From positions 1-64,000 of the forward strand of contig CANIOW010000006.1 of the NCBI GenBank assembly GCA_947469285.1: a stretch of DNA of 64,000 nt, read 5' to 3'. The position numbers and the translations under genes were made by a program. Source of the stretch: Gammaproteobacteria bacterium. GTDB taxonomy: Bacteria > Pseudomonadota > Gammaproteobacteria > Steroidobacterales > Steroidobacteraceae. Shown in pieces: positions 1-64,000 of this stretch. Each line of letters opens with the position of its first letter. Positions within the stretch are counted from its first letter, which is position 1. The notes below the pieces were generated by a model. That model saw only the letters and a program-made list of their open reading frames with translations, was not told the origin of the DNA and ran no database searches.

Positions 1-6
1 GCGGCC

Positions 7-657
7 TCAGCCGCGGATTGCCGACTCCAGGCGGATGAAAACCTCGGTCATCGGGCCATCCGCATCCACGCGCCGCAGCAAACCACGGGCGCCGTAGTAG
101 TCCACCAGCGGCGCTGTCTGCTGCTCGTAGGCGTCCAGCCGGTTGCCGATCACCGCTTCTTGGTCATCCTTGCGGTGGTCCAGCACGAAGTCCGTACCGC
201 AAGTCGCCTGATGTTCGGCCGTGTCTGCTGGCGAGAAATAGGTATTAAAGATGCGCCCGCACTTGGTACAGCTGCGTCGGCCGGTCAGGCGCTTAAACAG
301 CAGGCTGCGGTCCACGTCCATGAGCACCACGGCTTCCAGCGGCTGAGCGATGTCCCGCAACACGCCGTCGAGGGCATCCGCCTGCGCCGTATTGCGCGGG
401 TAGCCGTCGAGAATGAAGCCCTTGGCAGCATCCGGCTGGGCGAGACGGTCCTTGATGAGGCCGAGCACGATGTCGTCGCTGACGAGCAGTCCGGCGTCCA
501 TGGCGGCCTTGGCCTGCTGGCCCAGGGCAGTGCCACGGCGCAAATGGTCCCGCAGGAGGTCGCCGGTAGAGACCTGCGGTACCCCGTATTTGTCCACCAA
601 TTTCTTGGCCTGAGTGCCCTTGCCGGCTCCCGGCGCCCCCACCAGTACAATTCTCAT
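7..657 (-). CDS. adk: Adenylate kinase with zinc-type LID
   Basis: Adenylate kinase (ATP + AMP to 2 ADP), cytosolic, 216 aa from this start. The P-loop GAPGAGKGT is at residues 7-15 and the NMP-binding segment (DLLRD, DGYPR) follows. The LID carries C130-x2-C133, C153 and D156, the Cys3-Asp pattern of zinc-binding adenylate kinases; E. coli Adk lacks these cysteines. The reading frame is open upstream, but the conserved MRIVL start at 657 (or the adjacent ATG at 660) is preceded by a GGACGGGA-like ribosome site. It is divergent from pfp. The stop lies 6 bases from the window edge. Family identity is certain; metal binding is inferred from the cysteines. Confidence 0.96.
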   Translation of the reverse strand: MRIVLVGAPGAGKGTQAKKLVDKYGVPQVSTGDLLRDHLRRGTALGQQAKAAMDAGLLVSDDIVLGLIKDRLAQPDAAKGFILDGYPRNTAQADALDGVLRDIAQPLEAVVLMDVDRSLLFKRLTGRRSCTKCGRIFNTYFSPADTAEHQATCGTDFVLDHRKDDQEAVIGNRLDAYEQQTAPLVDYYGARGLLRRVDADGPMTEVFIRLESAIRG

Positions 658-840
658 CATAATTTGATCCCGTCCTACCATCGAGCGCGCACCACCCCGG
701 ACCGGGTTTGGCGACGCCAAAGGAGCCTATGCTGCCCACCCCAGCGCAATGCGTCAAACCCCCCGCGGCGGTTCGGGGTGAAGTCCGGTACGCTGATGGG
801 GTATCCTGCACCGGTTAAATGGGGACTCACAGGGAACTCC

Positions 841-2130
841 ATGGCGACCCGGAAGACTGTTCAGGCCTCGCGGCCCCGCAACGCGCTCTATGCCCAGTCA
901 GGCGGCGTCACTGCCGTCATCAACGCCTCGGCTTGCGGCGTCATCGAGACGTGCCGCGCGCACCAAGACCGTATCGGCAAAGTGTATGCCGGCCGTCACG
1001 GCATTATCGGCGCGCTCACCGAAGACCTCATCGACACGTCCGCCGAAAGCGCCACCACCATCCGCGGCCTGCGCCACACGCCTTCCGGTGCCTTTGGCAG
1101 CGCCCGTTACAAGCTGAAATCCATCGAACAGGACCGCGCCAAATACGAGCGCCTGATCGAAGTCTGTCGGGCACACGACATCGGCTATTTTTTCTACAAC
1201 GGCGGCAACGACAGCATGGACACGGCCCACAAGCTGTCCATGATCGGCGCCGAAATGGGCTATGCGCTGGCCTGCATCGGGGTCCCCAAGACCGTCGACA
1301 ACGACCTGCCCATCACCGACTGCTGCCCTGGGTTCGGTTCGGTGGCCAAATATGTGGCCGTCTCGACCCGTGAAGCCGGGCTCGACGTGGCGTCAATGGC
1401 GCGCACCAGCACCAAGGTGTTCGTGCTGGAGGTCATGGGGCGCCACGCCGGCTGGATCGCTGCCGCGGGCGGTCTGGCCGCCGAGCACCCAGGCGACGGC
1501 CCACACCTGATTTTATTTCCCGAGATTGCCTTTGACCGCGAGCGCTTTCTGGCCAAGGTGAAACAGTCTGTGGAAACCCACGGCCACTGCGTCATCGTCG
1601 CTTCGGAAGGTGTCCACGGCCCAGACGGTAAGTTTCTGGCGGAAGCAGGCGGCACCGACGCCTTCGGCCATGCCCAACTGGGTGGCGTCGGCCCGCTCAT
1701 TGCACAGATGGTGAAAGAAGCCCACGGCTACAAGTACCACTGGGCCGTGGCCGACTACCTACAGCGGGCCGCGCGGCATATTGCCTCGAAGGTGGATGTC
1801 GAACAGGCCTATGCCATGGGCCGTGCTGCAGTGGAGCTGGCATTGAAAGGCCGCAACGCCGTCATGCCCGTGGTGGTACGCCAGAGCGACCAACCCTACC
1901 GTTGGACCGTCGGCGAAGTGCCGCTGTCCAAGGTCGCCAACGTTGAAAAGAAAGTACCGCGCAGCTTTATCACCCGCGACGGTTTCGGCATTACCGCCGC
2001 CTGCCGCCGCTATCTCGAACCGCTGATCGCCGGTGAAGATTACCCGCCGTACAAACGCGGCCTGCCGCAGTATGTACGCCTGAAGAATAAGGCCGTAAAA
2101 CGCCGCCTCGCGGTGGGGTTCAAGCCCTAA
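841..2130 (+). CDS. pfp: Pyrophosphate-dependent 6-phosphofructokinase
   Basis: Phosphorylates fructose-6-phosphate with PPi in a reversible reaction, 429 aa. GGNDS at residues 121-125 replaces the GGDGS of ATP-PFK, and PKTVDND at 149-155 has the Lys typical of PPi-dependent enzymes. GRHAGW (201-206) contributes to the sugar-phosphate site. ATG 841 has AGGGA five bases upstream; the frame is open to about 160 but that part is antisense to adk. The gene lies 57 bases before the H+-pyrophosphatase start with no terminator between, so the two are probably cotranscribed and share the PPi pool. PPi use is inferred from motifs, not assayed. Confidence 0.93.
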   Translation: MATRKTVQASRPRNALYAQSGGVTAVINASACGVIETCRAHQDRIGKVYAGRHGIIGALTEDLIDTSAESATTIRGLRHTPSGAFGSARYKLKSIEQDRAKYERLIEVCRAHDIGYFFYNGGNDSMDTAHKLSMIGAEMGYALACIGVPKTVDNDLPITDCCPGFGSVAKYVAVSTREAGLDVASMARTSTKVFVLEVMGRHAGWIAAAGGLAAEHPGDGPHLILFPEIAFDRERFLAKVKQSVETHGHCVIVASEGVHGPDGKFLAEAGGTDAFGHAQLGGVGPLIAQMVKEAHGYKYHWAVADYLQRAARHIASKVDVEQAYAMGRAAVELALKGRNAVMPVVVRQSDQPYRWTVGEVPLSKVANVEKKVPRSFITRDGFGITAACRRYLEPLIAGEDYPPYKRGLPQYVRLKNKAVKRRLAVGFKP

Positions 2131-2187
2131 CCGATATTTTTTGAAGTTCCTGACTCACACAAGAGCCCAAGGGGGAAGACCGTGGAA

Positions 2188-4218
2188 ATGACGACCGACC
2201 TGGCCGTGACGCTGTCCATCAGCGCCGGCGTTCTGGCGATTCTTTATGGACTGTGGTCCGTGAAGTGGATCAACGCACAATCGCCCGGCAACGAGCGCAT
2301 GCAGGAAATTGCTGCCGCTATTCAGGCCGGCGCTCGCGCCTACCTGAACCGCCAGTACACCACCATCGCCGTGGTAGGCGCGGTGTTGTTCCTGCTCATG
2401 GGCTTCGGCCTCGGTTGGTACAGCGCCGGCGGTTTCGCCGTGGGTGCCATCCTCTCCGGCCTGACCGGCTATATCGGCATGAATGTGTCAGTGCGCGCCA
2501 ATGTGCGCACCGCGCAAGCCGCCACGCTCGGGCTGAACCCGGCGTTGCAGGTGGCCTTCCGCGGCGGCGCCATCACCGGCATGCTGGTGGTAGGTCTTGG
2601 CCTGATCGGCGTGGCTGGCTATTACGGGTTGATGCTGCGGCTCGCCCCGGAACAGGCCTTGCACTCGCTCATCGGCTTGGCCTTTGGCGGTTCGCTCATC
2701 TCCATCTTCGCCCGTCTGGGCGGCGGCATCTTCACCAAGGGTGCCGACGTCGGGGCTGACCTCGTCGGTAAAGTGGAAGCTGGCATCCCCGAAGATGACC
2801 CGCGCAACCCAGCCGTCATTGCCGACAACGTCGGTGACAACGTCGGCGACTGCGCTGGCATGGCAGCGGACCTGTTCGAGACCTACGCGGTAACGCTGGT
2901 CGCGACCATGGTTCTGGCCGGGCTGAGCTCGGCCACACTCGGTCCGCAGGCGGTCATCTACCCGCTGGTGCTGGGTGCAGCCTCCATCGTTGCGTCCATC
3001 GTCGGCACCTTCTTCGTGAAGGTCGAAGAAGGCGGCAAGATCATGGCGGCGCTGTATCGCGGCGTCATCGTCTCGGGCGTTATTGCAGCCATCGCGTTCT
3101 ACCCCATCACCACCATGATGATGGGCGAACAGGCGATGAACCTGTACTACTGCGCGCTCATCGGTCTGGCCCTGACGGCGGCGATGATTGTGATCACCGA
3201 GTACTACACCTCCACGGAATACGCCCCGGTGCGTTACGTGGCAGAAGCCTCGCAGACCGGCCACGGCACCAATGTCATCGCCGGCCTTGCCGTGTCGATG
3301 AAATCCACGGCACTGCCGGTGCTGGCGGTGTGTGTGGCGATCTTCGCCGCCAACCAGTTTGGTGGCTTGTACGGTATTGCCGTGGCGGCCACCGCCATGC
3401 TGTCAATGACCGGCATGATCGTCGCTCTGGACGCCTACGGCCCCATCACCGACAACGGTGGCGGCATTGCCGAGATGGCTGGACTGCCGAAGAGCGTGCG
3501 GGTCACGACCGACGCGCTCGACGCGGTCGGTAACACCACCAAAGCCGTCACCAAGGGCTACGCCATTGGTTCGGCCGGTCTGGCCGCACTGGTGCTGTTC
3601 GCCGACTACACCCACAACCTCGAGGCGGTGGGTAAACTGCAGGCCTTCAGCCTCTCTGACCCGGCGGTCATCATCGGCCTGTTCATCGGCGGCATGGTGC
3701 CCTACCTGTTCGGCGCTATGGCTATGGAAGCTGTCGGTCGTGCGGCAGGCGCAGTGGTGGTGGAAGTCCGCCGCCAGTTCCGCGAAATCCCGGGCATCAT
3801 GGAAGGCACGGCGAAGCCTGAATACGGCAAGGCCGTGGACATGCTCACCCGCGCGGCCATCAAGGAAATGCTCCTCCCGTCGCTGCTGCCGATCCTCGTT
3901 CCGGTGGTGATTGGCTTTGGCATGAACTATCTGATGGGCCCTGGGGCCGGCGTAAAGGCCCTGGGTGGCCTGCTCATCGGCACCATCGTCACCGGCCTGT
4001 TTGTGGCCATCTCGATGTGCACCGGCGGCGGCGCCTGGGACAATGCCAAGAAGTACATTGAGGAAGGTCACTTCGGCGGCAAGGGTTCCGACACGCACAA
4101 GGCGGCGGTGACCGGCGACACCGTGGGTGACCCGTACAAGGACACCGCAGGTCCAGCCATCAACCCGCTGATCAAGATCATCAATATCGTGGCGCTGCTG
4201 CTGGTGCCGCTGCTGTAA
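2188..4218 (+). CDS. hppA: K+-independent proton-translocating membrane pyrophosphatase
   Basis: Integral membrane pump coupling PPi hydrolysis to proton export, 676 aa with about 16 hydrophobic segments. The PPi-site motif [11 protein letters not shown] is at residues 187-197, DNVGDNVGD at 213-221, and [15 protein letters not shown] near the C-terminus. GNTTKA at 448-453 places Lys where K+-dependent enzymes have Ala, the signature of the K+-independent H+-pumping class. A GTG at 2182 is in frame, but GGGGGAAG at 2171-2178 is better spaced for ATG 2188. It follows pfp and ends just before a strong intrinsic terminator. Confidence 0.95.
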
Positions 4219-4261
4219 GCCTCTACGCGGCGCCTGCGCCGCGACAATGCTGACCAGCCTG

Positions 4262-4294
4262 CAGGGGCTCTCATCCGAGAGCCCCTGTTTTTTT
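4262..4294 (+). terminator. Rho-independent terminator after hppA
   Basis: A perfect 11-bp stem CAGGGGCTCTC / GAGAGCCCCTG with a four-base ATCC loop is followed directly by seven T. It closes the pfp-hppA unit on the plus strand. Confidence 0.93.
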
Positions 4295-4330
4295 GGGGGT
4301 CCGTCACGCCGTGGCACGAATAAGAGACCT

Positions 4331-4354
4331 TGTAGGAGCGAGCTTGCTCGCGAT
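4331..4354. repeat. REP-like palindromic element, copy 1
   Basis: A 24-base element (TGTAGGAGCGAGCTTGCTCG plus CGAT) containing the GCGAGC/GCTCGC inverted repeat. It differs at one base from a second copy in opposite orientation at 21133-21156. It resembles the repetitive extragenic palindromes known from Pseudomonas and relatives. It lies between the hppA terminator and the next gene. Confidence 0.75.
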
Positions 4355-4392
4355 AGCCTGCCGGTGCCGGATCTCTCCAGCGGAGCCTTCTC

Positions 4393-5187
4393 ATGACCCT
4401 GCCTGACGACATTCCCTATGTGCTGCAATCTGCCGCGGGTGGCATCGTCACCTTGACGCTCAATCGCGGCAGCCGCTTCAACCCCCTCTCCCTAGCGATG
4501 ATTGAGGCACTCGATGCCGCACTCATCAGCGTTGCAGCGGACCCAACCGCACGCGTCATTGTTCTGGCCGCCAATGGCCCAGGCTTTTGTGCCGGTCACG
4601 ACCTCAAGGAAATGCGCCAGCAGACCGGCAATGCTGCCTGGGCACAAACGTTATTCAGCCGCTGCAATCGTCTGATGCAGCGCCTGCTGGAGATACCCCA
4701 GCCGGTCATTGCCCGCGTTCACGGCATCGCCACCGCGGCTGGCTGCCAGCTGGTGTCCATGTGTGATCTCGCGGTAGCCGCCGAAACGGCCAGCTTTGCG
4801 CTGCCGGGGGTGAATATCGGGGTGTTCTGCTCCACCCCTGCCGTGGGCGTGGCCCGCAACATGGCGCGCAAGCACGCCCTTGAGATGCTGCTCACCGGTG
4901 ACCCGATCACTGCTGCGGAGGCCGCCAGCCGCGGTCTGGTAAACCGCGCCGTGCCCGCCGCACTACTCGACGCTACGGTTCAGCACTACGCGCAGCGTAT
5001 CGCCGGACGCAGTCGCCCAGTGGTGGCCCTGGGCAAGCAAACTTTCTATGCACAACTCGGGCTGCCGCTGGCAAGCGCCTATGAACTGGCCGCCACCGCC
5101 ATGACGCGCAATCTCGGTTATGCCGACGCCGCCGTGGGCATGGAGGCATTTCTTGGCAAGCACACTGCCCAGTGGAGCGATCTTTGA
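4393..5187 (+). CDS. Enoyl-CoA hydratase/isomerase family protein
   Basis: Crotonase-fold protein of 264 aa. The first oxyanion-hole segment AGHDLKEM and the second around IATAAGCQLV are visible. The second motif has AAG instead of the usual GGG/GGA, seen in EchA3/ECHDC3-like hydratases. The start at 4393 follows a GGAG ribosome site. It stands alone between a terminator with a REP-like element and a predicted promoter at 5212. The substrate cannot be read from the sequence. Typical length; no obvious defect. Confidence 0.85.
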   Translation: MTLPDDIPYVLQSAAGGIVTLTLNRGSRFNPLSLAMIEALDAALISVAADPTARVIVLAANGPGFCAGHDLKEMRQQTGNAAWAQTLFSRCNRLMQRLLEIPQPVIARVHGIATAAGCQLVSMCDLAVAAETASFALPGVNIGVFCSTPAVGVARNMARKHALEMLLTGDPITAAEAASRGLVNRAVPAALLDATVQHYAQRIAGRSRPVVALGKQTFYAQLGLPLASAYELAATAMTRNLGYADAAVGMEAFLGKHTAQWSDL

Positions 5188-5211
5188 CTGAGAGTGTCCG
5201 CTGGCAGCCGC

Positions 5212-5217
5212 TATAAT
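5212..5217 (+). promoter_or_regulatory. Candidate -10 box before the AIM24-like gene
   Basis: A perfect TATAAT hexamer 36 bases upstream of the next start codon, conspicuous in GC-rich DNA. No good -35 lies at 16-18 bases; TTGACT at 5184 is 22 bases away. A sigma70 promoter is possible, perhaps with a weak -35. Confidence 0.4.
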
Positions 5218-5253
5218 TGGCACCTTCATCTGCAGTAACGACGGAGACTTCTC

Positions 5254-6057
5254 ATGGCCATGGACGTGATCGACTACGAAATCTTCGGCGACGACATCCA
5301 GTTCGTGGAACTGGAACTCGACCCCGGTGAGGCGGCAGTCGGCGAAGCGGGCGCCATGATGATGATGCAGGATGGCATTGAGATGGACACCGTGTTCGGC
5401 GACGGCTCGGCGCAATCAGCGCAGAGTGGTCTGCTAGGCAAGTTGATGGGCGCCGGCAAGCGCCTGCTGACCGGCGAGTCGCTGTTCACCACCATTTTCC
5501 ACAACGAAGGCACCAGCAAGCGGCGAGTGGCCTTTGCGGCGCCGTACCCCGGCAAGATTATTGCCATCTCGCTGCCCGATATCGGCGGCACCATGATCTG
5601 CCAAAAAGACAGCTTCCTCTGTGCTGCACGAGGCGTTTCACTGGGCATCGCCTTCAACCGCAAAATCGGCACCGGGTTGTTCGGCGGTGAAGGCTTCATC
5701 ATGCAGAAGCTCGAAGGCGATGGCATGGTGTTCGTCCACGCCGGGGGCACGCTGGCCATCCGCGATCTTGCCCCGGGCGAGACCCTGCGCATCGACACCG
5801 GCTGCGTCGTTGGCTTTCAGCCCAGTGTCGACTTCGATATCCAGTATGTCGGCAAACTCAAGAGTGCACTGTTCAGCGGCGAGGGATTGTTCTTCGCCAC
5901 GCTGCGCGGGCCAGGCCGCGTGTGGGTGCAGTCACTGCCGCTGTCGCGGCTCGCCAACCGCATCATTAAGGCTGCCCCGGTGGCCGGTGGCCGGTCGGTG
6001 GGCGAGGGCTCGCTGCTCGGCGGCCTCGGCGGCCTGCTCGATGGCGACAACGACTGA
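5254..6057 (+). CDS. AIM24 / TIGR00266 family protein
   Basis: 267 aa. The beta-strand-rich pattern ([20 protein letters not shown] near the N-terminus, [23 protein letters not shown] core, then [19 protein letters not shown]) matches the AIM24/TIGR00266 family, whose molecular function is unknown in bacteria. ATG 5254 follows GGAGACTTCTC. It ends 14 bases before the M48 peptidase gene, so the two probably form an operon. The C-terminus is glycine-rich (GGLGGLLDG). No signal peptide or membrane helix is visible. Confidence 0.88.
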
Positions 6058-6071
6058 CACAGGTCACCCCC

Positions 6072-7193
6072 ATGGAAGCGTCGTATCCGGCTCAGATCTT
6101 TGGCCCGGGCTTGCCGGCCACTGGCCGCACCGGCAGCCTGCGCCTATTTCCGGCAGGCGTCGAAGCCATACTGCCAGACGACAGCCGCCGCGTGGCGGCA
6201 ACACTCACCGAGTTGCGGCTACGCGAAGTGGGCTTTGGCCAACCTGGCCTGGAGCTGGCCTGGACGGCGGCTGATGGCGAATGGCTGATTCATGTCCTCG
6301 ACCCCGCCAGCAGCGCCGCACTTCGCGCGCAGTGGCCAGCCGCAGCCGTACCCGGACTGCAGGCCTTACAGGCTCACGAACGCCGCCAACGCTCCAGACG
6401 ACGGTTGGGCTGGAGCGCCTTGGCGCTCATCGCACTTTCACCGCTGCTACTGGTCGGCCTGTTCTGGCTGCAGGCCGACCGGCTCGCCGCGTGGCTCGCC
6501 GAACAAGTACCAATCGCCGAGGAAACTCGGCTCGGACGCACGACCTTCGCCGCCATGCGGGGCGAACTCTCCTTGATAGACGAGGGCCCGACCTACGCCG
6601 CCCTCGCAACCTTAGGTCAACGTCTGACCGCGGGGTCACGCTACACCTACGAGTTCCATGTCGTCGCCGACCCAACACTCAACGCCTTCGCACTCCCGGG
6701 CGGTGTGGTGGTCGTGAACACCGGCCTCATCGCCGCCACCAGCAGTGCCGAAGAGCTCGCCGGCGTACTGGCGCACGAAGTGCAGCATGTAGAACTGCGG
6801 CACGGCACGCAGACTCTGATCAAGGGACTCGGCTGGCAGGCTGTGTGGATGTTCGCCACGGGCGATTTCAGCAACACACTGGCCGGTCAGGCAGCGCTAC
6901 AACTAGGCCGCCTGAAATTTTCTCGCGATGCCGAACGCGCAGCGGATAAGCAAGGTTTCGAAGCCCTGGTGCGTGCGGGGATCAATCCTGCTGGCATGCC
7001 GCGTTTTTTCGCCACGTTAGCCCGTCAAGACGGCACGGGCGCTGCGCCATTCCTGTCCACCCATCCGTCAAGCCAGGACCGTCAGGCGGCCCTGGAGTCG
7101 ATGCTCGCTGGGCTCAATGGAAGACCGTTCAGCGCGCTGGCATTAGCGCCGTGGCCACCCACGGCAAGTCATGCCGATCAACTGCAGCAGTGA
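6072..7193 (+). CDS. M48 family metalloprotease, membrane-anchored
   Basis: Zinc metallopeptidase of 373 aa. A poorly conserved N-terminal region (1-105) precedes a basic stretch and one hydrophobic segment (about 114-133). The catalytic domain carries HEVQH at 235-239 and a downstream DAERAAD that supplies the third zinc-ligand Glu. The fold resembles the BepA/LoiP/YcaL group of peptidases that survey envelope proteins. It sits 14 bases after the AIM24-like gene and is convergent with asd. Envelope quality control is an inference from the family and the single membrane anchor. Confidence 0.88.
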   Translation: MEASYPAQIFGPGLPATGRTGSLRLFPAGVEAILPDDSRRVAATLTELRLREVGFGQPGLELAWTAADGEWLIHVLDPASSAALRAQWPAAAVPGLQALQAHERRQRSRRRLGWSALALIALSPLLLVGLFWLQADRLAAWLAEQVPIAEETRLGRTTFAAMRGELSLIDEGPTYAALATLGQRLTAGSRYTYEFHVVADPTLNAFALPGGVVVVNTGLIAATSSAEELAGVLAHEVQHVELRHGTQTLIKGLGWQAVWMFATGDFSNTLAGQAALQLGRLKFSRDAERAADKQGFEALVRAGINPAGMPRFFATLARQDGTGAAPFLSTHPSSQDRQAALESMLAGLNGRPFSALALAPWPPTASHADQLQQ

Positions 7194-7218
7194 GTCGAGG
7201 TCTCCAGACCACGCCGCC

Positions 7219-8340
7219 TTAGCGGTGCGTTTCAAGCAGGATGCGGAGCATGCGGCGTAGCGGTTCGGCCGCACCCCACAGCAACTGGTCGCCACAGGTG
7301 AAGGCAGACAAATAGTCACCACCCATCGACAGCTTACGTAAGCGACCTACCGGCACCTCGAGGCGGCCGGTCACTGCCGCGGGTGTCAGTTGCTGCATAG
7401 ACGCTTCGCGTTGATTTGGCACCACGCGCACCCAGTCGTTGGCAGTGGCAATGATCTGCTCGAGTTCCGCCAGTGGCCGGTCTTCGCGGAGTTTCACGGT
7501 AATGGCCTGACTGTGACAGCGCATGGACCCAATACGCACGCACAAACCATCCACCGGGATAGGCGCCGCAGTGGTCCCGAGCAGTTTGTTGGTCTCGGCA
7601 CCACCCTTCCACTCTTCCAGGCTCTGCCCGTTACCTAGATCCTTGTCGATCCACGGAATGAGGCTCCCAGCGAGCGGGACACCGAAGTTCGCCTGCGGAA
7701 AGTCCGCACTGCGCAACAAGGCGCTGATACGGCTGTCGATATCCAGAATAGAGCTGCGCGGGTCGGCCAGCAGATCAGCAACACTGGCATGGGCCGCACC
7801 CATCTGCTGCAGCAGTTCGCGCATATTGACGGCGCCGGCACCACTGGCCGCTTGGTAAGTCATCGAGGTCATCCACTCGACCAGCCCGGCGCGGAACAGT
7901 CCACCCAAAGCCATGAGCATCAGCGACACCGTGCAGTTACCACCTGCGTAGTCTTTGTGACCAGCGGCGAGAGCCGCGTCGATGAGCGAACGATTGACCG
8001 GATCCAGGATGATCGTCGCTTGGGACTGCATCCGCAGGGTGCGCGCAGCATCGATCCAATAACCCTGCCAACCGCTGGCGCGCAGCGGGCCATGCACGGC
8101 GTCAGTGTAATCGCTGCCCTGGCAGGAGATCAGTACCGCGCAAGCGGCCAGTTGTTTGAGATCGTAGGCATCAGCCAGCGGAGCTACCGGCCGCCCCACC
8201 TCCGGCGCAACACCGCCAGGCTCGCTGGTGCTGAAGAACACCGGCTCAATGATCTCGAAGTCGCGCTCTTCGCGCATGCGTGCCAACAGCACGGAGCCGA
8301 CCATGCCGCGCCAACCAATAATGCCTACTCTCAGTGCCAT
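7219..8340 (-). CDS. asd: Aspartate-semialdehyde dehydrogenase
   Basis: NADP-dependent reduction of L-aspartyl-4-phosphate to the semialdehyde, the branch point to lysine/diaminopimelate, threonine and methionine. The protein is 373 aa, close to the E. coli enzyme. The nucleotide-binding [11 protein letters not shown] is at residues 7-17 and the catalytic Cys lies in GNCTVSL (C136). The start MALRVGI at 8340 matches the family N-terminus; an upstream in-frame extension to 8481 would run into the GGDEF-EAL gene. It is monocistronic or follows that gene on the same strand. Confidence 0.96.
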
Positions 8341-8428
8341 GGAAAAAGCGCCTTGTACCGCCGTGACGAGCCGGGCGCATTGTACCGGGATGCAGCAGCA
8401 ACCGGTCAGACAGCGGCCTACCGCGGGG

Positions 8429-10726
8429 TCAGGCCGCCTTGCGCATCGGTTCCGGACGGCCGATAGCGTAACCCTGCACAAAGTCGATACCCATGCGCCG
8501 CGCAGCCTCCAGCGCCGTCACGTCTTCGACTTGTTCGGCAATGATGCGGAACTTCAAGGTGCTCGCCAGCTTGACCATCGCCGCCACCATGGCCTGACTG
8601 ACCGGATCCCGCGCCAGATTGCGAATAAAGGTGCCGTCGATCTTCAGGTAGTCGATACCTAGGCTCTTGAGGCTGGCGAAGGCGCCAACGCCATTACCGA
8701 AGTCATCGAGCGCAAACTGGCAGCCCATGCCGTGCAGTACGGCCACAAAGCGGCGCGCATGATCGAGGTTGGCAACCACGCTGGCTTCGGTCACCTCGAA
8801 ACACACCTGGTCGGGATGCACGCCGGTGCGGTCGAGCGCTTCGACCACGAACTCAAGGAAGGTGGCGTCGCCGAGCGTCTGCCCGGAAACATTAATCGCC
8901 ACACTGCGACCAGCCGGCAGGACCAGACGGCCGGCAGCCACTGCAGTGAGCGCGGTCTGGACCACCCAGCGGTCGAGTAGCGACATCAGCCGATACCGTT
9001 CAGCGGCATCCATGAATTCACCCGGCAGCGCCAGTCGCCCACCCTCAACCGCCAGACGCAGGAACACCTCAAGGGCAGGGCCACCCTCGGCGCGTCCATC
9101 CGCTGCCATGATGGGTTGCACGTGCAGCTCGAACTGACCATCACGCAAGGCGGTCTGCAGCCGTTGTAACCAATGGATTTCACCACGCTGCCGCGCAGCA
9201 GCCTCGTCACGAGCTGAATAGACATGGACCGAACCGGCTCCGGAGCGCTTCGCGACATAGCAGGCGGAATCCGCAGCCCCAATGACATCTTCAACCGTAC
9301 CGCTCTCGCGGCTCACTTCAACCAGCCCGGAGGACACGCCAACCTGAAAGATGCGGTCACGCCATACAAAACGGTGATCCATGATGGCTTTAGCAACGTC
9401 ATCGGCAATCTGGATGGCCTTCTCTAACGGGCAGCCAACCAACAACAAGGCAAATTCGTCGCCGCCGATACGCGCTACCGTATCGCTGTCGCGGACCGAC
9501 TCCCTGAGCAGAGTCGAGAGTTCGCGCAGCAACTGATCGCCTGCGCTGTGGCCACTGGTGTCGTTCACCGCTTTGAAGTGGTCCAGATCCAAGAAACACA
9601 GCACATGGCGCTGCTCCCCATGGCGCGCTGTCTCCATCGCATCTTCCAGACGGCGCTCGAATTCGCGGCGGTTGATCAGTCCCGTCAATGCGTCATGGCT
9701 TGCCTGATACGACATCTGTCGCGCGATGCCGCGCGCTTCAGTCACGTCATGCAACAGCACCACACAACCGGCCGGTTCTGGTCGGTCAGTCTTGAGTGGC
9801 GCCACCGTCAGCTCGACCATGCGCTCCGATCCATCCTGCTTTGACAGCACCATGGAGCGCCGCGAAGCGGTCATGCGCGCGCCGGTAGCCAGACACTGCC
9901 GCACCGGATCCGCCAGCATCCGTCGGTCCGCCTCTTCCATCAGCGGCGCCGCTTCCTCGAAAGGCCGACCCATCATATCGGCCAGCGAGCGTCCCAAGAG
10001 ATGTTCAGCAGCGCGATTGGCATAATCAATACGGCCGGTAGCATCAGTGGTGATGACGCCAGCGGTGAGGGAATCGAGCGTGGTTTGTGCAGCACCGGAC
10101 GCCACATCGACCATCGCCACTCGCCCCGCGGCGGCCGGCAACATGTCACAGGCGGTGAATAGCAGACCAGGCCCACTGGGCAGTTCGACCCGCGCCCCCG
10201 ACAACTCCAAGCGGGTGGTTTGCCCTTGGCGGTCGATGAACTCCACTTCGTACCGCTCGGCGGCCGGTTCACCCTTCAGGCGACGGTGGAGATTATCGGC
10301 AACCAGTTCCGTGTAGTCATGGGCCACGAACTCGACCAGCGAGCGGCCCACCAGCGCAGCCGGGGTCTCACCCACCAGCGCAGCAAACCGGGCATTGGCC
10401 TGCACGATGGTGTCGGTGTGCAGGACCACAACATCGTGCACGCCCTCCACCAGCCGACGGAACAGTTCGCCTGTGTCTGCGGAGCGCGACTCCAACTGCC
10501 GTTCGCATAGCCGGTTGACTGCCCCGGTCATGGCGACCAGTGTGGGTTCTTCATCGACCGGGAACGCTGGCAATTCCCCTACGGGTGTGGAGTCAATGGC
10601 ATCCACCACATTTTCCACAGCTGCCCGCCGCCGCCGATTGCCACGCCAACCGGCAAATAAGACGAGCACGCTGAATAGCAGCGCTGCGCTCAAGGCCCAA
10701 AGGGCTTGTGGCTCATAGTCGGACAT
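8429..10726 (-). CDS. PAS-PAS-GGDEF-EAL cyclic-di-GMP signalling protein
   Basis: Predicted membrane-anchored c-di-GMP enzyme, 765 aa: an N-terminal hydrophobic helix (about 8-28) and basic patch, two PAS domains (about 85-190 and 210-330), GGDEF (340-500) and EAL (510-760). The GGDEF motif is intact ([11 protein letters not shown]), with an RxxD inhibitory site (RDSD) five residues upstream. In the EAL domain the signature is EVF instead of EAL, but the Glu is kept, as are INVS, FEVTE, DDFGNG, YLKID and the AEQVED Glu. Both synthesis and hydrolysis are therefore possible. Environmental input is presumably through the PAS domains. Confidence 0.92.
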
Positions 10727-10954
10727 CGGCTGTGTCTGCCTTCCCCAGCGCCACCGGATACTTCGCCCGGCGGCGTCATGGCAATAAATTTTGCAACGCC
10801 CAGCATACCGGAGCCCACCATGCTCTAGCTCTCCGATTAACCATAATGCCGGGGTGGGATACCGCAGGGAGCTTGCCCGGTTGGCCGCCGACCCTTACCC
10901 TTACCGTCTTCCCTGCCCCCACCATCCTTCCTCCTGTCCAGCCGGTGTCTTCCC

Positions 10955-11605
10955 ATGAACCTCCAAGCCGTCCGCCAGCAAATGATTGACCAGCAGGTAC
11001 GGGCCTGGGAGGTGTTCGACCCGGCGGTCCTCGCGGCCCTGCGCGCGGTGCCCCGCGAGCAGTTCGCGCCGGCAGCCTATGCCGAGGTGGCCTATGCGGA
11101 CACCGACATTCCCCTGCCGCACGGCGAGGTCATGCTGGCTGCTAAATGGGTTGGACGCGCACTGCAGGCATTGGAAGTCAAGCCGCAGGATCTGGCGCTG
11201 GTGATCGGGGCTGGTACGGGTTACGTGGTGGCTTGTTTGGCCCGGCTGACCAGCCAGCTGCTGGCAATGGAACTGCATGCAGATCTGGCGGCCGCCGCCC
11301 GCACCAACCTCGCCGCTTGTGGCGCCGGCAGCGTGGAAATACAGGTTGCCGACGGCATGGGTCTGGAACCCATCGCCCGCTATGATGTCATCTTTATCGG
11401 CGGGTCCCTGCCCGTGCCAGACGACCGTTTCGAGCGCGCGTTACGCATCGGTGGCCGGCTGTTTGCCGTGGTAGGCCAAGCGCCCGCCATGGAAGCTTGG
11501 CTCATTACGCGCACTGCGGAGCAGACATGGACTCGCGAGCCGCTATTTGAGACCGTTATTCCAATGCTCGCGCACGCGCGCACCCGGACAGCGTTCCAGT
11601 TCTAA
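10955..11605 (+). CDS. Protein-L-isoaspartate O-methyltransferase family protein
   Basis: SAM-dependent methyltransferase of the Pcm family, 216 aa. Motif I is VIGAGTGYVVACLARL. The N-terminal AVPREQFAP and DTDIPLPHGE segments match the family, but the active-site region is shortened relative to genuine Pcm (no TISQP-type segment), as in the Pcm-like proteins encoded beside tolC in many Gammaproteobacteria. Repair activity on isoaspartyl residues is therefore uncertain. The rhodanese gene starts 43 bases downstream. Confidence 0.87.
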   Translation: MNLQAVRQQMIDQQVRAWEVFDPAVLAALRAVPREQFAPAAYAEVAYADTDIPLPHGEVMLAAKWVGRALQALEVKPQDLALVIGAGTGYVVACLARLTSQLLAMELHADLAAAARTNLAACGAGSVEIQVADGMGLEPIARYDVIFIGGSLPVPDDRFERALRIGGRLFAVVGQAPAMEAWLITRTAEQTWTREPLFETVIPMLAHARTRTAFQF

Positions 11606-11648
11606 GCGCCGTTCAACCCCAGCCGGCGCTGCTGCGCAAGGATCGACC

Positions 11649-11972
11649 ATGACTGTTTCTCCTCCTGCCGTTGGCGCCATCACACCGACGGAATTTCGCG
11701 CCCGCACGGGCGCTGGTGAGCCACTGTACCTGCTAGATGTACGCGAAGCCGCCGAGCTGATCGCCGCGAGCGTACCTGGCGCCGTGCATATCCCGATGGG
11801 TGAAATCCCCGCCCGGCTGGCCGAACTCCCGCACGACCGAGAAATTGTGGTGCTGTGCCATGTGGGCGGACGCAGCCTGCGCGTGGCACAATTCCTTGCT
11901 GCCCAAGGCTTCCAGCCCGTCACCAACCTGAGTGGCGGCATCGTGGCTTGGGAGCAAGAACTGGGCCTGTAA
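11649..11972 (+). CDS. Single-domain rhodanese-like sulfurtransferase
   Basis: 107-aa rhodanese domain with the family start of the fold (LYLLDVREAAE) and the persulfide-carrying active-site loop CHVGGRS. Enzymes of this type transfer sulfane sulfur; the acceptor is unknown. ATG 11649 is chosen because it begins just before the domain and follows an AAGGA ribosome site. It lies between the Pcm-like gene and tolC, a conserved arrangement whose functional meaning is not established. Confidence 0.9.
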   Translation: MTVSPPAVGAITPTEFRARTGAGEPLYLLDVREAAELIAASVPGAVHIPMGEIPARLAELPHDREIVVLCHVGGRSLRVAQFLAAQGFQPVTNLSGGIVAWEQELGL

Positions 11973-12015
11973 GGCCGACCGTCCTCGTTGGCTCGGTTGG
12001 GCATTAAATTGTTTG

Positions 12016-12037
12016 GTGTTATACTTATGTATAACAC
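12016..12037. promoter_or_regulatory. Perfect palindrome upstream of tolC, candidate operator
   Basis: GTGTTATAC, TTAT, GTATAACAC: a 9-bp perfect inverted repeat with a 4-base spacer, ending 22 bases before the tolC start in a short AT-rich island. The symmetry suits a dimeric helix-turn-helix repressor such as a MarR or TetR type. It is not followed by a T tract, so a terminator is unlikely. Confidence 0.6.
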
Positions 12038-12059
12038 TATATGTCTCAAGGGATTATGC

Positions 12060-13478
12060 ATGAAGCGCCGTCTACTTCCCACCCTGCTCTGTCTTGCCGG
12101 CGGCCTTGCTGCGTATGGCGCTCTGCCCGCCGCGCTGCCGCTGGCCTGGGCGGCGGACCTCAGCCAGGTTTACCAGCAGGCCTTGCGCAATGACCCGCAA
12201 CTGCGCGAGGCCGAAGCCAACCGTCTGGCCTCCCTCGAAGCCAAGCCACAAGCCTTGGCCAATCTGTTACCGCAACTAGGCGCGAGCGCGAGCTACTCGA
12301 AGGACCAGAACTCTGGTTCGCAAGTCGTGTTTGACGGCAGCGCTTTCACCTCTCGGGCCAGCTCCTCGGAACTGTCCGCCAAAGGCTGGTCGCTGTCACT
12401 TCGCCAAAACCTGTTCAGCTGGGAAAACTGGGCGAACCTCCAACAGGCAGACGCGCAGGTCGCACAAGCCGAAGCCGATTACCGCACCGTGCAGCAGCAG
12501 CTGGTACTGCGCACGGCAGAGGCGTATTTCAATGTCCTCGCGGCACGCGACACGCAAACCGCCGCGGAAACCGCACTTGAAGCGATTGCGCGTCAACTCG
12601 AACAAGCTGAAAAACGCTTTGAAGTCGGCCTCATCGCTATCACCGATGTGCAGGAAGCCAAGGCCGCGCATGACCAAGCCACTGCCACGGTCATCGCCGG
12701 CAAACGCGCTCTGGCCACACGCCTCGAAGAGCTGCGCGAACTGACCGGCGAGCCATTCACCGAACTCCAGCGGCCCGGCGCCGAGATGCCACTGGTTGGT
12801 CCGTCTCCCGCCAATGAGGACCAGTGGGTTCGTCAGGCGCTGGAACAGAACCTGGCACTCACCTCCGCTCGCTTGGCGGCGGACGTGGCGCGCGAAGGCA
12901 TTAGCGTGGCCAAGGGCGGTCATGGCCCCACCCTCGACCTCGTTGCTCGCAAGAACTCATCGAATACCAGCGGCGAAGTCAGCTCCATCAACCAGCTCGG
13001 CAGTTTGACCAATCCCGTCGACACGTCGAGCGATGGGGACAGCATCGGCCTGCAATTCAGCATTCCCATTTATTCCGGTGGCGCCACCCAATCCCGCGTG
13101 CGTCAGGCCGTGTATCGTCACCGTGCCAGCCGCGAACGCCTGGAACGGGTTGCCCGCGAAACCGAGCGCCAGACCCGTGATGCCTTCCTGGGCGTGGTGA
13201 GCGAAATGTCGCGCGTCGGCGCACTCAAGCAGGCAGTGGCCTCCTCACAAACCGCGCTGGAAGCGACCGAGGCCGGCTATGAAGTGGGCACCCGCACCGC
13301 CGTGGATGTCTTAGATTCACGCCGCCGCCTGACGGACGCTGAAACCACCTATGCGCGCAGCAAGTACGACTATCTGCTGAATGTGCTGCGTCTGCGACTC
13401 GCGGCCGGTTCACTGGACGAGGCGGCCCTCACGCAGACCAATGGCTTGCTCACCGAAACGACCAACGTCAGCCGTTAG
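12060..13478 (+). CDS. tolC: TolC family outer membrane channel protein
   Basis: Outer membrane efflux/secretion channel, 472 aa. A signal peptide (about 1-33, ending in LAWA) is followed by DLSQVYQQALRNDPQL, the TolC family N-terminus, and two internally repeated coiled-coil/beta-strand units (LRTAEAYFNVLAARD in the first, GYEVGTRTAVDVLDSRR in the second). As an outer membrane subunit it would pair with tripartite exporters, or type I secretion, encoded elsewhere. ATG 12060 gives a proper signal peptide. Its 3' end overlaps the convergent waaA by 4 bases. A palindrome at 12016-12037 suggests repressor control. Confidence 0.95.
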   Translation: MKRRLLPTLLCLAGGLAAYGALPAALPLAWAADLSQVYQQALRNDPQLREAEANRLASLEAKPQALANLLPQLGASASYSKDQNSGSQVVFDGSAFTSRASSSELSAKGWSLSLRQNLFSWENWANLQQADAQVAQAEADYRTVQQQLVLRTAEAYFNVLAARDTQTAAETALEAIARQLEQAEKRFEVGLIAITDVQEAKAAHDQATATVIAGKRALATRLEELRELTGEPFTELQRPGAEMPLVGPSPANEDQWVRQALEQNLALTSARLAADVAREGISVAKGGHGPTLDLVARKNSSNTSGEVSSINQLGSLTNPVDTSSDGDSIGLQFSIPIYSGGATQSRVRQAVYRHRASRERLERVARETERQTRDAFLGVVSEMSRVGALKQAVASSQTALEATEAGYEVGTRTAVDVLDSRRRLTDAETTYARSKYDYLLNVLRLRLAAGSLDEAALTQTNGLLTETTNVSR

Positions 13479-14743
13479 TCTGACGTCAACACAGGACGCA
13501 TTGCCTCCAGCAAGCGCGTCAAAGCGCCGCGGTTGGCCGCCACCACCGCGGCCGCTTGGACACCTTGCGCCACGCGGCGCTCTGTTTGCGTGAACAAGCC
13601 AGCCAGCGCCCCCGCCAGTTCATCGGCCGTATCGACCAAGGTCAGCGCACCGGCCGCCGCCAGCGCAGCAGCAATCTCCGGGGCATTGAACACGGCCCGT
13701 CCACTGAGCACCGGCAGACCCAGCGCCGCCGGTTCCAGCAGGTTGTGTCCGCCTACGGGAACGAGACTGCCCCCGACAAAAGCCACGTCCGCCGCGGCAT
13801 AGAGGGTGAGCAGCTCGCCCAAGGTGTCCGCGAGCAACACCGCAGTGGTGGGCAGCACCGTACCGCCGCGACTGCGCCGGACGCTCGACAACCCGCTGCG
13901 TTCAACATGGGCGGCAGCGGCGGCAAAGCGCGCAGGATGCCGCGGCACCAAGACCAGCAGCGCTTCAGGCTGATGGCGCAGCAACCGCTGGTGCGCTGCC
14001 AGCAGCACTTGCTCCTCGCCCTCATGCGTACTACCAGCCACCCACACTGGGCGGCTGTGACCCCAAAGGTCGCGGCAGGCCCGCCCCCCGGCCCGTACGT
14101 CCGCCGGAACCGCCAGATCGAATTTCAGATTACCCATGAGTGAGACCTGGCTGGCCGGAACACCCAACTCAAGATATCGCGCGGCATCGGCTGTGGTCTG
14201 CGCTAACACACGGACCGCGCCACCGCCCAACACCTCCCGGAAAACCCCACGCAAGCGCCGGTAAGCACGCATGGAACGCACCGACAGCCGCGCACTGGCA
14301 ATCAGCACCGGGATGCTGCGGGCGGCACAGCCACTGAGCAAATTGGGCCACAGCTCCGTTTCCATCACCACACACAGGCGCGGCTGTGCCCGCTTGAGGA
14401 AACGGCGTGCCGCGCCTGGCAAGTCCAGGGGCAAATAGCGGTGCTCAACCGCTGCGCCGAACAGCTCGTTCACCCGCGCCGCGCCGGTGGAAGTAGTAGT
14501 CGTCACCAGCACCTGCCAGGTGGGCCAGTCCTGCAACAAGGCACGGACCAGCGGCACCGCAGCCTGTACTTCGCCGACCGACACCGCATGCACCCAGAGA
14601 CAGGGGCTGCGCACCACCGCGCCGTAACCCCAACGCTCATGGACGCGGCCACGGTACCCAGGCTCGTGCCAGGAGCGCCACAGCTGATGCACGACGACCA
14701 GCGGCGTGAGCAGACGAAACAGGGCGGTATACAGAACACGCAT
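13475..14743 (-). CDS. waaA: 3-deoxy-D-manno-octulosonic acid (Kdo) transferase
   Basis: Transfers Kdo from CMP-Kdo to lipid IVA at the inner face of the cytoplasmic membrane, 422 aa. The N-terminus has a hydrophobic anchor (LLTPLVVVHQLW) followed by the GT30 region with HAVSVGEVQAA and the conserved VMETELWPNLL. The C-terminal CMP-Kdo-binding half contains FVGGSLVPVGGHN followed by LEPAA. The gene is divergent from a lipid A acyltransferase, giving a small lipid A/core cluster. Whether it adds one or two Kdo units is not readable, but the Kdo kinase nearby suggests a phosphorylated single Kdo. Confidence 0.95.
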   Translation of the reverse strand: MRVLYTALFRLLTPLVVVHQLWRSWHEPGYRGRVHERWGYGAVVRSPCLWVHAVSVGEVQAAVPLVRALLQDWPTWQVLVTTTTSTGAARVNELFGAAVEHRYLPLDLPGAARRFLKRAQPRLCVVMETELWPNLLSGCAARSIPVLIASARLSVRSMRAYRRLRGVFREVLGGGAVRVLAQTTADAARYLELGVPASQVSLMGNLKFDLAVPADVRAGGRACRDLWGHSRPVWVAGSTHEGEEQVLLAAHQRLLRHQPEALLVLVPRHPARFAAAAAHVERSGLSSVRRSRGGTVLPTTAVLLADTLGELLTLYAAADVAFVGGSLVPVGGHNLLEPAALGLPVLSGRAVFNAPEIAAALAAAGALTLVDTADELAGALAGLFTQTERRVAQGVQAAAVVAANRGALTRLLEAMRPVLTSD

Positions 14744-14801
14744 GCGCAGGGTCGACTATGCTGGGGACTTATTCGGCCTATGGTCAGCCGCAGCGCCCAG
14801 C

Positions 14802-15833
14802 ATGTCCACTCCTGAAGCAAAGTCCACACCACCCGTCGACCGCACCTGCGGTGTACCGCCAACCCCGTTGCGGCACTTTCTAGCACCCGTGCACTGGCCG
14901 GTGTGGCTCGGTATTGGTCTACTCTGGCTCTTCGCTTGGTGCCCTTGGCGCCTGCAGCGACAACTGGTGCCGTGCCTTGGCACCCTCGGCTGGCTCTTGG
15001 CCGCCCGTGACCGGCACACCACGCAGGTGAACTTGGCCTTGTGCCTACCGGAACTGGAAGCGCAGGCCCGTGGCCGGTTGGCGCGGGCACACTTCGCCTC
15101 GTTGGTCCAAAGCCTGTTCGAGACAGCAGCGCTGTGGTTCCGCCCTGGCAGCCCGCTGGCACAAGGTGCGCCACTGGAAGGCCGCGAATTCCTCGAGACG
15201 GCCCTCGCCCGTGGCAAGGGAGTGCTGCTGGTGACCGCGCATTTCACCACCAACGAAATGGCGGCGGCAGCGCTCGGGCAGGCGGGGTTCGCCGCAGATC
15301 TGATGTACAAACGCTCGCGGCGCCCCTTGATTCAAGCCATTGCGCTACGCCAGCGACTCGCCCAAGCACCGACCGGCACCCGTCTGGTGCCCAGCGACGC
15401 CGTGGTCGAAGTACTGCGCTCACTGAAGCGCAACCGCATCGTGCTCTATGCCCCCGACCAGGTGTATAGCGGCCCCGGATTCCTCAAGGAGCCTCTCTTC
15501 GGCATCCCCGCTCTTTGCAACCCCGGCATCACCACCTTGGCCCGTGCCACCGGCTGTGCCGTCCTGTTGTATTTCCCCGAGAGGCTCGACACCACCGACG
15601 GTGCAACAGCACCCACCGGCCGTTTTGCTGGGCATTGCCGGGGGCGCGTTTTCGCACCCCTGCCCTATTTCCCCTCCAACGACGCGGCTGCGGACGTGCG
15701 GCGGTATCACCGAGCCATCGAGGAACAGATACGGCGCGCACCGGAACAGTACCTGTGGAGTTACAAACGCTTCCGACCGCTGCCCGGCGAACCCGACCCT
15801 TATCGTGGTCAGCGCCCCCGCGGCGCGGCATAG
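14802..15833 (+). CDS. Lipid A biosynthesis lauroyl/myristoyl-type acyltransferase (LpxL family)
   Basis: Membrane acyltransferase of 343 aa for secondary acylation of lipid A. It has an N-terminal hydrophobic segment (VWLGIGLLWLFAW) and the catalytic HX4E motif in HFTTNEM. RNRIVLYAPDQ and a C-terminal WSYKRF also match LpxL/LpxM. ATG 14802 is used because the longer frame to 14706 overlaps the divergent waaA. Which acyl position it modifies cannot be decided. It overlaps the convergent kdkA by 25 bases. Confidence 0.9.
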   Translation: MSTPEAKSTPPVDRTCGVPPTPLRHFLAPVHWPVWLGIGLLWLFAWCPWRLQRQLVPCLGTLGWLLAARDRHTTQVNLALCLPELEAQARGRLARAHFASLVQSLFETAALWFRPGSPLAQGAPLEGREFLETALARGKGVLLVTAHFTTNEMAAAALGQAGFAADLMYKRSRRPLIQAIALRQRLAQAPTGTRLVPSDAVVEVLRSLKRNRIVLYAPDQVYSGPGFLKEPLFGIPALCNPGITTLARATGCAVLLYFPERLDTTDGATAPTGRFAGHCRGRVFAPLPYFPSNDAAADVRRYHRAIEEQIRRAPEQYLWSYKRFRPLPGEPDPYRGQRPRGAA

Positions 15834-16552
15834 GCCGACTGGAACGTCGCCCAGGCGTCTGCCTGAGCCGCAGCGAGCCACCCTGCCTCCAGCGCCAGCT
15901 TGTGCAGGCTGCGCTGCAGACGGAGCACATTACCCCGTGCAGCACGGGCCGCCATCGCCGGCGACAACAGGCAACCCCGATCCCAGTCAATCAGGTAAAC
16001 AGCTGGCGAACCGGCGCCTTCGCTCACCAACACATTGTGCGCATTCAAATCGGCATGCCAGGCGCCAGCGTCATGAAATTGTCGAACGCACCGTCCGACG
16101 GCGTCCCACACGGCCGACGACCAGTGAATGAGCTGTGCCGACAAGGGCTGGACGCCCGGAATACGGACGGTCAGCAGATCGGCGCGGTAATGCAGGCCCG
16201 CACGGACGTAGCGCGCGGCCACTGGACTGGGCACAGGTAGGCCTGCGGCCAACAGGGCCGCCGTGAGCCTGAGCTCGCGAAAGGGTCGCGTGCGCTCCGC
16301 CCCGAGCCAGAGGTAGCGGTCTGGATTCCAACGCGCCACGAAACCCCCACGCAGGTAGTGGCGCAAGGCCCATTCCCCGCCGCTAGGCGTCGGGTGAATG
16401 AACCACGCCCCACCGCGCCCACGGTCGGCGGGGGTCAAGGTACCGGCGGCACGCCAACGGGCCGTGTCGAACAGGGACACCTCGGGTTGGTGCACCTGAC
16501 GCGGGTCGTATAGCATCGCCCCTTCCGCACACTCCAACCGTAACAGGCCCAT
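15809..16552 (-). CDS. kdkA: 3-deoxy-D-manno-octulosonic acid kinase
   Basis: Kdo kinase, a small protein-kinase-fold enzyme that phosphorylates the inner-core Kdo, 247 aa from this start. The core is clear: ALRHYLRGG, DRYLWLG, LPVPSPVAARYV, the catalytic loop WHADLNAHNVLV and the DFG-equivalent LIDWDRG, all matching Haemophilus KdkA. The start at 16552 overlaps the start codon of the divergent glycosyltransferase gene; ATG at 16516 is a second choice that removes the overlap. Waa cluster context supports an LPS-core role. Confidence 0.9.
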   Translation of the reverse strand: MGLLRLECAEGAMLYDPRQVHQPEVSLFDTARWRAAGTLTPADRGRGGAWFIHPTPSGGEWALRHYLRGGFVARWNPDRYLWLGAERTRPFRELRLTAALLAAGLPVPSPVAARYVRAGLHYRADLLTVRIPGVQPLSAQLIHWSSAVWDAVGRCVRQFHDAGAWHADLNAHNVLVSEGAGSPAVYLIDWDRGCLLSPAMAARAARGNVLRLQRSLHKLALEAGWLAAAQADAWATFQSAYAAPRGR

Positions 16553-17630
16553 GACCCTCCTGAACTCCCCGCCTCGCGAGGTCTGTCTGCTCCGCGTCTC
16601 CGCGATCGGCGACACCTGTCATGTGGTGCCACTACTGCGCACCCTGCAACGCGCCTGGCCCGAAGCGCGTTTCACCTGGGTGATCGGCAAGCTTGAGGCG
16701 AAACTGATGCGGCTACTGCCGGAGGTAGACTTTATCATCTTCGACAAGCGAGCCGGCTGGAAGGGGTTAGCCGCTACACGCGCCGAACTACAAACCCGCT
16801 CCTTCGACCTGCTGCTGCACTTGCAGGTAGCGTTTCGCGCCAGTCTGCTGGCTCAGGCAGTGCGTGCGCCCATCAAACTCGGCTTCGACCGCGACCGAGC
16901 ACGCGAGGGCCAGTGGTGGTTCACGACGCACCGCACCGCACCGCAGCCCCGCCAGCACGTGCTGGACAGTCTGCTGGCGTTTGCCACGGCGCTGGGCATC
17001 GACGACCACCAGCTGCGCTGGGACCTGCCTTTACCACCCGAGGCGGTCGCCTACGCCGATGCACTGGTGGCGCCCAACACCAAGACCTTGCTGATCAGCC
17101 CTTGTTCCAGCCACCCGGCTCGCAACTGGCGCGCTGAACGCTATGCCGCCGTGGCCGACCATGCGCTCCGCCGCCACGGCATGCAGGTCATCCTTTGTGG
17201 TGGGTCTAGCGAGCCGGAGCGCGAAATGGCAGCCGCCATCGTCGCCCACGCACGGCTACCCATGCGCAACCAAGTGGGTCAGGACACCCTGCCACAACTG
17301 CTCGCACTGCTTGGCCGTGCCACCGCCCTGCTCACGCCAGACAGCGGCCCCGCCCACATGGCCACCATGGTAGGCACGCCGGTCATCGGACTGTACGCGG
17401 CTACCAACCCGGCGCGTAGTGGCCCTTATCTCTCGCAGCAATGGTGTGTGGACCGCTTTGCCGCAGCCGCACTGCAATACCGCGGCAGACCGCCAGAGGC
17501 ATTGCCGTGGAGCACCAAGATCGAAATGCCCGGTGTCATGGAACTGATCAATATTGACGCCGTGACCGGGCGACTCGACGCCCTGATGGCCGCTACAATG
17601 CTAGCTTCCGACGCTGCTGTGGAACCATGA
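16551..17630 (+). CDS. Glycosyltransferase family 9 (LPS heptosyltransferase-like)
   Basis: 359 aa. The N-terminus RVSAIGDTCHVVPLLRTLQ, the middle SPCSSHPARNWRAERYA and the C-terminal TPDSGPAHMA are GT9 hallmarks for ADP-heptose-dependent transfer to the LPS core. It could be heptosyltransferase I, II or a related enzyme; the sequence alone does not decide. It overlaps the downstream DUF6165 gene by 4 bases (ATGA), so the two are translationally coupled. It is divergent from kdkA with overlapping start codons. Confidence 0.9.
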   Translation: MTLLNSPPREVCLLRVSAIGDTCHVVPLLRTLQRAWPEARFTWVIGKLEAKLMRLLPEVDFIIFDKRAGWKGLAATRAELQTRSFDLLLHLQVAFRASLLAQAVRAPIKLGFDRDRAREGQWWFTTHRTAPQPRQHVLDSLLAFATALGIDDHQLRWDLPLPPEAVAYADALVAPNTKTLLISPCSSHPARNWRAERYAAVADHALRRHGMQVILCGGSSEPEREMAAAIVAHARLPMRNQVGQDTLPQLLALLGRATALLTPDSGPAHMATMVGTPVIGLYAATNPARSGPYLSQQWCVDRFAAAALQYRGRPPEALPWSTKIEMPGVMELINIDAVTGRLDALMAATMLASDAAVEP

Positions 17631-18028
17631 CCATGACCATCGACATCCTTGTCCCTATTTCGCCAGGTGAGCTGATCGACAAGATCACTATCCTGCGCAT
17701 CAAGGCAGCGCGCATCTCCGACGCTGGCAAACTCGTCAACGTGAAGACAGAACTTGAAGCGCTAGAGCGGGTCTGGCTGGAATCTGGCCTGCCAATCACG
17801 CAGGTAGCGGCGGATGAAGCCGCCTTGCAGGACGTCAATACCCGTCTGTGGGACATTGAAGACCGCATCCGCGACGAAGAGCGTCAACAACGTTTCGGCG
17901 CCGAGTTCATCGCACTGGCACGCAGTGTCTACTTTGAAAATGACGCGCGCTCGGTGCTCAAAAAGCGCATCAACCTGGCTCTAGGTTCGCGCATCATCGA
18001 AGAAAAAAGCTACCAACCCTACCGCTAG
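17627..18028 (+). CDS. DUF6165 family protein
   Basis: 133-aa soluble protein of unknown function, largely helical and charged. The opening VPISPGELIDKITILRIKAARI and central charged helices (TRLWDIEDRIRDEERQQRFG) match DUF6165, which commonly sits beside heptosyltransferases or other glycosyltransferases. Start and upstream stop overlap as ATGA. The coupling suggests a role in LPS or glycan assembly, but no catalytic motif is visible. Confidence 0.85.
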   Translation: MTMTIDILVPISPGELIDKITILRIKAARISDAGKLVNVKTELEALERVWLESGLPITQVAADEAALQDVNTRLWDIEDRIRDEERQQRFGAEFIALARSVYFENDARSVLKKRINLALGSRIIEEKSYQPYR

Positions 18029-18051
18029 CAGCAGCCAAGACGCCGCTCATC

Positions 18052-18255
18052 TCAAGCGGTGAGCGTGTACTCTGCGCCGCAATACGGGCATTTCGCGAAG
18101 CCGGTCTTCTCCACCGGCAGATACACGCGCGGGTGAGAGTTCCACAGCGCCATCGCCGGCATCGGGCAAGCCAGCGGCAAATCCTGCCGCGTGATGGTGT
18201 ATTGGTGCTCGGCATTAGCCTGCAGAGCAGTCACGGGAGCACTGGACGTAGACAC
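18052..18255 (-). CDS. CHCC-type zinc-finger protein
   Basis: 67-aa protein with a Cys-His-Cys-Cys zinc site: CPMP, then SHPRVYLP, then CPYCGAEY near the C-terminus. It matches the zf-CHCC family (related to mitochondrial NDUFS6). Function in bacteria is unknown. It lies 75 bases downstream of glnE on the same strand and converges on the DUF6165 gene. The branched-chain aminotransferase gene often found in this neighbourhood in related bacteria is absent here. Confidence 0.85.
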   Translation of the reverse strand: MSTSSAPVTALQANAEHQYTITRQDLPLACPMPAMALWNSHPRVYLPVEKTGFAKCPYCGAEYTLTA

Positions 18256-18330
18256 AGAGCAATTACCCTTAAAGCCGAAGAAGAGGAAGCGGCCAGTAAA
18301 CTCGAACGGACTGGCCCTGCCGCCCGGTGA

Positions 18331-21057
18331 TTATAGCGTTGCCGGGAACGCCGCGTTCCAGATCTGCGTTACCGCTTCACGCTGACGGCTCCACGTAGCA
18401 GCATCGACTAGCGGTTTACCGCCCTCTAGCGCCCGATGATGGTTGGCGGCCCGGTATTCGCGGTAGCAATCCACGAGCACATCGATCGCTGCATGGTCGA
18501 CCAGCCCCGCCGACCCGACCGACTCCAGCTGCCGGATGGTATCGGCGAAAAGGATCAGTGGCGGATAGCGATCTGCCGAGCGCAGCACCCAGTATTGCGC
18601 CAGAAACTCGATATCCGCCACCCCTCCGGGATCTTGTTTGAGGTCAAACTGCCCCACTGCTGCTTTCGACAACTCGGCACGCATGCGTTCACGCATTCGA
18701 CGCACCTCCGCCTGGAGCTGGTCACGGCGCACAAAATGGCATAACACATCCTCACGCACCGCCCGGAAACGCTCCCGCAAATCGGGATGACCGGCAACGT
18801 CACGCGAATGCAGTAGTGCCTGATGCTCCCAGACCCAGGCATCATGCCGCTGGTAGTCGTGAAAAGCGGCGATGGGGGTGACGAGAAATCCACCCTTACC
18901 GCTCGGTCGCAGGCGCGTATCCACTTCATACAGACGCCCGGACGCGGTATGAACCGTCAGCAAGTGCACCATGCGCTGCCCGAGCCGCAAGAAAAACACT
19001 GCGTTATCGACCACCTTCGGACCCACTGTTTGCTGCAGCGACCCGCTGGAGTCGTGCAGGAACACCAGATCAAGATCCGACGAATAACCCAGTTCCTGTC
19101 CTCCCAGCTTGCCGTAACCGACCGCAGCCAGACGCACTTCTCGCGGCACACTCCCCGGCTCGTCCTCGGTGCACCAAGGCGCACCATAGAGCGCCGTCAT
19201 CTGTTCCCAGCCGAGCCGCATCGTCTCCTCAAGAATTAATTCGGCAATCTCCGTGAGCCGGTCGCTCACCTGCATCAAAGACAGCCGCCCAGTGAGATCC
19301 CACAGCGCCACACGGAATACCACCGCCCGCTGAAAGCGACGCAAGGCCTCTACCTGATGCTCCGGGTCTTCGTCCATCGAGCTACGGACCAGCAACAGCT
19401 CAGCGAAACACTGTTCGCGTGACGGCGGCTCAGCGAACAGCCGCTGGTCGACCAACTCATCCAGTAGCAACGGGAAGGCCGCCACTTGATCGACCAGGAA
19501 ATCGCCGAGTGCGGCAATCTCAGCCAGCCGCTCCAGCGCCAGCGAGCTCTCCAACAACAAGGCAAGATAAGTGCTGCGATTGCCCGTGGCCTGCACCACG
19601 CGCAGCATCCGCGCCAACGCCACAGCCGGCTCGCTCACTCCAGCAGCCGCCACTGCCAGCCGCGGCAAAAGCAGCTGCAGACGTCGCGCGCCCGTGGCAT
19701 CAAGACGCCGCGCGTAAGCCGTATCCAGCAGCTCCTGGAGGAGCGGTGACAGCAACGGGTCAGCGATTTCTGCAGCACTGCCAGCCGGCGATGTCACCAC
19801 TTCCTCACGCGACGGCGCCACCACGGCGGCGAAATGTTGCTGCACAGCGGCGCGATGCTGATTGAGCGCCGTCAGAAAAGCAGGCCAGTCGCGGTAACTC
19901 ATCGCACGCGCCAAACGCCACTGGCCATCGGCATCCCGCGGCAACTCGTGGACTTGGGCCTCGGCGACCATTTGCAGACGGTTCTCCACGCGGCGTAGAA
20001 AATGGTAAGCCGACTCCAGTTCGGCAACATCGGCGGCGATCAAACCTTTGCGATGCGTGAGCACCGGCAAAATATCCAGCAACGAGGCCGCCTGCAACGC
20101 CGGCTCCTGCCCGCCACGCAACAACTGGAATACCTGCACGATAAACTCGATTTCACGAATGCCGCCTGGCCCGAGTTTGACGTGGTCTTGCCGATCCTTG
20201 CGCTGCACTTCACGCGTGATCATCGCCTTCATCTCACGCAGCGACTCGATAACACCGAAATCCAGATAACGCCGAAACACGAACGGACGCACCGTTTCTT
20301 TGAATAAGCCCGCATAGCTGTCTATGCCAGTGATGGCACGCGCCTTGACCCAGGCATAGCGCTCCCAGTCACGTCCATGTTGCTGCAGGTAATCTTCCAG
20401 TGCCGCAAAGCTACTGACCAGCGGCCCGGAATCCCCAAAAGGGCGTAGCCGCATATCCACGCGGTAAACAAAGCCGTCGCCCGTGCGCACATCCAGCAAC
20501 CGGATAAGCTGCTGCCCCATCCGCGTGAAAAACTCCACGTTGTCTATATCCCGACGGTCGGTAGCCCCACCCTCGGGGTACAGAAACACCAGATCGACAT
20601 CCGAAGAGAAATTGAGCTCGCGCCCGCCCAGCTTCCCCATGCCGATAACCACCAGCTCCTGCTCTTCGCCGGTGGCGTTCCGTGGCACGCCATAACGCGC
20701 CACGGTCGCACGTCTGGCGAAAGCGTGCGCCGCGCGCAGCGCCGCATCCGCCACCGCGGAGATATCCCGCAGCACAGCGACTGGGCTCACCCGAGCGGTG
20801 AGATCCTGCCAGGCAATGCGGCAAGACTCGCGACACCGCAACTGGCGCAAGGCCGCCATAAACGCCGATTCATCGGTTATCGCCAGCAGTGCCGCAAAGG
20901 TGGCGTCCAGTTCGGCGGGTGCTGGCGTGCCTGAGAGGGCAACAGCGTCCAGCAACTGTGGATAGCGTGCGAGTGAGTCGCGGACATAGTCACTGCTGGC
21001 CAACACCAGCGCCATTTCTTCCGGCGGAAGGTCGGCGGCAACGGAAGTGGAGTTCAT
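18331..21057 (-). CDS. glnE: Glutamine synthetase adenylyltransferase / adenylyl-removing enzyme
   Basis: Bifunctional enzyme that adenylylates and deadenylylates GlnA under PII control, 908 aa. Two nucleotidyltransferase domains are visible: the N-terminal one with GKLGGRELNFSSDVDLVFLY at residues 141-160 (removing activity) and the C-terminal one with GKLGGQELGYSSDLDLVFLH (adenylylating activity). Both metal-binding DxD motifs are intact. It starts about 30 bases after the groEL terminator, so its promoter must be very close; TATAGT on the minus strand at 21066-21071 could be its -10. Length is slightly below E. coli GlnE. Confidence 0.96.
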   Translation of the reverse strand: MNSTSVAADLPPEEMALVLASSDYVRDSLARYPQLLDAVALSGTPAPAELDATFAALLAITDESAFMAALRQLRCRESCRIAWQDLTARVSPVAVLRDISAVADAALRAAHAFARRATVARYGVPRNATGEEQELVVIGMGKLGGRELNFSSDVDLVFLYPEGGATDRRDIDNVEFFTRMGQQLIRLLDVRTGDGFVYRVDMRLRPFGDSGPLVSSFAALEDYLQQHGRDWERYAWVKARAITGIDSYAGLFKETVRPFVFRRYLDFGVIESLREMKAMITREVQRKDRQDHVKLGPGGIREIEFIVQVFQLLRGGQEPALQAASLLDILPVLTHRKGLIAADVAELESAYHFLRRVENRLQMVAEAQVHELPRDADGQWRLARAMSYRDWPAFLTALNQHRAAVQQHFAAVVAPSREEVVTSPAGSAAEIADPLLSPLLQELLDTAYARRLDATGARRLQLLLPRLAVAAAGVSEPAVALARMLRVVQATGNRSTYLALLLESSLALERLAEIAALGDFLVDQVAAFPLLLDELVDQRLFAEPPSREQCFAELLLVRSSMDEDPEHQVEALRRFQRAVVFRVALWDLTGRLSLMQVSDRLTEIAELILEETMRLGWEQMTALYGAPWCTEDEPGSVPREVRLAAVGYGKLGGQELGYSSDLDLVFLHDSSGSLQQTVGPKVVDNAVFFLRLGQRMVHLLTVHTASGRLYEVDTRLRPSGKGGFLVTPIAAFHDYQRHDAWVWEHQALLHSRDVAGHPDLRERFRAVREDVLCHFVRRDQLQAEVRRMRERMRAELSKAAVGQFDLKQDPGGVADIEFLAQYWVLRSADRYPPLILFADTIRQLESVGSAGLVDHAAIDVLVDCYREYRAANHHRALEGGKPLVDAATWSRQREAVTQIWNAAFPATL

Positions 21058-21087
21058 ATCCCACCACTATACCGCCCGCAGGCGGGC

Positions 21088-21122
21088 AAAAAAAAACGAG
21101 GCCGGCGATAAAGCCGGCCCCG
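21088..21122 (-). terminator. Rho-independent terminator after groEL
   Basis: Read on the minus strand: a GC-rich stem CGGGGCCGGC / GCCGGCCTCG with loop TTTATC, followed by nine T. One pair in the lower stem is a mismatch. It separates groES-groEL from glnE. Confidence 0.9.
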
Positions 21123-21132
21123 TCTTAAGAGC

Positions 21133-21156
21133 ATCGCGAGCAAACTCGCTCCTACA
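21133..21156. repeat. REP-like palindromic element, copy 2
   Basis: Reverse complement of the element at 4331-4354 with one difference (a T in place of C in the loop-proximal arm). It lies between groEL and its terminator and would be transcribed with groEL as a small extra hairpin. Confidence 0.75.
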
Positions 21157-21194
21157 GGGCACCGACCAGAGGCCAGTGCCGCTGCAGGCAGGGC

Positions 21195-22862
<1,668 letters not shown>

Positions 22863-22900
22863 TTAACTGGTTTGATTGGGTGTCGGGTAAGCGGCGGGGC

Positions 22901-23194
22901 TTATTTGCCCTCAATGACCGCCATGACGTCTTCCTCGCGCATCACGAGCACGTCTTCACCATCGACCTTCACTTCGGTACCGCTGTACTTGCCGAAAAGC
23001 ACCTTGTCGCCGACCTTGAGGTCGAGCGCGCGAACGGTGCCGTTCTCAAGGATCTTGCCCTTGCCTACGGCTTTGACAATACCCTGAATGGGCTTCTCAG
23101 CAGCGCCGTCGGGGATAATGATCCCACCGGCGGATTTCTTCTCTTCTTCGACGCGTTTAACGATCACGCGATCATGAAGCGGACGGATCTTCAT
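22901..23194 (-). CDS. groES: Co-chaperonin GroES (Hsp10)
   Basis: 97-aa lid of the GroEL chamber. [16 protein letters not shown] at the start and the mobile-loop region [13 protein letters not shown] are canonical. The start at 23194 is preceded on the minus strand by a strong AAGGAAG ribosome site; a longer frame to 23227 is not needed. It is first in the groES-groEL operon with a predicted leader of about 140 nt. Confidence 0.98.
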
Positions 23195-23318
23195 GGGTCT
23201 AACTTCCTTGCCTGTTGAATAAAACAAAAAGAATGTCCCGCCGGCCGAGGCCAGACGGGGGGGGGATCGACGAACAGTGTTTCGCGGACCTGTTCCTGAG
23301 AGGGAACCGAAGCCGCAG

Positions 23319-23345
23319 TTAGCACTCTAAGCCATTGGCTGCTAA
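23319..23345. promoter_or_regulatory. CIRCE operator (HrcA site) of groES-groEL
   Basis: TTAGCACTC, nine bases, GGCTGCTAA. The first arm is a perfect match to CIRCE and the second matches GAGTGCTAA at seven of nine positions. It sits directly downstream of the predicted -10, covering the transcription start, as expected for HrcA repression. The hrcA gene is not in the window. Confidence 0.82.
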
Positions 23346-23372
23346 TCATAGCGACGGAAGCTGGATTTTCAA
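23345..23372 (-). promoter_or_regulatory. Predicted groES promoter, sigma70-type with sigma32-like -35
   Basis: On the minus strand: TTGAAA (23372-23367), 16-base spacer, TATGAT (23350-23345). CCTTGAAA also fits the sigma32 -35 consensus, but no CCCCAT-type -10 is present. It abuts the CIRCE operator. Confidence 0.65.
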
Positions 23373-23482
23373 GGACTGGCCGCAGATAAAGATGACGAAA
23401 ACTTGTGGCGCAGCTCATGGCGTGTAGGCGGGCAGGGCGCGTATGCTTGCCACTTAATCGACGAAAGGCGTTTATTAAATTG

Positions 23483-25867
23483 ATGCAATTCATGGTGTTA
23501 CAGAACTCGTGCCGCATACTCAGCCGGCGGCTCCAGGCGGCCGGCGGTCGGTGCCTGCGGCCAGCCACGCGCTCGCTCACCCTGCTGACGCTGGCAGGCT
23601 TGATCCTGCTGCTGTCCCCTCTCAGTGGGCAAGCTGCGGACGACTTCATCCCGCCGGAGCAGGCCTTCAAGGCGCAGGTACTAGCCACCGGTGAGGCCCT
23701 CACCGTTGAATGGACCGTCGCGCCGGGGTACTACCTGTACCGTAAACGCATCGGTTTCAGTACCGCCACCGCGGGCGTCAAGCTAGGCACCGCGGTCTTC
23801 CCGGCGGGCCAACCCCATGAAGACGAATATTTCGGGCGTCAACAGGTGTACCGCGGTGCGGGCAATCGCTTCACGCTGCCCTACACCCGTGCGGCAGGCG
23901 CCGCGGACACCCTCACCCTGCAGCTGAAACTCCAGGGCTGCGCCGATGCCGGCCTGTGCTACCCGCCCCTCACCTGGACGCAGACCGTGACCTTGCCTGC
24001 GGCCACTTCGACTGCGCCAACCAGCCTCGCCGCGCTCAGCGCTTTGGCGCGGTCCGCCAAACGAGGCGACGATTTCCTGCCGCCGGAACAGGCATTTCAG
24101 GTCAGCGCGCAGGCCATCGCGGCCGATCGCATCCGACTGTCATTTGCCATCACCCCTGGCTACTACCTGTACCAGCACCGCCTGAAAGCCACGCTCAAGG
24201 GGCAAGGCGTCCACGCAGGTCCGGCAATCTGGCCTGCGGGCGAAGACCACAACGACGAATATTTCGGCCACCAGATCATTTACCGACAGGGGTTCAGTGC
24301 GGATCTGCCGGTGCAGCGTGACCCCACCGCCATGCAACACCGCCAACCGCTGCAGTTGCAGTTGCAGGTAGGCCTGCAGGGCTGCGCCGAGGCCGGCTTG
24401 TGCTATCCGCCACAAACCCGCGAACTCAGCGTGCTGTTACCCGCCTTGGGCGCCACCCCATCCGCCTATGCCGCTAGCGGCGCAGTCGCTGCCAACCAGC
24501 CTGACACCTCGCCCGGCGCGGGGCCCGTGTCTGTTGCCCGCGCCACGGCCCGTCCCGAGGGAATGGTCTCCGAACAGGATCGCCTCGCCCAACTGGTGGC
24601 GCATGGCTCGCTCGGGCTGGTGCTGGCGACGTTTTTCGGCCTGGGGCTATTGCTGGCGTTCACGCCCTGCGTCCTTCCAATGATCCCCATCCTCTCCGGC
24701 ATCATCGCCGGCCAGGGCGCTCGGGTCACCCCCTTGCGCGGCTTCCTGCTTTCCCTGTCGTACGTTCTGGGCATGGCTTTAACCTATACCATTGCCGGCG
24801 CGGTGTTCGCCGCCGCGGGCCAACAAGCGCAGGCCGTGTTCCAGCAGCCGTGGATCCTCGGCGTGTTTGCCCTGTTATTCGTAGCGCTAGCGCTGGCCAT
24901 GTTCGGGTTCTACGAACTGCAACTGCCGGCTGCCCTGCAAACCCGCCTCAGCTCTGTCAGCGGCAAACTGTCCGGGGGAACGTTTGTCTCCACAGCGATT
25001 ATGGGAGCCCTGTCCTCGCTCGTGGTCACCGCGTGCGTCGCACCGCCACTGGTCGCCGCCCTTGCCGTTATCAGCCAGACGGGCGACGTGGTGCGTGGTG
25101 GCCTGGCGTTGTTCTCGCTGGCCATAGGCATGGGTGCGCCGTTGCTGGTGGTCGGTGCGTCTGCAGGGCAGTTACTGCCGCGTGCTGGCGCCTGGATGGA
25201 GAGCGTCAAACAGGTGTTCGGCGTCATGTTCCTCGGCGTCGCCGTGTGGATGGCTGCGCGCATTCTGCCAGCGCCGGTGGTGATGCTGTTGTGGAGTGGC
25301 GTGGCCCTGTGCACTGTCTGGATTCTCTGGCCGCGTGGCGGATGGCGGCCGTTCGGTGTCGGGAAGTTCTGCCGGGGCGTGCTACTCGCCGTCAGCCTCG
25401 GCTGGGCGGGACTGCTGCTGCTCAGTGCCGGTCTCGGCGGCACCGACCCACTGCGACCCCTGGAAGGCACCCGCCTCGGCCAGCGTTCGCTGCCCGCCCT
25501 CACCTTCACCCGCATCCATTCGGTCGCTGAACTGGACCGCGAACTGACCACCGCCCGCCTCGCCGGCAAACGGGTCATGGTCGACTTCTCGGCAGACTGG
25601 TGTGTCTCCTGCAAGGAAATGGAGAAATACACTTTCCGTGACGCACAAGTACAGGCCGCACTGGCCGGTTACGTGCGTCTGCAGGCAGATGTCACCGCGA
25701 ACAGCACGAACGATCAGGCGCTACTCCAACGCTTCCAGTTGTTCGGCCCCCCAACGACCGCGTTTTTCGGCGCCAATGCGCAGGAGCACACCAACTTCCG
25801 TTTAGTTGGCTTTGTGGCGGCCGCTCCCTTCATCACCCACCTGCACCGCCTGGAAGCCGTTCCATGA
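23483..25867 (+). CDS. dsbD: Thiol:disulfide interchange protein DsbD with duplicated N-terminal domain
   Basis: Transfers electrons from cytosolic thioredoxin to periplasmic thiols. From this start it is 794 aa, far longer than E. coli DsbD (about 565). After a signal peptide there are two tandem periplasmic DsbD-alpha domains: about 53-173 with QGCADAGLCYPP (C153, C159) and about 196-318 with QGCAEAGLCYPP (C301, C307). The transmembrane domain has its cysteines in TPCVLPM and TACVAPP, and the C-terminal thioredoxin-like domain has WCVSC at 706-710. The start is uncertain; ATG 23492 and upstream codons are alternatives. It overlaps the TlpA-like gene by 4 bases. Confidence 0.93.
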   Translation: MQFMVLQNSCRILSRRLQAAGGRCLRPATRSLTLLTLAGLILLLSPLSGQAADDFIPPEQAFKAQVLATGEALTVEWTVAPGYYLYRKRIGFSTATAGVKLGTAVFPAGQPHEDEYFGRQQVYRGAGNRFTLPYTRAAGAADTLTLQLKLQGCADAGLCYPPLTWTQTVTLPAATSTAPTSLAALSALARSAKRGDDFLPPEQAFQVSAQAIAADRIRLSFAITPGYYLYQHRLKATLKGQGVHAGPAIWPAGEDHNDEYFGHQIIYRQGFSADLPVQRDPTAMQHRQPLQLQLQVGLQGCAEAGLCYPPQTRELSVLLPALGATPSAYAASGAVAANQPDTSPGAGPVSVARATARPEGMVSEQDRLAQLVAHGSLGLVLATFFGLGLLLAFTPCVLPMIPILSGIIAGQGARVTPLRGFLLSLSYVLGMALTYTIAGAVFAAAGQQAQAVFQQPWILGVFALLFVALALAMFGFYELQLPAALQTRLSSVSGKLSGGTFVSTAIMGALSSLVVTACVAPPLVAALAVISQTGDVVRGGLALFSLAIGMGAPLLVVGASAGQLLPRAGAWMESVKQVFGVMFLGVAVWMAARILPAPVVMLLWSGVALCTVWILWPRGGWRPFGVGKFCRGVLLAVSLGWAGLLLLSAGLGGTDPLRPLEGTRLGQRSLPALTFTRIHSVAELDRELTTARLAGKRVMVDFSADWCVSCKEMEKYTFRDAQVQAALAGYVRLQADVTANSTNDQALLQRFQLFGPPTTAFFGANAQEHTNFRLVGFVAAAPFITHLHRLEAVP

Positions 25868-26520
25868 ACCTGTCCCAAAACCTGCGTCTCATTGCGCTAG
25901 GGCTATCAGCAGCGGCGCTCGGCGCAGTCGGTTTTCTGGCTTACGAGCACTGGGGAGCCCCCGCGGCCCCGACGCTCGCCGTGTCGCCGTCCGGTAGCGA
26001 CGACGTCAACGCGCTAACCTCCAGCCCGCAGGTACCCGAGGTCCGACCCGACTTCACGCTCCACGACCTGACGGGCGCAAAAGTGGCGCTCAGCCAGTGG
26101 CAAGGCCAGGCACTGGTCATCAACTTCTGGGCCACCTGGTGCGGCCCCTGCCAACGCGAAATCCCCCTGCTCAACCGGATGCAGGCGGAATATGGGCCGC
26201 AGGGCGTGCAACTGCTCGGCATTGCGGTCGATTTTGCCGAAGATGTGCGGCAATTTGTGGCCAAAAAGCCGCTAAAATACCCGACTTGGGTGGGTGAAGA
26301 AGACGGCGCACAGGCCGCCCGCGCCTTCGGTATTGACTCTCTGGCCTTCCCTTTTACGGCCTTCACCGATCGGCGGGGACGGGTACTCACGGTCCACCTC
26401 GGCGAACTTCACGAACCGGAATTACGTGTCATTCTTGAGGCGATCGTCGCGGTGAATGCTGGGAACATGACGCTAGAAGCAGCCCGGGCGAAAATTGCCG
26501 CCGCGCAAAACCTGCCCTAA
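25864..26520 (+). CDS. TlpA/ResA-like periplasmic thioredoxin-fold protein
   Basis: 218 aa with one N-terminal hydrophobic helix (signal anchor, about 8-27) and a thioredoxin-like domain carrying the active site WCGPC (in WATWCGPCQREIPLL). The cis-Pro region LAFPFTAF is present. Members of this family reduce specific exported thiols, for example during cytochrome c maturation. ATGA overlap with dsbD makes it a likely dedicated electron acceptor of that reductase. The real target is not evident. Confidence 0.9.
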   Translation: MNLSQNLRLIALGLSAAALGAVGFLAYEHWGAPAAPTLAVSPSGSDDVNALTSSPQVPEVRPDFTLHDLTGAKVALSQWQGQALVINFWATWCGPCQREIPLLNRMQAEYGPQGVQLLGIAVDFAEDVRQFVAKKPLKYPTWVGEEDGAQAARAFGIDSLAFPFTAFTDRRGRVLTVHLGELHEPELRVILEAIVAVNAGNMTLEAARAKIAAAQNLP

Positions 26521-26618
26521 ACCCGACGGGTAGTCGAGCCTCCCTCAAACGGTTACACTTCGCCGCCGCTGGGTGTATGCCCGGCTGGTCCATGCTTACT
26601 GGAGGGGATGCAAGAACG

Positions 26619-27083
26619 ATGGATATCCGCAAGGTCAAAAAGCTCATCGAACTCCTCGAAGAATCGGGCATTGCCGAGATCGAGATCAAAGAAGGCGAAG
26701 AAAGCGTCCGCATTAGTCGCCTCCCCACCGGCGCTGGCGCCATGATGGCTCCGCTGCACTACGCCCTACCGCCGCAGGCAGCTCCCGCAGCCATTGCCGC
26801 ACCCGTAGCCCTGCCTACGGCTGCTCCGGCACCCGCCGCCTCGCGCAGTGAAAACGCGGTCACCGCCCCCATGGTCGGCACCTACTACGCCTCGCCCTCA
26901 CCCGGGTCCAGCTCGTTTGTGGAAATCGGCTCTGAAGTGAAAGCCGGCCAAACGCTGTGCATCATTGAAGCCATGAAAATGATGAACCAGATCGAATCTG
27001 ACCGTACCGGTCGGGTCACCTCCATTCTGGCCGCCAACGGCGAGCCAGTGGAATTCGGTCAGCCGCTGTTCATCATTGAATAA
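26619..27083 (+). CDS. accB: Biotin carboxyl carrier protein of acetyl-CoA carboxylase
   Basis: 154-aa BCCP. The N-terminal [17 protein letters not shown] helix, a Pro/Ala-rich linker (about 62-85) and the C-terminal biotinyl domain with EAMKMM (biotinylated Lys120) are all present. ATG 26619 is preceded by GGAGGGG. It is followed 10 bases later by accC in the conserved accBC operon for malonyl-CoA synthesis. The 98-base gap upstream probably contains the promoter. Confidence 0.98.
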
Positions 27084-27093
27084 GGTGCCGGCG

Positions 27094-28437
27094 ATGCTCG
27101 ACAAGATCGTCATCGCCAACCGTGGCGAAATTGCGCTGCGGATCCTGCGCGCCTGCCGCGAGCTCGGCATCAAAACCGTGGCCGTGCATTCCACCGCCGA
27201 CAGGAACCTCAAGCATGTGCTGCTGGCGGACGAAACGGTCTGCATCGGCCCGCCACAGTCCAAAGATAGCTATCTCAACATGCCGGCGATTATCAGCGCC
27301 GCCGAAGTGACCGACGCGGTGGGCATCCACCCGGGTTACGGCTTCCTCTCGGAAAATGCCGACTTTGCCGAGCGGGTTGAAAAAAGCGGCTTTGTGTTCA
27401 TCGGCCCGAAGGCCGAGACCATCCGCCTGATGGGCGACAAAGTCTCCGCCATCCGCACCATGAAGTCCTATGGCGTTCCCTGCGTGCCCGGTTCAGACGG
27501 CCCGCTGGGAGAGGACGGCGATGAGAATATCCGCGTTGCCAACCGTATCGGCTACCCGATCATCATCAAAGCTTCCGGCGGCGGTGGCGGGCGTGGAATG
27601 CGGGTAGTGCATTCGGACGCCGCCCTGAATAGCTCCATCAATGTCACTCGCGCAGAAGCCCTGGCGGCTTTCGGCAATGGCGAGGTGTACATGGAGAAAT
27701 TCCTAGAAAAGCCGCGGCATATTGAATTCCAAGTGCTGTGCGATCATCACGACAACGTGCTGGTATTGGGTGAACGCGACTGCTCCATGCAGCGTCGCCA
27801 CCAAAAAATCATTGAAGAGGCGCCAGCACCCGGCATCACCCCGCAGCAACGCGCGGCGATGACTGCCAGCATCACGGCCGCCATGCGTGCCGTTGGCTAC
27901 CGTGGCGCCGGCACCCTCGAGTTCCTCTACGAAGACGGGCGCTTCTGTTTCATCGAAATGAACACCCGTATCCAGGTAGAGCATCCAGTCACCGAGATGG
28001 TGACCGGCATTGATCTGGTAAAGATGCAGTTGCGTATCGCTTCCGGTGAAGCGCTTACCCTGAAGCAGGAAGACATTGTCCTGCGAGGCCATGCCATCGA
28101 AGTCCGCATCAATGCGGAAGACCCAAAGACGTTCATGCCCTCCCCAGGGCCGGTACGCCTGTGGCACGCTCCCGGCGGCCCGGGTATCCGCGTCGACAGT
28201 CACGTCTACAGTGGCTACAACGTCCCGCCGTTCTACGATTCACTGATTGGCAAAGTCATTGCCCATGGCGAGAACCGCGACGAAGCGATAGGCAGGATGC
28301 GCAATGCTCTCTCCGAAATGGTGGTTGAAGGGATCAAGACCAACATCCCGCTCCACCAAGAAATCTTCGGGCATTCGGCCTTCCGTCAAGGCAGCCTGGA
28401 CATCCATTATCTCGAGCGCCGGCTCGGCTTGAAATAG
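27094..28437 (+). CDS. accC: Biotin carboxylase subunit of acetyl-CoA carboxylase
   Basis: ATP-grasp enzyme that carboxylates the biotin on AccB, 447 aa. [17 protein letters not shown] is the canonical start; the glycine-rich ATP lid [12 protein letters not shown] and catalytic [12 protein letters not shown] are intact. The carboxyltransferase subunits AccA/AccD are not in this window. Cotranscribed with accB and probably with prmA (34 bases downstream). Confidence 0.98.
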
Positions 28438-28471
28438 CCCGCGACTGCAGGCTGCAGGGGCGCCCATCACG

Positions 28472-29368
28472 ATGCCGCACCTCGAAGTGGCCTTTCCTCT
28501 CGGCGACCGCGACGCGGAAGCAACTCAAGACCTACTGTTCGCCGTGGGCGCGCTAGCCGTCACCTTGTCGGATGCCGCAGACACGCCCATCCTCGAGCCA
28601 CGCCCCGGCGAAACACCGTTGTGGTCCAGCGTCCAGGTAGCCGCGTTATTCGCTATCGATCTGGACCGTCTAATGCTGGCGGCCGACCTTGGCGAACACT
28701 TTGGTGAAGCGACCGCCGGGTTCGCCTTTCGGGTGGTCGAAGACCGCGTTTGGGAACGCGAGTGGCTGAAGGATTTTCGCCCCATGCGGTTTGGCGACCG
28801 CCTGTGGGTAGTGCCAGGCGGCATGTCCTTGCCGGCGGAAGCCGGCCCGGACGCCATCACGCTGGCGCTGGATCCGGGGCTGGCGTTTGGCACCGGCACC
28901 CATCCCACCACGGCGCTGTGTCTGCGCTATTTGGACAGTCTTGGCGCCGAACTGCTCGCTGCGCGAGTGCTGGATGTCGGCTGCGGCTCCGGCATCCTGG
29001 CCGTGGCCGCGCTACGGCTGGGGGCCACCTCAGCCGTGGGCGTAGACATTGACCCACAGGCCGAGCTGGCCACACGCGAAAATGCCGAGCGTAATGGCGT
29101 AGCCGCTCAAATAGCCCTGCGCAGCGCACTCCCGCCTTGGGGTGGACCCTATGACTTCACCCTCGCCAACATCCTGGCGGCCCCCTTGGTCGAACTGGCC
29201 CCGGCCATCGCGACCGCCACCAGACCCGGTGGCGGTGTGGTCTTGGCCGGCTTGCTCGCGCCACAGGCGCCCACGGTCATGGCCGCCTACGCGCCCCATT
29301 TCGAGATGGTGGAGTTCGGTACAGTAGAAGGCTGGACTTGCCTCGCCGGCCGACGTCGCGGAATCTAG
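28472..29368 (+). CDS. prmA: Ribosomal protein L11 methyltransferase
   Basis: SAM-dependent trimethylation of ribosomal protein L11, 298 aa. WEREWLKDFRPMRFGDRLWV, the DPGLAFGTGTHPTT signature and SAM motif LDVGCGSGILAVAAL are visible, followed by FTLANILAAPL. It follows accC, the usual neighbour in Gammaproteobacteria. Confidence 0.97.
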   Translation: MPHLEVAFPLGDRDAEATQDLLFAVGALAVTLSDAADTPILEPRPGETPLWSSVQVAALFAIDLDRLMLAADLGEHFGEATAGFAFRVVEDRVWEREWLKDFRPMRFGDRLWVVPGGMSLPAEAGPDAITLALDPGLAFGTGTHPTTALCLRYLDSLGAELLAARVLDVGCGSGILAVAALRLGATSAVGVDIDPQAELATRENAERNGVAAQIALRSALPPWGGPYDFTLANILAAPLVELAPAIATATRPGGGVVLAGLLAPQAPTVMAAYAPHFEMVEFGTVEGWTCLAGRRRGI

Positions 29369-29372
29369 CGGT

Positions 29373-30515
29373 ATGTACACCGAATGCCCCGCCTGCCAGA
29401 CCGTGTTCCGCGTCACCGCAGTCACCTTGCGTACCGCGCATGGCCAGGCCCGGTGTGGCGTCTGCAATACCACCTTTGACGCGCTGTTCGGCCTCACAGA
29501 CGAACTGCCAGCTGGCCACGAACTACCGGTAGACACGCTGGGCGAGCTGACGTCGTCGTCCCCGTCGCCCATGCCAGTGGACATGGCACAGATCTACGAG
29601 GAAGCCGGCATGCTGCCGGAAGACCTGGATGACCCGGACGCACTGGACGAGGTGACGCTGCTGCACATTCCGCGGTCGCAGCGGGAAACCCTGACCGAAG
29701 ACCAACCACTGGTGGTTCAGGCCATCGCCGAAGAGGCGGCTCGTGCACAAACTCGCTGGCAGTCGCTACCGCCTGCCTACACCATCCCGGTGGATGACGA
29801 CCCCACCGGCACTTGGTCGCCGCTGGTTGTCAGTACCGAGGAACCGGTAGCCAACGCAAACCACCGCGAGGCAGCGAACCAGACCCTGGCAGATGCCCCC
29901 TCACCGCCACCGCTGACCACGCTAGATGGCACACCGATCGATTCCGCCGGGGACAGCGCCGATCCCATCGAGGCGTGGATGGATACCGACACCCCTCGCC
30001 GCCACCCCAGTTGGCGATGGAGCGCTGCCTGTACCGTCTTGCTGCTGGGGCTATTCGCCCAAGGCATCCACCATTGGCGTGACCTATTGGCGCAGCACCC
30101 TACCCTCGGTACGCCGATCCAACAGTTGTACGCCTGGCTGGGCGCACCGCTGGAGCCGTCCGTCGACGTTCTCGCCTACGATCTCCGTGATGTCAGCGTT
30201 GGCGCCACGCTGCAACCCGGCGTGCTGCGCGTCAGCGCCACCATCGTCAACCACGCGCACAGCGCACAACCGCGTCCATTGCTCCACGTGACGCTGGAAG
30301 ACCGCTTCGGGGCCCCACTCGGACGTCGACTCTTTCAACCCGACGACTATCTCGCCGGAGGAGCCGGTCCCATGCGGCCCAACTCCCAGATCACGGCGCT
30401 GCTCGATCTCGCCGACCCCGGTAGCGAGGCCGTCGGCTTTACCATCGACCTTTGCCTCCAGCGTGATGCAGGCCTCGACTGCGCTACCGAGCGGCGCACC
30501 AGCCCACCGCCATGA
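29373..30515 (+). CDS. Zinc-ribbon and DUF3426 domain protein
   Basis: 380 aa of unknown function. The N-terminus is an MJ0042-type zinc ribbon (CPAC at residues 5-8 and CGVC about 26 residues later). A long acidic, low-complexity linker leads to one hydrophobic helix (about 210-230) and a C-terminal DUF3426 domain. The topology suggests a cytosolic zinc ribbon tethered to the inner membrane with a periplasmic domain. It starts 4 bases after prmA and overlaps dusB by 4 bases, a conserved position. Confidence 0.88.
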   Translation: MYTECPACQTVFRVTAVTLRTAHGQARCGVCNTTFDALFGLTDELPAGHELPVDTLGELTSSSPSPMPVDMAQIYEEAGMLPEDLDDPDALDEVTLLHIPRSQRETLTEDQPLVVQAIAEEAARAQTRWQSLPPAYTIPVDDDPTGTWSPLVVSTEEPVANANHREAANQTLADAPSPPPLTTLDGTPIDSAGDSADPIEAWMDTDTPRRHPSWRWSAACTVLLLGLFAQGIHHWRDLLAQHPTLGTPIQQLYAWLGAPLEPSVDVLAYDLRDVSVGATLQPGVLRVSATIVNHAHSAQPRPLLHVTLEDRFGAPLGRRLFQPDDYLAGGAGPMRPNSQITALLDLADPGSEAVGFTIDLCLQRDAGLDCATERRTSPPP

Positions 30516-31498
30516 GTAGGCCCCTGCCGCGCATCGGTCGGCATACGCTGACCGGGCGGGCAGTGTTGGCCCCCATGGCCGGCGTCACTGACCGACCCTT
30601 TCGTCAATTATGTCGCCGTCTCGGTGCCGCCCTGGCCGCATCGGAGATGATCACCAGCGACGTGCGGCTATGGCACACACCCAAGACCCGCCACCGCCTA
30701 GATCATGATGGCGAGGCGGGACCCATCGTGGTACAGGTCGCCGGCGGGGATGCCGCCATGGTCGCCGAGGCGGCCCGACTGAACGTTGAGCAGGGCGCGG
30801 ATATCATCGATATCAATATGGGGTGCCCGGCGAAAAAAGTCTGCAACAAGGCCGCCGGCAGCGCCTTGCTACGCGACGAACCGCTGGTGGCCGGGATCCT
30901 CGCAGCGGCAGTCGCTGCGGTGGACGTGCCGGTAACGCTAAAGCTGCGCACCGGCTGGGACCGCGACCACCGCAACGCCGTGCGCATTGCGCGGCTGGCG
31001 GAAGACAGTGGCATTGCGGCGCTCGCCGTCCATGGGCGCACCCGTGCCGACCTGTACCAAGGCGAGGCCGAATACGAGACCATCGCCGCGGTGAAAGCTG
31101 CCGTACGCATCCCGGTCTTCGCCAACGGCGACATCGACACCGCCGTCAAGGCAGCGCAAGTGCTCGCGGCCACCGGCTGCGACGGCGTCATGATCGGCCG
31201 CGCCGCTCAAGGACGTCCGTGGATCTTCCGCGAAGTCAACGCACATCTCGCCGGACAGGCGCCGCCGCCGCCGCCGGAACCCACCGAGCTCCGTGATATC
31301 ATGCTCACGCATTTTGCGGCACTTTATGCGCTCTATGGTGAAGATGCCGGCGTGCGGGTAGCACGCAAACATCTCGGCTGGTACCTCGCGGCTTCCGGAC
31401 ACACCGGGCCGGAAGGCGAAGCTTTTCGCCGCCGCTGGGTACTCCTGGCCACGGCGCAGCAGCAAGGCGCCGAGGTGGCAGCATTTTTTGCCGGCTGA
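30512..31498 (+). CDS. dusB: tRNA-dihydrouridine synthase B
   Basis: FMN enzyme reducing specific D-loop uridines of tRNA, 328 aa. The LAPMAGVTDRPFR start, NMGCPAKKVCNK with the catalytic Cys, KLRTGWD, VHGRTR and the FMN-phosphate-binding GVMIGRAAQGRPW match DusB. It overlaps the upstream gene (ATGA) and is followed by fis, the usual dusB-fis operon. Confidence 0.96.
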   Translation: MSRPLPRIGRHTLTGRAVLAPMAGVTDRPFRQLCRRLGAALAASEMITSDVRLWHTPKTRHRLDHDGEAGPIVVQVAGGDAAMVAEAARLNVEQGADIIDINMGCPAKKVCNKAAGSALLRDEPLVAGILAAAVAAVDVPVTLKLRTGWDRDHRNAVRIARLAEDSGIAALAVHGRTRADLYQGEAEYETIAAVKAAVRIPVFANGDIDTAVKAAQVLAATGCDGVMIGRAAQGRPWIFREVNAHLAGQAPPPPPEPTELRDIMLTHFAALYALYGEDAGVRVARKHLGWYLAASGHTGPEGEAFRRRWVLLATAQQQGAEVAAFFAG

Positions 31499-31537
31499 AC
31501 CGGCATGGGCGTTCAGGCACGTAGGGAACGGCAGGGG

Positions 31538-31870
31538 ATGACCAAGTTCACCAAACTGAGTAGCGCAGCCACCATCAGCATGGTGACCACGCTGACGCCG
31601 ACCGCCCCAAAAGCCGCAGCACAACGCGCCGCCGTGCGAGAACTGCCCCTGCGTCTGGCCACTGAAGAAGCGCTGGGTGCCTACTTTTCTAGCCTCAACG
31701 GCCACCACCCCGGCCGACTGTATGACCTCGTGTTACGCGAGATCGAAGAACCCCTGTTCAAAGCAGTGATGCGCTACGTCGAGGGCAACCAGACCCACGC
31801 CGCCGCCATTTTGGGCATCAACCGCGGTACCCTCCGCAAAAAACTCAAGGAATATGGCCTTGCCGGCTGA
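31538..31870 (+). CDS. fis: Nucleoid protein Fis
   Basis: Small DNA-bending regulator, 110 aa from this start (98 in E. coli). The C-terminal helix-turn-helix [20 protein letters not shown] is canonical, and the mid-region [14 protein letters not shown] matches. The N-terminus is divergent; ATG at 31580 would give 96 aa and is equally possible, though ATG 31538 has AGGGA upstream. It is downstream of dusB and overlaps purH by 17 bases. Confidence 0.93.
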
Positions 31871-33437
31871 TACCGCCACTCCCGTCGTGCCTGTACGACG
31901 CGCTCTGCTCTCTGTTTCCGACAAGACCGGACTGCTCGAACTCGCCCAAGCACTCCACGCCGCAGGCGTCGCATTGCTCAGCACCGGCGGCACCGCCAAG
32001 CTGCTCGCGGGCGCTGGCCTGCCGGTGACTGAAGTCTCCGATCACACGGGTTTCCCCGAGATGATGGACGGGCGCGTGAAGACGCTGCACCCGAAAGTGC
32101 ATGGCGGCCTGCTCGGCCGCCGTGGCATCGACGACGCAGTGATGGCTGAACACGGCATCGCACCCATCGATCTGCTGGTGGTGAATCTGTACCCCTTCGC
32201 CGCCACCGTGGCCAAGCCGGACTGCACCTACGACGACGGCGTGGAGAATATCGACATCGGTGGACCGGCCATGGTTCGCGCAGCGGCGAAGAACCACGCT
32301 CATGTGGCGGTAGTGGTGGAACCGACGGACTACGCCGTGGTAGCAGCGGCCATCGCCACTGGCGGCACCACTTTTGTGCTGCGCCAACGGCTTGCTGCCA
32401 AGGCCTATGCCCACACGGGGCGCTACGACACCATGGTCGCCGACTGGATGGCGCAACAGTGCGGACAGCCTGTCGGGTTCCCAGAAACCCTCGAATTACG
32501 CGCGGTAAAGAAGCTCGATCTGCGCTATGGCGAAAACCCGCATCAATCAGCGGCGTTCTACGCCAACGCCGTCACGCGTGGCGTCGGCGTGGCCACCGCG
32601 CGCCAGCTGCAGGGCAAGGAACTGTCGTTTAACAACATCGCTGACGCCGACACCGCCCTCGAGTGCGTGCGCCAGTTCGATGCACCGGCCTGCGTCATCG
32701 TCAAGCACGCCAATCCCTGTGGTGTATCGGTGGCGGCCACGCCACTCGCGGCTTACGAGCGCGCCTACGTCACCGATCCAACCTCAGCTTTCGGGGGCAT
32801 TATCGCGTTCAATCGCCCACTGGACGCCGCTACTGCCACTGCCATCACCGGCCGTCAGTTCGTCGAGGTGATCATCGCGCCCTCCGCTACCGATGAAGCC
32901 CTCGCCATCACCGGTGCCAAGCAGAACGTACGCGTACTCGTCACCGGGGACCTTGCTGCCGGCACGCCCCCTGGCTTTGAGATGCGGACTGTTGGCGGTG
33001 GGCTCTTGGTGCAGGACCGTGATCAACGGGTCATGACCCTGTCAGAACTGAAGATTGTCACCACACGCCAGCCCAGCCCGCGCGAACTGGAAGACCTGCT
33101 GTTCGCTTGGCGCGTTGCCAAGTTCGTGAAATCCAACGCCATCGTTTTTGCTCGGGAGGCGCAAACTATCGGCGTCGGTGCGGGACAGATGAGTCGTGTG
33201 GTGTCGACGCGCATTGCGGCGATGAAAGCCGCTGATGAGAAGCTCACCGTCCAAGGCGCGGTCATGTCGAGCGACGCGTTCTTCCCCTTCCGCGACGGCC
33301 TCGATGTGGCCGCCGAGTACGGTATCGCTGCGGTCATCCAGCCGGGCGGCTCCATGCGGGACGACGAAGTGATCGCCGCGGCAAACGACCATGGCATGGC
33401 CATGGTGTTCACCGGCGTGCGCCACTTCCGCCATTAG
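31854..33437 (+). CDS. purH: Bifunctional AICAR formyltransferase / IMP cyclohydrolase
   Basis: Catalyses the last two steps of IMP synthesis, 527 aa. The N-terminal IMP cyclohydrolase domain begins [15 protein letters not shown] and has STGGTAKLL; the transformylase domain contains [10 protein letters not shown] and VKHANPCG with the catalytic Lys-His. Its first codons overlap the end of fis by 17 bases. A C10 tract and a 7-bp hairpin separate it from purD. Confidence 0.97.
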
Positions 33438-33462
33438 CCCCCCCCCCGACTGCCCGTCGGGG
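33438..33462. other. C10 homopolymer and hairpin in the purH-purD spacer
   Basis: Ten C at 33438-33447 run into a 7-bp stem CCCCGAC / GTCGGGG with loop TGCCC (33444-33462). There is no T tract, so it is not a standard terminator; it may only affect mRNA processing, or be prone to length change. Confidence 0.5.
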
Positions 33463-33484
33463 TCATCTCGCAGGAAACAGACCG

Positions 33485-34774
33485 ATGAAAGTGATGGTGA
33501 TCGGTGGCGGTGGACGCGAACATGCGCTGGCCTGGAAACTGGCCCAGTCGCCGCGCGTCAGCGAAGTGCTGGTGGCTCCGGGCAACCCCGGCACCACCGC
33601 CGAGCCGAAGTGCCGCAACGTGGCCGTGGCGGCGGACGACGTGGCCGGCCTAGTGGCCCTGGCACAGGCTGAAGACATCGCCCTCACCATCGTCGGCCCC
33701 GAGCAGCCGCTGGTCATCGGCGTTGTCGACGCGTTTGCGGCCGCCGGCCTGCGCTGCTTCGGGCCGCGCCAGGCCGCTGCTCAACTCGAGGGCTCCAAAG
33801 CCTTCACCAAACGCTTCCTTGAACGTCACCACATTCCCACCGCTGCTTACGGCGTGTTCACGCGCGCCAACTTCGACGCCGCGTGGGTGCGCGCGCAGCG
33901 CGCGCCACTGGTGGTGAAGGCGGACGGCCTCGCCGCCGGCAAGGGCGTCATCATCTGCGCCACGCAGGACGAAGCCGTGGCCACCGTCGAGGAGATGTTC
34001 GCCGGTGCCTTCGGCGCTGCCGGCGACACCGTGGTGGTGGAACAGTTCCTCGAAGGCGAGGAAGCCAGCTTCATCGTCATGGTGGACGGCGAACACGTGC
34101 TGCCGCTCGCCACCTCGCAGGACCACAAGCGCGTGGGCGACGGCGACACCGGCCCCAACACCGGCGGCATGGGCGCGTATTCGCCCGCGCCCGTCGTGAC
34201 TGCCGCCGTGCATGCGCGTGCCATGAACGAAGTGATACTGCCCACCGTGCGCGGCCTGGCGGCGGAAGGAACGCCCTACACCGGCTTCCTCTATGCGGGC
34301 CTGATGGTGGCAGACGACGGCACGCCCAACGTGCTGGAATTCAACTGCCGCTTCGGCGACCCGGAGACCCAGCCGGTACTGAGCCGCCTGCAGTCCGACC
34401 TCGTCGAACTGTGCGAAGCCGCGCTCGACGGCCGGCTGCACCAGATGACCTGCAACTGGGACTCGCGCCCTGCCGTGGGCGTGGTCCTGGCCGCAGCGGG
34501 CTACCCCGAGAACCCCCACAAAGGCGACGCCATCACCGGTCTCGACGCTGCCGCGCAACTGCCCGGCAAGGTGTTCCATGCCGGTACGGCTCTGCACGAT
34601 GGCGCGCTGGTCACGAGCGGCGGGCGCGTGATGTGCGCGGTGGGCCTCGGCGCCACCGTGCGCGAAGCCCAGCAGGCGGCGTATGCGCTGGTCGACGTGG
34701 TGCACTACGCCGGCAAGCTGGTGCGCCGCGATATCGGCTACCGGGCCATCGCCCGCGAAGAAGCCGCGGGCTGA
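33485..34774 (+). CDS. purD: Phosphoribosylamine-glycine ligase
   Basis: ATP-grasp GAR synthetase of purine synthesis, 429 aa. MKVMVIGGGGREHALAWKLA is the canonical start, with GPEQPLV, KADGLAAGKGV and the C-terminal LEFNCRFGDPETQ. It follows purH by 47 bases, the conserved purHD pair. No anomaly. Confidence 0.97.
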   Translation: MKVMVIGGGGREHALAWKLAQSPRVSEVLVAPGNPGTTAEPKCRNVAVAADDVAGLVALAQAEDIALTIVGPEQPLVIGVVDAFAAAGLRCFGPRQAAAQLEGSKAFTKRFLERHHIPTAAYGVFTRANFDAAWVRAQRAPLVVKADGLAAGKGVIICATQDEAVATVEEMFAGAFGAAGDTVVVEQFLEGEEASFIVMVDGEHVLPLATSQDHKRVGDGDTGPNTGGMGAYSPAPVVTAAVHARAMNEVILPTVRGLAAEGTPYTGFLYAGLMVADDGTPNVLEFNCRFGDPETQPVLSRLQSDLVELCEAALDGRLHQMTCNWDSRPAVGVVLAAAGYPENPHKGDAITGLDAAAQLPGKVFHAGTALHDGALVTSGGRVMCAVGLGATVREAQQAAYALVDVVHYAGKLVRRDIGYRAIAREEAAG

Positions 34775-34820
34775 GCCGGCTACCCCGGGGTTCCGGGGCA
34801 CCCAGCCACTTCCGCGCCCA

Positions 34821-35480
34821 ATGAACCCCAGCGAACCCATCGACGCCGGAGATTTCGCCACGTGGCTCAGCCAGATGCAGGGGGTGCTGCGCGGCGCCAC
34901 CGCGGGCACCGACGTGCCCTGCGGGGACTGCGTGGGCTGCTGCAGCTCTCGCTGGCCCGTAGCGCTGCGTGCTGAGGACGCAGCGCTGGTGCCCTTGGTG
35001 CCTGCGTGGCTACTGCAGGAACCCGAAGACGCGCCGGAGGGCGTGCGCTACATGGGCTACCGCGAAGACGGCACCTGCCCCCTGCTAGTGAAGCGTCAAT
35101 GCCGCGTTTACCCGCAACGCCCGCAGACCTGCCGCGATTTCGACTGCCGCATCTTCACCGCGGCGGGCATGGCTTCGGCTGGTGCGGACAAGCCGCTGCT
35201 CGACAAACGCCTCCAGGCCTGGCGTTTCCGCCACGCTTCAGCGGCAGACGCCGCCGTGCACGAAGCCATCCAAGCCGCTGCGGCATTCCTGCAGGGCGCA
35301 GCGCGCGAAGTGCCAGGGTTCCATTTTCCGGCAGCACCCATCGCCATCGCCGGCCTAGCGCTGAAGGCACATACGGCATTTCTCGATGGGAAGGCGGCAG
35401 GTCTGAGCGCAGCAGAACTGGCTCGCGCCGTGGTGGATGCAGCGCGGACGTTTGGTGCTATCGAATCACTCCCGGCCTGA
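34821..35480 (+). CDS. YkgJ family cysteine-cluster protein
   Basis: 219 aa. An N-terminal cluster CGDCVGCC and a second group with CPLL, QCRVYPQRPQTCRDFDC match the YkgJ/Fe-S-oxidoreductase-like family, expected to bind zinc or an iron-sulfur cluster. Function is unknown. ATG 34821 is used; the frame extends upstream into purD. It converges on the CaiD-like gene with a 51-base gap. Confidence 0.85.
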   Translation: MNPSEPIDAGDFATWLSQMQGVLRGATAGTDVPCGDCVGCCSSRWPVALRAEDAALVPLVPAWLLQEPEDAPEGVRYMGYREDGTCPLLVKRQCRVYPQRPQTCRDFDCRIFTAAGMASAGADKPLLDKRLQAWRFRHASAADAAVHEAIQAAAAFLQGAAREVPGFHFPAAPIAIAGLALKAHTAFLDGKAAGLSAAELARAVVDAARTFGAIESLPA

Positions 35481-35531
35481 ATGGAGAGGCACTGACTTCG
35501 CCTACCCGTTGTCGTTTCTACCTCACCACCC

Positions 35532-36338
35532 CTACTTTCCCTGCCACGTCGGCGAGCGCTTCTCCGCGAAGGCGCGGGCGCCTTCCTTCTGGTCCTCGCT
35601 GGAGTAGAGGCGGTCCACGGTGGGCAGCTTGCGCTTGGTTACCAGATCGAAGGCCTGCTGCACCGGCAGGTGCGCGGTCTCGCGATGGATTTCCTTGATG
35701 CACGCAAACACCAACGGTGGACCTGCCGCCAATTGGTCAGCCAGTGCCCGCGCACGCGGCATTAGTTGCGCTGCCGGCACCACCTCGTTGACCAACCCCC
35801 AATGCTTCGCCTCGGTCACATCAAAGCGCCGACCCGTAAACAACATTTCCATCGCCACATGGTGCGGAATGCGCCGCGGCAGTTTGATGGTGGCCGCATC
35901 CGCCACCGTGCCGGAGTTGATCTCGGGCAACGCGAACGTGGCGTGCTCGGCGGCGATGATGATGTCCGCCGAGATCATCAGTTCGAAGCCGCCGCCGAAG
36001 GCGATGCCGTTGACGGCCGCGATGACCGGCTTGTTCAGCCCGGGCAGCTCCTGCAGGCCCCCGAACCCACCCACGCCATAGTCCGAATCGGGCGCTTCGC
36101 CCTCGGCCGCGGCTTTCAGATCCCAGCCGGGACAGAAGAACTTCTGTCCACCACCGGTGAGGATGGCCACGCGCAGTTCCGGGTCGTCGCGGAAGGCCGC
36201 GAACACCTGCCCCATCACGCGGCTGGTAGCGGCGTCGATGGCGTTGGCCTTCGGCCGGTCTAGCGTCACTTCCAGCACGGCACCGCGGCGTTCGTAGCGC
36301 ACGGGCGAATTCGCGGGCAGTTCGGGCAGTGTGTTCAT
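35532..36338 (-). CDS. Enoyl-CoA hydratase, CaiD-like (carnitinyl-CoA dehydratase family)
   Basis: Crotonase-fold enzyme of 268 aa. It carries the oxyanion-hole segments PGWDLKAAAEG and GIAFGGGFEL, and FALPEINSGTVADAA, with the look of the CaiD/crotonobetainyl-CoA hydratase group. The likely reaction is hydration of crotonobetainyl-CoA to L-carnitinyl-CoA. It is the last gene of the minus-strand operon, its start overlapping the ligase stop by 4 bases. ATG 36338 is chosen; the open frame further upstream lies inside the ligase gene. Substrate is inferred from context. Confidence 0.83.
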   Translation of the reverse strand: MNTLPELPANSPVRYERRGAVLEVTLDRPKANAIDAATSRVMGQVFAAFRDDPELRVAILTGGGQKFFCPGWDLKAAAEGEAPDSDYGVGGFGGLQELPGLNKPVIAAVNGIAFGGGFELMISADIIIAAEHATFALPEINSGTVADAATIKLPRRIPHHVAMEMLFTGRRFDVTEAKHWGLVNEVVPAAQLMPRARALADQLAAGPPLVFACIKEIHRETAHLPVQQAFDLVTKRKLPTVDRLYSSEDQKEGARAFAEKRSPTWQGK

Positions 36339-38374
36339 AGCGGCCTCATCCTGATCAGGGCATCCACGGCCACCGCCCCGTCGGCGGTCACCAGCAAGGG
36401 GTTCACGTCCACTTCCTCGATGCGCCCGGGGTGCGCGTCCGCAAACGCCGCCAGCGCGTGCACGGCCCGCACTACCGCCTCGGCATCGCCGTGCCGGCCG
36501 CGGAACCCGGTGACGAGCGGCCAGCACTTAAGCCCAGCCAGCGCCTCGCGAATTTCCGTCTCCGTAGTGGGCAGCAGCAGGGTTGCGGTGTCCTTCAGCA
36601 GTTCCGTCAGGATACCGCCGGCACCCACCACCAATGCGGTGCCGAACTGCGGGTCACGCGTCAGGCCGAGAATCAGCTCCGCCACGGCGCCGGTCACCAT
36701 GCGCTCCACCAGCACTTCGGGCGCGAGTGTCGCGAGACGTGCGGCAGCAGCAGCCACCTCTTTCGCCGAACGCAGGTTCAGCGCCACGCCGCCGGCTTCG
36801 GTCTTGTGGGCAATGGCGGTCGAAGACACCTTCAGCGTCACGGGGTAGCCAAGGCGTTCCGCCACGGCAACCGCTTCCGCCGCCGCGCACACCTGCCCCT
36901 CGGGCACCACGAGGCCAAAGGTGGCGAGCCAGTCCTTCGCAGCCTTCTCGGAAAGCACCACGGGTTCACCGGCCCCCACTGCCATCTGGCCGAGCACCGG
37001 TGGCGCTTCGGCCTTCGCCCAGTTTCGGCCAATAAACGCCGCTGCCTCGAACGCAGTGAGCGCATCGTCCAGCCCCATCATGGGCGCCACGCCGGCCGCG
37101 GCGAGCTCGTGCGCCAAATCCAGCGGCATGCCTTCATGCAACGTAGCCACCACCGCGGCCCGCGCTCCCGTGTGGCGTGCCGCCCGCACCAGAGCCCGCG
37201 CCGCCACCACCCAGCTGGCCGGGTTCGTTGCCGGGTGGCTCGGCGTGTCGAGAATGAGCATCGCGACGTCGTAGCCGCCGGCCAGCACCGCGCTATAGGT
37301 GGCTTCAAGTTTTTCGGGCTGGCCCCAGATGAAGGTGTGGTAGTCGAGCGGGTTCTCCACGGACACGTATTCATTGAGCGTGGCGGCCACGCGTTCACGA
37401 GTGGCGGGGTCGAACGCTGGGAACGACACGGCGCGATCCAGCGCCATGTCCGCCGCCAGCGCGGCCTCGCCACCGGAGCAGCTCATAGATACCAAGCGGC
37501 TATCGGCGATGGCGCCGCCGCAGTGCAGGAACTTCAGCGTCTCCACCAGCGCGGACACGGACTTCACACGCGCCACGCCATAGCGCCGGAACAGCGCGTC
37601 ATAGAGGGCGTCGGCACCGGAGAGTGAGGACGTGTGACTCAGGGTGACGCGGGCGCCCTGCTCGGAGCGCCCGGTCTTCAGCGCCACGATGGGCTTGTGC
37701 AGTTCGCGGGCCACCGCGGCGGCGCGCGCAAAGGCCGGCACATCGCGTAGGCCTTCGATATGCAGACCGATGGCGGTAATGCGCGGGTCTCGCGCGCAGC
37801 TTTCCACCAGCTGCGCCATGTCCACATCCGCCTGATTACCAATAGCACAAGCGAGCGCCACGGGCAGGCCACGCATGGTGGTGACGAGGTTGCAGGCCAT
37901 ATTGCCCGACTGCGTGATGATGGCCACGCCGCTCTCGCCGGGAACGATGCCGTGCTCGTCGGGCCACAGCGCGACGCGGGCCAGGCCATTCACGAAGCCG
38001 TAGCAGTTAGGCCCCATCAGCGGGATGCCGGCGGCGGCGGCGAGCAGCTCGTCCTGCAGCCCGGCGTCACCGGTTTCAGCAAAGCCGCTGGCGTAGATGA
38101 CCGCGGCCTGCAGACCTTTAGCGCGCAGCGTGCGCAGTACGTCGATGGTGGGTTCGCGCTTCACCGCAATGAACGCAGCGTCAATGGCCCCTTCCACGTC
38201 GCTGGCGGACTTCACTGTGGCCACGCCACCCAACTGCTCGCGTTTAGGGTGCACCGCCCAGATCTTGCCGGTGAAGCCCAGGCCCAGCGTCTTGCGGATG
38301 GCGATATCGCACTCAGCGCCACCCACAAAAACGATGGAGCGCGGATGCAACAGGGGCGTCAGGTCACGAGCCAC
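36335..38374 (-). CDS. ADP-forming acyl-CoA ligase (acetate-CoA ligase family, fused subunits)
   Basis: 679-aa NDP-forming acyl-CoA synthetase. A CoA-binding domain (about 1-130) and succinyl-CoA-synthetase-like domains with the phospho-His motif TLSHTSSLSGAD (H247) are followed by an ATP-grasp domain (about 460-679). This is the Acd-type fusion of alpha and beta subunits. In this operon it would activate gamma-butyrobetaine or carnitine to the CoA thioester, a job done by AMP-forming CaiC in enterobacteria. It ends overlapping the hydratase start and begins 2 bases after the dehydrogenase stop. Acyl specificity is inferred only from neighbours. Confidence 0.87.
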   Translation of the reverse strand: MARDLTPLLHPRSIVFVGGAECDIAIRKTLGLGFTGKIWAVHPKREQLGGVATVKSASDVEGAIDAAFIAVKREPTIDVLRTLRAKGLQAAVIYASGFAETGDAGLQDELLAAAAGIPLMGPNCYGFVNGLARVALWPDEHGIVPGESGVAIITQSGNMACNLVTTMRGLPVALACAIGNQADVDMAQLVESCARDPRITAIGLHIEGLRDVPAFARAAAVARELHKPIVALKTGRSEQGARVTLSHTSSLSGADALYDALFRRYGVARVKSVSALVETLKFLHCGGAIADSRLVSMSCSGGEAALAADMALDRAVSFPAFDPATRERVAATLNEYVSVENPLDYHTFIWGQPEKLEATYSAVLAGGYDVAMLILDTPSHPATNPASWVVAARALVRAARHTGARAAVVATLHEGMPLDLAHELAAAGVAPMMGLDDALTAFEAAAFIGRNWAKAEAPPVLGQMAVGAGEPVVLSEKAAKDWLATFGLVVPEGQVCAAAEAVAVAERLGYPVTLKVSSTAIAHKTEAGGVALNLRSAKEVAAAAARLATLAPEVLVERMVTGAVAELILGLTRDPQFGTALVVGAGGILTELLKDTATLLLPTTETEIREALAGLKCWPLVTGFRGRHGDAEAVVRAVHALAAFADAHPGRIEEVDVNPLLVTADGAVAVDALIRMRPL

Positions 38375-38376
38375 GC

Positions 38377-39540
38377 CTAACCGCCCAGCGGCCGGAGCAT
38401 CGCTCGCGAAATAATGTGACGTTGAATCTCCGACGTGCCTTCCCAGATGCGCTCAACCCGCGCATCACGCCAGATACGCTCCAGCGGTAGGTCAGACATC
38501 AAACCCATGCCGCCATGAATCTGAATCGCCTCATCCGCCACAAAAGCGAGCATCTCGGTGGCTTTGAGCTTGGCCATGGCCATGTCCATATCGGTGGCCA
38601 ATTTCTGATCGAACTTCCAGGCCGCCTCAAAGGTGAGCAACTCTGCCGCCTTCAATTCCATGGCCATGTCCGCCAGTTTGAACGACACGCCCTGGAACTT
38701 TCCGATCTGTTGGCCGAACTGTTGGCGATCTACCGCCCACTGCTTGGCATGCTCCAGCGCGCGTTCGGCGCGACCGAGACAGGTGGCCGCCACCTGCAAG
38801 CGCGTGGCGCCCAGCCAATCGTTGGCTACCTCGAAGCCCTGATGGAGCTCGCCGAGAATCTGCGACTGGTGCACCCGACAGTCGCTGAACTCGAGGATGC
38901 TGTTGTGATAACCGCGGTGAGAGACATTCTTGTACCCCGGACGGATCGTGTATCCCGGCGTACCCTTGTCAATGATGAACGCCGTAATCAGCTTTTTCTT
39001 GCCACGCGGCGTCTCTTCCTCGCCGGTAGCCGCGTAAAGAATCACGAAATCGGCTTCGTCAGCATGACTAATGAAATGCTTGGTCCCGTTGATGATGAAA
39101 TACTCACCATCCCGACGCGCGTTAGTCTTCATGCCACGCACATCAGAACCGACGCCAGGCTCCGTCATCGCCATGCAGTCGGACCGTTCGCCGCGAACCG
39201 CCGGCAGCAGATATTTTTCTCGCTGCTCACCCGTACAGGCCATCAAGATGTTCGATGGCCGTGCCACGCACGTCCAGTGCAGCGCGTAATTTGCCCGACC
39301 AAGCTCGCGCTCGTAGAGTAGCCAAGTGAGGGTGTCGAGCCCGGCACCGCCCACCTCGGCAGGCATGTTGGCGGCGTAAAGCCCCGCCTCGATGGCCTTG
39401 GCCTTGATGGCGTCACGCAGCTCCGGGCGCAGCACGCCGGACTCTTCGACTTCTGCCTCATGTGGATACAGTTCATTGACGACAAAATCCCGGGTCGTCT
39501 GGATGATGAGCTGCTGCTCTTCGGTCAATGCGAATTCCAT
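38377..39540 (-). CDS. Acyl-CoA dehydrogenase
   Basis: FAD-dependent dehydrogenase, 387 aa, with the standard N-terminal helices (MEFALTEEQQLIIQTTRDFV), MTEPGVGSD FAD loop, RQQFGQQIGKFQ and C-terminal IHGGMGLMSD. The catalytic base is Glu367 in RIWEGTSEI. In context it would oxidise gamma-butyrobetainyl-CoA to crotonobetainyl-CoA. ATG 39540 fits the family start. The electron-transfer flavoprotein genes are not nearby. Confidence 0.9.
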   Translation of the reverse strand: MEFALTEEQQLIIQTTRDFVVNELYPHEAEVEESGVLRPELRDAIKAKAIEAGLYAANMPAEVGGAGLDTLTWLLYERELGRANYALHWTCVARPSNILMACTGEQREKYLLPAVRGERSDCMAMTEPGVGSDVRGMKTNARRDGEYFIINGTKHFISHADEADFVILYAATGEEETPRGKKKLITAFIIDKGTPGYTIRPGYKNVSHRGYHNSILEFSDCRVHQSQILGELHQGFEVANDWLGATRLQVAATCLGRAERALEHAKQWAVDRQQFGQQIGKFQGVSFKLADMAMELKAAELLTFEAAWKFDQKLATDMDMAMAKLKATEMLAFVADEAIQIHGGMGLMSDLPLERIWRDARVERIWEGTSEIQRHIISRAMLRPLGG

Positions 39541-39560
39541 GCGGGATTTCCTGTGCTGAA

Positions 39561-41048
39561 TCAGAGTGCGGCGGGCTTTTTCCGCAGCTGCATCACGCGA
39601 CCCAACCCGGATGGCGCAGCCAGCCGCTGATGCGCTTCCCAAATCGCCGACAAGGCCTCGAACAGCGCTGGTGCCATCGCGGTAACCTTGCTGGCCGCCT
39701 GGTTGACGTGTAGCTGCATGATCTCGTTGGTGGCAACCAATTCGCCGGTGACCGCGTGCAGCATGCGGTGGAACAGGTGCAGACGTTTTTCGTCGCAACC
39801 GACCAGCTGTGTTTCAATGCGAAATTTCTCACCCACCTTCATTTCCTGAAAGTAATTAAGGTGGGTCTCGGCCGTGAAAAAGGTATTGCCGGCAGCGCGG
39901 TACGCTTCGTCATCGCCGAGATAACGAAACAACGCATCCAAGCCATCGCCGAAGGCCACCAAGTAAGCCGAATCGGTCATGTGCCCGTTGTAATCCAACC
40001 AGGCAGTGAGCACCTCGCCATCCCACAAATGCAACGGCGCACTCACGTCATCACCTGCCACCCAGCGGCGAAAGCTGGCGTTGGATTTGGCTTCTTCGCG
40101 GGCCAGTACCTGACCGGAGCCAATACCGTGCTGCCGAAACAGCTTCATCATGTCCACTAAGATGTCGTTACGCTTGGACTCCAGCTGCGCCACGGTGCGC
40201 CCCGCCGCCTGCGCATCACAACCTTCTACGAGCCGCTGTTCCAGCGCTGCATTCCACTTGGGAAACGGCAGGTCAGTCCACGGCAACTCCAGGGTCGGAT
40301 CGAATTGTTTGATGAAATCGCGCATGCCACCTGGGCCACCGGCGACGTGGTAAGTCAGAAATGACCCCATGAACGCCCAGCGCATACCAGCCGAGTAAAC
40401 AATGGCGTCGTCGATATCGCCCGTGGTGCCGATATCCTTGTTCAGAATATGCAATGCCTCACGCCACAAGGCTTCTTGCAGGCGGTCACAAATGTAACCA
40501 TCAATCTCTTTCTTCAGCCGCAGGACATGCATCCCGATGGATTCAAAGTACTGGCCAGCGCGGTCCATTGCCCCAGCCGAGGTGCGTTCACCCGGCACCG
40601 TTTCCACCAGCGGCAACAAGTAAACCGGATTGAACGGATGGCCAATGATCACCCGCTCCGGATGGCGGCAAGCGGACTGTAGCCGCGTGGGCAAAAAACC
40701 CGAAGAGGACGAGGCGATAATGACGTCGGGGCGGGCCACGGCGTCGATGTCCCGAAACAGCTGTATTTTTAGCTCTTCTCGCTCAGGTGCAGCTTCATGT
40801 ACAAAGTCCGCTGTTGCGGCCATTGCGGCCAGATCCGTGGTGAAAGTCAGCGTACCCGGCGCGCCGACTTTACCGAGTAGTCGCGCCATAGAGGGCCAGG
40901 CCACAGCGATGGCCGCCCGCAACCGTGCTTCTGCGGCGGGAGAGACATCGTAGGCGATAACATCAAACCCGCGAATCAGCAGTCGAGCAGCCCAACCAGC
41001 ACCGATCAGTCCGGTGCCCGCAATGCCGACTGTCTTAATGGGTGTCAT
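39561..41048 (-). CDS. L-carnitine dehydrogenase fused to a hotdog thioesterase
   Basis: 495 aa. Residues 1-320 are a 3-hydroxyacyl-CoA-dehydrogenase-like L-carnitine dehydrogenase with Rossmann motif GIAGTGLIGAGWA (8-20), ASSSSGF and IGHPFNPVYLLPLVE. From about 340 there is a 4-hydroxybenzoyl-CoA-thioesterase-type hotdog domain (LDYNGHMTDSAYL near 352). The first half would oxidise L-carnitine to 3-dehydrocarnitine. In characterised carnitine pathways the thioesterase half hydrolyses betainyl-CoA made by the partner cleavage enzyme. It lies 3 bases after the BKACE gene. Confidence 0.9.
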   Translation of the reverse strand: MTPIKTVGIAGTGLIGAGWAARLLIRGFDVIAYDVSPAAEARLRAAIAVAWPSMARLLGKVGAPGTLTFTTDLAAMAATADFVHEAAPEREELKIQLFRDIDAVARPDVIIASSSSGFLPTRLQSACRHPERVIIGHPFNPVYLLPLVETVPGERTSAGAMDRAGQYFESIGMHVLRLKKEIDGYICDRLQEALWREALHILNKDIGTTGDIDDAIVYSAGMRWAFMGSFLTYHVAGGPGGMRDFIKQFDPTLELPWTDLPFPKWNAALEQRLVEGCDAQAAGRTVAQLESKRNDILVDMMKLFRQHGIGSGQVLAREEAKSNASFRRWVAGDDVSAPLHLWDGEVLTAWLDYNGHMTDSAYLVAFGDGLDALFRYLGDDEAYRAAGNTFFTAETHLNYFQEMKVGEKFRIETQLVGCDEKRLHLFHRMLHAVTGELVATNEIMQLHVNQAASKVTAMAPALFEALSAIWEAHQRLAAPSGLGRVMQLRKKPAAL

Positions 41049-41051
41049 GAC

Positions 41052-41945
41052 TTAAGCCCGTGCCGGCAGTTCGAGTAATTCACGCGCCTCGGCGGGCGTG
41101 GCCACTTTGGAGCCGAGTAGCTCGATGACTTTAACCGCCTTGTCGACCAGCGTGCCGTTGGAAGCAAACACCCCTCGCTCCAAATACAGGTTGTCTTCCA
41201 GTCCGACGCGGACGTGGCCGCCCAGCAGCGCCGCTTGCGCAACGGCGCGGAACTGGTTTTGGCCGATAGAAAATGCCGCCCAGATAGCATCCTTGGGCAA
41301 TTGCGCCTTTTGGTAGGCCATGGTTTCCGGATCGTACGGCGCGCCCCAGGGAATGCCGAGACATAACTGAAACAACGGACGACCATCGATCAGACCTTCC
41401 GCCACCATCTGCTTGGCGAACCAAAGATTGCCTGAATCGAAGATCTCCATCTCCGGCTTCACGCCATAAGATTTGATCAGTTTGGCCTGCTCACGTAACT
41501 GCATCGGCGTCATGACCACTATCCCGTTGCCGTCGCCAAAGTTGAGCGAACCGCAGTCAATCGTGCAGAGGTCCGGGCGGATCTCTTTGACATGCTCCAA
41601 GCGCTCCAAGGGACCGACAAGGTCAGTGAACTCTTCACGAAATGCACGCGGCGTTTCACCCTCGCCAATCCACAGATCGCCGCCCATGCCGGCGGTGAGG
41701 TTGATGATTAACTCTCGATTCTGGTCACGCACACGCTCCACCACCTCACGGTAGAGATGTGTGCCGCGGCAGCCCTTGCCCGTCAAGGGGTCGCGAACGT
41801 GTATGTGCACCACCGCCGCCCCCGCCGCCGCCGCTTCCAGCGAAGCATTAGCGATCTGCTCGGGGGTTACCGGCACGGCCGGATGCTTGCCAACGGTGTC
41901 GCCGGCGCCGGTGACAGCGCAGGTGATGATAATTTTCTTGTGCAT
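41052..41945 (-). CDS. 3-keto-5-aminohexanoate cleavage family enzyme (BKACE), likely dehydrocarnitine cleavage
   Basis: 297-aa TIM-barrel beta-keto acid cleavage enzyme. [16 protein letters not shown], the zinc-binding HIHVRDP (H47, H49), [10 protein letters not shown] and [11 protein letters not shown] are family signatures. BKACE enzymes act on a beta-keto acid plus acetyl-CoA; beside a carnitine dehydrogenase the likely substrate is 3-dehydrocarnitine, giving betainyl-CoA and acetoacetate. ATG 41945 has a GGAGG ribosome site. It is the first gene of the operon, divergent from the cdhR-like regulator. Confidence 0.9.
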
Positions 41946-42000
41946 GAGAATCCTCCAGTGACCGGCAGAGTACGGCACCCAGCCACCCATATAGTTGATT

Positions 42001-42031
42001 TTTTTCGCCATTAAGTGGATATTTTCCGCCA
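42001..42031. promoter_or_regulatory. Direct repeats between the BKACE operon and its regulator
   Basis: TTTTTCGCCA (42001-42010) and TTTTCCGCCA (42022-42031) are direct repeats 21 bp apart, two helical turns, as expected for an AraC-family activator. On the minus strand the proximal repeat lies just upstream of a TATATG -10-like hexamer (41993-41988), so it would cover the -35 region of the operon promoter. Confidence 0.6.
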
Positions 42032-42970
42032 ATGGCTACTTACGACGTCGTCTTCATTCTGGTCCCCCGGTTCTCGATGATTGCGCTTTACGGCGCACTG
42101 GAGCCGCTGCGTGTTGCCAACCGGTTTGCCGGCGAGGTTTTTTCCTGGCGGTTCATTTCAGCCGAGGGGCAGCCCGTCGCAGCTTCGAACGATATTCCCG
42201 TTTCCGTCAGTGGCGACCTCCAGGCCATTGGCCAGCCGGCCATGGTCGTGCTGTCGGCCAGCTACGAGCATGAGCGCGGCCAGACCCGTGCGCTGCGCAA
42301 CACTTTGCGCCGCCTTGCACGAGAGCAGGTCACGCTGATTGGGATCGATACCGCTCCATTCCTGCTCGCCGAGGCGGGCGTGCTGGATGGGCACCGCGCC
42401 ACCTGCCACTGGGAGAGTCTGCCGGGCTTCCGCGAGAGTTACCCACGCGTGCGGGTTACGCAGTCGTTATATGAAATTGACCACGGTCGAGTCACCTGCG
42501 CTGGCGGCTCTGCCGCCATCGACATGATGCTGGCGCTCATCGAAAACCTGCTTGGCAAGGCACTTGCCGTCATCGTGGCCGATCAGTTACTGCATTTTCG
42601 CGAATCCGGTGAACGCTTTCAGGGCCGTGCGCCGGCCCGAGCGCGGCATGGCACGGACGACCCGCGACTGTTGTCGATTATCGCCGCCATGGAGGACACC
42701 ACCGAAGAACCCATCACGGCCGCTGCATTGGCTGCCATCGGCGGGTTGTCGCTGCGCCAAATGGAGCGGCTGTTCCATGACCGACTCGGACAGCGGCCCA
42801 TAGGCTATTACCGCCAGTTGCGGCTCGAAAAAGCCGCGCGCTTACTGCGTTACTCACACTTGAGCGTGCGCGATGTCTCGCTGGCTTGTGGGTTCTCGTC
42901 GCTGGCGCCATTTTGTCGGGCATTTCGCGACTGGCATGGCGCCACACCCAGAACCTTCAGGCGCTCCTGA
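42032..42970 (+). CDS. GlxA/CdhR-type AraC family transcriptional regulator
   Basis: 312 aa: an N-terminal DJ-1/PfpI (class I amidotransferase-like) domain (about 1-170) and a C-terminal AraC helix-turn-helix (about 215-310) with [20 protein letters not shown] and [14 protein letters not shown]. It resembles CdhR, the activator of carnitine dehydrogenase genes. It is divergent from the carnitine operon with only 86 bases between starts. There is no good ribosome site before ATG 42032 and the distal operator repeat reaches the start codon, suggesting autoregulation or a later start. Confidence 0.9.
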
Positions 42971-43038
42971 AGGTGACGCCACCGGAAAACCTCCACGTGG
43001 CGCCCGTCACCGTTATGATTCAGCGACAGCGAGGGCCC

Positions 43039-43395
43039 ATGGAAATCACACGACTGCTCCGCCTGAACGACACTGCCCCGGCAGTCGAAGAGTATTTTAT
43101 CGCGCCGGAGAAGCTGTTGGAGGGCAACCCACTCCAGCAAGTGTGGCTACAGTACACGGACCAGTCTGGAAAATTCTTTGCCGGCCTCTGGCGCAGTGAA
43201 CCAGGTCGCTGGTCGATTCATTACACCGAAGAAGAGTACTGCGAGCTACTGACAGGGGTGAGCATCATTACTGACACCCATGGGCTTTCCACCACACTGC
43301 ACCCCGGCGACCGCTGGATACTTCCACGCGGCTTTACCGGCACCTGGGAAGTGGTAGAAACTAGCAGCAAGCGCTTTGTCATCTATGAACCCTAA
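43039..43395 (+). CDS. Cupin domain protein (DUF861-like)
   Basis: 118-aa small beta-barrel protein. GRWSIHYTEEEYCELLTG and LHPGDRWILPRGFTGTWEV match the DUF861 cupin group related to ureidoglycine aminohydrolase. Metal-site histidines are sparse, so catalysis is uncertain. ATG 43039 is preceded by GCGAGGG. It lies 68 bases after the regulator on the same strand; whether it belongs to betaine metabolism is unknown. Confidence 0.82.
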   Translation: MEITRLLRLNDTAPAVEEYFIAPEKLLEGNPLQQVWLQYTDQSGKFFAGLWRSEPGRWSIHYTEEEYCELLTGVSIITDTHGLSTTLHPGDRWILPRGFTGTWEVVETSSKRFVIYEP

Positions 43396-43419
43396 ACACC
43401 CAGCCGAGCATTGCCCGCC

Positions 43420-43839
43420 ATGACACCAGAAGCTCATCTCGCGATTGTGCGCCACTGGATACAGATGGCAGAGGCGGGGTTCATCGGTGACTTCACCGAA
43501 GTCTTTTCCACCAACTACGCCGGGCATTTGGCTGGGCGCATTCATCTGGACCTAGAAGCGCTTAAGCAGACTGAGCTGGGGTTTGGTGTGTCGTTCACGG
43601 GCACCACACGCGTCATCGATGAGTTATGGGCCAGTGGTGACCGGGCGGTCATGCGCATCACGACGCGCGCTCACCACACCGGCGATTTCCGCGGCCTGGC
43701 CGCTACCGGCCGAGCGATTGTCTTCACCGCCATCGTCATTTACCGCTTTGAGAACGGCAAGATTGCCGAATCCTGGACCGAACTCGACCTGGCCGGACTG
43801 TTGCAGCAACTCACACCGGCAGTGGCCGGGACAACCTGA
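43420..43839 (+). CDS. SnoaL-like / ester cyclase family protein
   Basis: 139-aa NTF2-like fold protein. AEGG-type SnoaL features appear as FIGDFTEVFSTNYAGH, ELWASGDRAVMRITTRAHHT, GRAIVFTAIVIYRFENGKI and AESWTELD. These proteins range from polyketide cyclases to proteins of unknown function; no substrate can be named. ATG 43420 is preferred to an in-frame TTG at 43411. It starts 24 bases after the cupin gene. Confidence 0.82.
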   Translation: MTPEAHLAIVRHWIQMAEAGFIGDFTEVFSTNYAGHLAGRIHLDLEALKQTELGFGVSFTGTTRVIDELWASGDRAVMRITTRAHHTGDFRGLAATGRAIVFTAIVIYRFENGKIAESWTELDLAGLLQQLTPAVAGTT

Positions 43840-43864
43840 ACCAGCGGTCAGCAAGGCCGCTTTT

Positions 43865-44209
43865 ATGTACGAACATCACCACCAACCAATGATCACGCGC
43901 TCCAGATTCATGCGCCGCATGGCACTGCACGCCGTCATTGCTCTAGCACTCCTTGGCGGATCGCTGGGCTTAGGAGTGGCGGGTTTTATGGCTTTTGATC
44001 AGCGTAGCGCGCTGGATGCGCTGCTGAACGCCGCGATGCTGCTGGGCGGCATGGGTCCCGTCGGTGACTTCAGCACAGACCCAGGCAAACTCTTCGGTGC
44101 GGCCTATGCCCTGTATGCCGGACTCATCTTCATTGTCTGCGCCGCCCTGCTGCTGACGCCGGTTCTGCACCGCTTGCTACACAGCCTGCATCTTGAGGCA
44201 ACCGAGTAA
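43865..44209 (+). CDS. Small two-helix membrane protein, unknown function
   Basis: 114 aa. A His-rich N-terminus (YEHHHQP) and basic stretch precede two hydrophobic helices (about 21-43 and 78-102). Between them, LDALLNAAMLLGGMGPVGDF resembles the re-entrant pore-helix/filter layout of 2TM ion channels, but the TVGYG filter is absent. I recognise the pattern from uncharacterised proteobacterial proteins only. It ends 22 bases before the convergent RIO kinase gene. Confidence 0.75.
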   Translation: MYEHHHQPMITRSRFMRRMALHAVIALALLGGSLGLGVAGFMAFDQRSALDALLNAAMLLGGMGPVGDFSTDPGKLFGAAYALYAGLIFIVCAALLLTPVLHRLLHSLHLEATE

Positions 44210-44231
44210 AACGACTGGGTGGCGCATCGCG

Positions 44232-45086
44232 TCAAGAATCTTCCGCCTCAGCACGCCGGCGCTCACGCTCTTCGGCCTCGAAGCGCTCGTCTTCGATGTG
44301 CTCAAGCACCGCATCCACGTCAATCTCGCTAACGTCAAACACGAAACGACCGGTGAGCTGGCTCTCGGGGGTTAACTCGCCCGCACTGTAAAGTGCCCAC
44401 ATTTCATGCGCATAGTGAGTTTCCAGGAGCTCGGGCGCCGCGCGCCCAAACGTCTCGCGCATATTGTTCACGTCGCGCTCAAGCATCTGGAAGGCGTTGT
44501 TGTTGCTCGAGGCATTCACGGCCTGCGGCAGGTCAATGATGACTGGCCCGGCGGCGTCGAGCAGCACGTTGAACTCCGACAGGTCGCCATGAATGACGCC
44601 AGCGCAGAGCATCAGCACGATCTGCCGAACCATAAAGGCATGCCATTCCAGCGCTTGTACCGGGCTCATCTCGATGTCGTTGAGGCGCGGCGCAGGCAGG
44701 CCATCACCATCCACGAGCAGCTCCATGAGCAGCACCCCATCAAAGATGCCAAACGGCTGCGGCACACGCACACCCGCCTTGGTCAATTTGTAAAGCGCAT
44801 CCACCTCGGCATTTTTCCACTCCGCTTCCTGCACGCTACGCCCATGACGCCCGCCTTTGCCCATGGCACGCGCGTCACGACTACCGCGCACCGTGCGTCC
44901 TTCCTGGTATTGCGCCAGCTTATGGAAACCACGGTCATTGCTGTCCTTATAGACCTTGGCACAGCGAATTTCATTGCCACAGGCCACCAGAAACACTGAG
45001 GCTTCCTTGCCACTCTTGAGGCGCCGAATGACCGAATCGACGATACCGTCGTGTACCAGCGGCTGCAGCTCTTTGGGAATTTTCAT
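44232..45086 (-). CDS. RIO1-family serine protein kinase
   Basis: 284-aa atypical protein kinase. The ATP-site SGKEASVFLVACG, catalytic loop IHGDLSEFNVLLD and metal-binding IIDLPQAV are RIO hallmarks. Bacterial RIO kinases are little studied; a stress role has been suggested for the Pseudomonas homologue. The C-terminus is highly charged (EAEERERRRAEAE). ATG 45086 overlaps the upstream glycosylase stop by 4 bases, implying translational coupling. Confidence 0.9.
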   Translation of the reverse strand: MKIPKELQPLVHDGIVDSVIRRLKSGKEASVFLVACGNEIRCAKVYKDSNDRGFHKLAQYQEGRTVRGSRDARAMGKGGRHGRSVQEAEWKNAEVDALYKLTKAGVRVPQPFGIFDGVLLMELLVDGDGLPAPRLNDIEMSPVQALEWHAFMVRQIVLMLCAGVIHGDLSEFNVLLDAAGPVIIDLPQAVNASSNNNAFQMLERDVNNMRETFGRAAPELLETHYAHEMWALYSAGELTPESQLTGRFVFDVSEIDVDAVLEHIEDERFEAEERERRRAEAEDS

Positions 45087-45769
45087 CGTGTGGCCGTCTT
45101 GCGAGCAGCGCGGCGCGGCGGCGCTGGCAGCTGTCCAGCCTTGTGCAAATCTACTGCCCGCCACAGGTACCACGCCGCTGTAGTGCGGTAGGGCGCCCAG
45201 CGCGCGCCAAACGTCCCCAGCGCCTTCGCGGTAGGTAGTTCGCGTTTAGCGTAAGCCAGGCGAAAACCATTCTGCACACCGTAATCCGCCACCGGCAGTA
45301 CGTCTGGCCGACCCAGCGTGAACATCAAGAACATCTCCACCGTCCAGCGGCCTACGCCGCGCACCTGCAGCAGGCGTTCGATGAGTGCTTCGTCGTCGAG
45401 ACCTGCCACTTGCCGACGCGGCGGCACGATACCTGCCAGCGTCTTGCTGGCCACATCTTTGACCGCCAGCGTCTTGGCACGCGACAAACCCACCCCACGC
45501 AAGGCCTCATCGGTCGTCGCCAATACGGCCTCGGGCCGTGGATAGCGGCTGCGTGGCAAGCGGTCCGGCTGCAGATACAAAGCTTGGAAACGCCGCAGGA
45601 TGGCCGCTGCAGCAGTGCCGTTGAGCTGCTGATGTGCTATCGCAGACAACAGCGACTCATACGGCTGACGTCGTGGCACGGGCCGCAGCGTGCACGGGCC
45701 GGCCGCACGAATGAGACCGGCCATCACGGGGTCGGCAGCCGTCAGCGCTGCCTCCGTCGCCGGGTTCAC
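45083..45769 (-). CDS. DNA-3-methyladenine glycosylase II-like (HhH-GPD) protein
   Basis: 228-aa base-excision glycosylase of the AlkA type. LLSAIAHQQLNGTAAAAI opens the domain; the helix-hairpin-helix LLQVRGVGRWTVEMFLMFT is followed by the catalytic Asp in LPVADYGVQNG. No Fe-S cluster cysteines are present. Expected to remove alkylated purines from DNA. It lies 51 bases downstream of rho and overlaps the RIO kinase gene. Confidence 0.92.
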   Translation of the reverse strand: MNPATEAALTAADPVMAGLIRAAGPCTLRPVPRRQPYESLLSAIAHQQLNGTAAAAILRRFQALYLQPDRLPRSRYPRPEAVLATTDEALRGVGLSRAKTLAVKDVASKTLAGIVPPRRQVAGLDDEALIERLLQVRGVGRWTVEMFLMFTLGRPDVLPVADYGVQNGFRLAYAKRELPTAKALGTFGARWAPYRTTAAWYLWRAVDLHKAGQLPAPPRRAARKTATR

Positions 45770-45820
45770 CGGCGCACCCTCACCGACAAGATGGACAGAC
45801 AGGCCATCGCACCCGTCCAG

Positions 45821-47365
45821 TCAACCACGCTTCATCGAATCGAAGAATTCGCCGTTGGTCTTGGTGTCCTTCATCTTGTCGATCAGGAACTCCACGGCCG
45901 CCAACTCGTCCATTGGATGCAGCAATTTACGCAGAATCCAGATCTTCTGCAGTTCGTCGGCTGCAGTGATGAGTTCCTCGCGACGCGTCCCGCTGCGATT
46001 GATATTCACGGCGGGGAAGACACGCCTCTCGGCAATACGCCGGTCGAGGTGGATTTCACTATTGCCGGTTCCCTTGAACTCTTCGAAGATCACGTCATCC
46101 ATGCGCGAACCGGTGTCGATGAGCGCCGTGGCAATGATGGTGAGCGAGCCGCCCTCCTCCACGTTACGCGCTGCGCCGAAGAAGCGCTTCGGGCGTTGCA
46201 AGGCGTTGGCGTCTACACCACCCGTGAGCACCTTGCCAGAACTCGGCACCACCGTGTTGTAGGCACGGGCTAGACGGGTAATAGAGTCGAGCAAGATCAC
46301 CACGTCGCGTTTGTGCTCCACCAGACGCTTGGCTTTTTCGATCACCATTTCCGCGACCTGCACATGCCGACTAGCCGGTTCGTCGAAAGTGGAGGCCACC
46401 ACTTCGCCCTTCACGGTGCGCGACATCTCGGTCACTTCCTCGGGCCGCTCGTCGATCAGCAGCACGATCAGGTAAACATCGGGGTGATTAAAGGTGATGC
46501 TGGTGGCAATGTTCTGCAGCAGCATCGTCTTGCCCGCTTTCGGCGGGGAGACGATCAGGCCACGCTGGCCCTTACCCAGCGGTGCGCACAAATCAATCAC
46601 GCGCGCCGTCATGTCCTCCGTGCTGCCATTGCCGCGCTCGAGCTTCAGCCGCAAAGTGGGGTGCAGCGGCGTCAGGTTCTCGAACAGAACCTTGTTGCGC
46701 CCACCCTCGGGCACGTCGAAATTAATTTCGCCGACCTTCAGCAAGGCAAAGTAACGCTCTCCGTCCTTAGGCGGACGGATAAGCCCCGAAAGGCTGTCAC
46801 CCGTGCGCAGATTGAAACGGCGTATCTGGCTCGGGCTGAGATAGATGTCATCCGGACCCGCGAGGTAGCTGCCGTCGGCAGAACGCAGAAAACCGAAGCC
46901 ATCCGAGAGGATTTCCAGCACGCCTTCGCCGTAGATATCTTCACCGTTGCGGGCATGCGCCTTGAGCAACGAGAAGATCACGTCCTGCTTGCGCTGACGC
47001 GCGACGTTTTCCACGCCAAGGGCTTCACACATCCGCACCAGTTCACTGATGGGCTTGCGCTTCAGATCATTCAGGCTCATGAGCCGGCGAACCCGCTCCA
47101 GCTCTACCGGGGAAATAGTTCCCAGGTCTTCGCCGTCACCCATATCCTCCGGCAAGCCACCTTGGTCGAAACCCTCGTTACCTTGGTTGCCATAGTTGCC
47201 GCCGCGATTGCCGCCACCGCGGTTGCCGCCGCGATTGCCGCGTCGGGGACCTTTAGGCCGGTTACCGCCGCCGCCCTGGCCACCACCCCCTTGTCCGCCG
47301 CCACCTTGGCCACCACCCCCTTGACCGCCGCCACCGCCGCCTTGGTTACCGAGATAGCCCCTCAC
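45821..47365 (-). CDS. rho: Transcription termination factor Rho with glycine-rich N-terminal extension
   Basis: Hexameric RNA translocase that terminates transcription, 514 aa against 419 in E. coli. The conventional Rho sequence begins at [15 protein letters not shown] (residue 96) and is complete, with DGFGFLRS in the RNA-binding fold, Walker [10 protein letters not shown] and C-terminal [11 protein letters not shown]. Residues 1-95 are extra: GGGGQ repeats (about 8-34), an Arg/Gly/Asn-rich stretch (35-62) and an acidic segment. The GTG start at 47365 overlaps the trxA stop as GTGA, which supports the long form; ATG 47080 would give the conventional length but has a poorly spaced ribosome site. 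Confidence 0.95.
47276..47335. repeat. Two 30-bp tandem repeats in the rho 5' region
   Basis: 47276-47305 and 47306-47335 are identical at 28 of 30 positions and encode the GGGGQ repeats of the Rho extension. Such an array can change length in 30-bp steps without disturbing the frame. Confidence 0.85.
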
Positions 47366-47691
47366 AGGTGCTGATCCAGAAAAGCCGCCAGTTGGCCCTT
47401 CGAGATGGCACCGGTCTTTTGGGCTTCAACCAGCCCATTTTTAAACAGCATGAGCGTGGGGATGGCGCGAATACCGAATTTGGAGGGAGTGACCCGGCTT
47501 TCGTCGATGTTCATCTTGGCGATGACCACGCGTCCAGCGTAATCCTTGGCGATGTCATCGAGGATGGGAGCAATGGCCTTGCAGGGCCCGCACCATTCGG
47601 CCCAGTAGTCCAAAAGGACGGGAAGGGGGGACTTGAGCACATCCTGCTCGAAGGTGGCGTCGCTGGTGTGAATGATGTTTTGGCCGCTCAC
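47362..47691 (-). CDS. trxA: Thioredoxin 1
   Basis: 109-aa thioredoxin with the active site WCGPCK in [15 protein letters not shown] and the cis-Pro motif [11 protein letters not shown]. General cytosolic disulfide reductant and the electron source for DsbD. GTG start at 47691 with an AGAGGAAA ribosome site. It precedes rho with a GTGA overlap; the trxA-rho/rhlB arrangement is conserved in Gammaproteobacteria. Confidence 0.97.
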
Positions 47692-48108
47692 GCGGAATTT
47701 CCTCTTGCAGGGGTGGATGAAAGTAAAACCAGAAAACAGATCAATTCAACGGGAAATACAGGACTAAACAGTGGAAGAAACAGGCCAAGCCGCCATGGCT
47801 TGTTCGGGGGGTGAACCCCTTTGGGGAAGCTGCATCAACCAGAGGCTCACCAGTATTTCAAGGACTTAGGGTGACGTTCGTGGCCTAATGCGGCAGAATG
47901 TCGACTTGAGAACTATCCAACTTCAACCCACGCGCACCATGGCGCAGGGGAGCCGGGCTTCGGGATTCGCGCTGCCGGCGCTTCGCCTTTCGAGGTGGCG
48001 CCGGAAACAGGTCGCGGTTTGTGCGGCACTGCCGCTGGTCGGCATTGTGTGCCGCTCCACACCCGTTTTGCAAGCCCATAGGCCCCGTGCCGTTTTGACC
48101 CGTACCAA
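47692..48108. other. 417-base non-coding region between trxA and rhlB
   Basis: No convincing gene, tRNA or intrinsic terminator is visible. It must hold the divergent promoters of trxA-rho and rhlB. On the minus strand CCTTGAAAT (around 47860) offers a -35-like element, and a CCCCAAAGGGGTTCACCCC stretch (about 47807-47825) could form a small hairpin in the trxA leader. Short reading frames here show no recognisable protein. Confidence 0.5.
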
Positions 48109-49980
48109 TTGGCGGAAACCGTGACCGAATCCCAGACGACCAACGACTCTACCCACCAACCCTCTGCCAGTGATCCGCTGGCTGAAACACCAGCCCTCAC
48201 CCCGCAGCCTGCAGAGCCCTCCGCTGCACTGTCCAACATCAGCTTCAGTTCACTCAACCTCCCCGAGGAGCTTGCCCGCGGCATTGCCGACGCCGGCTTC
48301 GAACGTTGCACACCCATTCAGGCGGGCACCCTGCCGCTGGCACTGGCCGGCATTGACGTCGCTGGACAGGCACAGACAGGCACCGGCAAAACCGCCGCCT
48401 TCCTCGTGGCCATGTATGCCAAGTTGCTGCGCGAGCCACCCTCGGTCGACAAGCCAGCAAGCTCGCCGCGCGCTTTCATCATGGCGCCAACACGCGAACT
48501 TGCGGTGCAGATTCACAAGGATGCGGAGCTGCTCGGCCAGTACACCGGGCTGACCCTCGGGCTCGCCTTCGGCGGCGTGGACTATGAAAAACAGCGCCGG
48601 ACACTCGAACACGGCGTCGACATCCTGATCGGCACCCCCGGCCGGATCATCGACTTCCACAAGCAGCATGTCTTTGAGCTGCGCCATATTCAGGTGATGA
48701 TCCTCGACGAAGCCGACCGCATGTTCGATCTCGGCTTCATCGTCGACATCCGCTACCTGATGCGCCGTCTGCCACCACCGGAGGCGCGTTTATCAATGCT
48801 GTTCTCGGCCACTCTGGCACAACGCGTGCTTGAACTGGCCTATGAGCACATGAATGAAGCCCAGTTGGTGCGTATCGAACCGGAAAAAGTGACCGCGGAC
48901 CGTGTCCGCCAAGTCATCTACTACCCGGCCATGGAAGAGAAAGCGGGTCTGCTGGTCGGCTTGCTGCGCAAGCACAACGCCAAACGCACCATCATCTTTG
49001 TCAACATGAAACGTACCGCTGAAATGTTGGAGCGGGGCCTGCAGGCCAATGGCTTTCACGCCGAGGCCATGAGTGGTGACGTGCCACAAACGAAGCGACT
49101 GAAGATGCTCAGCGCCTTCCACGACGGCTCGCTACCCATCCTGATTGCCACCGACGTCGCTGCCCGTGGCCTGCACATTCCCGATGTCAGCCACGTGTTC
49201 AACTACGACCTGCCGCAGGATGCGGAGGACTACGTCCACCGCATCGGCCGAACCGCGCGCGCGGGAGCGGAAGGCGATGCCATCAGCTTCGGCTGTGAAG
49301 ACTACGTCGCCAGCCTCCCGGAGATCGAAGCCTACATCGGCTTTAAGATCAAGGCCGAGCGCGTTGAGCCAGAAATGGTGGTGCCGGTCATTGCGCCGCA
49401 ACGCGGTCCAGACCGCGACCACGGCCGGGATAGCCGCGGCGGCCGCGGCGGCGGGCGCAGCAGCGCTGGCGGTGGTGGTGGCCGCCATGAAGGCGGACGC
49501 GGCGGCAGCCGTAGCGCTCCCCGCGAAGAACGTCCGCGCCGCGAAGACACGCCTGACAGCGCCGCTAACAGCGGTGGTGCTGTAACACCGGCAGGCGCGC
49601 CCGAGGCGCCGCTGGCATCCGCGAACCAAAACCAGAGCCAAAGCCAGAGTCAAAGCCAGAGCCAGCGCGGACCGCGCAACCCGCGCCCGGATAGCGCCCC
49701 CCGTGACGGCCACCGCGATAGCCACCGTGACCACACGCGCAGTGGTCCTCAGGGCAACACCAACGGCCCACCGGTGGCGCGCGAGGAAGGAGCGCCCGCT
49801 GGCGACCGCACCGAGGGCCAAAAGCGCCGTCGGCGTCGTGGCGGGCGGAACCGCAACCGCGATCGTGGCGGCCGCGAGGACGGAGCCACCTCGGCCACCG
49901 GGACGTTTGCGCCGCTCGCTTGGGTGGTACGCAGTCTGGCCGCGGTGAAGGCCGCGCTGGGCAAGCTGTTCGGCGGCTAA
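48109..49980 (+). CDS. rhlB: ATP-dependent RNA helicase RhlB with long low-complexity tail
   Basis: DEAD-box helicase, 623 aa (E. coli RhlB 421). Core motifs: F-x-CTPIQ Q-motif, AQTGTGKT, PTRELAVQ, GTPGR, DEAD in LDEADRM, SAT, and HRIGRTARAG. Placement opposite trxA-rho supports RhlB, the degradosome helicase. The last ~190 residues are disordered: Gly/Arg/Ser-rich (RGGRGGGRSSAGGGGG), seven N/S-Q dipeptides, then His/Arg/Asp-rich sequence and a final hydrophobic-basic helix (APLAWVVRSLAAVKAALGKL). No ATG is near the start; TTG 48109 or GTG 48121 are candidates with weak ribosome sites. The 3' end overlaps the HAD gene. Confidence 0.93.
   Translation: MAETVTESQTTNDSTHQPSASDPLAETPALTPQPAEPSAALSNISFSSLNLPEELARGIADAGFERCTPIQAGTLPLALAGIDVAGQAQTGTGKTAAFLVAMYAKLLREPPSVDKPASSPRAFIMAPTRELAVQIHKDAELLGQYTGLTLGLAFGGVDYEKQRRTLEHGVDILIGTPGRIIDFHKQHVFELRHIQVMILDEADRMFDLGFIVDIRYLMRRLPPPEARLSMLFSATLAQRVLELAYEHMNEAQLVRIEPEKVTADRVRQVIYYPAMEEKAGLLVGLLRKHNAKRTIIFVNMKRTAEMLERGLQANGFHAEAMSGDVPQTKRLKMLSAFHDGSLPILIATDVAARGLHIPDVSHVFNYDLPQDAEDYVHRIGRTARAGAEGDAISFGCEDYVASLPEIEAYIGFKIKAERVEPEMVVPVIAPQRGPDRDHGRDSRGGRGGGRSSAGGGGGRHEGGRGGSRSAPREERPRREDTPDSAANSGGAVTPAGAPEAPLASANQNQSQSQSQSQSQRGPRNPRPDSAPRDGHRDSHRDHTRSGPQGNTNGPPVAREEGAPAGDRTEGQKRRRRRGGRNRNRDRGGREDGATSATGTFAPLAWVVRSLAAVKAALGKLFGG
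49624..49665 (+). repeat. Hexanucleotide repeat encoding (N/S)Q x7 in rhlB
   Basis: Seven imperfect 6-base units (AACCAR/AGYCAR type) encode NQNQSQSQSQSQSQ in the disordered RhlB tail. Unit number can vary by slippage without a frameshift. Confidence 0.8.
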
Positions 49981-50687
49981 CCCGCCGTCAACCCAACCAG
50001 CAGGTCCGCCACACCGTCCACGGCGGGCCAGTGGGCCGTGTCCTTAGGGGCACGGCCTGAATCCGGGCAGCGGATAGCACGCACCGCGGCCAGGCCAAAG
50101 GCCTGCGCGGCGGCCAGCATCGGCAAACTGTCATCGACAAACAGCGTTCGCGCCGCATCAAAGGTCTCTACTGCCTGCAAAGCCGGCCAGAACCGTGGGT
50201 CTTCCTTGGGCGCCCCGAAAGCATGGGTGGAATACGCCGCATCCAGCCGGTGTAGAAAACCCAGCTGCCGCTCTTTCACCGCCAAGGCTCCCGGATGGGC
50301 GTTAGTCACTAGCACCGTTCGCTTGCCTGCGGCACGCAGGGCGATGAGGCAGGCCTCCGCACCCGGCAACCAGCACACCGCTTCGCGCACGGCGTCCTTA
50401 ACGGCGTACAAGTCCATCCCCAAAACCTCAGACCAGTGATCGATGCAATACCAAGCCAGGGTGCCTTGCGCCGCCGCGAATGTCGGCAGCAACTGGCGCA
50501 CCGCTTCGGTGGGTGACAGGCCCCGGGAAGCACCCCACAACGCCGGGACATGCTCCTGCCAGAACCAGTTATCGAAGCGCAGGTCGAGCAAGGTACCGTC
50601 CATGTCCAGCAAGACCGTATCGATCGAGTGCCACGGGACGGGCTGAGGACTTGGCCGCAAGACGTTGGACGCCAGATCAATCGCCAT
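49977..50687 (-). CDS. HAD family GMP/IMP nucleotidase (YrfG-like)
   Basis: 236-aa haloacid-dehalogenase-fold phosphatase. Motif I is DMDGTLLDL with both catalytic Asp, motif II VTNAHP, and motif IV FVDDS. FDNWFWQEHVPALW and DLYAVKDAVR match the YrfG subgroup, reported to dephosphorylate purine nucleotides. It converges on rhlB with a 4-base overlap and is divergent from the DUF3301 gene. Confidence 0.88.
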   Translation of the reverse strand: MAIDLASNVLRPSPQPVPWHSIDTVLLDMDGTLLDLRFDNWFWQEHVPALWGASRGLSPTEAVRQLLPTFAAAQGTLAWYCIDHWSEVLGMDLYAVKDAVREAVCWLPGAEACLIALRAAGKRTVLVTNAHPGALAVKERQLGFLHRLDAAYSTHAFGAPKEDPRFWPALQAVETFDAARTLFVDDSLPMLAAAQAFGLAAVRAIRCPDSGRAPKDTAHWPAVDGVADLLVGLTAG

Positions 50688-50752
50688 AAAAACCCTACCA
50701 AAGAGGTCATTCGCAGGGCCATCATGATAGCCCGCATGGTATAAGCGCGCGC

Positions 50753-51073
50753 ATGCTCCTCTTTCTCTTCTCCCTCATCTGCTTCATGGTCCTCTTGGCC
50801 TTCTGGCAATCTGCCATGGCCGCCCGCGAGGTAGCGAACCGGGCTGCCCGTGGCGCCTGCGAGCGTGACCACGCACAACTGCTGGACGGCACCGTGGCTT
50901 TCCAGCGCCTGCGACTGGCCCGTGACACCAGCGGACGGATGACCTTCCGCCGTACCTATGTCTTTGATTATTCGGACGACGGCGAGTCACGGCGCCAAGG
51001 ATTCGTCATCCTGCTCGGCCGTCGGCTGGAGGTCGTCGGGCTCGGACCAACACTGGTGAGTAGCTCCCAGTGA
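50753..51073 (+). CDS. DUF3301 family membrane-anchored protein
   Basis: 106 aa. One N-terminal hydrophobic helix (about 1-20) is followed by a small conserved domain (CERDHAQLLDGTVAFQRLRL, RRTYVFDYSDDGESRRQG) of the DUF3301 family. Function unknown. It begins a run of tightly packed plus-strand genes; its stop overlaps the next start as GTGA. Confidence 0.85.
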   Translation: MLLFLFSLICFMVLLAFWQSAMAAREVANRAARGACERDHAQLLDGTVAFQRLRLARDTSGRMTFRRTYVFDYSDDGESRRQGFVILLGRRLEVVGLGPTLVSSSQ

Positions 51074-51954
51074 ACCCGTCGGAGCTCCAATCCCCCATCG
51101 ACCTGCACCTGCACAGCACTGCCTCCGACGGCCAACTGACACCCACTGCGCTGGTGGCATTGCTCGCAACACGCGCAGTCCGGGTGTTTGCCCTGACCGA
51201 CCATGACACGGTCAGAGGGCTCGACGAAGCGGCTGCCGCGGCGACTGCGCACGGCTTGTGCATGGTCACCGGTACCGAACTGTCTGCCGAGTGGCTGGGA
51301 CGCACCGTCCATATTGTGGGGCTTGGCTTCGACCCTGCCGCGCCGGTGCTGTCCGCCCTGCTCTTGCGGCTGGCCGCCTGCCGCGCCGCGCGTGCCGGCA
51401 CGATCGCGCAACGCCTCGATCGCGCTGCCGGCCCGGGCACAGCTGCGCTAGAGCGAGCCACCGCACTCGCCGGAGACGACCCGGCGCGGGTCACCCGCAC
51501 CCATCTGGCGCGCGCGCTGGTGGAACTGGGGGCTGCCCATGACATGGAAGCCGCTTTCACCCGCTGGCTGGGTCACCGTGGGCGCGCCTATGTCCCGGCC
51601 GGCTGGCCGGCACTGGGCGAGGTCACCACCGCCCTGGTCGCTGCCGGCGGGGCGCCGGTGCTGGCGCACCCGCTGCGTTACACGCTGTCCAGCGGGCAGC
51701 GACGGCGCCTCACTCAAGAATTCAAGGCCGACGGCGGTGCCGCCGTGGAGGTGGTGGTCGGTGGGCTCGCCAGCGCGCAACGTGAAACTGCCACCGGGCT
51801 GGCGCTGCGCGCCGGCCTCGCTGGCAGTGTTGGCTCAGACTTCCACGATCCGGCATTTCCGTGGAATCCACCCGGTCGATTAGCTAAGCTGCCCGCAACG
51901 GTCGTGCCGGTGTGGGCACGCTGGGCGGCGGCGCAGGAAGCACTGCAGGTATGA
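51070..51954 (+). CDS. PHP-domain phosphoesterase, RNase AM/YciV-like
   Basis: 294-aa PHP metallo-phosphoesterase. IDLHLHSTASDG, LTDHDTVRGL, the GTELS segment and the C-terminal GSDFHDP supply the trinuclear metal site. The E. coli homologue is a 5'-3' exoribonuclease/3',5'-nucleotide bisphosphate phosphatase. GTG start at 51070 overlaps the DUF3301 stop; its stop overlaps the YdcH-like start (ATGA). Confidence 0.9.
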   Translation: MNPSELQSPIDLHLHSTASDGQLTPTALVALLATRAVRVFALTDHDTVRGLDEAAAAATAHGLCMVTGTELSAEWLGRTVHIVGLGFDPAAPVLSALLLRLAACRAARAGTIAQRLDRAAGPGTAALERATALAGDDPARVTRTHLARALVELGAAHDMEAAFTRWLGHRGRAYVPAGWPALGEVTTALVAAGGAPVLAHPLRYTLSSGQRRRLTQEFKADGGAAVEVVVGGLASAQRETATGLALRAGLAGSVGSDFHDPAFPWNPPGRLAKLPATVVPVWARWAAAQEALQV

Positions 51955-52175
51955 TCCAGGACAGTGACAAGGTCAACACGGCGCTACTCAAGCGGCTGGA
52001 GAAGTTGCGTGCGCTACGCATCGAACACCGTGACCTTGACGATGTCACCACCCGCCTACAGCTGGATGTCTGCGTTAACGAAATCCAGCTGCGCCGCCTA
52101 AAAAAACGCAAGCTACTGCTGAAAGACCAGATCACCCGCCTCGAAAGTGAACTCATCCCGGACCTGAACGCCTGA
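51951..52175 (+). CDS. YdcH (DUF465) family small coiled-coil protein
   Basis: 74-aa charged helical protein; LRRLKKRKLLLKDQITRLES is the family hallmark (RLKKxKLxLKDxI). Function unknown. ATG 51951 overlaps the upstream stop by 4 bases; the next gene begins 2 bases after its stop. The longer frame to 51912 lies inside the PHP gene. Confidence 0.85.
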   Translation: MIQDSDKVNTALLKRLEKLRALRIEHRDLDDVTTRLQLDVCVNEIQLRRLKKRKLLLKDQITRLESELIPDLNA

Positions 52176-52177
52176 CC

Positions 52178-53548
52178 ATGCCGGACATTCTCCAATCTCT
52201 GTCCACGCTGCTCGGTAATCCGCTGGTACTGAACCAGGCGGTGGCGTTCAGCCTGGCGCTGTTGGTGGCCTGGCTGGCTCCACGGGCGACGCTCCACGCC
52301 AAGCAATACCACACGCCAGTCACCGGCAGCCTCGCCATCTGGACCAGCGCGGTACTGCTGGTATTACTGCCCTATGGCATTCCGCTGCTGTGTGTTTTAG
52401 GTGCCCGCTTAGCGCTGAGCAGTTTCGGGCTCTACCTGCCTTTCCTTGATCCGGCGGCGGCGCTGCTCGGTGCACTGCTGCTCATCCGCGCCGGCACCTT
52501 CGTACTCGGCCTGTCCTTTTTCCACCGCCCGCGCGTGGGCCGGTGGGAGGCTCATGTGGCTTTCGTGGCCTGGCTGTTCATCGCGCTGCATCTCTTGGGC
52601 TGGCTTGAGGCGTTCATCGCTTTCCTCAAGGGCATTAGCCTGTCGGCTGGCGATGACCACATCACCTTGTGGTCTGTGTTGCGTTCCCTATTCACCGTCT
52701 CCGCCTTTGTCGTCATCAGTGTTTGGGTGGCGCGTCGGGTTGAGCAACGCGTGCATTCGGCCACCGACCTCACCCATTCAACGCGCATTGGCATTGCCAA
52801 ATTCTCCTATGCCGCACTCATCGGCTTTGGCGGGCTCCTAGGGCTTAGCGCATCGGGGCTCGATCTCACCGCACTCACCGTCTTCTCCGGCGCCATTGGC
52901 TTGGGCTTGGGTTTTGGACTGCAAGCCATTGCTGCCAATTTCGTCAGCGGCTTCGTACTGTTGATGGACAAGTCCATCAAACCCGGCGATGTCATCAGCT
53001 TCACCGGGACCCTGGGCACGCATACCGAAGGCTTCGGCTGGGTTCAGGAGCTGCGCGGCCGCTATGTGGTCGTGCGCGACCGCGATGGTGTCGAGACGCT
53101 TGTCCCCAACCAGAACTTGATCACCAATCAAGTCATCAACTGGAGCTACAGCGACAAACGCGTGCGCCTTAAGCTGCCCGTGCGCGTGTCCTATGACAGC
53201 GACCCGGAGGCTGCGTTAGCCGCACTGGTGCAGGCCCCGCTGGGGATCGACCGCATCCTCATGGATCCAGCACCCGTGACGCGGCTGATGGGATTTCACG
53301 AGCACGGCTTTGAAATGGAGCTGCGGTTTTGGATCACGGACCCACAAGATGGCGTGAATAACGTGCGCTCCGAAGTGAACCGTGCCATCTGGCGGCTGTT
53401 CAAGGCGCAAGGCATCAAAGTGCCGGTAGCGCAGCAAGAAATTCGCCTACTCGACGCAGCAGGCCGGGTCATTGGCCTCAGCCAACTGGCCGGAGCACAC
53501 AGCGCCGCCACAGCCGCCACCCGCGGCACCGTGCCGTCCGACCCATGA
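52178..53548 (+). CDS. MscS family mechanosensitive ion channel
   Basis: 456 aa. Four or more N-terminal membrane helices precede the MscS pore helix region (LTALTVFSGAIGLGLGFGLQ, then AIAANFVSG) and the beta domain (KSIKPGDVI, GRYVVVRDRDG, LVPNQNLITNQVINWS). Releases solutes on hypo-osmotic shock or acts as a related regulated channel. Its stop overlaps the arfB start (ATGA). Confidence 0.93.
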   Translation: MPDILQSLSTLLGNPLVLNQAVAFSLALLVAWLAPRATLHAKQYHTPVTGSLAIWTSAVLLVLLPYGIPLLCVLGARLALSSFGLYLPFLDPAAALLGALLLIRAGTFVLGLSFFHRPRVGRWEAHVAFVAWLFIALHLLGWLEAFIAFLKGISLSAGDDHITLWSVLRSLFTVSAFVVISVWVARRVEQRVHSATDLTHSTRIGIAKFSYAALIGFGGLLGLSASGLDLTALTVFSGAIGLGLGFGLQAIAANFVSGFVLLMDKSIKPGDVISFTGTLGTHTEGFGWVQELRGRYVVVRDRDGVETLVPNQNLITNQVINWSYSDKRVRLKLPVRVSYDSDPEAALAALVQAPLGIDRILMDPAPVTRLMGFHEHGFEMELRFWITDPQDGVNNVRSEVNRAIWRLFKAQGIKVPVAQQEIRLLDAAGRVIGLSQLAGAHSAATAATRGTVPSDP

Positions 53549-53976
53549 GTGCGGGCATCGAGATCGCACCGGGCCTGTGGATTCCGGAGAACGAGCTCGA
53601 GTTCCACTTCATTCGCTCACCGGGGCCCGGCGGTCAGAACGTCAACAAAGTGGCGAGCGCCCTGCAACTCCGCTTCGCAGCGGCCACGACCACCGTCCTG
53701 GATGCCCCGGGGCGCCAGCGTCTGGCCGGACTGGCTGGGCGACGACTAGCGCAAGACGGCTGGTTGGTATTGACCGCGCACCGTTTACGTACCCAGGAAG
53801 GCAACCGCCGCGATGCTTTCGAGCGCTTGACCGAGCTGATTCGCCAGGCACGCACCGCGCCGAAACCACGCAAGGCTACACGCCCGACTCGTGGCTCGCA
53901 GTTGCGCCGCGTCGAAGGCAAGAAACAGCGTCAGGGCGTCAAACGCCTGCGCACGCGGCCCGGCGTGGATGACTAG
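53545..53976 (+). CDS. arfB: Alternative ribosome-rescue factor / peptidyl-tRNA hydrolase ArfB
   Basis: 143 aa. The catalytic GGQ lies in RSPGPGGQNVNKV near residue 30, and a basic Lys/Arg-rich C-terminal tail (KKQRQGVKRLRTR) is the element that enters the empty mRNA channel of stalled ribosomes. Hydrolyses peptidyl-tRNA on non-stop complexes. Overlaps the MscS gene upstream and the convergent DUF4344 gene by 4 bases each. Confidence 0.94.
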   Translation: MSAGIEIAPGLWIPENELEFHFIRSPGPGGQNVNKVASALQLRFAAATTTVLDAPGRQRLAGLAGRRLAQDGWLVLTAHRLRTQEGNRRDAFERLTELIRQARTAPKPRKATRPTRGSQLRRVEGKKQRQGVKRLRTRPGVDD

Positions 53977-54818
53977 GGGGCACCTGCCACACGCGGTCGT
54001 GGCGCAGACTTCAATGGGGTGCGCACCCAAGGCGCGAGCCACAAGTCCCATTGTCGATGGGTGGCAGCAAACTCTTCGCCACAGCGTGGCGCGCCACTGA
54101 GCGGCAGTAATTGCAACTCCTCCAGCCACGGCATCGCCGCCGGCAAAGCCCCGGCAAAGCCACAGGCCAGTTTGTCTACTCGCGCCCGGTCATAGCCATG
54201 AGCTTCCAAAAACCCAAGCCCCGCCGCCTCTTCACTGCCCACCGTGCGGTGCAGGAACTCCAGTGCGCCGAGCACTTCTTGGGGCTGACCTACGGCCCCG
54301 CCAAGCGCCACCATCGCAAATTGATCTGCCGCCAGCTCTGGCGCCAGGCCAGTCTTCAGTGGCAGCACGTCCAGCAGGGCATGGCCCAACTGATGAAAAA
54401 CGATGAAAGTGATGGTGCCAGAAAACCAACGCTCCGCGCGCTCGTCATCCTCACCGGCCACCGCCGTGGACAGCTCTAGCACCGCCTGCAACAACTCATA
54501 GCACAACTGCACCCGGTGGGACGCGAGCTCCCAGCTGGCGTCGCTACTGCCGCATTCTTCGACCCGCACGGTAATGTCATGCGGCAGGTGCAGTGTGCGA
54601 GTCAACGAAGCAGCCACCGACTCCAGCACCCGGCTTTCGCGTAACACCTCCTCATAGCGTAAGTAATCTTCTGTCGCTACCGGCCCGTACTCCACCAAGA
54701 AGCGGCCGCTCTCCGGCGCCGCCATCTGACCGAAGAGAGCAGGCGAAACCAACCACAGCGCCATACCGAGCCACAGCCTGCCTGCCCGCGCCCTCCTGGC
54801 CAAGAAGACCTTAACCAT
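53973..54818 (-). CDS. DUF4344-like putative metallopeptidase with altered HExxH
   Basis: 281 aa with a signal peptide (about 1-34). The metallopeptidase motif reads HQLGH (142-146), with Gln143 (codon 54392-54390, CAG) in place of the usual catalytic Glu; E161 and D165 in APELAADQ, where a third zinc ligand is expected, are kept. It could be a zinc-binding but inactive pseudopeptidase, or an active variant. Envelope location is predicted. Its start overlaps the end of plsB by 8 bases. Confidence 0.8.
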   Translation of the reverse strand: MVKVFLARRARAGRLWLGMALWLVSPALFGQMAAPESGRFLVEYGPVATEDYLRYEEVLRESRVLESVAASLTRTLHLPHDITVRVEECGSSDASWELASHRVQLCYELLQAVLELSTAVAGEDDERAERWFSGTITFIVFHQLGHALLDVLPLKTGLAPELAADQFAMVALGGAVGQPQEVLGALEFLHRTVGSEEAAGLGFLEAHGYDRARVDKLACGFAGALPAAMPWLEELQLLPLSGAPRCGEEFAATHRQWDLWLAPWVRTPLKSAPRPRVAGAP

Positions 54819-57279
54819 GCGTCACCTGCAGGACACTGTGTCGAATTTGCTCTGACAACACACGCTGCGCGTCTTCCATCACTGGGCCAAGCACTTGGTC
54901 GTAGATCAGGCAGCCCTCCGACCCCAGCTGCAAAATCCCGCGCGCGCGCAACAAATTAAGAAACGAATGAAACATCGTCCGGTCAAAGAAATCCGGGGAA
55001 TCCAGACCGTAAAGCACACTCATGCGACTGGCCATGTGCACACACTGCACTTCGAGTGCCTCTTGCGTCAGCACGCCAGAGCCGGCCTTCATCAACACGG
55101 CAATCGCCAGATAAAAGCGCTCGAGCGTCCCGATAGTAGTGTGCGCCAGAATGGATAATTGCACGGCTTCCGCTGTCCCCGTGGCCGCACGCCGCCACAC
55201 CACACCCTGCAGTGTTTCCTCGCGTTTCAACAGACCCAGCAGGCACAGAGCCTGCAAGCAGGAATTGACGACGTTCGGGATTTCTTCTTCCTTGAAGTGC
55301 AGGAACAATTCCTGCGCCGCATAGGGATAGATTCGCCCGACAATACGCTGCAAGTCGACTTCCAGCATCGCGGGATTATTGAGGAAAGCGCAGGCGAGAA
55401 ACGACGGTATCGCCAACAGATGCAGCGTATTGTTGCGCGAATAGGTGGCCAGCACTGCCTGTGGCTCGCGCATGCGCATCAGGTCGCCGAGCGGATGGCC
55501 GCGTCGCTCCAACATCCCCATGGCCTCGCCATGCCGCACCATCTCCGCTCCCGTCATCGGGGTGCAGGCGGTATCGGGGCCGTAAGGTGCCGCAGCCAGC
55601 AGGTTGCGGTAAAGATCGAGTTGCCGCACCAAATCCGCCTCTGACAGCGCCTGCCTTGGCATGGACAGCAACACCGTCGCCAGCAGATTGGTGGGAGTCA
55701 CTGCTGCCGCAGCATTGATCCGCTGCATGATGCTGCGTGCCAGATCGTCGATGACCGCGCCAAGCCAAGGCGGGCGGGTGTCGTCTTGCGTCGGATGGGC
55801 CACCCAGTCCGGCGCATGCGCGCGCACCAACGTCCCAAGGTCCAGTGGCTCTCCAAAACTGACCTGCACGCGCCCGAAGCGCTCACGCAGCCGCGTCAGC
55901 GCACGAAACAGATCACCGAAAGTTTCTTTGCGCTTTTCCTTGCCGGTTAATTCGCCGAGATAGGTTTCACCCTCCATCAACCGTTCGTAGCCGAAATACA
56001 CCGGCACAAACACCACCGGACGGCGGGGGTCCCGCAGAAATGCCCGTATCGTCATCGACAACATGCCGGTCTTCGGCAGCAGCAACCGCCCAGTCCGGCT
56101 GCGCCCACCCTCGATGAAATACTCGATGGAGTGGCCGCGCGCCATCATCACGGCCAGATACTTGGTGAACACCGCCGGGTACACCGCACTGCCCCTGAAG
56201 CTACGCCGCAGGAAAAAGCCCCCGCCCATCCGCAAAAACCGGCCGACCATGGGGATATTCAGGTTGATGCCGGCAGCCACGTGCGGCACCGCGTGGCCAC
56301 GATGGTAAATCACGTAGCTGAGCAGCAAGTAGTCCATATGGCTGCGATGGCAGGGCACATAGACCACCTGCGCACCCTCGGCAGCGATCGATAACCGCTC
56401 TGCGTGCAGCACGTCTACGCCATCGTAGAGCCGGTTCCACAGACGGCTGAGCACGCGGTACATGATCGACACAAAGCGATGCGAATAGTTGGCCGCAATC
56501 TCCGTGGCGAAGCCGCGGGCCTGCAACAGTGCCTCGCGCCGGGTCAGATTGCGTGAACGCACCTCAGCGGCGACGGCCGCGCGTACCGCGCGTGAGCGCA
56601 GCACTTCGCGAATGACGGTGCGCTGATGGGACAGGTCCGGCCCCAGCGTGGCAGCCCGTTGCTGGCGTAGTTGCCCGCGCAGTAAACGCGCCAAGTGACG
56701 CGCCACCCGACCTGCGTCCCCGGCCTCGCCAGCCTCGGCCTCCAGCGCCAGTGGTTCACCGAACTGTACGGCCGTGGCGCGGCCATTCACCAGCACCGCC
56801 AGCAGGCGACGTGAGCGCCCCGCCATCGACCAGCCTTCCGCAAACAGCGTGCGCCACCAGGAAGGCTCCCGCTGCGGCGCGCGCCCCCAGAACACGGAGA
56901 CGGGGATGAGATCGATACCGAGATCACCGGTAGACAAGGCGGCGTCCACCACACGGCTCAGGCGCAACGGCAACCGCCGGTCCGCGCGTGACAGCACCAG
57001 ACCCCGCAGCCGTCCCAGATAAACCACCGCACGACGCTCGCGTTGCGCACCTATCGTAAAGCGGCGCCCAGGGGGCGGCAGCCCAATTTGGCGGCAGGCC
57101 AACTGCAGCGCCAGATAGTCAGAGAGCGCGCGGTGTTCCAGCACATACACCACCCGGCGGCCACGGCCGCGCAGGCGTTCTGCTTGGTCGCGCGGCAGCA
57201 CCGTCGGTTTGATGACCCACGCCGCCATGCGCGCCAAGACCCACAGCAGTGAACGATCCAGACCGAGCCAACGGTTCAT
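54811..57279 (-). CDS. plsB: Glycerol-3-phosphate 1-O-acyltransferase PlsB
   Basis: Membrane-associated acyltransferase committing glycerol-3-phosphate to phospholipids, 822 aa (E. coli 807). The active-site HX4D is in VPCHRSHMDYLLLSYV, followed by GGFFLRRSFRG, FIEGGRSRTG and VFVPVYFGYE. It overlaps the GIY-YIG gene upstream by 4 bases and the DUF4344 gene downstream by 8, so the three look like one transcription unit. Confidence 0.97.
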   Translation of the reverse strand: MNRWLGLDRSLLWVLARMAAWVIKPTVLPRDQAERLRGRGRRVVYVLEHRALSDYLALQLACRQIGLPPPGRRFTIGAQRERRAVVYLGRLRGLVLSRADRRLPLRLSRVVDAALSTGDLGIDLIPVSVFWGRAPQREPSWWRTLFAEGWSMAGRSRRLLAVLVNGRATAVQFGEPLALEAEAGEAGDAGRVARHLARLLRGQLRQQRAATLGPDLSHQRTVIREVLRSRAVRAAVAAEVRSRNLTRREALLQARGFATEIAANYSHRFVSIMYRVLSRLWNRLYDGVDVLHAERLSIAAEGAQVVYVPCHRSHMDYLLLSYVIYHRGHAVPHVAAGINLNIPMVGRFLRMGGGFFLRRSFRGSAVYPAVFTKYLAVMMARGHSIEYFIEGGRSRTGRLLLPKTGMLSMTIRAFLRDPRRPVVFVPVYFGYERLMEGETYLGELTGKEKRKETFGDLFRALTRLRERFGRVQVSFGEPLDLGTLVRAHAPDWVAHPTQDDTRPPWLGAVIDDLARSIMQRINAAAAVTPTNLLATVLLSMPRQALSEADLVRQLDLYRNLLAAAPYGPDTACTPMTGAEMVRHGEAMGMLERRGHPLGDLMRMREPQAVLATYSRNNTLHLLAIPSFLACAFLNNPAMLEVDLQRIVGRIYPYAAQELFLHFKEEEIPNVVNSCLQALCLLGLLKREETLQGVVWRRAATGTAEAVQLSILAHTTIGTLERFYLAIAVLMKAGSGVLTQEALEVQCVHMASRMSVLYGLDSPDFFDRTMFHSFLNLLRARGILQLGSEGCLIYDQVLGPVMEDAQRVLSEQIRHSVLQVTHG

Positions 57280-57632
57280 GCCGGCGCTCCGTCGCTGCGG
57301 GCCGCCTCACCAACGGCCAGCCCAGCCTGCGCAAGACCGGCAGCTACCAGCGCCAATTTTTCCGCCCGCGACAGGCGCTTGATGGCGGCTTCACGGCGCA
57401 GCGCCGACCCGCGATCATCACACGGCTCCAGATAGACGAAACGCCGCGGCGCGGTGCCACGGAACCAGCGCGCACCCCGCCCGCTGGCATGCTCGCGAAA
57501 ACGCCGCTCCGGCGCGGTGGTAATGCCCGTATATAAGGCACCACGTTCGCTTTCGATGATGTAGACCGTCCAGCGCGAGGGCGGGCGGGCGGGCTCCAGA
57601 TCGACGGATTGATCAGCAACACCTCTGTCCAT
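57276..57632 (-). CDS. GIY-YIG nuclease family protein (UPF0213/YhbQ-like)
   Basis: 118 aa; the small single-domain nuclease fold is visible as WTVYIIESERGALYTGITT with the following RFREHASGRGARW and a Glu in the third motif region. YhbQ-type proteins are poorly characterised. ATG 57632 gives a short N-terminal tail; the frame extends further but without need. Overlaps plsB by 4 bases. Confidence 0.87.
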   Translation of the reverse strand: MDRGVADQSVDLEPARPPSRWTVYIIESERGALYTGITTAPERRFREHASGRGARWFRGTAPRRFVYLEPCDDRGSALRREAAIKRLSRAEKLALVAAGLAQAGLAVGEAARSDGAPA

Positions 57633-57651
57633 GGTGCGAAGTCTAGCGCCT

Positions 57652-58212
57652 TCAGCCGAACCGTTTGAGAAAGGCCGCAAACAGCACATTGATGGGGTCA
57701 ATGGCCGCATGCATCCGGTGGTCGGTATCGAGCAGATGCACGGTCACGGCGGCCGGACGTGCCCAGCGCAAAGTATGGTCTACCGGGACGATTTCATCGT
57801 GCCAGCCATGCACAATCTCCACCGGGCAGGGTGGCACCGGCGGTGTCAGTGCCTCGTAGCCAGGCATAAAGAAGGCGGGTGCCAGCAAAAAGATACCGCG
57901 CACCGGCGACGGCAGCGCGACGCCCAGAGCTCCCTCAGACGCGCAGTCCACGGCGGCAGCGGTGCAGACATGTCCCCCAAGACTGCTGCCCACCAGCAGT
58001 AGCGGCACCGCGGCCTGACCGATTGCGCCCACCAGTTTCGCCACCCGCGCGGCGGGGTCGTCCAGACCCTGATAATCGATGGAGTCCACGGTGAATCCAC
58101 CGGCCTTGGCGACGGCGCTCATCGCCAGAATTTTCGCCCCCCAGGGACCGCTCTCCTTGCCATGGGAAAACACCACATGACAGGCCCGAGCGGGCGGTGC
58201 TGTTGCTTGCAT
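57652..58212 (-). CDS. Small alpha/beta hydrolase
   Basis: 186-aa hydrolase-fold protein without a lid. FSHGKESGPWG forms the oxyanion region, GSSLGG the nucleophile elbow, HGWHDEIVP carries the acid and DTDHRM the catalytic His. Resembles YqiA-like/uncharacterised esterases; substrate unknown. Its start is only 14 bases from the divergent patatin gene start. Confidence 0.83.
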   Translation of the reverse strand: MQATAPPARACHVVFSHGKESGPWGAKILAMSAVAKAGGFTVDSIDYQGLDDPAARVAKLVGAIGQAAVPLLLVGSSLGGHVCTAAAVDCASEGALGVALPSPVRGIFLLAPAFFMPGYEALTPPVPPCPVEIVHGWHDEIVPVDHTLRWARPAAVTVHLLDTDHRMHAAIDPINVLFAAFLKRFG

Positions 58213-58226
58213 TCAAGGCTCCTTGT

Positions 58227-60134
58227 GTGAGTACGCAGGATACCGCGACGAAACCGGCAAACGGGACTACCATCCACCGGGCACCAGGACAGGGGAATGC
58301 TACGGACAGCGAGACCTTCGAGGGCGTCCCGCCCCATGCAGATGAGATCGCGTTGGCGCTGGGCTTGCGCGGCCAACTGGCGGGTATTCATCTGCTGGCC
58401 GGATTACCCCCCGAAACGCTCGATGCCCTAAGCGATTGCGCCGAATGGTTGGCCATTTCTGGCGGCACCACGCTGTTTGAGGCGGAGCAACCAGCGGATG
58501 CCCTCTACTGCGTCTTAAGCGGCAGCCTTGGCATCTATCCCGGCGGCCTCGACCCGTCCGACCCCCATCCCCGTCCAGTCGCCGTGGTCCGCAATGGTGA
58601 GACTCTCGGCGAAATGAGCCTCCTCGCGGAACAGCCCACCCATCAAGCCACCGTCGTCGCCTTGCGCGACAGCGAATTGGCGCGATTCCCGCGGGTTGCG
58701 TTCGAACTGCATCTGGCCACCCACCCAGGCACGCTACGCCAGCTGGCCGGGCTATTAGCCAAGCGTCTGACGCGCGCCAACCACCAACGCTTTCACACCC
58801 ACCATGCGCGCACCTTTGCCTTGCTGCCGCAAAGTACTGCCGTGGATATCGGTGCCTTTGCGGTGGCTTTGGTGGCGGCACTGGACCGGCTCGGACGGAC
58901 GGAACTGGTGTGGGACACCCGCGGCGCACAACACACCGCGCACTGGTTCAACCATCTTGAAAGCGGCGCCGATTTCGTGGTGTATGTCGGCGATGCTGGC
59001 GCGGGGCCCTGGAGCCATCTCTGCGCCAGACAGGCGGATACTTTGCTGCTGGTGGCCCGCGCCGAAGCGCCGCCGGGGCCGTGGGCGGTACTGACCGCCG
59101 TGGGTGAGGAACGCGCGCCACGGGCCCTGGTGCACCGTGCCGAACTGGTGTTGCTGCATCCGGACGGTCTGGGTGCCGGCGCTGCCACCCGCTGGCTCGC
59201 CGACCTGCCTCCTGTGCCACATCATCACATCGTCCAGGCCGATGACGTAGCACGCCTGGCGCGCTTGTGTACCGGCCATGCACTCGGGCTGGTGCTCGGC
59301 GGCGGCGGCGCGCGCGGCTTCGCACACTTGGGGGTGTTGCGCGCCCTGCGACGGGCCGGAGTCACCATCGACCTGGTCGGCGGGACCAGCATGGGCGCCC
59401 TCCTAGCGGCCGGGATCGCTAAAGGCTGGGACGATACCGAAATGCGTGAGCGTTTCTTCCGCAGCTTCGTTCACAGCAACCCGCTGACCGACTACACCAT
59501 GCCCTTCATCTCCTTGGTGTCGGGTCGTCGCGTCGGGCGACGACTGCGCAAGGAATTCGGCGACGAAGACATCGCCGATCTGCGACTGCCATTTTTTTGC
59601 GTCTCGGCCAATCTCAGCGCCGGCTGCCTGGCCGTTCATCAGCATGGCTCCTTGTCGCGCTGGCTACGGGCCAGCATCGCCATCCCCGGCATCTTGCCAC
59701 CGGTGTCGGTCGGTGGTGAATTGTTTGTTGATGGCGGCTCGATGAACAATCTGCCCGTCGACATCATGCGCACCTTGAGCCGCGGCCCCGTCATCGGTGT
59801 CGACGTCGGCGCGGACCGCGCGTTCATCACGATCGGTCCTGACCGTGAAGAACTGCCTCCTTGGTGGCGACTCTTGGCCTTCCCCCGTGAACGCCGCGCA
59901 CTTCCCAACATTTTCCGTCTGCTGTGGCGCGCCGGCATGGTCAGCAGTGACGCCGCCGCGCAACGCGCCCGCGAACAAAGCGATCTGTTACTACAACCGA
60001 CACTGGAAAGTATCGACCTGCTGGACTGGGCGTCACTGGACCGTGCCGCGGACCTTGGCGAGGCCTGTGCAGAAGCCGCTATCGAGGCTGGCGCACTGGC
60101 CGCACTGCTGCCACGATACCGGGCTCGAGGTTAA
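58227..60134 (+). CDS. Patatin-like phospholipase with cyclic-nucleotide-binding domain (NTE family)
   Basis: 635 aa. An N-terminal cNMP-binding domain (about 55-180) is followed by a middle region and a patatin domain with GGGGARGF (358-365), nucleophile GTSMG (386-390) and the catalytic Asp in DGGSMNN. Predicted lysophospholipase/esterase like bacterial NTE homologues, possibly allosterically controlled. GTG 58227 has AAGG eight bases upstream; the longer frame to 58197 overlaps the divergent hydrolase gene. Confidence 0.9.
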   Translation: MSTQDTATKPANGTTIHRAPGQGNATDSETFEGVPPHADEIALALGLRGQLAGIHLLAGLPPETLDALSDCAEWLAISGGTTLFEAEQPADALYCVLSGSLGIYPGGLDPSDPHPRPVAVVRNGETLGEMSLLAEQPTHQATVVALRDSELARFPRVAFELHLATHPGTLRQLAGLLAKRLTRANHQRFHTHHARTFALLPQSTAVDIGAFAVALVAALDRLGRTELVWDTRGAQHTAHWFNHLESGADFVVYVGDAGAGPWSHLCARQADTLLLVARAEAPPGPWAVLTAVGEERAPRALVHRAELVLLHPDGLGAGAATRWLADLPPVPHHHIVQADDVARLARLCTGHALGLVLGGGGARGFAHLGVLRALRRAGVTIDLVGGTSMGALLAAGIAKGWDDTEMRERFFRSFVHSNPLTDYTMPFISLVSGRRVGRRLRKEFGDEDIADLRLPFFCVSANLSAGCLAVHQHGSLSRWLRASIAIPGILPPVSVGGELFVDGGSMNNLPVDIMRTLSRGPVIGVDVGADRAFITIGPDREELPPWWRLLAFPRERRALPNIFRLLWRAGMVSSDAAAQRAREQSDLLLQPTLESIDLLDWASLDRAADLGEACAEAAIEAGALAALLPRYRARG

Positions 60135-60177
60135 GCTGGGCAACCTTGGCCCTCTGCCGCTTGGTGACTCACCTCCT

Positions 60178-64000
<3,823 letters not shown>

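Follow-up and report, generated by a model that had tools for sequence, protein, structure and literature searches.

Genes for CoA-dependent chemistry and genes for carnitine oxidation lie side by side in the locus described here, which raises the question of whether they form one catabolic unit and which substrates such a unit would serve. In the window, i.e., the whole 64-kb stretch of DNA that was analysed, the genes for the ligase, the acyl-CoA dehydrogenase, the hydratase, the dehydrogenase-thioesterase fusion, and the BKACE protein are co-directional neighbours and are thus predicted to form an operon (Table 1). The original prediction of five minus-strand genes separated by gaps of -4 to 20 bases was confirmed by the open reading frames, the Pfam domains, and the measured gaps, which are 3, 20, 2, and -4 bases in the order BKACE, fusion, acyl-CoA dehydrogenase, ligase, and hydratase; the divergent CdhR-type regulator that it named corresponds to a DJ-1_PfpI and HTH_18 protein (Pfam) on the plus strand, facing away from the operon. 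None of the six genes contains an internal stop. A longer GTG open reading frame of the hydratase, to 36527, would overlap the ligase gene, and the TTG open reading frame listed for BKACE extends to 42032. The locus very probably represents an operon for the catabolism of gamma-butyrobetaine and carnitine to glycine betaine, under a putative CdhR-type regulator. Its gene content, gene order, conserved context, conserved residues, and conserved repeat were all computed here.

Table 1. Features of the proposed gamma-butyrobetaine and carnitine operon in the window.
Feature	Position	Strand	Details
CaiD-like enoyl-CoA hydratase, proposed crotonobetainyl-CoA hydratase	35532..36338	-	268 aa; ATG at 36338
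Single-chain ADP-forming acyl-CoA ligase, proposed gamma-butyrobetaine:CoA ligase	36335..38374	-	679 aa; GTG start
Acyl-CoA dehydrogenase, proposed gamma-butyrobetainyl-CoA dehydrogenase	38377..39540	-	387 aa; ATG start
Carnitine 3-dehydrogenase and hot-dog thioesterase fusion	39561..41048	-	495 aa
BKACE, proposed 3-dehydrocarnitine cleavage enzyme	41052..41945	-	297 aa; ATG start
Direct repeat, 21-bp period, candidate CdhR-type operator	41995..42031	-	copies 42016-42031, 41995-42010
GATase1-like AraC-family regulator, CdhR-type by position and operator spacing	42032..42970	+	312 aa

The fusion combines 3HCDH_N, 3HCDH, and 4HBT_2 domains in one chain (Pfam) and matches the NCBIfam model for carnitine 3-dehydrogenase (NF005716) over residues 1-487 with 504.2 bits, below the cut-off of 592; the curated NCBIfam cut-offs are reached by none of the six proteins. 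Its catalytic residues His137/Glu149 and Asp352/His356 are conserved; its proposed roles, by analogy with characterised relatives, are carnitine oxidation and the hydrolysis of both carnitinyl-CoA and betainyl-CoA. It is present in one copy in the genome; the other three matches (E 4e-14 or weaker, 27-31% identity) span no more than 204 residues of the query and lie in open frames of 707-723 codons. The BKACE protein scores 312 bits against PF05853 (family threshold 24.8), and its residues His47, His49, and Glu250, which we take to be the metal-binding HxH...E, are identical in all 45 rows, window included. The hydratase (ECH_1, 229 bits, Pfam) retains Glu119 and Glu139, which are identical in 49 of 49 aligned rows including that of the window, and its top match among 73 NCBIfam families is crotonobetainyl-CoA hydratase (NF002936, CaiD; 339 bits, below the cut-off of 500). 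The acyl-CoA dehydrogenase carries the Acyl-CoA_dh N, M, and 1 domains (Pfam), its top solved relative is a human-type short-chain acyl-CoA dehydrogenase (2vig), and homologues with 71-93% identity (E <= 1e-165) occur in 85 other genomes when 200 genomes of the family, its own included, are searched. From the 73 further matches to this protein, every second row (37) was taken for the locus study.

We infer the substrates, the reaction order, and the inducer from characterised relatives. The ligase would convert gamma-butyrobetaine, ATP, and CoA to gamma-butyrobetainyl-CoA, from which the acyl-CoA dehydrogenase would form crotonobetainyl-CoA and the hydratase, in turn, L-carnitinyl-CoA. The thioesterase domain of the fusion would then release L-carnitine, and the dehydrogenase domain of the same protein would oxidise it to 3-dehydrocarnitine, at which step carnitine itself would enter. 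BKACE would convert 3-dehydrocarnitine and acetyl-CoA to betainyl-CoA and acetoacetate, and the thioesterase domain of the fusion would hydrolyse betainyl-CoA to glycine betaine, which would probably be demethylated by enzymes encoded elsewhere in the genome. Compared with the route originally predicted, one step is added: carnitinyl-CoA must be hydrolysed ahead of the NAD-dependent step, and the sole thioesterase domain of the operon is the part fused to the dehydrogenase. The predicted link of activation, dehydrogenation, and hydration to oxidation and cleavage is supported by the presence of all the genes, by their conserved context, and by reports on Sinorhizobium meliloti. It also holds that the window contains no gene for a transporter or for betaine demethylation; candidates are found at other loci of the same genome, namely a BCCT transporter, MttB-family proteins, a demethylase-like FAD/GCV_T protein, and sarcosine oxidase genes. 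The genome offers a compact and complete example, with a regulator, a candidate operator, and candidate demethylation genes together.

The gene neighbourhoods of the fusion were compared across genomes, as had been proposed with the original prediction, and the same five-gene set recurred. The entire six-gene cluster is found in two other genomes of the same genus at 77-94% identity, with the regulator divergent there too. With a Sinorhizobium fusion as the query, 67 of the best 80 of 592 confirmed stretches carry the same five-gene order and a divergent regulator, a proportion that does not sample bacteria at large, because these 80 lie near the query and are almost all rhizobial (one is from Ameyamaea). 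The remaining 13 of these 80 have a partial set in the stretch examined, some being ended by contig ends. S. meliloti is absent by title from the best 80, and its place is taken by its sister species S. medicae (L067), which has the same order and divergent regulator, and by Ensifer sp. USDA 6670. The rhizobial ligase and fusion are moderately similar to those of the window (41-48% identity), and genes of the R. johnstonii locus are annotated as carnitine 3-dehydrogenase and carnitinyl-CoA dehydratase. Beyond these loci, the five genes occur together in one stretch, in varied arrangements, in 26 of 51 family loci (counting L044, from another family of the same order), 5 of 11 further loci from the class, and 6 of the 10 named loci, the other four of which (L020, L021, L061, and L064) have a partial set in the stretch examined. 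Since many loci stop at contig ends, absences in these three groups are partly due to truncation. L060 (Sinorhizobium numidicum), in which the ligase and the hydratase match while BKACE reaches 29% and the dehydrogenases 24-26%, was excluded from the named loci. Seven other stretches of the window's own genome (86,886 bases), picked non-randomly because they contain further betaine or 3HCDH genes, have no match to any of the five above the same score thresholds; given this and the recurrence of the set in other lineages and in several arrangements, the grouping is not a chance one.

The ligase contains CoA_binding_2, Succ_CoA_lig, and ATP-grasp_5 domains in one chain (Pfam) and, with these three domains and a phospho-histidine, belongs to the ADP-forming acyl-CoA synthetase superfamily. 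Among its solved relatives, the DMSP lyase DddX (7cm9) ranks first with 226.9 bits, so that a lyase of the DddX type may be considered, one that would activate DMSP or gamma-butyrobetaine with elimination of dimethyl sulfide or trimethylamine. Its His247, equivalent to the phospho-histidine His292 of DddX, and its Trp350 are identical in all 53 rows, window included, position 388, a Trp in the window, is aromatic (W, Y, or F) throughout the same 53, and Trp350 and position 388 align with the aromatic onium-contact positions of DddX. According to PMC8163506, which also underlies this comparison, replacement of DddX Glu432 by alanine abolished activity, and this residue is the likely elimination base. 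The two proteins thus share the superfamily, the phospho-histidine, and the aromatic positions and differ at the position read as Glu432, which, in a weak stretch of the alignment, is Pro in the window ligase; across all 53 ligases it is never Glu, with Asp in 6 and a gap in one. DMSP lyase activity was for this reason rejected as the likely function, and a lyase would leave the dehydrogenase and the hydratase without a role, so that we regard this reading as extremely improbable. From the comparison follows a simple idea, open to test, of what separates onium-acid ligases from onium lyases.

The same aromatic residues bear on the reading that the acyl-CoA genes are mere neighbours of the carnitine genes and handle acyl chains, for example short acids from acylcarnitines, to which the proximity of the dehydrogenase to short-chain acyl-CoA dehydrogenases and the breadth of the acid:CoA ligase superfamily would lend themselves. 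The onium-contact positions of the ligase, the company that the same three genes keep with carnitine genes in many lineages and arrangements, and the lack of any further hydrolase gene in the operon make this highly unlikely. A third reading would confine the CoA genes to carnitine and crotonobetaine, with a ligase that activates either, a hydratase that interconverts them in the manner of CaiC and CaiD, and a dehydrogenase that acts as a CaiA-like reductase. The top model of the hydratase is indeed that of CaiD, and the CaiA model (NF002885, crotonobetainyl-CoA dehydrogenase) is among the matches of the acyl-CoA dehydrogenase, but only in ninth place, with 183 bits against a cut-off of 540. 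Moreover, Pfam shows no CaiB-like or CaiE-like gene among the six, the operon continues into an oxidative breakdown, and gamma-butyrobetaine is a substrate of the S. meliloti ligase (PMC8364193); we therefore consider a restriction to carnitine and crotonobetaine unlikely, and a catabolic operon for both gamma-butyrobetaine and carnitine is the preferred reading.

For the regulator, the GbdR model of NCBIfam gives 253 bits, below the cut-off of 480, and no CdhR model is among the 25 of 31 NCBIfam matches listed. Its putative CdhR-like traits are the GATase1-AraC architecture, the divergent position, and the 21-bp repeat period of the candidate operator. In the 86-bp gap between regulator and operon, 13 of 16 bases are identical at period 21. 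When the gap was resampled 500 times as first-order Markov samples, which are not exact shuffles, this value was reached once. Period 21 is also the best in seven of eight other gaps examined, the exception being that of Novosphingobium (L020); the ends of six of these gaps were set partly by match ends, and the resampling leaves these six out. The CdhR site of Pseudomonas aeruginosa (PMC5806209) has 6-bp half-sites and a 15-bp spacer, and the agreement of their sum with the period in the window supports the reading of a CdhR-type operator, the half-site letters differing (GGTCGC in P. aeruginosa, TGGCG in the window). By analogy, carnitine or a relative is the probable signal of the regulator, which would activate from the direct repeat of 21-bp period.

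The caiX-cdhCAB-hocS operon of P. aeruginosa, as described in the available part of PMC5806209, likewise leads from carnitine to glycine betaine, and its cdhR is a divergent GATase1-AraC regulator with a direct-repeat operator, for which the window has a candidate. By contrast, that operon serves carnitine breakdown and the hydrolysis of short-chain acylcarnitines, and butyrobetaine is named once in the paper, concerning Escherichia coli. The bbu cluster of Emergencia timonensis also begins with CoA activation of gamma-butyrobetaine and includes an acyl-CoA-dehydrogenase-like enzyme, whereas activation there is by CoA transferases and the dehydrogenase-like BbuA eliminates trimethylamine (PMC8364193). 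From rhizobial operons of the S. meliloti type, represented by S. medicae, which share the gene order and the divergent regulator, the window operon differs in its BKACE clade and in the absence of the downstream homologue of an ABC-transporter binding protein that comes next after the genes in 59 of the 67 full loci among the best 80 of 592. The cai operon of E. coli shares a CaiD-like hydratase and chemistry on betaine CoA esters with the window and contains, to our knowledge, neither BKACE nor carnitine dehydrogenase. It uses carnitine as electron acceptor with gamma-butyrobetaine as the product, and its regulator CaiF binds inverted repeats (PMC5806209).

A carnitine and gamma-butyrobetaine pathway with the same enzyme types as in the window operon was reportedly described for S. 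meliloti by Bazire et al. in 2019 (J Bacteriol 201:e00772-18). In this species, the dehydrogenase SM2011_c01638 acts in the oxidation of carnitine and also forms glycine betaine from betainyl-CoA (PMC12482172), and BcoAB is a gamma-butyrobetaine:CoA ligase that uses ATP and CoA (PMC8364193); BcoAB apparently consists of two chains there, whereas the window ligase and its match in two Sinorhizobium/Ensifer loci are single-chain. Because it agrees with these reports, our interpretation of the operon is an existing result and not a new idea: the operon is a well-preserved example of a known pathway, whose genes are frequent in this order in Rhizobium and Sinorhizobium, and the interpretation is supported. 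With it, aerobic use of gamma-butyrobetaine and carnitine can be expected in a broader range of genomes, and existing knowledge of the pathway is unchanged.

In the trees, the BKACE protein of the window falls outside the clade of BKACE proteins from rhizobial operons, and the fusion was not firmly placed. Constraining the same-order loci to one clade was rejected for BKACE (p-AU 2.5e-5, 10 rows) and for the ligase (p-AU 1.7e-55, 11 rows, quick tree), the group having been named after the first trees. Judging from these trees, the two halves of the operon may differ in history. Tentatively, and with somewhat less confidence than doubt, we propose a modular operon, in which the gamma-butyrobetaine half (acyl-CoA dehydrogenase, ligase, and hydratase) was kept in the family and the carnitine half (BKACE and possibly the fusion) came from another source and was joined or swapped, so that a rhizobia-like five-gene order arose from parts that do not all share one origin; the accompanying ligases would form a group of quaternary-ammonium-acid:CoA ligases whose onium pocket is common with DddX. 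Alternatively to separate origins, an old shared gene order may have been rearranged later elsewhere.

The GC3 of the ligase and hydratase genes is 0.81-0.83, against 0.67-0.72 in the three upstream genes. This contrast was nevertheless rejected as evidence of recent acquisition, because low G+C spreads over neighbouring DNA outside the operon, including a presumed rho-like gene of 58.9% G+C, and because the GC3 contrast is missing in the two genomes of the same genus. G+C is 59-60% in the 38-44 kb and 46-48 kb intervals, with 61.6% between them at 44-46 kb; in the two related genomes, GC3 is 0.80-0.88 in the five operon genes and 0.78 and 0.83 in the regulator.

The five co-directional genes and the divergent regulator gene described in the original prediction were borne out by the open reading frames, the gaps between them and the Pfam domains (Table). 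With the starts chosen, the genes are spaced by 3, 20, 2, and -4 bases, and the starts of the BKACE gene (41945) and the regulator gene (42032) are 86 bases apart. None of the six proteins of the cluster reaches an NCBIfam cut-off; the top models are carnitine 3-dehydrogenase for the dehydrogenase-thioesterase fusion (504 bits versus a cut-off of 592) and crotonobetainyl-CoA hydratase for the hydratase (339 bits versus 500). Downstream of the regulator gene, the stretch 43039-43839 encodes two proteins, one of the Cupin_3 family and one SnoaL-like.

Table. Features of the gene cluster in the window
Feature	Coordinates	Strand	Basis
Five operon genes and divergent regulator	35532-42970	five -, regulator +	ORFs
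BKACE	41052-41945	-	Pfam
Fusion: 3-hydroxyacyl-CoA dehydrogenase joined to 4HBT_2 thioesterase	39561-41048	-	Pfam
Acyl-CoA dehydrogenase	38377-39540	-	Pfam
ADP-forming acyl-CoA ligase, single-chain	36335-38374	-	Pfam
Enoyl-CoA hydratase	35532-36338	-	Pfam
Regulator: DJ-1/PfpI and AraC-type HTH	42032-42970	+	Pfam

The work of Bazire and colleagues in 2019 on L-carnitine metabolism in S. meliloti reportedly describes a seven-step route that leads from gamma-butyrobetaine to glycine betaine with five enzymes; by simple arithmetic, the fusion would then perform three steps. According to two further reports, the S. meliloti dehydrogenase SM2011_c01638 acts both on carnitine, which it oxidizes, and on betainyl-CoA, from which it produces glycine betaine (PMC12482172), and BcoAB of the same species forms gamma-butyrobetainyl-CoA from gamma-butyrobetaine, ATP and CoA (PMC8364193). 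The predicted conversion of gamma-butyrobetaine to betaine by the operon agrees with these activities and is thus supported but already known in kind. The operon is a sound, complete-looking example of a known operon kind: the finding stands, its novelty does not.

Among the residues that we take to be catalytic or metal-binding, BKACE His47, His49, and Glu250 are identical in 45/45 rows, and hydratase Glu119 and Glu139 in 49/49; in the fusion, His137 (64/65 rows, one gap) and Glu149 (65/65) of the dehydrogenase domain and Asp352 (59/65; five gaps, one Glu) and His356 (60/65; five gaps) of the thioesterase are retained, the window being included in every count. Residue 367 of the acyl-CoA dehydrogenase, where the catalytic Glu usually sits, is conserved as Glu within the genus and is Asp in 42 of 69 rows, and in 26 of the 41 rows of one family group. 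His247 and Trp350 of the ligase are identical in 53/53 rows (window included). In a phmmer alignment to DddX (7cm9), counted by hand, they correspond to the phosphorylated His292 and to Trp391; Trp388 corresponds to Phe435, and Pro385, around which the alignment is weak, to Glu432. As described in the DddX report, Trp391 and Phe435 make modelled contacts to the sulfonium group, and the base for elimination is probably Glu432 (PMC8163506). Each of the 53 ligases has W, Y or F at position 388; at the weakly aligned position 385, none has Glu and six have Asp. The window ligase resembles DddX in the phospho-His position and the aromatic onium-contact positions, and differs from it in Pro385; this pattern, given the weak alignment at 385, would fit a ligase of quaternary-ammonium acids without amine elimination.

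The fusion is single-copy in its own genome (3.1 Mb, 53 contigs) and was found at E <= 1e-40 in 15 genomes out of a set of 59 relatives that includes this one. The complete six-gene unit, in unchanged order, occurs in two same-genus genomes (identity 77-94%); a third (75% complete) gave no fusion match at this threshold. Across the family, the acyl-CoA dehydrogenase was detected at E <= 1e-165 in 86/200 genomes, and across the class the ligase was detected at E <= 1e-120 in 11/274 (own included in both); 11 class loci besides our own contain the acyl-CoA dehydrogenase (11), BKACE (8), the fusion (8) and the hydratase (8), with all five genes in 5. None of the five genes exceeded the same thresholds in seven further, non-random stretches that together cover 86,886 bases of the genome; these contained one regulator homolog.

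The comparison of gene neighborhoods proposed with the original prediction revealed that the set recurs with the fusion across lineages. All five genes lie within one stretch in 26 of 51 loci, 50 from the family and one (L044) from another family of the same order. In the commonest layout (18 loci), the fusion and acyl-CoA dehydrogenase genes lie opposite a BKACE-thioesterase-ligase-hydratase unit; the stand-alone thioesterase (20/51 loci) adjoins BKACE, is additional to the fused one, and may reflect a division between carnitinyl-CoA and betainyl-CoA hydrolysis. Fusion and acyl-CoA dehydrogenase are alone in the stretch compared in 14 of the 73 loci of the neighborhood comparison. More distantly, the order is identical on Rhizobium etli pRetIE4803d and on R. 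johnstonii pRL10, each with a divergent regulator of AraC/GlxA type and, after these genes, an ABC transporter. With a Sinorhizobium fusion as query, the full order was found in 67 of the best 80 of 592 loci, nearly all of these 80 being rhizobial and Sinorhizobium medicae among them; 58 of the 67 have a transporter binding protein, 8 lack it, and one has two dehydrogenase matches and a binding protein, and in the other 13 the order is partial, in some owing to contig ends. In Paracoccus and Thioclava, all five genes are present in a different order with ABC transporter genes close by. Within the stretches compared, Novosphingobium and one Burkholderia record show BKACE and the fusion only, Ruegeria shows acyl-CoA dehydrogenase, ligase and hydratase only, and Parasedimentitalea lacks the fusion and hydratase. 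The set thus comes back as one unit with separable halves and is no accident of its own genome.

FastTree phylogenies group the acyl-CoA dehydrogenase of the genus with its family, and show the ligase and hydratase as sisters (support 1.0 and 0.97) to their counterparts in two further genera of the family; BKACE clusters with a Burkholderia sequence (0.88), a link found again in a careful tree (98/90), and the fusion has no supported placement. A single group of same-order loci, defined once the first trees had been seen, was rejected both for BKACE (10 loci; p-AU 2.5e-5) and for the ligase (11 loci; p-AU 1.7e-55, on a quick tree with long branches). These phylogenies could mean that the carnitine half (BKACE, possibly with the fusion) was replaced in place, that the order arose repeatedly, or that other lineages have since rearranged an old order.

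The 86-bp gap contains TGGCGGAAAATATCCA and TGGCGAAAAAAATCAA, a repeat with a period of 21 bp and 13/16 identical positions, and 1/500 first-order resamplings was equally good. A repeat of this period also occurs in the two same-genus gaps (12/16 identical; 15/500 and 14/500 resamplings equally good), resampling being confined to these three gaps. Among six further gaps, the best period within 17-26 is 21 in five (R. etli, R. johnstonii, S. medicae, Sinorhizobium sp. M103 and locus L051; 10-12 of 16 identical), and in the Novosphingobium gap 21 is not the best; several gaps are from close relatives and hence non-independent. P. aeruginosa CdhR, as a portion of one report describes it, binds direct repeats of GGTCGC half-sites with a 15-bp spacer, giving the same 21-bp period (PMC5806209); the half-site letters there differ from those of the 86-bp gap. 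Because another protein of the own genome matches GbdR better (394 bits versus 253 for the operon regulator; cut-off 480), a CdhR-like role for the operon regulator would be reasonable.

Uptake and betaine demethylation are plausibly encoded outside the window, as judged from gene content. The single BCCT transporter match of the own genome is on contig 34, where an MttB-family protein, a RACo-type activator and a methylenetetrahydrofolate reductase are encoded nearby; a search of the genome for OpuAC-type binding proteins gave no match. Contig 36 encodes two MttB-family proteins, an FAD/GCV_T demethylase-like protein, a GbdR-like regulator, and the alpha and beta subunits of sarcosine oxidase, both above cut-offs. 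The three MttB-family proteins score 270-307 bits versus a trimethylamine methyltransferase cut-off of 525, and together with the RACo-type activator perhaps represent a corrinoid demethylation system.

On a Parasedimentitalea plasmid (L064), BKACE, ABC transporter, acyl-CoA dehydrogenase and ligase genes adjoin sarcosine oxidase genes. In two loci of one family genus (L192 and L194), a regulator-like gene, of BetI/TetR type by Pfam in L192, lies between the fusion and the acyl-CoA dehydrogenase; MttB-like and demethylase-like frames, judged by eye, are close by, L192 also has an MFS transporter, and no ligase, hydratase or BKACE exceeded thresholds in the stretch compared. For Arctic SAR11, another arrangement, with a gamma-butyrobetaine dioxygenase, has been described (PMC12421898). 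In one genome of the family, a TauD-family protein (Pfam) is encoded beside the carnitine genes (L214:3951-5087), and in the order genome a 30%-identical match adjoins BKACE (L044:12719-13735). If these proteins are gamma-butyrobetaine hydroxylases, direct and CoA routes would exist side by side.
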